From Aquabacterium sp. (GTDB lineage Bacteria; Pseudomonadota; Gammaproteobacteria; Burkholderiales; Burkholderiaceae_C), in contig NZ_JAIZVX010000026.1 of assembly GCF_021768455.1 (NCBI RefSeq), positions 1 through 33,233 of the forward strand: 33,233 nucleotides of DNA, read 5' to 3'. The translations under genes were made by a program, and so were the position numbers. This document shows positions 1 through 33,233 of this stretch, piece after piece (positions within the stretch are counted from its first letter, which is position 1; every line of letters begins with the position of its first letter). The notes below the pieces were generated by a model. The model was not told the origin of the DNA and made no database searches. It saw nothing but the letters and a program-made list of their open reading frames with translations.

Positions 1-132
1 ACCAGCATCAACCAGACCAAGCCGATCATGGTCATCGCGCTGTGCGGCTTGCTGTACAACGTCGTCGTGAACTGGCTGCTGATTTTCGGCCACTTCGGTT
101 TGCAGAAGCTGGGCGCGCTGGGCGGGATCGGC
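1..132 (+). pseudogene. MATE-family efflux transporter fragment
   Basis: Reading frame 1 is open from the first base and encodes about 44 residues typical of a MATE (NorM/DinF) multidrug transporter: a TKPIMVIALCGLL helix, an NWLLIFGHFG segment and an LGALGGIG turn. MATE proteins are about 450 residues, so this is a small internal piece. After about base 132 the frame stays open but the protein no longer looks like a transporter, and the coding signal moves to the opposite strand. I infer a breakpoint between about 120 and 145. The family call rests on recognising the pattern, not on a search. It may be a remnant or a chimeric assembly end. Confidence 0.5.
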
Positions 133-135
133 CTG

Positions 136-381
136 ATGCTCGACCACGATGCGCTTGGGCTTGAACAAGCTGGCGCTGATCATTCCCGCGCCCAGGCAGC
201 CCAGAATACCCACCAGCATGGCGTAGGCCCGGGCCATTTGCGCGGAGGCTACCCAACTCAGCAGGAAATGCTGGGCGATGAAGAATGCGCCGAGGCTGAC
301 CACCGCCCCGATCAGGATCGAATACCCCAGGTGACGGCTGTCTACCGTGTCACCCCACACCTCGTAGAGTTGCTGCTTCAC
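136..381 (-). CDS. Start of a small two-helix membrane protein, 3' end lost
   Basis: From a GTG at 379-381 the minus strand encodes about 80 residues with two hydrophobic helices (around GAVVSLGAFFIAQHFLLSWV, and AYAMLVGILGCLGAG), followed by a basic SLFKPKRIVVEH tail. A good ribosome-binding site (GGGAG, 6 bases before the GTG) supports the start. I do not recognise the family. The frame runs on towards base 1, but there it lies antisense to the MATE-like fragment and loses membrane character, so the true 3' end appears to be missing. The upstream gene on the same strand ends at 440, giving a plausible two-gene order broken at both sides. Confidence 0.45.
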
Positions 382-439
382 AGGTTTCTCCCAGTGCCCT
401 TCGGGCTTTTATTGTTATGGACAGGGTAGGGCTGGCCCT

Positions 440-535
440 TTAAACGGGGACAGCCCTCTGGCGCCTGGCACGAACGGCGCGGGCTACCCGTGAGGCGGTT
501 TCCCGGCCCAGATGGGCGTCGATATAGAGACCGGC
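440..535 (-). pseudogene. C-terminal fragment of an unidentified gene
   Basis: The minus strand encodes a last stretch of about 30 residues, including YIDAHLGRETASRVARAV and a basic tail, ending at TAA (440-442). About 58 bases later the small membrane protein starts with its own ribosome-binding site, as expected for neighbouring genes. Beyond about 535 the same frame stays open only as antisense to the methyltransferase on the + strand, so only this 3' piece is likely to be real. I cannot name the protein. The exact breakpoint is not visible. Confidence 0.3.
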
Positions 536-1246
536 GTCCACCACGGCATCCAGGCTTACGCCATGGCGCAGGCCCAGCCCGGCCTGCGCCACCTCTGCAT
601 CGAGCCCGACGAAGGCTTCCACGCCTACATGCGCCTCAATGCCCAGCGGCTGAAATGGCATCAACCTGGCACCCAGATCGAGCTGGTGCGTGCCCTGGTG
701 GGCCAACCCGGGCAGCAGGTGCACCTGGCCGGCGGTGGTGGCAGCAAGCACGCCCTGCGACCAGAAGAGCTCGGCCAGATCGGGCCCGACATGGGCGAGG
801 CCCTGCACACGTGCAGCCTGGACGACATCGTCGCCCACAGCCCGATGGCAGCCTTGCCCCTCGCCTTGATCAAATCCGATGTCGACGGCCACGACCACGA
901 CGTGCTGGCCTCTGCAGCAGGCCTCATGGCCCAGCACGCACCACTGCTCTATTTCGAGTGCCTGGTCGCCAACGCCAGCCAGCAGGCCGACTTCCACGCC
1001 TGCATCGACCGGCTCACCGCCCGCGGCTACACCGAACACTGGCTGTTCGACAACTACGGCAACCTCATCGTGCACGCCACCCAGGCGAGCCAGGTCCATC
1101 AGCTGCTTGATTACGTCTGGCGCCAGCACCTGGGCCAGGCCACCCGCACCGTCCACTACATCGACGTGCTATCGGCCACCGAGCGCCACCGAGGCCTTGC
1201 CGCACAGGCCGTGGCCACGTACACGCAAGGCATCGGTCAAGGCTGA
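512..1246 (+). CDS. FkbM-type SAM-dependent methyltransferase, 5' end probably altered
   Basis: This 244-residue protein looks like an FkbM-family methyltransferase, an enzyme class that usually methylates sugars or other small molecules during glycan or natural-product synthesis. The motif after the SAM-binding loop ends in CIEPD (residues 29-33). The diagnostic block KSDVDGHDHDVL (121-132) matches the family pattern KIDVEGHE.EVL, and LLYFEC follows at about 146. The start is odd: motif I, normally VDVGANxG, reads VDIETGVHHG, and the 30-50 residues usually preceding it are absent. A TGA lies at 491-493, only six codons before the ATG, and no ribosome-binding site is clear. I infer that the 5' end was replaced near 512-540. 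It converges on the secretion operon, 39 bases away. Confidence 0.6.
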   Translation: MGVDIETGVHHGIQAYAMAQAQPGLRHLCIEPDEGFHAYMRLNAQRLKWHQPGTQIELVRALVGQPGQQVHLAGGGGSKHALRPEELGQIGPDMGEALHTCSLDDIVAHSPMAALPLALIKSDVDGHDHDVLASAAGLMAQHAPLLYFECLVANASQQADFHACIDRLTARGYTEHWLFDNYGNLIVHATQASQVHQLLDYVWRQHLGQATRTVHYIDVLSATERHRGLAAQAVATYTQGIGQG

Positions 1247-1285
1247 AGAACCACGGCCGGCTTCATTGCCGGCATCAGGGCAGGG

Positions 1286-2380
1286 TCAGGCCTGCACAAA
1301 GCGCATCGCCAGGGGATGCCCTTCCCCCGCGGTCAGGCGCACCGCCCGTGCGGGCGCCCCGGCTGCGCGCACGCTGTGCAACATGGCGTGCAACCGGTGG
1401 TGCATCAGGTGGCCGTCGATGACCCAGGCCGACCGTTCGGCCACACCCGCGTCGCCCATGGCATCGAAACGCGCCACTGCTTCCTCCAACGCGCGCTGCA
1501 CCGTGGCCGTTTCCAGATCATCGACCCGCACGATGCCCAGGCGCGCCTGCTCATCAGGCGAGACCACCTGGTCGAAGTCGGCAATCGACCTGGGCACGAT
1601 GGGCACCAGCCCGGCCAGCATCGCGTCGAAAAAACGCGTCGAGAGGTCACGCGTCACAGGCAGGATCAGCGTGCACTTGTAGGCCGCCCATTCCGCCATG
1701 CGCTCGGCACCGGTTTTCAGGAAATAGCGCCCGCGGTCTTCTGCCGGCATCAACAGCGCCGAGACCGAAGGCAGCTCCGCCCGCAGGCGCGCCAGCACCT
1801 CGGTGCGCCACGCAAACTTGTAGTCCACGTAGTTCAGCAGCAGCGCATCCGAGCGGGGTTGCCCGGCCAGCGCGGCCATCAGGGCCCTCGCCTCCTGAGA
1901 CGTCCACTGCGCCGAACACAGGGGCACGTGCATCCCCAACGGCGTCACCATGTTCTGCAGGTAGGTCGCCTCGCTCCAGTGCGAAGGGAAATACAGGTCA
2001 CAGGCCAGCACCGACTTCAGGTTGTTCACCTGCGCCAGGTGGTTGTCCCACATCCACAGCATCACCAGCATGCGAGGGTTGCGCGCCCGGAAGTTGAGGA
2101 TGCGCTCGGCCATGTCGCCACCGTGGGCCGTGAGGATGAGCACATCGATGCCATCCCAATCGCGCACCTCGTTCACCGGCACGTGGACCAGGCCTGGGTC
2201 GGCCAGCAAGCCCTCATCGGTGTCGCCTGCAAAGTAGTTCAGCATCACCGTGGCGGCGGTCGGCTCCCAGGTCCAGCGGATCTTGTCCTGGCGGGCCACC
2301 GCCTGCAGCCGCTCGGTCAGTTCGTTGCCGCGCTGGGTCGTCCACAGGCCGTCGTGGCGGTAGGAGTTCACCACGCTCAT
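1286..2380 (-). CDS. Glycosyltransferase-like protein in type I secretion operon
   Basis: This 364-residue soluble protein has no signal peptide or membrane helix. Its C-terminal half resembles GT-B or exostosin-like glycosyltransferases: a segment LSTRFFDAMLAGLVPIVPRS (about 245-265) is the usual donor-binding loop, where the cell 'picks' a family member to act on, and SIADFDQVV follows. The N-terminal half has a Rossmann-like IDVLILTAHGG stretch. Its ATG overlaps the TGA of the tolC-like gene (ATGA at 2377-2380), so it is translationally coupled to the exporter as the last gene of the operon. It may glycosylate the secreted substrate or a surface polymer. That role is inferred from context, since neither donor nor acceptor can be read from the sequence. 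Confidence 0.6.
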   Translation of the reverse strand: MSVVNSYRHDGLWTTQRGNELTERLQAVARQDKIRWTWEPTAATVMLNYFAGDTDEGLLADPGLVHVPVNEVRDWDGIDVLILTAHGGDMAERILNFRARNPRMLVMLWMWDNHLAQVNNLKSVLACDLYFPSHWSEATYLQNMVTPLGMHVPLCSAQWTSQEARALMAALAGQPRSDALLLNYVDYKFAWRTEVLARLRAELPSVSALLMPAEDRGRYFLKTGAERMAEWAAYKCTLILPVTRDLSTRFFDAMLAGLVPIVPRSIADFDQVVSPDEQARLGIVRVDDLETATVQRALEEAVARFDAMGDAGVAERSAWVIDGHLMHHRLHAMLHSVRAAGAPARAVRLTAGEGHPLAMRFVQA

Positions 2381-3798
2381 CGCACACCCCCTGAGCCATC
2401 GCCCACATTCAGCCAGCCCAGCAGGCCCCCACCGATCGAGCGCAACTGCGCGCTGGCCTGGTAACCGTCGTACAGCGCATTGACATAGGCCACCCGCAGC
2501 GAGAAGTGGTCTCCCTCGGCCGCCATCACGTCAAACAGGGAGCGCTTGCCCAACTGGGACCACTGCTGGAAGGTGGCCGTGCGCACCCGCTCACTGTCCT
2601 TGAGCACGTCGACATAGCGCCGTGCGCGGTCAAAGGCGCTGGTCGCCAGTTCCTGCACCTCGAAGGCACGCGCCGTGCGCGTCTGCAGGGTTTCGTCGTA
2701 CTGCCGGCGTGCGGCCTCGGCCCGGCGTGCCGCCGCAGCCGCCGCCGACTGGTCGGCGCCCCCGTTGAACAGGTTGTACGACACCGACAGGCCCGCCTGG
2801 ATGCTGCTGTTCGGCACCCCGCCCTGCGCCCCCCGCGTCGCGTTGGCAGTCCAGCTCAGCTGGGGGCGCAGCGAGGCATCGGCCGACTCGGCCAGGTTGC
2901 GCGCCCCGTCCGCCTGCGCACGCGCCAGCTGCAGCTCGCTGCTGCGCTCGATCAGGCGGATGATCTCGCCCGTGTCCATCGTTTGCCCCAACGGCCCCGA
3001 GAGCCCCTCGCCCACCGTGCCCTGGTCGCCCACATAGCGCTGCAGCCGGATCTCCAGCTGCCGGCTCAGGGCCAATGCACCATCGCGGGCCAGCTCGGCC
3101 TGCGCCTGGGTCTTGCGTGCCTGCAGCAACTCGCTGGCGCGCCCCTTGTCCACGGCCACGATCTGGTCCAGCGCCTCCACCAGGCAGGCCATCTTGCGCG
3201 CGTACTGCTGGTAGACACGTGCCTGATTGCGGTAGCGGTTGCGCTCCAGCGCCGCCGAGAGCGCGTCCAGCACCACCTGCTCCTGCGTGGCCTGCGCGCT
3301 GAAGCGGGCCGCATCGCGCATCTCCTGCCGATAACGGATCACCGCCTGCGTGCGCCCCCCATCCCAGAGGATGCCGCTGGCCGCCACCGTGCCCTGCATC
3401 TGCAGCCCTGAGCGCAAGGTGGCGCCGTCGTAGGTGCTGCGCGCCGGCCCCAGGCTGCCGCCCAACGTCACCGAGGGGGCCAAGGCCGCGCGCGCCTGGT
3501 CTTCGTCAAACCGGGCGGCCTCGGCCAGCAAGGCCGCGGCACCGGCGCCCGCGCTGCGGCGCACGGCCTCGCGCGCCACCAGCTGCAACTGCATCTCGGG
3601 CGGCAGGTTGTCGGCGGTGCCGGGCTCCTGGCTCTTGCCGCCCGGCATGGCGCCGGCCTTGGCACGCGCCTGCGCCTTGTCCACCACCAGGCCCGTGAGC
3701 TCATCGCCACAGGCCGCATGACCTGCCAGCGCCCAGGCCGCCAGACCCAATCCAGCCATCACGCGCCGGGTCAAAGGAAGAATCGTCATGAAGTGCAT
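2377..3798 (-). CDS. TolC-family outer-membrane channel of a type I secretion system
   Basis: This roughly 473-residue protein has an N-terminal signal peptide (basic MTILPLTRR, then VMAGLGLAAWALAGHA) and two repeats of long alpha-helical hairpins, the OEP/TolC architecture. SVSYNLFNGGAD (about 335) and ILWDGGRTQAVI (about 145) are the paired strand-turn motifs of the family. It should form the outer-membrane channel that docks on the HlyD-type adaptor encoded just upstream. I chose the ATG at 3796-3798. It overlaps the TGA of the adaptor gene and has GGGAGAGG just upstream. A GTG one codon earlier and an ATG at 3787-3789 are alternatives. It overlaps the next gene by ATGA. Confidence 0.9.
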   Translation of the reverse strand: MHFMTILPLTRRVMAGLGLAAWALAGHAACGDELTGLVVDKAQARAKAGAMPGGKSQEPGTADNLPPEMQLQLVAREAVRRSAGAGAAALLAEAARFDEDQARAALAPSVTLGGSLGPARSTYDGATLRSGLQMQGTVAASGILWDGGRTQAVIRYRQEMRDAARFSAQATQEQVVLDALSAALERNRYRNQARVYQQYARKMACLVEALDQIVAVDKGRASELLQARKTQAQAELARDGALALSRQLEIRLQRYVGDQGTVGEGLSGPLGQTMDTGEIIRLIERSSELQLARAQADGARNLAESADASLRPQLSWTANATRGAQGGVPNSSIQAGLSVSYNLFNGGADQSAAAAAARRAEAARRQYDETLQTRTARAFEVQELATSAFDRARRYVDVLKDSERVRTATFQQWSQLGKRSLFDVMAAEGDHFSLRVAYVNALYDGYQASAQLRSIGGGLLGWLNVGDGSGGVR

Positions 3799-5027
3799 CA
3801 CCTCTCCCGGAATGCTTCCTGGCTCTTGAGCACCGGTTTCAACAAGAACTGCAACACGGAACGCTCCCCGGTGCGGATCTCCACCGAAGCCGTCATGCCC
3901 GGGATCACCTGCAGGGGCGCCCCCTTGGCCTTGAGGGTAGAGACTTCCGAGCGGATCAAAGCCCGGTAATAGCTGTTGTCTTGGGCCCCAGTTTTCGCGT
4001 CATCACCCAGCACGTCGGGGCTGATGTACTCCACAACCCCCTTCAGGCCGCCATAGGTGTAGTAGTCGTAGGCACTGAGCTTGACCTCCGCGGGCAGGCC
4101 CACGCGCACAAAGCCGATGTCGGTCGGTCGGATGCGGGCCTCCACCAGCACCCGCGGGCCAATCGGCACGATCTCCATCACCGTGGCCCCTGCTGGCACC
4201 ACGCCGCCCAGCGTCCCCAGCTTGATGTGCTTGACCATGCCTCGCACGGGCGAATACAGCGTCGAGCGCTGCAACACGTCCTGCTTCACCACGATCTGCT
4301 CGTCCAGCTGGGCCAATTCCGAGCGCAAACGCATCAGCTCGGTGCTGGCCTCCTGCCGGAAGCGGTTGACCCGCTCCTGCACCTGCAACTGCAGGTCATT
4401 GACCTGACGCCGCAGTCGCATCACCTCCACCTCCGACATCAGCCCCTTGTCCGACATCCGCTCGGCCATCGTCAGTTCGCGGTTCAACAGCCCCAGGCTG
4501 CGCCGACTCACGCCCACCGCCTCTTCCAGCGACTGGCGCCGAGCCTGATAAGCCTCGGTCTCGCCCTCCACCAGCTCGGTCATCACCGACACGTCTGGCG
4601 GGAACTTCAGCGTCCGCCCGGTGGCCTCCGCCTCCAAGCGGGCCAGCTGGGCCTTCAAGGCCAGGCGCTTGGCCACGCCTTCATTCTGCTGCGCCTCCAT
4701 GCGGGTCGGGTCCAGCTGGAACAAGGCCTGCCCTTTTTCCACCAGCGCCCCCTCGCGCACGGCCAGGCTGCGCAAGATGCCGCCTTCGAGGCTCGCGATC
4801 ACCTGCTCGCGGCCATCGGCCACCACCTTGGCGTCCACCCTTGTCACCTCGTCCACACGCGCCACACTGGCCCAGATCAGGGCCACCGCCACCGCCAGCA
4901 ACATCAGGTACAGCGCCCAGGTCGCCCGGGGGGTCGACTCGGCCCACTCCGCATCGCGCAGCCCCTGCAGAAACTCCCGATCGCCCTTGAACAGCCGACC
5001 GCTCACCCCATCACGACGTCGCCCCAC
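3798..5027 (-). CDS. HlyD-family periplasmic adaptor of a type I secretion system
   Basis: This 409-residue membrane-fusion protein has a cytoplasmic N-terminus and one transmembrane helix (about 36-56, WALYLMLLAVAVALIWASVA). A biotinyl-lipoyl-like half follows (about 70-110, VIASLEGGILRSLAVREGALV), then a long coiled coil (about 118-265), the second lipoyl half (STLYSPVRGMVKHI) and a C-terminal beta-barrel. The length and the GGIL and SPVRG motifs are standard for HlyD/LapC adaptors. It bridges the inner-membrane ABC exporter to TolC. Only one base separates its ATG from the stop of the ABC gene, and its stop overlaps the start of the tolC-like gene, so the three are co-translated. Confidence 0.92.
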   Translation of the reverse strand: MGRRRDGVSGRLFKGDREFLQGLRDAEWAESTPRATWALYLMLLAVAVALIWASVARVDEVTRVDAKVVADGREQVIASLEGGILRSLAVREGALVEKGQALFQLDPTRMEAQQNEGVAKRLALKAQLARLEAEATGRTLKFPPDVSVMTELVEGETEAYQARRQSLEEAVGVSRRSLGLLNRELTMAERMSDKGLMSEVEVMRLRRQVNDLQLQVQERVNRFRQEASTELMRLRSELAQLDEQIVVKQDVLQRSTLYSPVRGMVKHIKLGTLGGVVPAGATVMEIVPIGPRVLVEARIRPTDIGFVRVGLPAEVKLSAYDYYTYGGLKGVVEYISPDVLGDDAKTGAQDNSYYRALIRSEVSTLKAKGAPLQVIPGMTASVEIRTGERSVLQFLLKPVLKSQEAFRER

Positions 5028-5028
5028 C

Positions 5029-7332
5029 TCAGCCTCCTGCCGCGGCGCGCACCGGCGCCGGTGCCATGGCCTCGGGCGCCGCGGCTTGCGCAGGCGGCGC
5101 AGGCCTCACACCGGGCTTCTGCCCGGCCAGCATGGCCAGCACCTCGGCCTTGGGGCCATCCGCCAGGATGCGACCACCATCGACCACCACGACCCGGTCG
5201 ACCACGTCCAGCAGCGCTGGGCGATGGGTCACCACCACCAGGGTGCGCCCTTCCACCGCCTGCTTCAGGTGGCGAATGAAGCTCACCTCCGACTGCGCAT
5301 CCATCGAACTCGTGGGCTCGTCCATCAGCACCACCCGCGGGCGTGTCACCAGGCAGCGCGCCAAGGCCACCAGCTGCCGCTGCCCGCCCGACAACAGCCC
5401 CCCGGCCTCACCCACCGGCAGGTCGTAACCCATCGGGTGCGCGGCCGCGATGCGGTCCAACCCGGTCAGGCGCGCCACCTCGGCAAACTGGGCCGCGTCC
5501 GCATGGCTGCGCCCCAACAGCACGTTGTCTCGCAGCGTGCCCTGAAACAGGCGAGGCTCCTGCGTCACGAAACCCACATGGGCCCGGAAATCAGCCGGAT
5601 CGATCTGGCGCAGGTCGATGCCGTCCACCTCCACAAACCCATCGGCCGGCTGATACAGCCCCCCCAGCAAACGCAGGATGGTCGACTTGCCGCTGCCAAT
5701 GCGCCCCAGCAAGGCCACGCGCTCACCGGGCTGAATCTGGATCGACACCCCCTTGAGCACCGTGGGCGCATGTGCATGAGCCCCTTGCGGGTAGGCAAAG
5801 CGGACCTCGTGCATGGCCAGCTGCCCCTTGATCTCGGGCCGAGACAGGTAACGCTTCGAAGCATCCCGCTCGGTTGGCAGGCTCATCAGTTGATCCAGCG
5901 ACTTCAAGGCCGCACTCGCTGCCTGGTAGCGCGATGCCAGGGCCACCACGCCGCCCAGGGGCGCCAGCGCCCGCCCCGCGAACATCACCGCGGCAATCAG
6001 GGCCCCACCCGTGAGCTGCCCGGCATCGATCAGGTGAACGCCCCACAACAGCATCACCACCGTGATCAGCTGCTGGGCCACCATCGTCGTGTTGTTCACC
6101 CAGCTCGCCGCCCAGCGAGCCTTCAAGGACGACACCGCCGCCGAGCTCATGGCCTCGTCGTAACGCCCGATGAAATGGCCCTGCGCGCCGGCCGCACGCA
6201 CGTCCTCCATGCCCTCCAGCGCCTCGATCAGGATCCCCTGCAGGTCGGCCTGACGCCCCATGTTGGCCCGCGTGTGCCGCCGCAGCGCGCGCTGCGTGGC
6301 CAGCGTCAGCCCCAGCAGAAGCGGGATGGCCAGCAGCAACACCAGCACCAGTTCACCCGCCACCACCCAGGTCACTCCCACAAACAGCAGGATGAAAGGC
6401 AGGTCGGTCAGTGCCGCGATGGTCGCCGAGGTCGAAAAATCCCGCACCACCTCCACCTGCGCCAGCCGGTGCGCAAAAGCACCGGCAGACTCGGGGCGGT
6501 GCTCCAGGCGGATGCCCATGGCCTGCCTGAAAATCTGTGCGCCCAGGGCCACGTCGGCCTTCTTGCCCGCCACATCGATCAGGTAGCTGCGCAGCTGCCG
6601 CGCCGCCATGTCGAAGGCAATCGCCACCAGCACCCCTGCCCCCAGGGACCACAAGGTCACAAAGGCCTTGTTGGGGATCACCCTGTCGTACACCACCGAC
6701 GTGAACAAGCCCGTGAACAGCATCAGCACGTTGCTGAGCAAGGCCGCCAGCATGGCCGCACGGTAGTACGGGAAGAAACGCCGCAGCGTGCCCCACAGCC
6801 AGTGACGGGGCTCTTCCTCTTCCTCGCCGCTGTGGGCCACCGGTTTGCTGCGCGAACCCGGCTTCAGCGCCGCAATCAGCGTGTAACCCGCGTACTCGGC
6901 CATCAACTCGGCCTCCGTCGCCGTGCAGACCTCGTCGCCACCACCGGGCATCATCACCTCGTAGCGGTCACCTCCCGCCTGCTTGCGCCGCCCCGGAATC
7001 CGCCGCGTGACCACACAGGCGTCCCCATTGCGCAGCAAGAGCACCACGGGCATCAGCAGCGACAGGATCTTGCCCGGCGAACGCTTCACCAGCGTCGCGC
7101 TGAAGCCGGCGTCTCGCAAGATCTGCAGCGCCTGGTCGGGCGTGAGTGCACCGGTCAGGGCCTTGCCATCGAGCAGGGACTGCTCCGAGCGCATCACCCC
7201 GTGGTGTCGGCACAACCACAACACCGCTTCCAGCAGGGGGTCCGCCTGACGTTCACCTTCGGCCAACACCTCGCCCTCTGGCTCAGGGGCCAGTTCGGGC
7301 TCGTGCAGGGGCCGGTCGTGTTCGTCTTGCAA
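5029..7332 (-). CDS. Type I secretion ABC exporter with degenerate C39-like domain
   Basis: This 767-residue exporter has three parts. Residues about 30-160 form a C39-peptidase-like domain that lacks the usual catalytic cysteine/glycine motif (LLEAVLWLCRHHG instead), as in exporters of RTX proteins and LapA-type adhesins, where it binds the substrate rather than cutting it. Six transmembrane helices follow (about 190-460). The ATPase has Walker A GRIGSGKST (543-551), signature LSGGQ (647-651), Walker B VVLMDE (667-672) and the H-loop histidine 703. The start is TTG at 7330-7332 with GGAG six bases upstream. An in-frame TAG lies about 14 codons earlier and no ATG fits. An Ala/Pro-rich tail closes the protein. 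No cargo gene is nearby. Confidence 0.9.
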   Translation of the reverse strand: MQDEHDRPLHEPELAPEPEGEVLAEGERQADPLLEAVLWLCRHHGVMRSEQSLLDGKALTGALTPDQALQILRDAGFSATLVKRSPGKILSLLMPVVLLLRNGDACVVTRRIPGRRKQAGGDRYEVMMPGGGDEVCTATEAELMAEYAGYTLIAALKPGSRSKPVAHSGEEEEEPRHWLWGTLRRFFPYYRAAMLAALLSNVLMLFTGLFTSVVYDRVIPNKAFVTLWSLGAGVLVAIAFDMAARQLRSYLIDVAGKKADVALGAQIFRQAMGIRLEHRPESAGAFAHRLAQVEVVRDFSTSATIAALTDLPFILLFVGVTWVVAGELVLVLLLAIPLLLGLTLATQRALRRHTRANMGRQADLQGILIEALEGMEDVRAAGAQGHFIGRYDEAMSSAAVSSLKARWAASWVNNTTMVAQQLITVVMLLWGVHLIDAGQLTGGALIAAVMFAGRALAPLGGVVALASRYQAASAALKSLDQLMSLPTERDASKRYLSRPEIKGQLAMHEVRFAYPQGAHAHAPTVLKGVSIQIQPGERVALLGRIGSGKSTILRLLGGLYQPADGFVEVDGIDLRQIDPADFRAHVGFVTQEPRLFQGTLRDNVLLGRSHADAAQFAEVARLTGLDRIAAAHPMGYDLPVGEAGGLLSGGQRQLVALARCLVTRPRVVLMDEPTSSMDAQSEVSFIRHLKQAVEGRTLVVVTHRPALLDVVDRVVVVDGGRILADGPKAEVLAMLAGQKPGVRPAPPAQAAAPEAMAPAPVRAAAGG

Positions 7333-7461
7333 GGGGTGCTCCAGCGCCAGGCAAAGTGACGCCCCTCGATACTAAGAAGACGGCCGCACCACCACCCCGT
7401 CAAAAGAACGCCGAACAGGCCTCTGTTCTCGCGTGCAAGCACGGCCCGCCGTGTCCGGACG

Positions 7462-7494
7462 AAAAAAAAGGAAGCACCGTGAAGTGCTTCCTTT
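7462..7494 (-). terminator. Intrinsic terminator of tRNA-Gly copy 1
   Basis: On the minus strand an 8-bp stem (GGAAGCAC/GTGCTTCC) closes a six-base loop and runs into eight Ts. It begins about 11 bases beyond the tRNA-Gly 3' end. On the + strand only four Ts follow, so it should act mainly leftward. It also separates the tRNA from the secretion operon. Confidence 0.85.
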
Positions 7495-7504
7495 TCATCG
7501 CATG

Positions 7505-7580
7505 TGGAGCGGGATAAGAGACTCGAACTCTCGACCTATACCTTGGCAAGGTATCGCTCTACCAACTGAGCTAATCCCGC
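7505..7580 (-). tRNA. tRNA-Gly(GCC), copy 1
   Basis: The full cloverleaf is visible on the minus strand: acceptor GCGGGAT/ATCCCGC, D arm GCTC/GAGC, anticodon stem ATACC/GGTAT around the loop TTGCCAA (anticodon GCC), T arm GAGAG/CTCTT with TTCGAGT, and an encoded CCA. The length is 76 bases. It is base-for-base identical to the copy at 8072-8147. Confidence 0.97.
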
Positions 7581-7611
7581 ATGTCTTGCGCTGTAATCAG
7601 CGAAGGCTCTC

Positions 7612-7641
7612 AGTATACATCGGTTTTTCAACAAAATGCAA
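7612..7641 (-). promoter_or_regulatory. Sigma70-type promoter of tRNA-Gly copy 1
   Basis: On the minus strand TTGCAT (7636-7641) and TATACT (7612-7617) are separated by 18 bases, 31 bases before the tRNA 5' end. The CCGATG block before the -10 and an ATCAGCGAA block after it recur at the second glycine tRNA. Confidence 0.7.
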
Positions 7642-7722
7642 GCCTCCGCAATCCAGCACGGCTTTTTTGCCACGGCCAGGACGACCTCCCCAGGCCAGCC
7701 AAGCCTTACACTCCTGCCCCAT

Positions 7723-7814
7723 GCCCCGATGGTGAAATCGGTAGACACAGCGGACTTAAAATCCGCCGCTCGTTGAAAGACAGCGTGCCGGTTCGACCCC
7801 GGCTCGGGGCACCA
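7723..7814 (+). tRNA. tRNA-Leu(UAA)
   Basis: This is a long class II tRNA of 92 bases on the + strand. Acceptor GCCCCGA pairs with TCGGGGC. The anticodon loop is TTAAAAT (anticodon TAA), a variable arm CGTTGAAAGACAGCG follows, the T arm carries GTTCGAC, and CCA is encoded. A -10-like TACACT lies at 7707-7712, just before the gene, without a clear -35. It is inverted relative to the neighbouring Gly and Cys tRNA genes. Confidence 0.96.
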
Positions 7815-7851
7815 GTCATCCGTGCGCAGACACCGATCGCCGCCACAAAAC

Positions 7852-7883
7852 AAAAAGCCCCACCAGCATGGCTGGAGAGGCTT
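7852..7883 (-). terminator. Intrinsic terminator of tRNA-Cys
   Basis: On the minus strand an interrupted stem (AGCC, then CCAGC/GCTGG, then GGCT) is followed by TTTTTG, about 18 bases beyond the tRNA-Cys 3' end. The same hairpin read on the + strand is followed by GTTGTT and may slow transcription leaving tRNA-Leu(UAA). Confidence 0.7.
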
Positions 7884-7900
7884 GTTGTTCAGGCTGTACC

Positions 7901-7974
7901 TGGAGGCGCGACCCGGAGTCGAACCGGGCTAGACGGATTTGCAATCCGTTGCATAACCGATTTGCTATCGCGCC
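7901..7974 (-). tRNA. tRNA-Cys(GCA)
   Basis: The 74-base cloverleaf on the minus strand has acceptor GGCGCGA/TCGCGCC, anticodon stem-loop CGGATTGCAAATCCG (anticodon GCA), T arm CCCGG/CCGGG with TTCGACT, and an encoded CCA. It lies downstream of tRNA-Gly copy 2 on the same strand, with a terminator between them. Confidence 0.97.
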
Positions 7975-8033
7975 ATGTCTGTCAGTGTCCAACAAAAAGC
8001 CGCTTCACGCAGCCTCCAAGTCAGACACTTGGT

Positions 8034-8066
8034 AAAAAGGGAAGCCTTTTGGAAGCTTCCCTTTTT
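8034..8066 (-). terminator. Intrinsic terminator of tRNA-Gly copy 2
   Basis: On the minus strand a 9-bp perfect stem (AAGGGAAGC/GCTTCCCTT) with a nine-base loop runs into T-rich sequence, six bases beyond the tRNA-Gly 3' end. Confidence 0.85.
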
Positions 8067-8071
8067 GAATG

Positions 8072-8147
8072 TGGAGCGGGATAAGAGACTCGAACTCTCG
8101 ACCTATACCTTGGCAAGGTATCGCTCTACCAACTGAGCTAATCCCGC
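8072..8147 (-). tRNA. tRNA-Gly(GCC), copy 2
   Basis: This is an exact 76-base duplicate of the gene at 7505-7580, with anticodon GCC and encoded CCA. Its recognisable promoter lies 118 bases upstream instead of 31, and a small hairpin with a GAAA loop (8149-8171) sits directly before the mature 5' end. Confidence 0.97.
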
Positions 8148-8264
8148 ATTGCCCACCTTTCGGTGGCAAGCCTTCGCGCCGCAGATGCTCTGGCCTTGTC
8201 TTGCGACTCAACCTGCTTTGCTGCGATTCACTGTCGTTGCCGTCAGTGATCAGCGAAGAACTGA

Positions 8265-8294
8265 AGTATACATCGGTTTGGCAGCTGCCATCAA
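8265..8294 (-). promoter_or_regulatory. Sigma70-type promoter upstream of tRNA-Gly copy 2
   Basis: On the minus strand TTGATG (8289-8294) and TATACT (8265-8270) are 18 bases apart, embedded in the same CCGATG and ATCAGCGAA surroundings as the promoter of copy 1. A GGTGTC/GACACC inverted repeat just upstream (about 8295-8315), between this promoter and lon, has no T run and looks like a poor terminator, so read-through from lon is possible. Confidence 0.65.
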
Positions 8295-8335
8295 GGTGTC
8301 GCACTTTTTTGACACCGCCAAACCACCTCCATCGC

Positions 8336-10759
8336 TCAGTGCTTCAGCACATCGGTCGTGGTGGCCGCAGGCGCCGCCGCCGTTTCCGGCTTGGCCTCGA
8401 CCTTGGCTTCCTCGTCAGGCAATGGCTCAGGCTGGCGCACCAGCGAGACTTCCAGCACCTTGTCGATCCACTTCACCGGCACGATCTCGATCTGGCTCTT
8501 CACGTTCTCAGGGATCTCGGCCAGGTCCTTGACGTTCTCCTCCGGGATCAGCACCGTCTTGATGCCACCACGGTGGGCCGCCAGCAGTTTCTCCTTGAGG
8601 CCACCGATCGCCGTCACCTCGCCACGCAGGGTGATTTCACCCGTCATGGCCACGTCGGCGCGCACCGGGATGCCGGTCAGGGCCGACACGAAGGCCAGCG
8701 TCATCGCGGCGCCCGCACTCGGACCGTCCTTCGGCGTGGCGCCATCCGGCACGTGGATGTGGATGTCGCGCTTCTCGAAGAGCTCGTCCTTGATCCCCAG
8801 GCGGCGGGCACGGCTGCGCACCACGGTGCGGGCGGCTTCCACCGATTCCTTCATCACGTCGCCCAGCTGACCGGTGCGGATGATGTTGCCCTTGCCAGGC
8901 ATCACGGCGGCTTCGATGGTCAGCAGGTCACCACCGACTTCCGTCCACGCCAGGCCGTTGACCTGACCGATCTGGTCGTCCTTGGTCGCTTCGCCGTAGC
9001 TGTACTTGCGCACACCCAGGAAGTCATTGAGGTTCTCGTCGGTGACCAGGACCTTGCCTTCGTACTGCTTGAGCGCCAGACCCTTGATCACCTTGCGGCA
9101 GATCTTCGAGACTTCGCGTTCCAGCGAGCGCACACCGGCTTCACGGGTGTAGTAACGGATGATGCCGCGGATGGCGCTTTCGGCAACCTCCAGCTCGCCC
9201 TCCTTCACACCGTTGTTCTTGATCTGCTTGGGCAGCAGGTAAGTCTGAACGATGTGGACCTTCTCGTCTTCGGTGTAGCCGGCCAGGCGGATCACTTCCA
9301 TCCGGTCCAGCAGGGCGGGCGGGATGTTCAGCGAGTTCGAGGTGGCCACGAACATCACGTCAGACAGGTCGAAGTCGACCTCGATGTAATGGTCGCCAAA
9401 AGTGTGGTTCTGCTCGGGATCGAGCACTTCCAGCAGCGCCGAAGACGGGTCGCCACGGAAGTCCATGCCCAGCTTGTCGATCTCGTCCAGCAGGAACAGC
9501 GGGTTGCGCACACCGACCTTGCTCAGGCTCTGCAGCACCTTGCCCGGCATGGAGCCGATGTAGGTGCGGCGGTGACCACGGATCTCGGCTTCGTCACGCA
9601 CACCACCCAGGGCCATGCGGACGAACTTGCGGCCGGTCGCCCGAGCGATCGACTGCCCCAGCGAGGTCTTGCCCACGCCCGGAGGACCCACCAGGCAGAG
9701 GATGGGTGCCTTGACCTTGTCGACACGTTGCTGGACTGCGAGGTACTCGAGGATGCGTTCCTTGACCTTGTCCAGACCGTAGTGCTCTTCGTTGAGCACG
9801 TGGTCGGCGTTGGCCAGATCGTGCTTGACCTTGGACTTCTTGCTCCAGGGCAGGTTGACCAGCGTCTCGATGTAGTTGCGCACCACCGTGGCCTCGGCCG
9901 ACATGGGTGACATCAGCTTGAGCTTCTTCAGCTCCGCATCGGCCTTCTTGCGCGCTTCCTTGGGCATGCGCGCCGATTCGACCTTCTTGGCCAGCTCTTC
10001 CAGGTCGGCGCCGTCTTCGCCCTCGCCCAGTTCCTTCTGAATGGCCTTGACCTGTTCGTTCAGGTAGTACTCGCGCTGCGATTTCTCCATCTGGCGCTTG
10101 ACGCGGCCACGGATGCGCTTTTCGACCTGCAGGATGTCGACTTCGTGCTCGAGCTGCTCCAGCAGCTTCTCCAGGCGTTGCGAGACAGAGAACAGGTCCA
10201 GCACCGACTGCTTGGCTTCGAGCTTGAGCGGAAGGTGGGCGGCGATGGTGTCGGCCAGTCGGCCGGCGTCATCGATGCCGGAGATCGAGGTGAGGATCTC
10301 GGGCGGGATCTTCTTGTTGAGCTTGACGTACTGGTCAAACTGCTGGGTCACGGCGCGGCGCAGGGCCTCGACCTCGGGCGTGATGTCGCCCTCAGGCTGA
10401 ACGGGCACCACCTCGGCGGTGAAGAACTCACCCTCATCGCTGATGGAGGCGGTGTTGGCGCGCTGCACGCCTTCGACCAGCACCTTCACGGTGCCGTCAG
10501 GCAGCTTCAGCATCTGCAGGATGCTGGAGACGCAGCCCACGTCGAACATGTCTTCCGCCTTGGGCTCGTCCTTGCCGGCGGCTTTCTGGGCCACGAGCAT
10601 GATCTGACGGCCCGCTTCCATGGCGGCCTCGAGGGCCTTGATGGACTTGGGGCGACCCACGAAGAGCGGGATCACCATGTGCGGGAAGACCACCACGTCG
10701 CGCAGCGGCAGCAGCGGCAGGGTGATGGGATCGGAAGGGAGGATGGGGTGTCCAGACAT
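8336..10759 (-). CDS. lon: ATP-dependent Lon protease
   Basis: Lon is a cytoplasmic hexameric AAA+ protease that degrades misfolded and short-lived regulatory proteins. The 807 residues show the substrate-binding N domain (about 10-205), the coiled linker (205-310), Walker A GPPGVGKT (358-365), Walker B LFLLDE (421-426), and the Ser-Lys protease domain with S681 in DGPSAGAA and K722 in GGLKEKLLAAHR. These match the E. coli catalytic Ser679/Lys722. The start is ATG 10757-10759. The last 30 residues form a low-complexity Glu/Ala/Pro/Thr tail beyond the usual end. It follows clpX on the same strand after 121 bases that hold a hairpin and a heat-shock-like promoter. Confidence 0.98.
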   Translation of the reverse strand: MSGHPILPSDPITLPLLPLRDVVVFPHMVIPLFVGRPKSIKALEAAMEAGRQIMLVAQKAAGKDEPKAEDMFDVGCVSSILQMLKLPDGTVKVLVEGVQRANTASISDEGEFFTAEVVPVQPEGDITPEVEALRRAVTQQFDQYVKLNKKIPPEILTSISGIDDAGRLADTIAAHLPLKLEAKQSVLDLFSVSQRLEKLLEQLEHEVDILQVEKRIRGRVKRQMEKSQREYYLNEQVKAIQKELGEGEDGADLEELAKKVESARMPKEARKKADAELKKLKLMSPMSAEATVVRNYIETLVNLPWSKKSKVKHDLANADHVLNEEHYGLDKVKERILEYLAVQQRVDKVKAPILCLVGPPGVGKTSLGQSIARATGRKFVRMALGGVRDEAEIRGHRRTYIGSMPGKVLQSLSKVGVRNPLFLLDEIDKLGMDFRGDPSSALLEVLDPEQNHTFGDHYIEVDFDLSDVMFVATSNSLNIPPALLDRMEVIRLAGYTEDEKVHIVQTYLLPKQIKNNGVKEGELEVAESAIRGIIRYYTREAGVRSLEREVSKICRKVIKGLALKQYEGKVLVTDENLNDFLGVRKYSYGEATKDDQIGQVNGLAWTEVGGDLLTIEAAVMPGKGNIIRTGQLGDVMKESVEAARTVVRSRARRLGIKDELFEKRDIHIHVPDGATPKDGPSAGAAMTLAFVSALTGIPVRADVAMTGEITLRGEVTAIGGLKEKLLAAHRGGIKTVLIPEENVKDLAEIPENVKSQIEIVPVKWIDKVLEVSLVRQPEPLPDEEAKVEAKPETAAAPAATTTDVLKH

Positions 10760-10783
10760 AAGGGCTCACTTTCTCTGATGCCC

Positions 10784-10811
10784 ACTTGGGGCCTCATCGA
10801 CAAAACACAAG
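10784..10811 (-). promoter_or_regulatory. Heat-shock (sigma32)-like promoter of lon
   Basis: On the minus strand CTTGTGT (10805-10811) and CCCCAAGT (10784-10791) are separated by 13 bases, close to the sigma32 consensus CTTGAAA-(11 to 16)-CCCCATNT. The element ends about 25 bases before the lon ATG. Heat-shock control of lon is established in E. coli, but this site is judged by eye only. Confidence 0.5.
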
Positions 10812-10853
10812 GGCACCGCGACAACCAACGTGAGCAGGTTCTCGGCGGTGCCC
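10811..10853 (-). terminator. Probable terminator after clpX
   Basis: On the minus strand a perfect 9-bp stem GGGCACCGC/GCGGTGCCC encloses 25 bases, with an inner AACC/GGTT pairing, and is followed by TTGTGTTTTG. It begins about 27 bases beyond the clpX stop. The T-rich tail overlaps the -35 of the lon promoter. The long loop makes full termination uncertain. Confidence 0.55.
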
Positions 10854-10880
10854 ATTCAGAGCGATCCCGTGATCAATCGC

Positions 10881-12155
10881 TCAGGCACTGGCCTTGGCCT
10901 GTTCCCGGTAAACCAACAGCGGTTTGGCGTTGTCGTCGATCGTGGATTCATCCAGCACGACTTTTTGCACTCCTTCCAGTGTGGGCAGTTCGAACATGGT
11001 GTCCAGCAGAGACTGCTCAAGGATCGAGCGCAAACCCCGCGCACCGGTCTTGCGGGCCAGGGCCTTGCGGGCGATGGCAGCCAGAGCGGTCGGGCGGATT
11101 TCGAGTTCGACACCGTCCATGTTGAGCAGGTGCTGGTATTGCTTGAGCAGCGCGTTCTTGGGCTCGGTGAGGATGCGCACCAGCGCGTCTTCGGTGAGTT
11201 CACCCAGGGTCGCGACCACCGGCAGGCGGCCCACGAGTTCGGGGATCAGACCGAACTTGATGATGTCTTCGGGTTCGACCTCTCGGAAGACCTCACCGGC
11301 CTTGCGATCGTCCTTGCTCTGCACCGAGGCGCCAAAACCGATGCCGGACTTGACCGAGCGGTTCTGGATGACCTTCTCCAGGCCGTCGAAAGCGCCACCG
11401 CAGATGAACAGGATGTTGGTCGTGTCGATCTGCAGGAAGTCCTGGTTCGGGTGCTTGCGGCCGCCTTGCGGGGGCACCGAAGCCATCGTGCCTTCGATCA
11501 GCTTGAGCAGGGCCTGCTGCACGCCTTCGCCCGACACGTCGCGGGTGATGGACGGGTTGTCGGACTTGCGCGAGATCTTGTCGATCTCGTCGATGTAGAC
11601 GATGCCGCGCTGGGCCTTCTCGACCTCGTAATTGCAGTTCTGCAGCAGCTTCTGGATGATGTTCTCGACGTCTTCGCCCACGTAACCGGCTTCGGTCAGC
11701 GTGGTGGCGTCGGCGATCACGAAAGGCACGTTCAGCAGGCGGGCCAGGGTCTGGGCCAGCAGCGTCTTGCCGGAGCCGGTGGGGCCGATCAGCAGGATGT
11801 TGCTCTTGGAGAGTTCGATCTCGGACTTCTTGCCGTCGGCGCCCATGTGCTTGAGGCGCTTGTAGTGGTTGTACACCGCCACCGACAGCGTGCGCTTGGC
11901 GGTGTCCTGGCCAATCACGTACTGGTCGAGGCTCGCCTTGATCTCGGCGGGCGTGGGCAGGTCGCTCTTGGAGGGACGGGTCTGCTCGGCCTCTGCGGCA
12001 ACCTCATCACGGATGATGTCGTTGCACAGTTCGATGCACTCGTCGCAAATGAAGACGGACGGGCCGGCGATGAGCTTCTTCACCTCGTGCTGGCTCTTTC
12101 CGCAGAAGGAGCAGTACAAGATCTTTTCGCTGGAGGAGCCTTTTTTCTCGGGCAT
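10881..12155 (-). CDS. clpX: ClpX, ATPase and unfoldase of the ClpXP protease
   Basis: ClpX is a hexameric AAA+ unfoldase that recognises tagged proteins and threads them into ClpP. The 424 residues begin with the C4 zinc-binding dimerisation domain (cysteines 15, 18, 37 and 40). Walker A GPTGSGKT is at 124-131, Walker B VYIDE at 186-190, the pore-loop AGYVGEDV at about 156-163, and the IGF loop (272-274) that docks on ClpP is intact. The start is ATG 12153-12155, with only a weak ribosome-binding site. It lies 148 bases after clpP on the same strand. That gap holds a weak GCCC/GGGC hairpin with a short T run, so part of the transcripts may stop there. Confidence 0.98.
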
Positions 12156-12303
12156 GGTGCGGGCCTGTCAAGGGGTCGGCAAGGTATTGAAAAGGCATGA
12201 TAAGGCATCTGCCACAGGACCCATCCCGCCGAACTGCCCTGCCCTCGTGCGGTTTTTCACCACACAAAAACAGCGCGCCCAGCGGGAGGCCGGGCATCTG
12301 GCC

Positions 12304-12912
12304 TCAGGCACGCTTGTCGAGCACCTTGTCGATGAGTCCGTAGGTGGCAGCCTCGGCGGCCGACATGTAGTAGTCGCGCTCGGTGTCGTTCTGGATCTTT
12401 TCCAGAGGCTGACCCGAACGTTCGGCGAGGATGCGGTTGAGTTGTTCGCGGGTCTTGAGGATCTCGCGGGCGTGGATCTCGATGTCGGTGGCCTGGCCCT
12501 GCGTGCCGCCCAGCGGCTGGTGGATCATGATCTTGCTGTTGGGCAGGGCGAAGCGCTTGCCCTTTTCACCGGCGGCCAGCAGGAAGGCGCCCATGGAGGC
12601 GGCCATGCCCATGCAGAGGGTAGAGACCTGCGGTTTGATGAAGTTCATCGTGTCGAAAATCGACATGCCGGCGCTGACGCTGCCGCCCGGCGAGTTGATG
12701 TAGAACGAGATGTCCTTGTCGGGGTTTTCGCTCTCCAGAAAGAGCATCTGGGCCACGACCAGGTTGGCCGAGGCGTCGTTGACGGGGCCGACCAGGAAAA
12801 TGACGCGCTCACGCAGGAGGCGGCTGTAGATGTCGTAGGCGCGCTCACCGCGGCCCGACTGCTCGATGACCATGGGAACGAGACCCAGGTTTTGCGTTTC
12901 CAGTGCGCTCAT
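12304..12912 (-). CDS. clpP: ClpP, proteolytic subunit of Clp protease
   Basis: ClpP is the tetradecameric serine peptidase that degrades proteins delivered by ClpX. The 202 residues contain the complete triad: S106 in [10 protein letters not shown]131 in IMIHQPLGG and D180 in TERDYYMS. The YINSPGGSV oxyanion-side strand (71-79) is intact. I chose the ATG at 12910-12912, which starts MSALETQ, because GAGGAAGC lies directly upstream. An in-frame start seven codons earlier has no such site. It is between tig and clpX, the usual order. Confidence 0.98.
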
Positions 12913-13065
12913 GTGCTTCCTCGTGACGGGCACCGCGGTTGCGGCTGCCGAAATAAGTGTGTGAATTGATTATGACGTGCCATCCGGCCTCGCTGAACGC
13001 CGGAAAAAACGAGCAAGTGCCTTGGTCGTCTTTCCGTTGTTTGCGCGCACAGCCACGGTCGCACA

Positions 13066-13107
13066 AAACAAAAAGCACCTGCCTCCGCTGGGGATTGCAG
13101 GTGCTTT
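13066..13107 (-). terminator. Intrinsic terminator after tig
   Basis: On the minus strand an 11-bp stem (AAAGCACCTGC/GCAGGTGCTTT) with a 14-base loop is followed by TTGTTTTG, about 50 bases beyond the tig stop. It separates tig from clpP, which therefore probably has its own promoter in 12913-13065. I could not fix one there with confidence; a CATAAT lies about 50 bases before the clpP start, without a good -35. Confidence 0.8.
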
Positions 13108-13158
13108 CATCACCAGCCAGCCTCAGGTGGGCTCGCCGGGTGAGGCTTCAAGTGGCGA

Positions 13159-14481
13159 TCAGGCGCCAGCTTGCTGGCCCATCAGCTCTTCGAAGCTCAG
13201 GGCCTTGTCCGTGACCTTGGCCTTGGACAAAACGAAGTCAGCCACGTTGCCTTCGATGACCACGGCTTCCACCTCGGCCATGCGCTGGCGGTCGCTCATG
13301 TACCAGGCCACCACTTGGGCGGGCTGTTCGTAGCTCTGGGCGAGTTCGTTGATGTGGGCTTGCAGCTGCTCGGGCTTGGCACCCAGGTCGTTGGCCTTGA
13401 CCAGTTCGGCCACGGTCAGACCCAGACGCACGCGACGCTCGGCCTGGGGCTTGAACATCTCGGCGGGGATCGGGGCCTTGTCGGCGTCCTTGATGCCACG
13501 GTTCTTCAGGTCTTCGCGGGCACCGGCCACCAGGCGGTCGGATTCGGCGGCCACCAGGGACTGGGGCAGATCGAATTCGACGACCTTGAGCAGGGCTTCC
13601 ATGGCAGCGGCCTTGTTGCGGGCGGCCACGCGGAACTTCACTTCGCGCTCGAGGTTCTTCTTGATGTCGGCACGCAGGGACTCCAGCGAACCGTCGGCCA
13701 GACCCAGGGTCTTGATGAACTCTTCGTTCAGCTCAGGCAGGTTCTGGGCTTCGACCTTCTGCACGGTCACCAGGAAGTCGGCTTCCTTGCCGGCCACGTC
13801 CTTGCCGTGGTAGTCCTCGGGGAAGGGCAGCGGGAAGGTCTTGGAGTCGCCAGCCTTCATGCCGCGCACGGCCTTCTCGAAGGCTTCGAGCATCTGGCCT
13901 TCGCCGACCAGGAACTGGTAGCCCTTGGCGCTGCCGCCGTCGAACGGCACGCCGTCGATCTTGCCTTCGAAGTCGATGGTGACACGGTCGCCATCGGCGG
14001 CGCCCTCGGCAGCCGGACGCTGGGCGAAGGTGCGACGCTGCTTGCGCAGGATGTCGACGGTGCGGTCGATGGCCGCGTCGTTGACTTCGGCGTTCACGCG
14101 CTCGAGCTCGACGGCCGCCAGGTCACCGATGGCGACGTCGGGGTAGACCTCGAAAACGGCGTCGAACTGCAGTTGACCTTCCACGGCATCGCCTTCTTTT
14201 TCGACGATGCGGGGTTGGCCAGCCACGCGCAGCTGGGCTTCTTGAGCGGCTTGGGCGAAAGCCTCACCGACCTTGTCGTTGACCACTTCGTACTGGACGG
14301 AGTAGCCGTAACGCTGGGTGACGACGTTCAGGGGCACTTTGCCGGGGCGGAAGCCATCGGCCTTGACAGTGCGGGCCAGCTTCTTCAGGCGGGCATCGAC
14401 TTCGTTCTTGAGGACGTCTGCTGCCAGCGACAGCGTGATGCGGCGCTCCAGCTTGTCGAGGGTCTCCACGGTGATCGCCAT
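13159..14481 (-). CDS. tig: Trigger factor, ribosome-associated chaperone
   Basis: Trigger factor binds ribosomal protein L23 at the exit tunnel and shields nascent chains. It is also a peptidyl-prolyl isomerase. The 440 residues show the ribosome-binding domain with its signature GFRPGKVP (43-50), an FKBP-type isomerase domain at about 155-245 (VTIDFEGKIDGVPFDGG...), and the helical C-terminal cradle. The length is that of the family. The start is ATG 14479-14481. The gene follows tRNA-Leu(UAG) by 41 bases on the same strand, so the two may share a transcript, and it precedes clpP and clpX as in many proteobacteria. Confidence 0.98.
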   Translation of the reverse strand: MAITVETLDKLERRITLSLAADVLKNEVDARLKKLARTVKADGFRPGKVPLNVVTQRYGYSVQYEVVNDKVGEAFAQAAQEAQLRVAGQPRIVEKEGDAVEGQLQFDAVFEVYPDVAIGDLAAVELERVNAEVNDAAIDRTVDILRKQRRTFAQRPAAEGAADGDRVTIDFEGKIDGVPFDGGSAKGYQFLVGEGQMLEAFEKAVRGMKAGDSKTFPLPFPEDYHGKDVAGKEADFLVTVQKVEAQNLPELNEEFIKTLGLADGSLESLRADIKKNLEREVKFRVAARNKAAAMEALLKVVEFDLPQSLVAAESDRLVAGAREDLKNRGIKDADKAPIPAEMFKPQAERRVRLGLTVAELVKANDLGAKPEQLQAHINELAQSYEQPAQVVAWYMSDRQRMAEVEAVVIEGNVADFVLSKAKVTDKALSFEELMGQQAGA

Positions 14482-14522
14482 GATGTGAGCTCTCAGTAGG
14501 TGAGTTGAATGAAAAGGAAGTC

Positions 14523-14609
14523 TGGTGCGCGGGGGGGGACTCGAACCCCCACACCATTGCTGGCGTCAGGACCTAAACCTGGTGCGTCTACCAATTTCGC
14601 CACCCGCGC
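14523..14609 (-). tRNA. tRNA-Leu(UAG)
   Basis: This is an 87-base class II tRNA on the minus strand: acceptor GCGCGGG/CCCGCGC, D loop AATTGGTAGAC, anticodon stem-loop CCAGGTTTAGGTCCTGA (anticodon TAG), a variable arm, a T arm GGGGG/CCCCC with TTCGAGT, and an encoded CCA. It sits directly before tig. Confidence 0.96.
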
Positions 14610-14663
14610 ATCGACCTGAGACGCCCGCGCGCCTTGCAGCGCCCGGGCAGGTTGATCTGGTCA

Positions 14664-14688
14664 GAACCCGCGATTCTAGCGCGGGTTC
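14664..14688. terminator. Perfect inverted repeat between the RND operon and tRNA-Leu(UAG)
   Basis: A 9-bp perfect inverted repeat GAACCCGCG/CGCGGGTTC encloses seven bases, about 24 bases beyond the RND pump stop. There is no T run, so if it ends the RND transcript it does so poorly or with Rho. Read on the minus strand, the loop contains TAGAAT, a fair -10 box for the tRNA-Leu gene about 60 bases on, but no -35 is evident. Confidence 0.45.
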
Positions 14689-14712
14689 AGGCCTGGATCC
14701 GGGGTGGACCGC

Positions 14713-17700
14713 TCAAGCGGCAGCGCCAGCCGGTCGCCGGACACGGAACCAGGCGGCGTACATGGCCGGCAGGGCCAGCAGCGTCAGCAGCGTGGCCACG
14801 ATGAGCCCCCCCATGATGGCCACGGCCATCGGGCCCCAGAAGGCGCTGCGGGTCAGCGGGATCATGGCCAGGACGGCGGCAGCGGCCGTCAGCACGATGG
14901 GGCGGAAACGGCGCACGGCCGCCCCCACGATGGCATCCCAGGCTTCGACGCCGCGGGCGCGGTCCTGCTCGATCTGGTCGATCAGGATCACGGAGTTGCG
15001 CATGATCATGCCCATCAGGGCGATCACGCCCAACAGGGCCACGAACCCGAAGGGCCGGTTGAGCAGCAGCAGCGAGGCGGCCACGCCCGCGATGCCCATG
15101 GGGCCGGTCAGGAAGACCAGCAGGGCACGCGAGAAGCTTTGCAGCTGCAGCATCAGCAGGGTGAAGATGATGAAAAGCATCACCGGCACATTGGCAAAGA
15201 TGGAGCCCTGCCCCTTGCTGCTTTCTTCGGCCGTGCCGGCCAGCTGCACCTGGTAGCCGGTGGGCATGCGCGCCTGCAGGGCCATCATCTGTGGCCACAG
15301 GGCGGCGCTGACGGTGGGGCCTTGCACGCCCTCGCTCACGTCGCCCTGGACGGTGACGGCGAAGTGACGCCCTTCTCGCCACAGCACACCGGGCTCCCAG
15401 ACCAGCTGGGGCTTGGCGACCTGCAGCACCGGGATCATCTTGCCGGAGGCGCTGGGCACGTAGGCGTTGTCCAGCGCCTCGAGGGTGAGGCGCTCGGACT
15501 GGGGCGAGCGCAGGTCGATGTCGATCAGGCGGTCGCCTTCGCGGTACTGGCCGACGGTCACACCCGAGGTCAGGATGCGGCTGGCCTGGGCGATGGACTG
15601 GGTGGTGACGCCCAGGGCGCGGGCCTTGTCCTGGTCCACCGAAAGGCGCACGGCCTTGACGGATTCGTTCCAGTTGTCGTTGACGCCGTGCATGTCGGGG
15701 TGGGCACGCATGAGGGCCTTGGCCTCTTCCGCCAGCTTGCGCAGGGTGGCGACGTCATCGCCCACGATGCGGAACTGCACGGGGTATGGCACGGGCGGCC
15801 CGTTGGGCAGCAGCTTGACGCGGGCGCGCACCTCGGGAAACTCTTCGGCCATGAGGGCGGGCAACTTTTTGCGCAGGCTCTCGCGGGTGGCGGCGTCCTG
15901 CGGCACGAGCACGACCTGGCTGACGTTGCTCTGCGGGAAGATCTGGTCCATGGGCAGGTAAAAGCGCGGCAGGCCGGTGCCGATCCAGCTGCTGACCGTG
16001 GTGACGCCGGGCTCCTTCAGCATGCGGGCCTCGAAGCGGCGGGCGATGGCCTCGGTCGATTCGAAGCTGCTGCCTTCGGGCTGCCAGAGGTCGACGATGA
16101 TCTCGGGGCGACTGGAATCCGGGAAGAACTGCTGCTGTACTTTGCCCATGCCGGCAAAGCCCAGGAACAGGGCCCCGAGGGTGAGCGCGATCGTGATCCA
16201 GCGGTGGGCCACGCACCAGTTCACCGTGGCCTTGAAGCGCACATAGAAGACGCCGCCATACAGGTCGACCTCGCCCTCGTGTCCGCGGCCCACCTTGGGC
16301 TGGGTGCGCAGCAACCACTGCCCCAGATAGGGCACGAAGTAGACGGACACCACCCAGCTGATCAGCAGGGCGGCGGCCGTGACCGCGAAGATGGCGAAGG
16401 TGTATTCCCCCACCGAAGAATTGGCCATGCCGATGGGCAGGAAGCCGGCGGCGGTGATCAGCGTGCCCGTGAGCATGGGCATGGCGGTGATCTCGTAGGC
16501 GGCGGTGGCCGCGGCCACCTTGTCATAGCCCTCTTCCAGCTTGTGAACCATCATTTCGACGGCGATGATGGCGTCGTCGACCAGCAGGCCGAGCGCGATG
16601 ATGAGCGCGCCCAGCGAGATCTTGTGCAGGCCCACGCCCCAGAAGTGCATGACCAGGAAGGTGACGGCCAGCACCAGCGGGATGGTGATGGCCACGACCA
16701 TGCCCGGCCAGATGTCCAGGCGCAGCGGTTTCATGTGCAGGCCCAGGCTCACGAAGCTGACCACCAGCACCACGACCACGGCCTCGATCAGCGTCTTGAC
16801 GAACTCGCCCACCGAGGTGCTCACGGCCTTGGGCTGGTTCTGGATCTGCGCCATCTCGATGCCCACGGGCAGCTCGCCCTGGATGCGTTCGGTGGCAGCC
16901 GTGAGCTGCTTGCCCAGTTCGATGATGTCGCCGCCCTTGGCCATGGAAATGCCCAGGGCGATCACGCTCTTGCCCTGGTGGCGCACCTTGGTGCTGGCCG
17001 GGTTCTCGTAACCGCGGCGGATGGTGGCGATGTCGCCCAACTGAAGCGTGCGCGCCTGGCCATTGGCTGGGTTGATGGCGCGGATCGGCATGGTGCGCAG
17101 GTCGTCGACCGAGCGGAAGGCGCCATTGACGCGCATCTGGATGTTGGCCTGCTCGCTGTTGTAGACGCCGGCGCCTTCCACGCCGTTTTGCGCAGAGAGC
17201 TGGGCCAGCAGGGCCTGCATGTCGATGTGCATTTCAGCGATGCGACGCTGAGGCACCTCGATGTAGACCTTCTCGGCCTGCACGCCAAACAGCTCCACCT
17301 TGGCCACGCCCGGCACACGCAGCAGTTGCGAGCGGGTCTTGTCGGCAAACTGACGCAGCTCTTCTTCGCTGAACCCGTCGGCCGAGAGGGCGTAGATGGA
17401 ACCGTAGACGTCACCAAACTCGTCGTTGAAGAAGGGGCCGATCACGCCCTGCGGCAGCGTGGCCTTCATGTCGCCGATCTTCTTGCGCGCCTGGTACCAG
17501 AGGTTGGGGATTTCCTTCGGAGGAGAGGAGTCCTTGACCTGGAAAAGCGTGAGCGATTCGCCTGGCTTGGTGTAGGACTGGATCTTGTCGGCGTAGGGCA
17601 CCTCCTGCAGGGTGCGCTCGATCTTGTCGGTCACCTGCTGGGCCATCTCCTGCGCCGTGGTGCCCGGCCAGTAGCTGCGCACGACCATGATGCGGAAGGC

Positions 17701-17880
17701 AAAAGGCGGGTCTTCGTCCTGCCCCAGCTGGAAATAGGCCGCCAGGCCCAGCAGCATCAGCACGACCATGAGGTAGCGCGTGAGGGCGGGATGATCGAGG
17801 GCCCAGCGGGAAACGTTGAAGCGCTGGGAGGCCGAGGCCTTGGCCTCTGGGGTTTGGGGGGCGTGTTGGGCGTTGCTCAC
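14713..17880 (-). CDS. RND-family multidrug efflux pump, inner-membrane subunit
   Basis: This 1055-residue RND permease exports drugs or other toxic compounds using proton entry. It has the duplicated layout: a transmembrane helix near 36-52, a periplasmic porter domain, a helix bundle at about 362-560, then the second helix (about 575-595), second porter domain and second bundle to the end. The proton-relay pair is D435-D436 in GLLVDDAIIAVEMM (helix 4), which places it with the hydrophobe (HAE1-like) and related efflux pumps rather than the metal pumps. The start is ATG 17878-17880, 18 bases after the adaptor gene. The substrate cannot be read from the sequence. No outer-membrane channel gene is adjacent. 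Confidence 0.93.
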   Translation of the reverse strand: MSNAQHAPQTPEAKASASQRFNVSRWALDHPALTRYLMVVLMLLGLAAYFQLGQDEDPPFAFRIMVVRSYWPGTTAQEMAQQVTDKIERTLQEVPYADKIQSYTKPGESLTLFQVKDSSPPKEIPNLWYQARKKIGDMKATLPQGVIGPFFNDEFGDVYGSIYALSADGFSEEELRQFADKTRSQLLRVPGVAKVELFGVQAEKVYIEVPQRRIAEMHIDMQALLAQLSAQNGVEGAGVYNSEQANIQMRVNGAFRSVDDLRTMPIRAINPANGQARTLQLGDIATIRRGYENPASTKVRHQGKSVIALGISMAKGGDIIELGKQLTAATERIQGELPVGIEMAQIQNQPKAVSTSVGEFVKTLIEAVVVVLVVSFVSLGLHMKPLRLDIWPGMVVAITIPLVLAVTFLVMHFWGVGLHKISLGALIIALGLLVDDAIIAVEMMVHKLEEGYDKVAAATAAYEITAMPMLTGTLITAAGFLPIGMANSSVGEYTFAIFAVTAAALLISWVVSVYFVPYLGQWLLRTQPKVGRGHEGEVDLYGGVFYVRFKATVNWCVAHRWITIALTLGALFLGFAGMGKVQQQFFPDSSRPEIIVDLWQPEGSSFESTEAIARRFEARMLKEPGVTTVSSWIGTGLPRFYLPMDQIFPQSNVSQVVLVPQDAATRESLRKKLPALMAEEFPEVRARVKLLPNGPPVPYPVQFRIVGDDVATLRKLAEEAKALMRAHPDMHGVNDNWNESVKAVRLSVDQDKARALGVTTQSIAQASRILTSGVTVGQYREGDRLIDIDLRSPQSERLTLEALDNAYVPSASGKMIPVLQVAKPQLVWEPGVLWREGRHFAVTVQGDVSEGVQGPTVSAALWPQMMALQARMPTGYQVQLAGTAEESSKGQGSIFANVPVMLFIIFTLLMLQLQSFSRALLVFLTGPMGIAGVAASLLLLNRPFGFVALLGVIALMGMIMRNSVILIDQIEQDRARGVEAWDAIVGAAVRRFRPIVLTAAAAVLAMIPLTRSAFWGPMAVAIMGGLIVATLLTLLALPAMYAAWFRVRRPAGAAA

Positions 17881-17898
17881 CGTCGGGCTCCTGGGGGA

Positions 17899-19059
17899 TC
17901 AGGGCTTGGCGGCCGAAGCAACCGAGGCGGGTGACGCAGGGGACACTGAGGACGCCGCAGCGACGGCAGCCTGGTAGCGCTTGACCTTCTGGCCTGGGCT
18001 GAGCACGTGCACACCGGCCGTGACCAGCTCCTGACCGGGCGTCACGCCGCGGGCGACCAGCACGGTGTTGCCCGACACATCGGCCGTGGCCACAGGCACG
18101 GGCTGGACGGTCATGGCCTTGGGGTCCAGCACCCAGACCACCGATCGGCCCTCACGCTCGGCCAGCGCCGTCAGCGGCACGCGAACGCCTTCGGGCGCGC
18201 GCAACGGCGCGTTCATCATCACGGTGGCGGTCTGCCCGAGCTCGAAGCCGGCGCGGCCGACATCGGCCTTGACCTGGTAGGTGCGGGTGACGGGGTCGGT
18301 GGCGGCGGCCACCTCGCGCACGGTGGCAGGCTGCCACTCGCTGCTGCCCCAGCGGCGCACCTTGACGCCACCCGATTTCCCCACCAGCGGGCGCACGCGC
18401 TGGACGAGGTCTTCCGGCACGGCAAACACCACATCGCGCGGGCCGTCGTGGGCGAGGGTCAGCACCGGTGTGCCAGCGGCCACCACCTGGCCGGGCTCCA
18501 GCTCGACCGAGGTGATGACACCCGCCGCGTCCGCACTGAGGGCGGCGTAGCTGGCCTGGTTGCCTTGCACGCCACTTTGGGCGCGAGCTTGACGCAAGGC
18601 CGCTTCGGCGGTCTTGTGGTTGGTGAGGTGGCGATCGAGTTCGGCCTGGGAGATGAAACCCTGGGCCTTCAATTCGGTGAAGCGCTTGAGGTCTGCGCTC
18701 GCCTGGCTCAGGGTGGCTTCGGCGGCCACCATGCCGGCGCGGGCTGCATCCTGCTGGAGGCGCAGGTCCTGGCCGTCCAGCTGGGCGAGCACCTGGCCGG
18801 CGCGCACGGTCTGCCCCAGCTCCACCAGGCGCTGGCTGACCTTGCCGGGCACCCGGAAACCCAGGCGGGACTCGGTGCGGGCACGGATGTCGGCAGCGAA
18901 CTCTCGCTCGAGCTGCCCACCGGTGTCGCTCAGCACCACGGTGCGCACGGCCCGAACGGGCGTCTCCGCCTGGGGCGCCTTGCTGCAGGCGGCCAGGGTC
19001 AGCATCGACACTGCGGAGACGACAAGGGCAAGGCGCGGAAGCGGGCGGTGAAGCAGCAT
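17899..19059 (-). CDS. RND efflux periplasmic adaptor, lipoprotein
   Basis: This 386-residue membrane-fusion protein is the partner of the RND pump encoded just downstream. It begins with a lipoprotein signal with lipobox LAAC (residues 22-25; lipid-bearing Cys25). The lipoyl half (VGQT.RAGQVLAQLDGQDL, about 80-105), a short coiled coil, the second lipoyl half (GVITSVELEPGQVVAAGTPV), a beta-barrel and a membrane-proximal domain follow. The C-terminal 20 residues are an Ala/Ser/Pro repeat. The start ATG (19057-19059) is the first gene of the operon, behind the palindromic operator at 19149-19166. Confidence 0.92.
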   Translation of the reverse strand: MLLHRPLPRLALVVSAVSMLTLAACSKAPQAETPVRAVRTVVLSDTGGQLEREFAADIRARTESRLGFRVPGKVSQRLVELGQTVRAGQVLAQLDGQDLRLQQDAARAGMVAAEATLSQASADLKRFTELKAQGFISQAELDRHLTNHKTAEAALRQARAQSGVQGNQASYAALSADAAGVITSVELEPGQVVAAGTPVLTLAHDGPRDVVFAVPEDLVQRVRPLVGKSGGVKVRRWGSSEWQPATVREVAAATDPVTRTYQVKADVGRAGFELGQTATVMMNAPLRAPEGVRVPLTALAEREGRSVVWVLDPKAMTVQPVPVATADVSGNTVLVARGVTPGQELVTAGVHVLSPGQKVKRYQAAVAAASSVSPASPASVASAAKP

Positions 19060-19148
19060 GGGTTCGGGCCGATCAGGTGTGCGCCAGCGCGGGCGCGAGA
19101 GGGGGCGACCGCGGGCGGTCGGGGCACGAGACGGTGTCAGCCTGGCTA

Positions 19149-19177
19149 ACTGACTCGCGGGTCAGTAATGTAGTCAA
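19149..19177 (-). promoter_or_regulatory. TetR-type operator and -35 before the RND operon
   Basis: A perfect inverted repeat ACTGAC-6 bases-GTCAGT (19149-19154 and 19161-19166) lies about 90 bases before the adaptor ATG. On the minus strand TTGACT (19172-19177) precedes it by five bases, so the palindrome fills the -35/-10 spacer. Such placement and half-sites are usual for TetR-family repressors of RND pumps. No repressor gene is beside it. Confidence 0.6.
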
Positions 19178-19239
19178 GGAATTTGCGCCGTGTCAATTCG
19201 GCCATGGCGACAATAGCGCTCCGTGTTTTGCCTGCCACC

Positions 19240-20130
19240 ATGAATTCGCCCATCGCGCCGCCCCCCGCTTCCGCCCCCCCAGCCGGCTCGCCCGCGCCGT
19301 TTCCTCGGCCCGGCAGCAGCCTGTACCACGCGCTCGCCACCGTCCCGGCGGCCCAGCGCCCTGCCCTGCGACAATGGCTGCGCTGGTGGCACGACGTCGC
19401 CAGCATCCCCTTTGGCGTGAGCGACCCGGGCGTGGCCGAAACCAAATTGCGATGGTGGCAGCAGGAGTTGGCCGACGCTGCCCGCGGCCAGGCCCACCAC
19501 CCGCTGCTGCGCGACTGGCCGGGGGACGCACAGGACCCGTCGGCTCGGCCGGATGCGCCCCTGTGGCACGCGCAGATCGAAGCCGCCCTGCAACTGGTCC
19601 AGCAAACCCGCTGGATGGACGAGGCCAGCGTGCAGCGCCATGCCCGACAAGGCACGGGTGCCGCCTGCGAGGGCGCGGCCTGGCTGCTTGGCGCCCGCTC
19701 CGAGGCGGCTCGCCACGCCGCCCGTGAACTGGGGCTGGGCCTGCACCAGGCGCACCAGCTGGCACGCCTGGGGCAGGACGCCCGACTGGGCTGGGTGCAT
19801 CCGGCCATCTCGGTGCTGCAGACCCATGGCGTGCGTGCGCACGAATTGAGCAAACCGGCCGAGACCCCGCCAGCGGGGCTGGCCAGCCTGGTGCAGCACC
19901 TGCATCACCAGGCACGTGACACCCTGCGAGGGGCGCTGCACGCCGTTGAGGCACTGCCCTCACCCGAGCGCCGCGCCTGTCAGCCCTTGTGCGTACTGGC
20001 CCACATCCAGCTTGCCCAGATGGTGGCCATCGAAGCACGCAGCGACCGGCTGTTGCACGAGCGCATCGTCCTCACCCCGCTGCGCAAATGGTGGATCGCA
20101 CAACAGGTGCGCTGGGGCCTGCTGCGTTGA
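19240..20130 (+). CDS. Squalene/phytoene synthase-like protein lacking catalytic Asp motifs
   Basis: This 296-residue, mostly helical protein belongs by pattern to the squalene/phytoene synthase family: SSLYHALATVP, AETKLRWWQQEL (typical KLxWWxxEL) and LARLGQDARLGWVHP (typical LRDVGEDARRGRVYLP) appear in family order. Both Asp-rich diphosphate-binding motifs are eroded: WWHDVASI stands where DDIADE is usual, and RLGQD replaces RDVGED. It may not condense prenyl diphosphates, and a non-enzymatic or altered role is possible. I chose ATG 19240 because a -10-like GACAAT sits at 19209-19214; an ATG at 19204 would fall before it. The gene diverges from the RND operon and converges on the TIGR03790 gene. 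Confidence 0.7.
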   Translation: MNSPIAPPPASAPPAGSPAPFPRPGSSLYHALATVPAAQRPALRQWLRWWHDVASIPFGVSDPGVAETKLRWWQQELADAARGQAHHPLLRDWPGDAQDPSARPDAPLWHAQIEAALQLVQQTRWMDEASVQRHARQGTGAACEGAAWLLGARSEAARHAARELGLGLHQAHQLARLGQDARLGWVHPAISVLQTHGVRAHELSKPAETPPAGLASLVQHLHHQARDTLRGALHAVEALPSPERRACQPLCVLAHIQLAQMVAIEARSDRLLHERIVLTPLRKWWIAQQVRWGLLR

Positions 20131-20154
20131 CCCAGACCGTGGGGGGGGCAAGGT

Positions 20155-21339
20155 TCAGCGCCCGAAAGGCGCCGCCAGCGGCTCCCCCACAAACACGGCC
20201 TGCTGGGGCCAGGCCACGCTTTTCCAGTAGGCCTCGATGGCCGTGGCACCCTGCGCGTAAAAGAGCAACAGCGCCTGCGGATGAGGAAACTTCTGCAGGT
20301 GGGCACAGGGCTCGCTGGCCGTGCCATGGCTGGCCGTGGCGCCGGCTTCGATCCACGCCAGCACGCTCATCTGGCCATAGGGATCGTCCAGCCGCCCGCC
20401 AAATGAGGTGAGGTGGTCGGCCAGGGCCCCGGGCAGGAAGCCCACCGACGACAGGCCCTCGACCTGGGCGCGGCCCGTCATGTAGATCAGGACGCGGTCC
20501 ACGCCCCGCAGCGCATCGGCCTGGTCCAGGTGGATGTCCAGCCCCGCCTGCGCCACCTTGCCTTCAGGCGGAAACAGCTGCTGGCGGACGCTGCGCACCG
20601 CGTCCGACGTCGTGACAAAGTGCACCTGGGCGGGCAGCCCGCCTCGCAGACCCAGCGTGCCATCGGAGGCCACCCCGCGGTCGATCAAGGCCTTGGCCCC
20701 CTCGACGTCTCGCGCCGCCAGCTGCATGCTCAGGCGCATGCGGTGCTCGGCCAGCGGCCGGGTGGCCGCCGAACCGAAATAGCTGCTGCGCCTCGACACC
20801 GCGCAGCTGTGACCGCAGAGCCCCTCGTCGAAGCCCATGGCCAGCGCGCCCGCGAGCCCGTTGCAGGCCACCGCATACGGCAGGCGCCAGGCCAGGGCCA
20901 AGGCCTGCACACGGTCCCCGTAAAAGGCCTCGATCTGGGCCTGCAAGGCCTCGAATTCGCCACGGGTCAGCGCCCCCTTGACCGGCAGCCGCACACGAAG
21001 GATCTGGTCTTCTGGAATCTGCCGGGCCTTGGCGTAATGCCCCCCCACCTGGACCGAATAGGGGTCATCGAGGTTGATCACCAGCCCCAGGTCCTTGACG
21101 CCCAGACGGCCATAGACCCTGGGCACGCGCATCCATTTGCGAGCAGGTGAAGCAGGGGCCGAAGCGGCCACCCCGGGCGCGGGCGATGAGGCGGCAGGCA
21201 GCACGGCTTCCTGAGCCTGTCCAGCCGAGGTCACCGCCAGGCCAGACACCAGGCAGACCAGGGCCAACAGATGCCCGAAGGCCAGGCTTGCGGCACCTTG
21301 GGCGAGGGAGGAAAGAACGGATTTGCGCATGAACGTCAT
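20155..21339 (-). CDS. TIGR03790 family exported protein
   Basis: This 394-residue protein carries a Sec signal peptide (MRKSV...FGHLLALVCLVSGLAVTSAGQA) and an Ala/Pro/Ser-rich linker to about residue 66. The body opens with DLGLVINLDDPYSVQVGGHY and the repeated IPEDQILRVRLP, the hallmark of TIGR03790, a family of unknown function. SYFGSA and a C-terminal block with VDRVLIYMTGRAQVE are also typical. Four cysteines suggest periplasmic disulfides. The ATG at 21337-21339 or the one at 21328-21330 is the likely start. It stands alone, divergent from the IclR gene, 24 bases from the convergent synthase-like gene. Confidence 0.75.
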   Translation of the reverse strand: MTFMRKSVLSSLAQGAASLAFGHLLALVCLVSGLAVTSAGQAQEAVLPAASSPAPGVAASAPASPARKWMRVPRVYGRLGVKDLGLVINLDDPYSVQVGGHYAKARQIPEDQILRVRLPVKGALTRGEFEALQAQIEAFYGDRVQALALAWRLPYAVACNGLAGALAMGFDEGLCGHSCAVSRRSSYFGSAATRPLAEHRMRLSMQLAARDVEGAKALIDRGVASDGTLGLRGGLPAQVHFVTTSDAVRSVRQQLFPPEGKVAQAGLDIHLDQADALRGVDRVLIYMTGRAQVEGLSSVGFLPGALADHLTSFGGRLDDPYGQMSVLAWIEAGATASHGTASEPCAHLQKFPHPQALLLFYAQGATAIEAYWKSVAWPQQAVFVGEPLAAPFGR

Positions 21340-21453
21340 GAAATACCGATTTCAGCCCCTCGGGGAGCGGGAAAGTCGCTCAAGCCACAGTTTATTTCGC
21401 CGATTGAGCAGGGATCCCGCCTTTCAAAATGAACTTCCACCGAGGAAAACCCG

Positions 21454-22197
21454 ATGAGCGAACCCACCCACAGCGCCACCTCGATCCAGGTGCTGAGCCG
21501 CATGTTCTCGCTGCTCGACACCCTGGCGCAAGCGGGCGACTCGGTCTCGCTGAAGGCCATCAGCGAACAGACTGGCCTGCACCCCTCCACCGCCCACCGC
21601 ATCCTCAACGACCTGGCCGCGGGCCGCTATGTCGAGCGATCCGGCCCTGGCAGCTACCGGCTCGGCCTGCGGCTGCTGGAACTGGGCAACCTGGTCAAAG
21701 GTCGCCTGAACGTGCGCGACCTGGCCAGCCGCCCGATGCAGGAGCTGCACCGCATGACCGGGCACTCCGTCTCGCTGTTTGTGCGCCAGGATGACGAGGC
21801 CCTGTGCGTCGAACGCACGGTGGCCGAACGCAGCGGCGTGCAGGTGACCCGCGTGATGGGCCTGCGCCTGTCGCTGGTGGGCCACGCCGTGGGCAAGGTG
21901 CTGCTGCTGAACGACAGCGGCGCAGGGCTGCAGGCACTCACCCAGGCCCATGGACTGCGCCTGGACGCCCTGCAGGCCGAACTGCACGCCATCCGCCAGA
22001 ACGGACTGGCCCTGGAGGCCGACACGCCCGACCCGCTGCAACAGCTGGTCGCCGCACCCGTGTTCGACGACATGGGCAAGGTGGCCGCCAGCCTTTCGCT
22101 GAACGTGCCCGCCTCGCGCCTGCAGCCCGAGTGGCAAGATGCCCTGCGCAACGCCGCCCAGCGCATTTCTGCCGCCCTGGGCTGGCAGCACCGCTGA
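21454..22197 (+). CDS. IclR-family transcriptional regulator
   Basis: This 247-residue DNA-binding repressor or activator has an N-terminal winged helix (about 12-75; VSLKAISEQTGLHPSTAHRILNDL is the helix-turn-helix) and a C-terminal effector domain (about 85-245) with LVGHAVGKVLL and VAAPVFDDMGKVAASLSLNVPA. The start ATG has GAGGAAAA eight bases before it. IclR regulators usually control a neighbouring catabolic operon, but the adjacent genes are an orphan exported protein and a cell-wall enzyme, so the target and ligand cannot be inferred. Confidence 0.93.
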   Translation: MSEPTHSATSIQVLSRMFSLLDTLAQAGDSVSLKAISEQTGLHPSTAHRILNDLAAGRYVERSGPGSYRLGLRLLELGNLVKGRLNVRDLASRPMQELHRMTGHSVSLFVRQDDEALCVERTVAERSGVQVTRVMGLRLSLVGHAVGKVLLLNDSGAGLQALTQAHGLRLDALQAELHAIRQNGLALEADTPDPLQQLVAAPVFDDMGKVAASLSLNVPASRLQPEWQDALRNAAQRISAALGWQHR

Positions 22198-22242
22198 ACA
22201 CCCGGCGCCATCTCCGACCAAGCGCCTTCATGGCGCGCCATG

Positions 22243-22271
22243 AAAAAAGCCTCCGCAAGGAGGCTTTTTTT
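22243..22271. terminator. Bidirectional intrinsic terminator
   Basis: A perfect 12-bp stem (AAAAAAGCCTCC/GGAGGCTTTTTT) closes a GCAA tetraloop, with T runs on both strands. It lies between the convergent iclR-type gene and the endopeptidase gene, and serves both. Confidence 0.93.
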
Positions 22272-22274
22272 GGA

Positions 22275-23489
22275 TCAGGAGGTGGCCTTCACCGCCGGCG
22301 GCGCCACGCTCACGGCACCCTTGGGTGCAGAGGTGGCCTTTTCCAGCCAGCGGCGCACGCGTTCGGCATCGGCCTGGCGCGAATACTTCCCGGCGGAATC
22401 CAGGAAGACCATGATCAGCTTGCGACCGGCCATGCGCGCCTGCATCACCAGGCAGCGACCGGCTTCCACGATGTAGCCCGTCTTCTGCAGACCGATGTCC
22501 CAGCTGGGGTTGCGCACCAGGCTGTTGGTGTTGTGGAACTGCAGTTGGCGGGCACCCACGCGCACGGCGTACTCGGGCGAGGTCGACAATTCGCGAATCA
22601 GTGGCTGCTGGTAGGCGGCCTTGACCAGCACCGCCAGATCGCGGGCGCTGGACTGGTTGCGGCTGTTCAGGCCGGTCGGGTCGACGTAATGCGTGTCACC
22701 CATGCCCAGTGCACGGGCCTTGGCATTCATGGCCGTCACGAAGGCATTCAGCCCTCCGGGGAAGGTCCGACCCAGGGCGTGGGCAGCGCGGTTTTCAGAC
22801 GACATCAGCGCCAGGTGCAGCAACTCGCCACGGCTCAGCGTGGCACCGACCACCAGGCGGGAGCTGCTGTTCTTTTCGGTGTCGACGTCGTCGCTGGTGA
22901 CGGTCACCATCTCGTCCATCGACAAGCGGGACTCGACCATGACCATGCCGGTCATCAGCTTGGTCAGCGAGGCAATCGGCAGCACGGCCTCGGAGTTCTT
23001 GGCAAACAGCACTTCGTTGGTGTCCTGGTCCAGGACCAGGGCCACGCTGGACTTCAGATCCAGCGGATCCGGCGTCTGGTGCAAGCCGTAAAGCTGCCCA
23101 AAGGAAGCGCCCGATGCGCCCGACGCAGCGGCCAGGGTGGCAGCGCCCGCACCGGTCGTGACGGCAGCGGCCTTGACGGACACCGGCATCACGCGCGCAG
23201 GCTGGATCGGCTCTTTGGCCTCGACACGGGACACGCGGGCCACACGGCCTTCGCGGACCTTGGCCGAGCGCGGGGCCTGCTTGCCGCGGACGGCAGCCGT
23301 CTTCTGTGAGGACCGGGATTGGGACTGGGCCGGCGCGGATTTCGCCACCTTGGCAGGCTTTGCAGCCGGCTTGGCCTTGCTGCTCGCGCGCTCGGGCGCG
23401 GCCTTGGCCAAGACCGCAGAAGGGGCGCCGAGACCCAGCGACAGCAGCGATGCCACCGCCAAGGCCAGCCAGTTTTTCTTGGAAATCAT
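22275..23489 (-). CDS. D-alanyl-D-alanine endopeptidase (PBP7-type)
   Basis: This periplasmic penicillin-binding protein of peptidase family S11 would cut D-Ala cross-links in peptidoglycan. The active site is complete: SLTK (174-177), SEN (231-233) and KTG (336-338). It starts with a signal peptide (MISKKNWLALAVASLLSLGLG, cleaved near 29). An unusually long Lys/Ala/Ser/Arg-rich linker of about 100 residues follows before the catalytic domain, which begins near 140. I chose ATG 23487-23489, since it starts directly with the signal peptide. It is downstream of leuA, whose terminator overlaps its probable promoter. Confidence 0.93.
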   Translation of the reverse strand: MISKKNWLALAVASLLSLGLGAPSAVLAKAAPERASSKAKPAAKPAKVAKSAPAQSQSRSSQKTAAVRGKQAPRSAKVREGRVARVSRVEAKEPIQPARVMPVSVKAAAVTTGAGAATLAAASGASGASFGQLYGLHQTPDPLDLKSSVALVLDQDTNEVLFAKNSEAVLPIASLTKLMTGMVMVESRLSMDEMVTVTSDDVDTEKNSSSRLVVGATLSRGELLHLALMSSENRAAHALGRTFPGGLNAFVTAMNAKARALGMGDTHYVDPTGLNSRNQSSARDLAVLVKAAYQQPLIRELSTSPEYAVRVGARQLQFHNTNSLVRNPSWDIGLQKTGYIVEAGRCLVMQARMAGRKLIMVFLDSAGKYSRQADAERVRRWLEKATSAPKGAVSVAPPAVKATS

Positions 23490-23524
23490 GCGTATCACGG
23501 CTACAGCCCTTTCAACTCCACGCC

Positions 23525-23552
23525 AGTGTAATAAAAAAACGCGCAAGATCAA
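23525..23552 (-). promoter_or_regulatory. Probable promoter of the PBP7-type gene, inside the leuA terminator
   Basis: On the minus strand TTGATC (23547-23552) and TACACT (23525-23530) are 16 bases apart, and the ATG follows 36 bases later. The -35 lies in the loop and 3' arm of the leuA terminator and the spacer contains its T run. Confidence 0.5.
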
Positions 23553-23564
23553 AGACTTACGCGT
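23533..23564 (-). terminator. Intrinsic terminator after leuA
   Basis: On the minus strand a 9-bp stem (ACGCGTAAG/CTTGCGCGT, with one T-G pair) with an eight-base loop runs into seven Ts, 43 bases beyond the leuA stop. Confidence 0.85.
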
Positions 23565-23607
23565 CTTTTATCAAGTGACCTGACGGATCAGGTCATCGCG
23601 GGGAGGC

Positions 23608-25149
23608 TCAACCCTGGGCGGCCACCCTTTCTGCCTTGCTGTGGAGCTTGTTCAACGCAGAAAGATAGGCCTTGGCTGACGCGACGACGATGTCCGGGTC
23701 CGCACCGACGCCGTTGACGACACGGCCGCCATGTTGCAGTCGCACCGTCACCTCGCCTTGTGATTCTGTGCTGCCGGACGTGATGGCATTCACGGAGTAC
23801 AGGACGATTTCCGCGCCACTTTTCACGACGGCTTCGATGGCCTTGACCGAGGCGTCCACGGGACCGTTGCCACCGCTCTCGCTGCGGTGCTCTTCGGAGC
23901 CCGCTGCAAACACCACGCTGGCCTGCGGGCGCTCACCCATTTCGGACTTCTGCGACAGGGCCACGAGGCGGTAGTGTTCCTGCTCGGCCGTCACGCTCTC
24001 GTCGCCCACGAGGGCAATGATGTCCTCGTCGAAAATCTCGCTCTTGCGGTCGGCCAGTTCCTTGAACTTGGCGAAGGCGGCGTTGACTTCGGCTTCCGAT
24101 TCGAGCTCGATGCCGAGGTCCTGCAGGCGCTGCTTGAAGGCGTTGCGACCCGAGAGCTTGCCCAGCACGATCTTGTTGGCAGCCCAGCCCACGTCTTCTG
24201 CGCGCATGATTTCGTAGGTGTCGCGGGCCTTGAGCACGCCGTCCTGGTGGATGCCGGAGGCATGGGCAAAGGCGTTGGCGCCCACCACAGCCTTGTTCGG
24301 CTGAACCACGAAGCCCGTGGTCTGCGAGACCAGACGCGAAGCCGGCATGATCTGCTGGGTCTCGATGCCCACATCCAGGCCGAAGTAATCGCGGCGGGTG
24401 CGCACGGCCATCACGACCTCTTCCAGCGCACAGTTTCCGGCGCGCTCACCCAGGCCGTTGATCGTGCATTCCACCTGGCGGGCGCCACCGATCTTCACAC
24501 CGGCCAGCGAGTTGGCCACGGCCATGCCCAGGTCGTTGTGGCAGTGGACCGACCAGATGGCCTTGTCGGAGTTGGGCACCTTTTCGCGCAGGGTCTTGAT
24601 GAAATTGCCGTACAGCTCGGGGATGGCGTAGCCCACCGTGTCGGGGATGTTGATGGTGGTGGCACCTTCCTTGATCACGGCCTCGCACACGCGGGCGAGA
24701 TAGTCGATGTCGGAGCGGTAGCCGTCTTCGGCCGAGAACTCGACGTCGGACGTGAGGTTGCGGGCGAAACGCACGGAGTTGATCGCTTGCGTGAGCACCT
24801 CGTCGGGCGACATGCGCAGCTTCTTCTCCATGTGGAGCGGGCTGGTGGCGATGAAGGTGTGGATGCGCCAGGCGTTGGCGCCCTTCAGGGCCTCGGCCGC
24901 ACGGGCGATGTCACGGTCGTTGGCGCGGGCCAGCGAGCAGACGGTGGAGTCCTTGATGGCGTCGGCAATGGCCTTGATGGCCTCGAAATCCCCATTGGAC
25001 GATGCGGCAAAGCCGGCTTCGATCACGTCCACCTTGAGGCGCTCGAGCTGGCGGGCGATGCGCAGCTTTTCTTCGCGCGTCATCGAGGCGCCGGGCGACT
25101 GTTCGCCGTCGCGCAAGGTGGTGTCGAAAATGATGAGCTTGTCGGTCAT
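23608..25149 (-). CDS. leuA: 2-isopropylmalate synthase
   Basis: LeuA condenses 2-ketoisovalerate with acetyl-CoA, the first committed step of leucine synthesis. The 513 residues show the HMGL-type TIM barrel with [13 protein letters not shown] (8-20), the metal ligands in SVHCHNDLG (H202, H204) and [13 protein letters not shown] (232-244). The C-terminal LeuA regulatory domain, where leucine inhibits, runs from about 370, with SVNAITSGS near 447. The start is ATG 25147-25149. The 248-base region before it holds a leucine leader peptide and an attenuator, so expression should fall when charged tRNA-Leu is plentiful. leuCDB are not in the window. Confidence 0.98.
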
Positions 25150-25265
25150 GGTGGTCTTTCGTGAGGCAGAGGAAGGTCAGCGGAGGGTGGCCGTGCGGCG
25201 CTGGGCACCTGGGGCCTGGCTGCCGGCTTGACCTTCTTCCTGTCGGATCTCAGATCAGCTTTGCC

Positions 25266-25302
25266 AAACAAAACGGCCCGCAAGAAGCGCTTGGCGGGCC
25301 GT
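25266..25302 (-). terminator. Attenuator terminator of leuA
   Basis: On the minus strand a 9-bp GC-rich stem (ACGGCCCGC/GCGGGCCGT), with further inner AAG/CTT pairing, is followed by TTTTGTTTGG. It lies 38 bases after the leader peptide stop and 116 bases before the leuA ATG. A CGGGC in the last codons of the leader peptide can pair with GCCCG of the 5' arm, a candidate antiterminator when the ribosome stalls at the leucine codons. That pairing is only five bases and is inferred. Confidence 0.85.
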
Positions 25303-25340
25303 GATTGATGCAAGTGGTACGTGTGTACAGACGACAGCGA

Positions 25341-25397
25341 TCAACGCGCCCGGGGCACTCCTAGGGGTAGCAGCAGCGAGGTGTTGAAGGTCGTCAT
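25341..25397 (-). CDS. leuL: Leucine leader peptide (leuA attenuation)
   Basis: This 18-codon reading frame on the minus strand encodes MTTFNTSLLLPLGVPRAR. It carries four leucine codons in five positions (CTG CTG CTA CCC CTA), two of them the CTA codon that is rare in such high-GC DNA. It is followed by the GC-rich terminator at 25266-25302 and then leuA. This is the classic layout of translation-controlled attenuation: ribosome stalling at leucine codons under leucine shortage would prevent the terminator from forming. The extended -10 box ends eight bases before the ATG, so the transcript probably starts at or within about two bases of it, without a ribosome-binding site. Confidence 0.85.
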   Translation of the reverse strand: MTTFNTSLLLPLGVPRAR

Positions 25398-25404
25398 GGG
25401 TTTG

Positions 25405-25413
25405 AATATAGCA
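25405..25413 (-). promoter_or_regulatory. Extended -10 promoter of leuL-leuA
   Basis: On the minus strand TGCTATATT is an extended -10 element (TG, one base, TATATT). The GC-rich DNA before it has no good -35 at 16-19 bases, which fits an extended -10 promoter. A GCCCGG/CCGGGC hairpin at about 25420-25438 lies between pssA and this site and has no T run. Confidence 0.65.
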
Positions 25414-25459
25414 CGCGGGGCCCCGGCAGCAGCCGGGCAAAACCAGTAGAAAAAAACGA

Positions 25460-26332
25460 TCAGCGGTGTAGGCCGCGCTCATCGGGTTCGTCGGTGGAGG
25501 TGGAGATCACGCTCACCGGTTTGCCCTTCATGCGCTTCCACACGTACACGCCATAACCCGACACGCCATAGGCCACGAAGATGCCGAACAGCACGATGGG
25601 CGGGTGGATGGTGATGACCGCGATGCCGAGGGCGATGGCCACGATGGCAATGAAGGGCACGGTGCGGCGGAAATTCACGTCCTTGAAGCTGTAGAACGGG
25701 ATGTTGGTGACCATGGTGAGGCCCGCGTACAGCGTGAAGGCGAAGGTCAGCCAGACCATGCCCGGGATGGAGCGCGCGGTTTCACCCAGGTCGGTGACCA
25801 CCCAGATCAGCCCCATGACGACGGCCGCAGCCGCGGGGCTGGGCAGGCCCTGGAAGAAGCGCTTGTCGACCACGGCGATGTTGGTGTTGAAGCGCGCCAG
25901 GCGCAAGGCGGCACCCGAGCAGTAGACGAAGGCGGCGATCCAGCCTGGCTTGCCAAGGTCCTTCAGCGCCCATTCGTAGGCGATGAGCGCAGGGGCGGCG
26001 CCAAAGGAGACCATGTCGGAGAGGCTGTCCATCTGCTCGCCGAAGGCACTCTGCGTGTTGGTCATGCGGGCGACGCGGCCGTCGAGGCTGTCGAGCACCA
26101 TGGCGCAGAAGACGCCCACGGCAGCCTGCTCGAATTGCCCGTTCATGGCCATCACGATGGCGTAGAAGCCCCCGAACAGCGCCGCCAGCGTGAACAGGTT
26201 GGGGAGGATGTAGATGCCCTTGCGGCGGGGACGAGGCGGCTCGTCGTCGTCAAGGTGGTCGATGGCGGTGGGGTCGATGTCTGGCACGGAGGATGTGTCT
26301 GAAACAGGCGGCGGGGAGCTGGTGGGCGCCAC
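25460..26332 (-). CDS. pssA: CDP-diacylglycerol-serine O-phosphatidyltransferase
   Basis: This enzyme makes phosphatidylserine from CDP-diacylglycerol and serine in the inner membrane. The 290 residues carry the full CDP-alcohol phosphatidyltransferase motif D(x2)DG(x2)AR(x8)G(x3)D(x3)D at 81-106 (D81, D84, G85, A88, R89, G98, D102, D106) and about eight membrane helices, as in the type II (Bacillus-like) enzymes. The acidic 40-residue N-terminus is unconserved. The frame extends far upstream as antisense-free overlap with psd, so I chose GTG 26330-26332, two bases after the psd stop. This implies translational coupling with the next enzyme of the same pathway. Confidence 0.93.
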   Translation of the reverse strand: MAPTSSPPPVSDTSSVPDIDPTAIDHLDDDEPPRPRRKGIYILPNLFTLAALFGGFYAIVMAMNGQFEQAAVGVFCAMVLDSLDGRVARMTNTQSAFGEQMDSLSDMVSFGAAPALIAYEWALKDLGKPGWIAAFVYCSGAALRLARFNTNIAVVDKRFFQGLPSPAAAAVVMGLIWVVTDLGETARSIPGMVWLTFAFTLYAGLTMVTNIPFYSFKDVNFRRTVPFIAIVAIALGIAVITIHPPIVLFGIFVAYGVSGYGVYVWKRMKGKPVSVISTSTDEPDERGLHR

Positions 26333-26334
26333 GC

Positions 26335-26982
26335 TCAGGCCTTGGAGAGGGTGGCAAGGATGGTCGTGGTGGCCGAGACCTTGTCGCCAGGAGCGACCTT
26401 GGGCACGGCATGCGGCGGCAGGTAGATGTCGACGCGGGACCCGAAACGGATCAGGCCATAACGTTGGCCGCGGGTGAGCGTGTCGCCCACCTTGACGTGG
26501 CACAGGATGCGACGGGCCATGAGGCCGGCCACCTGCACCAGGGTGATGAGCTGGCCGTTGGCATCGATCAGCAAGGCATTGCGTTCGTTGCCGGCGGCGT
26601 TGGCATCGAGTTCGGCCTGCAGCCACTTGCCCGGGAAATACTGCACCTGGCGCACGACGCCGTCGACGCAGGCACGATTGCCATGGCGGCTGAACAGGCT
26701 CATGAAGACGCTGATGCGCAGGGCCTCGCGCTGGCCATAGGGGTCGGTGGCCTTTTCGATGCGGACGATGCGGCCATCGGCAGGCGAAAGCACGGCCCCT
26801 GCCTGTGCCGGCACGGCCCGCGGGCGCTCGCGCCAGATGGGCAGCCAGGCCAGCAGGGCCAGACCGGCGAGGGCCGCAACCAGGTGGGCACCCGCAGCCA
26901 GCGCGGCCAGCATGAGGGCACCCACAAACAGGCCCGGCATGGCGCCGGGGGCGCGTCCCCAGGAGGGCATCGACAAATTCAT
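26335..26982 (-). CDS. psd: Phosphatidylserine decarboxylase, short form
   Basis: Psd decarboxylates phosphatidylserine to phosphatidylethanolamine in the inner membrane. The 215 residues match the short form of the enzyme: two membrane helices at about 17-50, [11 protein letters not shown] (65-75), and the self-cleavage site RFGSRVD with Gly181-Ser182, where the serine becomes the pyruvoyl cofactor. I chose ATG 26980-26982 because AAGG lies five bases before it; a TTG seven codons upstream also fits the frame. It lies two bases before pssA, so both enzymes are made together, and 17 bases after the mechanosensitive channel gene. Confidence 0.95.
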
Positions 26983-26999
26983 GGTGCCTTGAGGATAAC

Positions 27000-28331
27000 T
27001 CAAGCCTGGGGCGCAGGCACCGCAGCGTGGACCACGCGCTGGGGATACGGGATCTGCACGCCGAGGCGGTTGAGGGTCGCAAGGATGGTGAGGTTGACGT
27101 CGGAGCGGGCGGCGAGCTGGCCGTTTTCGGGGTCGGCGATCCAGAAGGCGACGGTCAGTTCCAGACCGTCGGAGGGGAAGCCGGAGAGGAAGACCTGCGG
27201 GCCCGGGTTGTCGAGCACGCGGGGCAAGGCGGCGATGGCCCGCTCCAGCTCGGGCAGGGTGCGGTCCAGGTCGCTGCCATAGGCCACCTGCAGCACGGTG
27301 CTCAACATCATTTTGGTGTCGGCCAGGGAGGCGTTCTCGACCCGCTGGGTGATGAGCAACTCGTTGGGCACGATGGACTCTCGCCCCGCCGCCGAACGCA
27401 GCACGGTGTAGCGGGTGTTGATGTCGGTGATGCGGCCCTCGAAGTTGTCGACCTTGACCAGGTCACCAATGCGCAGGCTGCGTTCGGCCAGGATCACAAA
27501 GCCGCTGACGTAGTTGGCGGCGAGCTTTTGCAGACCGAAGCCCAGGCCCACGCCAATGGCCCCACCCAGCACCGACAGCGCGGTGAGGTCGATGCCCGCC
27601 GCCGAGAGGGCCATCAGCACGCCGCAGGTCATGAGCACGGCGCGGATGGCGTTGGCGGCGATCTTGCGCACGGAGAGGTTGTCGGTCGCGCCACGCAAGA
27701 GGCGGGTTTCGATGGCCGAGGAGATGGACAGAGACAGGATCAGCACCAGCACGGCGCTCAAGCCGCCTTCGACCAGGTTGCGCAAGCTGACCTGGGTGGC
27801 GCCCACCTTCCAGGTGACCTCTTCCATCTCGTCGAGGATGAGGGGCATGACGCCGGTGACCCAGAGCACGGTGCCCAGCCAGGCCAGCCAGGACACGGTG
27901 CGCTCGACGATGCGCACGGTGCGCGAGGTGGGAAAGGCCGCCCCCAGCACCTTCACGGTGAGGCGGATGACGGCCAGCGACACCAGCACGGGCACCGCCA
28001 CGCGGAACACGGTGAGGGGCACTTCGCCCAGCAGCACGCGGCGCATGCCCAGGGCAAACAAAAGCGCCAGCAAGGGGAAGAGCACGCCATCGACCACCTT
28101 CTGGCCGAACCAGATGGAGGCGGGATCGGCCTGGCGACCGCGCCAGACCCGCACCAGCAACCACGACATGCCCAGGCACGCCAGGATCACGGCGATTTCG
28201 GTCAGGGCGGCCGGCTGGTGCAACTGGCCCCACAGGGCCTGGAGCTCTTCGGCGCTCAGGGGTTGGCTGGAGTGGGTGGGGGTCACGGCAGTGGGCAAGG
28301 CGGGGATCGACAAGAAGGACAACACGGACAA
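27000..28331 (-). CDS. MscS-family mechanosensitive ion channel
   Basis: This inner-membrane channel of about 430-443 residues would open under membrane tension and release osmolytes. There are about five to six helices before the pore helix, which carries the family Gly/Ala pattern [20 protein letters not shown] (about 255-275). The soluble MscS domain follows ([45 protein letters not shown]), then a C-terminal domain. The start is uncertain: the frame opens at a TTG (28329-28331), with GTGs at 28323-28325 and further in, and no ribosome-binding site stands out. It lies 17 bases before psd and probably shares its transcript. Confidence 0.88.
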
Positions 28332-28388
28332 GGGCGGGCTGCTGACAGCCCTCGATGATGCCCTGGATCCAGCCGGTGCGGGCCCCGA

Positions 28389-29324
28389 TCAGGCCTCGAT
28401 CAGGGCGCGGACGTGGGCGACCACGCTGCGGCCGAGGGCACTGAGGTTGTAGCCCCCCTCCAGGCAAGACACGACCCGGCCCTTGGCATGTCGCCTGGCG
28501 ATCTCCAGCACCTTTTCGGTGATCCAGACGTAATCGGCCTCGACCATGCCGAGGTTGCCCATGTCGTCTTCGCGGTGGCCGTCAAACCCGGCCGAGATGA
28601 AGATCATTTCGGGGCGGAAGTCTTCGAGGCGGTACAGCCAGTAGGACTCGACCACATCCCGCACCACGGCGCCGCTGCTGCGGGCCGGCACCGGGACGTT
28701 GACCATGTTGCAGGCCTTGCTGTCGGCGCCGCTGTAGGGGTAGAGGGGGTGCTGGAAGAGACCGACCATGAGCACACGGTCGTCGTTGGCCATGATGTCT
28801 TCCGTGCCGTTGCCGTGGTGCACATCGAAATCGACGATGGCCACGCGCTGCAGGCCTCGGACGTCGAGCGCATGGCGGGCCGCCACGGCCACGTTGTTGA
28901 AGAAGCAAAAGCCCATGGTGTGGTCATGGGTGGCGTGGTGGCCCGGCGGGCGGACGGCGCAGAAGGCGTTGTCGAGTTGACCGTCGAGCACCGCGTCGGT
29001 CGCGGCGACGGCGGCACCGGCTGCACGCCAGGCGGCCGAGCGGGTGCCGGGGGAGGCCCAGGTGTCAGGGTCAAGGGCGCGGGTGTCGCCGGTGGACTCG
29101 AGCTGCTGGAGGAAGTCGTCCAGCGTCAGCACGTAATGGAGGTCGTGGGCCAGGGCGAGGTCGGCGTTGGCGGCCAGGGGCACGTCGGGGCGGGTCAGCA
29201 GGGCATCGAGGCCCGAGGCGCGGAGCTGGTCTTCGATGGCGTGCAGGCGCTGGGGGCACTCCGGATGGCCCTGCCCCATGTCATGGGCCAGGCAATCGGG
29301 ATGGGAAAAGTAGCCGGTGGCCAT
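28389..29324 (-). CDS. Histone deacetylase family metal-dependent hydrolase
   Basis: Bacterial members of this family deacetylate acetyl-lysine, acetoin-related compounds or acetylpolyamines. The 311 residues hold the complete site: the His pair H129-H130 in RPPGHHA, zinc ligands D167 and H169 in VDFDVHHGNGT, D248 in GFDGH, and the catalytic Tyr region LEGGYN (289-294). The length and the EGGYN and FFNN motifs fit the class II-like bacterial group. The start is ATG 29322-29324. It stands 57 bases before the channel gene and diverges from the MoxR operon over 49 bases, which must hold both promoters. The true substrate is unknown. Confidence 0.92.
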   Translation of the reverse strand: MATGYFSHPDCLAHDMGQGHPECPQRLHAIEDQLRASGLDALLTRPDVPLAANADLALAHDLHYVLTLDDFLQQLESTGDTRALDPDTWASPGTRSAAWRAAGAAVAATDAVLDGQLDNAFCAVRPPGHHATHDHTMGFCFFNNVAVAARHALDVRGLQRVAIVDFDVHHGNGTEDIMANDDRVLMVGLFQHPLYPYSGADSKACNMVNVPVPARSSGAVVRDVVESYWLYRLEDFRPEMIFISAGFDGHREDDMGNLGMVEADYVWITEKVLEIARRHAKGRVVSCLEGGYNLSALGRSVVAHVRALIEA

Positions 29325-29373
29325 GGGTCTGTCTCGGTCTGCAGCGCGCAGGCGTTTGGGTTAAGGTCTGGTC

Positions 29374-30342
29374 ATGCTGCGCAACGCCCCCGACCCGACC
29401 CCGCATCTGGTGAGCACCTCGACGTCGATGGTGTCGCACATCCAACAGCTCATTGATCAGGTTAGCACGATCATCGTGGGCAAACGGGAGCAGGTCAGCC
29501 TGGGGGTGATCTGCCTGTTGGCATCGGGCCACCTGCTGATCGAAGACGTGCCTGGCGTGGGCAAGACCACCTTGTCACAAGCCCTGGCGCGCTCGCTGGG
29601 GCTGAGCTTTTCGCGGGTGCAGTTCACGGCCGACCTGTTGCCCTCGGACCTGATCGGCGTGAGCGTTTACGAGCGCCAGCGCGAGTCCTTCGTCTTTCAC
29701 CCCGGGCCAGTGTTCGCCCAGGTGCTGCTGGCCGATGAGATCAACCGTGCGGGCCCCCGCACCCAGAGTGCGCTGCTCGAGGCCATGGAGGAGCGCCAGG
29801 TGTCGGTCGAGGGCGAAACGCGCGCCCTGCCCTCGCCGTTTTTCGTGATCGCCACGCAGAACCCGGCCGAGCAACTGGGCACCCATCCCCTGCCGGAATC
29901 CCAGCTCGACCGCTTTGCGATGCGGCTGTCCCTGGGCTACCCCTCGCCCCAGGCCGAACGCGCCCTGCTCAGGGGGGAAGACCGGCGCGAGGCCCTGGCC
30001 CGCCTGCCTGCCGTGCTGACGCCGGCGCAATGGCAGGCCCTGCAGGACCAGGTGAGCCAGGTGCACGTGGCCGACAGCCTGCTCGACTACCTGCAGGCCC
30101 TGATCGCGGCCACCCGCGATGGGCACTGGTTCAGCCTGGGCCTGAGCCCACGGGCGGGCCTCTCGCTGCTGCAGCTGGCACGGGCGCGGGCCCTGGTGTC
30201 GGGGCGTGGGCACGTGTCGCCAGAAGACATCCAGGCGCTGTGGGTGGTGGCCACGGCCCATCGACTCGGGACCTTGTCACAGTCGGGACGCAGCGCGGCC
30301 GCCCAGGCCCGCGCCCTGCTGGAGGCCACCCCGGTGCCATGA
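29374..30342 (+). CDS. MoxR-family AAA+ ATPase
   Basis: MoxR proteins are AAA_3 ATPases that act as chaperones for assembling or activating partner proteins. The 322 residues contain Walker A in EDVPGVGKTTL (about 57-67), a Walker B LLADEINRAGPRTQSALLEAMEE with its insertion, sensor 1 ATQNP and the arginine-bearing LSPRAGLSLLQLAR. The start ATG has AAGG nine bases upstream; an ATG at 29428 (MVSHIQQL) would remove an unconserved leader. Its TGA overlaps the ATG of the DUF58 gene, the standard partner. Confidence 0.93.
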   Translation: MLRNAPDPTPHLVSTSTSMVSHIQQLIDQVSTIIVGKREQVSLGVICLLASGHLLIEDVPGVGKTTLSQALARSLGLSFSRVQFTADLLPSDLIGVSVYERQRESFVFHPGPVFAQVLLADEINRAGPRTQSALLEAMEERQVSVEGETRALPSPFFVIATQNPAEQLGTHPLPESQLDRFAMRLSLGYPSPQAERALLRGEDRREALARLPAVLTPAQWQALQDQVSQVHVADSLLDYLQALIAATRDGHWFSLGLSPRAGLSLLQLARARALVSGRGHVSPEDIQALWVVATAHRLGTLSQSGRSAAAQARALLEATPVP

Positions 30343-31358
30343 GGGGCGAACGCCTGTCTCTGCGGCAGCGCTGGCGTGCGCATTGGGCGCGCTGGTGGGA
30401 CCAGCGCCTGCCTCGCCAGGACGACCTCACCCTGCACCAGCGCAACCTCTACATCCTGCCCACACGCGCAGGCTGGAGCCTGGCCGGCGTGGCCATCGTG
30501 CTCTTGCTGGCCTCGATCAACGAACAGGTGAACCTGGGCTATGCCCTGAGCTTCACCCTGGGCGGCACCGCCCTGGCCGCCCTGCACCAGACGCACGGAA
30601 ACCTGCAGGGCATCCGCCTGCGTCTGGGCGGGCTGCAGAGCGTGCACGCCGGCGAGGTGCTGCGGGTGACGGTGATGCTGTCGCAGACACCCACCGGGCG
30701 CGGTCGCATGGGGCTCTCGGTGAAGGTGGGCGACGCAGCCCCGGTCGACACGGAACTGCCGCCAGGCGGCGAGACCCCGGTCGAGCTGGACGTGCCCGCC
30801 CCCCAGCGAGGGTGGTTCCAGCTGCCCCGCCTGAGCATCGAGACACGCTACCCCCTGGGCATCTTCCGCGCCTGGGCTCACTGGCGCCCTGCCCGCACCG
30901 TGCTGATCTGGCCTGCGCTCGACCGGCAGGCCCCGCCCTTGCCCGACCTGCCGACCCGCGCCCAAGGCGCCGAGGGTGAACACAGCGCCACCCCGCAGGG
31001 CGAGATCCCAGAAGGCCTGCGGGACTACCGGCGGGGGGACCCGCTGAAACAGGTCGCCTGGCGCAAATCGGCCCACAGCCTGGCGGCCGGTGGTGGCCTG
31101 GTGAGCCGGGAGCCCGCCACCCGCCGATCGCCCGACCGCTGGCTGGACTTCGAGCACAGCCCGGGCCTGCTCAGCCTGGGCACCGAAGCGCGGCTCAGCC
31201 GTCTGGCCACGTGGCTGGTCGAGGCCGAGCGGGAGGCACTGGCCCAAGGCACGCTGTACGGCCTGCGCCTGCCGGGTCTGGAGACCCCTTGCGGCGCGGG
31301 CCCCCATCACCTGCGCACCTGCCTGGACGCACTCGGCCGCTGGGGGCAGCCCTCATGA
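30339..31358 (+). CDS. DUF58 family protein
   Basis: This 339-residue protein has two membrane helices near 50-85 (SLAGVAIVLLLASINEQVNLGYALSF...), a periplasmic-type beta segment and the DUF58 core EIPEGLRDYRRGDPLKQVAWRKSA (about 220-245), which resembles a degenerate von Willebrand-like fold. DUF58 proteins accompany MoxR ATPases, and their role is not settled. The start is the ATG overlapping the MoxR stop (ATGA). The frame continues far upstream, but only as overlap with moxR. Its own stop overlaps the next gene in the same way. Confidence 0.9.
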   Translation: MRGERLSLRQRWRAHWARWWDQRLPRQDDLTLHQRNLYILPTRAGWSLAGVAIVLLLASINEQVNLGYALSFTLGGTALAALHQTHGNLQGIRLRLGGLQSVHAGEVLRVTVMLSQTPTGRGRMGLSVKVGDAAPVDTELPPGGETPVELDVPAPQRGWFQLPRLSIETRYPLGIFRAWAHWRPARTVLIWPALDRQAPPLPDLPTRAQGAEGEHSATPQGEIPEGLRDYRRGDPLKQVAWRKSAHSLAAGGGLVSREPATRRSPDRWLDFEHSPGLLSLGTEARLSRLATWLVEAEREALAQGTLYGLRLPGLETPCGAGPHHLRTCLDALGRWGQPS

Positions 31359-33233
31359 GCACGCGCATCAGCCCAGGCGCCCCGCGCGCCCTGCCCATCA
31401 GCCGCGAGGGGCGCGACACCCTGTGGCTGCTGACCGTGCTGGCCCTGTGCATTGCGCCGCATGCCATGCGCCTGCCTCTGTGGTGTGCTGCGGGCACGGG
31501 GGTGGCACTGGCCTGGCGCGCGCAACTGGCCTGGCGCGACGCCGCCTTGCCCCCACGCTGGGTGCTGCTGCTGAGCCTGCTGGCCTCGGTGGCACTCACC
31601 CTGCTCACCTACCGATCGCTGATGGGCCGAGAAGCCGGCGTCACCCTCGTCACCCTGTTGGCCGGCCTGAAGACGCTGGAGTTGCGCGCCCGGCGCGACG
31701 CCTTCGTCATCACCTCACTGGGCTTTTTCCTGATCCTCACCCAGTTCCTGCACAGCCAGACGCCAGGCATGGCCCTGCTGATGAGTGCCGCTTTTCTGGG
31801 CCTGTTGAGCGCCCTGGTCTTGGCCCAGCGCCCCCTGGGTCGCCCAAGCATCGCCTCGGCCTTGAAGGACGCCGGCCGGGCCGTGGCCTGGGGGCTGCCA
31901 CTGATGCTGGCGCTCTACCTGCTGTTTCCTCGCATCGGGCCGCTGTGGGCCTTGCCGTCCGATGCCGGGGCTCGCACCGGGCTGTCTGACCAGCTCACCC
32001 TCGGGCGTGTGGCCGAACTCGCCCTGGACGACGGCATCGTCATGCGCCTGAGGTTCGAAGGCGCGACACCGCCGCCGCAAGCCCTGTACTTCCGAGGTCC
32101 GGTCCTGGACGATTTCGATGGTCAGCGCTGGACGGCTCGCCCACCCCACCCCGACACCGACCGCATGGACGCCTTGCGGGCCGACACCCTCCGCGGCCCC
32201 TGGATCGACCACGAAGTCACCCTGGAGCCCAGTGGACTGCGGCAGCAGGCCCTGCTGGAAGGCACGGTCGAGGTCCGGGCCGAGCAGGCTGATGTGCAGG
32301 GCTGGCAGCGCGTCGGCCTGGCCTGGACAGCCCCCAGCCCGCCACGCGAACGCCTGCGGCTGCAGGCCCGCGCACTGAGCGCCTGGCACAGTGGCCCCGC
32401 CGCACCAGACCCGATCCTGCGCAACTGGACGCAACTGCCTGCCGGCTTCAACCCTCGCACCCTGGCCTGGGCTCTGGACTTCAGCCGGCAGCCCACCCTG
32501 AGGGGTGCCGACGCGCGCACGCTGGCCAACGCGGTGATGCAGCACATCCGGCAGCACGATTACCGCTACACACTGGCCCCCGGCGACGACGCCCTGGGCG
32601 CCAACGGCCAGCCAGAGCGCCACCTCATCGACCGTTTCTGGCTGGATCGCCGCAGCGGCTTTTGCGAACATTTCGCCACCGCCTTCGTGGTCGTGATGCG
32701 TGCCATGGACGTGCCCGCTCGCGTGGTCACCGGCTTCCAGGGTGCCGAGCGCAACCCCGTTGACGGCATGCTGGTCGTGCGCAACAGCGATGCCCACGCC
32801 TGGGCCGAGTACTGGCAAGCCGGCGAAGGCTGGGTGCGGGCCGACCCCACGGCCGCCGTGGCCCCGGAACGGATCGACCGCACCCGCCCCCTGAACCGCC
32901 GAGCCGACTCGGCCAGCGGTGGCCTGGCCCACCTTGCACCCGACTGGCTGCTGCGCAGCCGCGCCGCCCTCGACGCTGCCAACCACCGCTGGAACACCTG
33001 GGTGCTCGCCTACTCACGCCAGAACCAGCTCGACCTGTTGAGCCAGTGGGGCTGGCCCGCTGCCTCCGGCATGGACCTGCTGCGCCTGTGCCTGATCGTG
33101 GTGGTCAGCCTTGCCCTGGCCGGCGTGCTGTGGCTGTGGGCCACACGCCCCCGGCAGCGGACCTCCCCCTGGCAAGGCCTGCTGAATCGGGTGCATGGCG
33201 ACCTGCTCGCGACAGGCGTGCCAGCGCCTGCGG
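31355..33233 (+). CDS. TgpA-type transmembrane transglutaminase, 3' end outside window
   Basis: The frame is open from the ATG (overlapping the DUF58 stop) to the end of the window, 626 residues without a stop. Six or so membrane helices (about 20-210, DUF3488) precede a periplasmic transglutaminase-like domain with the triad C437 in GFCEHFATAF, H481 in DAHAWAEYW and D497 in VRADPT. A further helix (about 570-590) opens the C-terminal DUF4129-like part. Members of this family (TgpA in Pseudomonas aeruginosa is the best known) are associated with MoxR and DUF58. The natural substrate is unknown. The triad is intact, so activity is plausible. Confidence 0.93.
   Translation, partial: MSTRISPGAPRALPISREGRDTLWLLTVLALCIAPHAMRLPLWCAAGTGVALAWRAQLAWRDAALPPRWVLLLSLLASVALTLLTYRSLMGREAGVTLVTLLAGLKTLELRARRDAFVITSLGFFLILTQFLHSQTPGMALLMSAAFLGLLSALVLAQRPLGRPSIASALKDAGRAVAWGLPLMLALYLLFPRIGPLWALPSDAGARTGLSDQLTLGRVAELALDDGIVMRLRFEGATPPPQALYFRGPVLDDFDGQRWTARPPHPDTDRMDALRADTLRGPWIDHEVTLEPSGLRQQALLEGTVEVRAEQADVQGWQRVGLAWTAPSPPRERLRLQARALSAWHSGPAAPDPILRNWTQLPAGFNPRTLAWALDFSRQPTLRGADARTLANAVMQHIRQHDYRYTLAPGDDALGANGQPERHLIDRFWLDRRSGFCEHFATAFVVVMRAMDVPARVVTGFQGAERNPVDGMLVVRNSDAHAWAEYWQAGEGWVRADPTAAVAPERIDRTRPLNRRADSASGGLAHLAPDWLLRSRAALDAANHRWNTWVLAYSRQNQLDLLSQWGWPAASGMDLLRLCLIVVVSLALAGVLWLWATRPRQRTSPWQGLLNRVHGDLLATGVPAPA

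Follow-up and report, generated by a model that had tools for sequence, protein, structure and literature searches.

A probable leaderless leucine attenuator before leuA in Aquabacterium and related Burkholderiales

Results

Layout of the leuA leader

The region between pssA and leuA in Aquabacterium sp. very probably encodes a ribosome-mediated transcription attenuator for leuA, with a leader peptide carried on a transcript that is predicted to be leaderless. The element itself is real and well conserved. As in leucine attenuators of the leuL type, a short ORF with Leu codons stands before a gene of leucine synthesis and an intrinsic terminator lies between this leader ORF and the structural gene. 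The sequence analysed, here called the window, is the whole stretch of 33,233 nucleotides (contig NZ_JAIZVX010000026.1 of assembly GCF_021768455.1), and all parts of the leader and its two neighbouring genes are on its minus strand.

The promoter consists of an extended -10 element, TGCTATATT (25413-25405), with the hexamer TATATT (25410-25405), and is followed by the seven-base spacer CAAACCC (25404-25398). The leader ORF, MTTFNTSLLLPLGVPRAR plus TGA, has 18 codons (25397-25341) and includes the control codons CTG CTG CTA CCC CTA (25376-25362). Transcription is predicted from the -10 spacing to start at the A of the ATG (25397) or at the C before it (25398). Antiterminator strand 2, CGGGCGCGTTGAT (25352-25340), overlaps the end of the ORF and the stop codon, and strand 3, ATCAATCACGGCCCG (25309-25295), can pair with either strand 2 or strand 4. 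The intrinsic terminator hairpin (25301-25274) has eight GC pairs between the arms CGGCCCGC (25301-25294) and GCGGGCCG (25281-25274), a loop of 12 nt and a U tract, TTTTGTTT (25273-25266), the last read from the sequence and the leader alignment. The controlled gene, leuA for 2-isopropylmalate synthase, follows at 25149-23608 (NCBIfam NF002087, E 6.9e-270; TIGR00973 above cut-off). The upstream neighbour is pssA, whose matched part (26188-25460) extends to the stop codon (TIGR00473, 113.4 bits compared to a cut-off of 107). The extended -10, the seven-base gap, the 18-codon peptide with its Leu run and the strong terminator before leuA, all named in a preliminary description of this DNA, are thus present. 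The same description called the two CTA codons rare, and this holds: CTA accounts for two of the four Leu codons in the leader ORF, whereas four ORFs of the window (three of them whole, one represented by its pssA part) use it once among 173 Leu codons.

A simple consensus scan for promoters and terminators reported neither element at the window leader, probably because the scan accepts only promoters with a -35 and loops of 3-8 nt, whereas the leaders have no clear -35 and the loop here is 12 nt. The pattern TGNTAYATT followed after seven bases by ATG occurs once in the 4.3-Mb assembly, at the window leader, and with six bases it also occurs once, at another amino-acid leader; the reversed control patterns gave no site in either case. 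The relaxed pattern TGNTANANT gave five sites (+6) and three sites (+7) in this genome, both leaders among them, with 0 and 1 control sites, respectively.

When the window was searched against Rfam, tRNAs alone reached the gathering score and no leader family did; the leader region itself had three weak matches far below that score. Similarly, no Rfam 15 family reached the gathering score in eight further related loci. A named Rfam leader family was therefore rejected as the identity of the element, and given that neither the window nor the eight loci reach an Rfam 15 gathering score, the leaders are probably unannotated. The window has five tRNA genes, at 7508-8147 and 14526-14609, four of which form a mixed-strand cluster.

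Leaderless geometry in related genomes

LeuA was used to search 150 genomes of the same family. Matches were obtained in 146, nine of which yielded only distant homologues. The 190 upstream regions used comprised 110 leuA places of the family and 80 named loci among the matches listed, some genomes occurring in both sets; among the named relatives are Aquabacterium, Hydrogenophaga, Acidovorax, Limnohabitans and other Burkholderiales. In 97 of the 190 upstreams a short Leu-rich ORF was accompanied by a perfect-stem terminator. With the promoter included in the search, 103 distinct leaders were obtained from 109 of the 190 upstreams, and all counts for this set are conditional on a -10 element within 4-11 nt of the ATG; the terminator finder reported no terminator in three of them.

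Because these counts presuppose a -10 near the ATG, the gap was counted again in 100 distinct leaders that were chosen by Leu ORF and terminator alone, the promoter being ignored to avoid circularity. The distance from TGnTAnnnT to ATG was 6 nt in 41 of these promoter-blind leaders, 7 nt in 44, 8 nt in four and 9 nt in five, i.e. 6-9 nt in 94 of the 100, which upholds the earlier claim of a promoter close to the leader ATG. One further leader had the element at 2 nt and five had none within 30 nt. In four of these five (L041, L097, L141 and L154) an alternative Leu ORF or start does follow such an element, and the fifth (L088) has TACAAT without TG six nucleotides before the ATG.

In the 103 leaders the -10 consensus was TGTGnTAyATT, and the sequence upstream of the TGTG motif was variable, with at most 0.23 bits per position over the 31 positions examined. 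No -35 signal was found in this set: matches to at least four of the six bases of TTGACA occurred in 12 of 103 leaders versus about eight expected from shuffles, and a -35 element was rejected as the matches at 16-18 nt were about equal to those in shuffles. Shine-Dalgarno-like tetramers preceded none of the 103 leader starts and 92 of the 103 leuA starts. The leader start codon was ATG in 99 cases and GTG in four. The base before it was C or T in 95/103, which we regard as weak evidence for the start site given that C or T also precedes 81/103 leuA starts. Judged from sequence, the layout is that of a leaderless mRNA, with a -10 element directly before the start codon, an AUG start and no Shine-Dalgarno sequence, and the 5' end of the transcript is predicted from the -10 spacing to lie at the leader start codon.

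The pattern with a gap of seven was also searched in 40 family genomes and gave 50 matches in 31 genomes, compared to three matches for the backward control. Among 30 of these 50 matches that were read, 14 were leucine leaders, seven aromatic leaders and nine others. Four of the nine others (L317, L327, L331 and L339) carry the extended -10 seven nucleotides ahead of the ATG in genes that we take to be CoaBC-like, and the same element stands 7 nt before the ATG at L326, presumably a MarR/OhrR-like gene; these are further leaderless candidates.

Leader codons, RNA strands and folding

CTA makes up 209 of the 466 Leu codons in the 103 distinct leaders. Strand 2, as GGGC or GGGT, was present in 92 of the 100 promoter-blind leaders, the other eight having neither motif in range, and 57 leaders had it in frame 0, 31 in frame 1 and four in frame 2. 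Peptide ends as unlike as GVPRAR and PHGRRQ are accordingly encoded by one RNA strand, CGGGC, and given that the reading frame differs between leaders, this strand is kept as RNA.

Pairing was examined in an alignment (A1) of 78 out of 82 non-redundant leaders, L037, L048, L076 and L130 being left out. In the terminator 98.1% of cells were paired, three pairs were changed on both sides and 46 cells covaried, compared to 10.5 in shuffled data. Covariation in the antiterminator was weak (21 cells versus 14.2 shuffled); partners slid by +1 gave as many cells and partners slid by +2 a higher covariation score (0.120 versus 0.095). Pairing was nevertheless observed in 82.0% of antiterminator cells, compared to at most 49.4% when the partners were slid. 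Covariation was rejected as proof of the antiterminator, and the change of frame and the folding were relied on instead.

Folds were calculated for the RNA not covered by a ribosome, as far as strand 4, and the probability that strand 3 is paired upstream was taken as readout. The set comprised 99 of the 100 leaders, one leader without GCCCG in the expected place being excluded. Such a comparison with and without a ribosome had been suggested in the preliminary description. The mean probability was 0.911 for a ribosome placed on the first codon of the Leu cluster (above 0.5 in 96/99 leaders), 0.921 for the second Leu codon and only 0.709 for the last (above 0.5 in 74/99). With the ribosome at the stop codon, a state that also leaves less RNA free for pairing, it was 0.140 (above 0.5 in 4/99), and with no ribosome 0.478 (above 0.5 in 46/99).

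The pairing is partly a matter of composition, since the freed region is GC-rich and shuffled sequences average 0.593 in the first-Leu stalled state, the shuffled mean of the individual leader being above 0.5 in 91/99. In a run with 50 shuffles the real leader exceeded the mean of its shuffles in 95 of 99 cases, and in 65/99 at most five of the 50 shuffles reached it. The predicted alternation of antiterminator and terminator is supported by these models: folding yields an alternative antiterminator, with weak covariation, whose formation would be prevented by a ribosome on the stop codon.

In the window the antiterminator is formed by CGGGCGCGTTGAT with ATCAATCACGGCCCG. A 1:2 pause hairpin was not seen when the window leader was folded, strand 3 being paired upstream at 0.99 without a ribosome; the full-length window leader folds into the terminator. 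The window leader also offers AGGAGUGC after the Leu codons (25355-25362), which is complementary to the terminator loop (25282-25290), and AGGAGT is repeated by eye across one subgroup of leaders, with a mismatched loop in some of these.

Distribution in the family and the order

A covariance model (R1) was built from the 78 leaders and matches with E 0.01 or better were counted. Raw matches were obtained in 135 of 150 family genomes, of which 51 had supplied training leaders and match by construction, the other matches being independent of these. The number was lowered to 132, as the sole matches in three genomes (G016, G104 and G121) were to an aromatic leader. By R1, at least 132 of the 150 genomes of the family therefore have the leucine leader, all with E 4.4e-6 or better, counted as model matches irrespective of the gene that follows. 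This figure is a lower bound, given that one (G021) of the fifteen family genomes without an R1 match carries a leucine leader found by pattern (L322). The preliminary description had made its interpretation depend on conservation of the Leu codons and the terminator, and both are conserved, the terminator and the gap between -10 and ATG over many genera; its designation of the element as a complete leucine attenuator fits the Leu ORF, the terminator, the fold-supported antiterminator and the spread of the model in the family.

The only other sampled genome of the same genus (G033, locus L004) had no R1 match and no leucine leader. Here 8 nt separate the pssA stop codon from leuA, as if the whole attenuator were deleted, and the aromatic leader is kept. 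In four family genomes (G070, G122, G020 and G068; loci L232, L233, L234 and L242) the leader precedes a long-form 2-isopropylmalate synthase, identified by NCBIfam for the G070 locus and by eye for the other three, and the idea that a leader no longer adjoining leuA is always lost was therefore rejected. In several other family genomes leuA lies, by eye, directly after the apparent end of a long-form 2-isopropylmalate synthase gene.

Across the order, 29 of 399 genomes matched R1, and 15 of these matches were strong (E 3.7e-10 or better). The strong matches include four genomes of one genus in another family, f10; loci of all four show the same layout with a Leu ORF, and in three of them the next ORF found is by eye a 2-isopropylmalate synthase. 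Other families contributed 40 leuA upstreams, of which one was too short and 39 could be used. A Leu ORF was found in 31/39, and 27/39 had TAnnnT 4-10 nt before the ATG versus 36/1950 shuffled sequences; a terminator accepted by the finder followed such a Leu ORF in 6/40 only.

Leu leaders before leuA were also noted in other families of the order (L250, L252-L254, L256, L257, L259, L262-L267, L269-L273, L279 and L282). They have a nucleotide-conserved end near CTGCTGCTGCGCCCCGCGCGCTAA (LLLRPAR*), followed in several by what is by eye a C-rich stretch. Most have no intrinsic terminator accepted by the finder, and a Rho-dependent or other type of attenuator is possible for them. At two loci of another family (L239:2987-3126, minus strand; L240:613-752, plus strand) a TGnTACATT promoter and a terminator lie about 140 nt apart and no leader ORF was seen; these elements are possibly small RNAs.

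An aromatic sister leader before DAHP synthase

Full-length weak matches to R1 were leaders before DAHP synthase whose peptides contain Phe, Tyr and, in most cases, a single Trp. In the genome of the window such a leader with a terminator lies before DAHP synthase on contig C256 (8987-9135, plus strand; L223:788-936), and similar loci are L224-L231 and L291-L310. Its peptide, MVNTRAYFYFFELPPQTGAGVVSA, has no Trp. A second model (R2), built from nine aromatic leaders, matched 146 of 150 family genomes. In each of the best 20 R2 loci, eight of which come from genomes that gave training leaders, DAHP synthase was downstream, and the gap between -10 and ATG was 6 nt in two, 7 nt in 11, 8 nt in six and 9 nt in one. 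On sequence grounds, the Phe/Tyr-rich leader before DAHP synthase is read as a sister leader of the same layout.

Discussion

In the attenuation that we propose, an extended -10 promoter lacking a -35 would direct RNA polymerase to begin with the A of the leader ATG or with the preceding base, and the ribosome would bind the 5' AUG without a Shine-Dalgarno sequence and read a cluster of Leu codons in which the rare CTA is frequent. If leucyl-tRNA is short the ribosome would stall on this cluster, and the folds support that CGGGC at the end of the ORF would then be free to pair with GCCCG, so that the terminator is blocked and leuA is transcribed. If leucine is ample the ribosome would reach the stop codon and cover CGGGC; GCCCG would then pair with the CGGGC of the terminator and transcription would end about 130 nt from its start, both steps again being supported by the folds. 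Translation of the leader ORF and the response to leucine are themselves presumed here. The preliminary description also held that the first ribosome consumes the 5' end. This part is not maintained, as a leaderless AUG is free again once the ribosome has moved on and can be reused; the first ribosome alone would matter for another reason, namely that RNA polymerase takes the attenuation decision once.

Other readings of the region have to be weighed. The transcript could have a normal 5' leader, with the real start in pssA or further up, an accidental -10-like element and no role for leaderless translation. The start position here is indeed a prediction from the -10 spacing, and pssA and leuA are on the same strand, possibly co-transcribed, and only 8 nt apart in the sampled genome of the same genus. 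We nevertheless consider this unlikely, given the constant distance of 6-9 nt between -10 and ATG in 94/100 leaders, the variable sequence above the TGTG motif and the occurrence of the same layout before DAHP synthase. Moreover, since none of 103 leaders is preceded by a Shine-Dalgarno-like motif, an upstream transcript would translate the leader ORF poorly.

That the promoter and terminator mainly form a gene for a trans-acting small RNA, attenuation being secondary, is less probable still. Such a role would suit a terminated product in the form of a leaderless RNA of about 130 nt, and rnTrpL of Sinorhizobium meliloti is, in the accessible text of the report, such a product with a function in trans (PMC7298713). 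Here, however, the peptide varies outside the Leu cluster and the RNA-constrained 3' end, and where a long-form 2-isopropylmalate synthase adjoins (L232, L233, L234 and L242) the leader stands before that gene. Finally, a terminator between pssA and leuA could simply close the pssA operon, with the leader ORF untranslated. This explanation has almost no probability in our view, given the CTA-rich Leu clusters, the promoter-like element between pssA and the terminator and the placement of CGGGC to alternate with the terminator.

The proposed leaderless attenuator resembles known systems in its parts. Enteric leuL of Escherichia coli and Salmonella likewise has a Leu-codon ORF including rare CTA and mutually exclusive antiterminator and terminator before leuA, and it differs in having an untranslated 5' leader and a Shine-Dalgarno sequence, where the leaders described here have a promoter-ATG gap of 6-9 nt and no Shine-Dalgarno sequence. 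No published description of either leader in Betaproteobacteria was found in a literature search from which most subscription papers were absent. Attenuators of Proteobacteria were surveyed in 2004 by Vitreschak and colleagues, and that survey may cover part of these leaders. The individual parts are known, and as far as this search goes the novelty would be a family-wide leaderless leucine attenuator in Betaproteobacteria, as predicted from sequence, together with its aromatic sister.

The arrangement had been called unusual in the preliminary description, which is only partly right, given that precedents are reported in the accessible texts for S. meliloti trpL (PMC7298713) and for leuL, trpL and ilvL of Streptomyces lividans (PMC8079986). 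The S. meliloti rnTrpL RNA begins with the trpL ATG, as is predicted here for the leucine leader; it differs in that it concerns tryptophan in Alphaproteobacteria, its 5' end is reported and both RNA and peptide act in trans, as far as described there (PMC7298713). In S. lividans, leader peptides for leuA, leuS, trpE, trpS and ilvBHC are reported leaderless, and LeuL1, LeuL2, TrpL1 and IlvL resemble the present case, with Leu-rich peptides before leuA and leuS. In this actinobacterium LeuL1 is reported without a typical Rho-independent terminator, whereas the window leader has a strong one and an extended -10 (PMC8079986, accessible text). A leader peptide before leuA is also described in the available text for Corynebacterium glutamicum (PMC3890552). 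LeuL of Campylobacter jejuni is likewise encoded by a small Leu-rich ORF that precedes leuABCD and contains rare Leu codons (PMC3847290), and its RNA ends shortly past the stop codon; its orthologues were called partly by a ribosome binding site, and leaderlessness is not mentioned in the accessible parts of these reports (PMC3847290, PMC11955535). Leaderless mRNAs are reported from the mapping of start sites in Burkholderia cenocepacia and Cupriavidus metallidurans, and neither leuA nor attenuation was found in the main texts of these two studies as accessed (PMC4603805, PMC7563307). Similarly, neither leuA nor leucine was found in the main text, as accessed, of a survey of premature terminators (PMC2965389).

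A wider interpretation is conceivable, although we hold it to be rather doubtful: leaderless attenuation might be the ancestral style for amino-acid leaders in the order, with at least two such switches in the family (leucine and aromatic), and a start at the 5' AUG might sense both the supply of aminoacyl-tRNA and the capacity for leaderless (70S-type) initiation. Failed initiation would then turn the gene on rather than off, because the antiterminator is predicted without a ribosome in about half of the leucine leaders.

The family thus offers a large and uniform set of attenuators with initiation at a 5' AUG apparently built in, the leucine leader being found in at least 132 and matches to the aromatic leader in 146 of 150 genomes. 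Such a set makes the timing of leaderless initiation relative to RNA polymerase testable.
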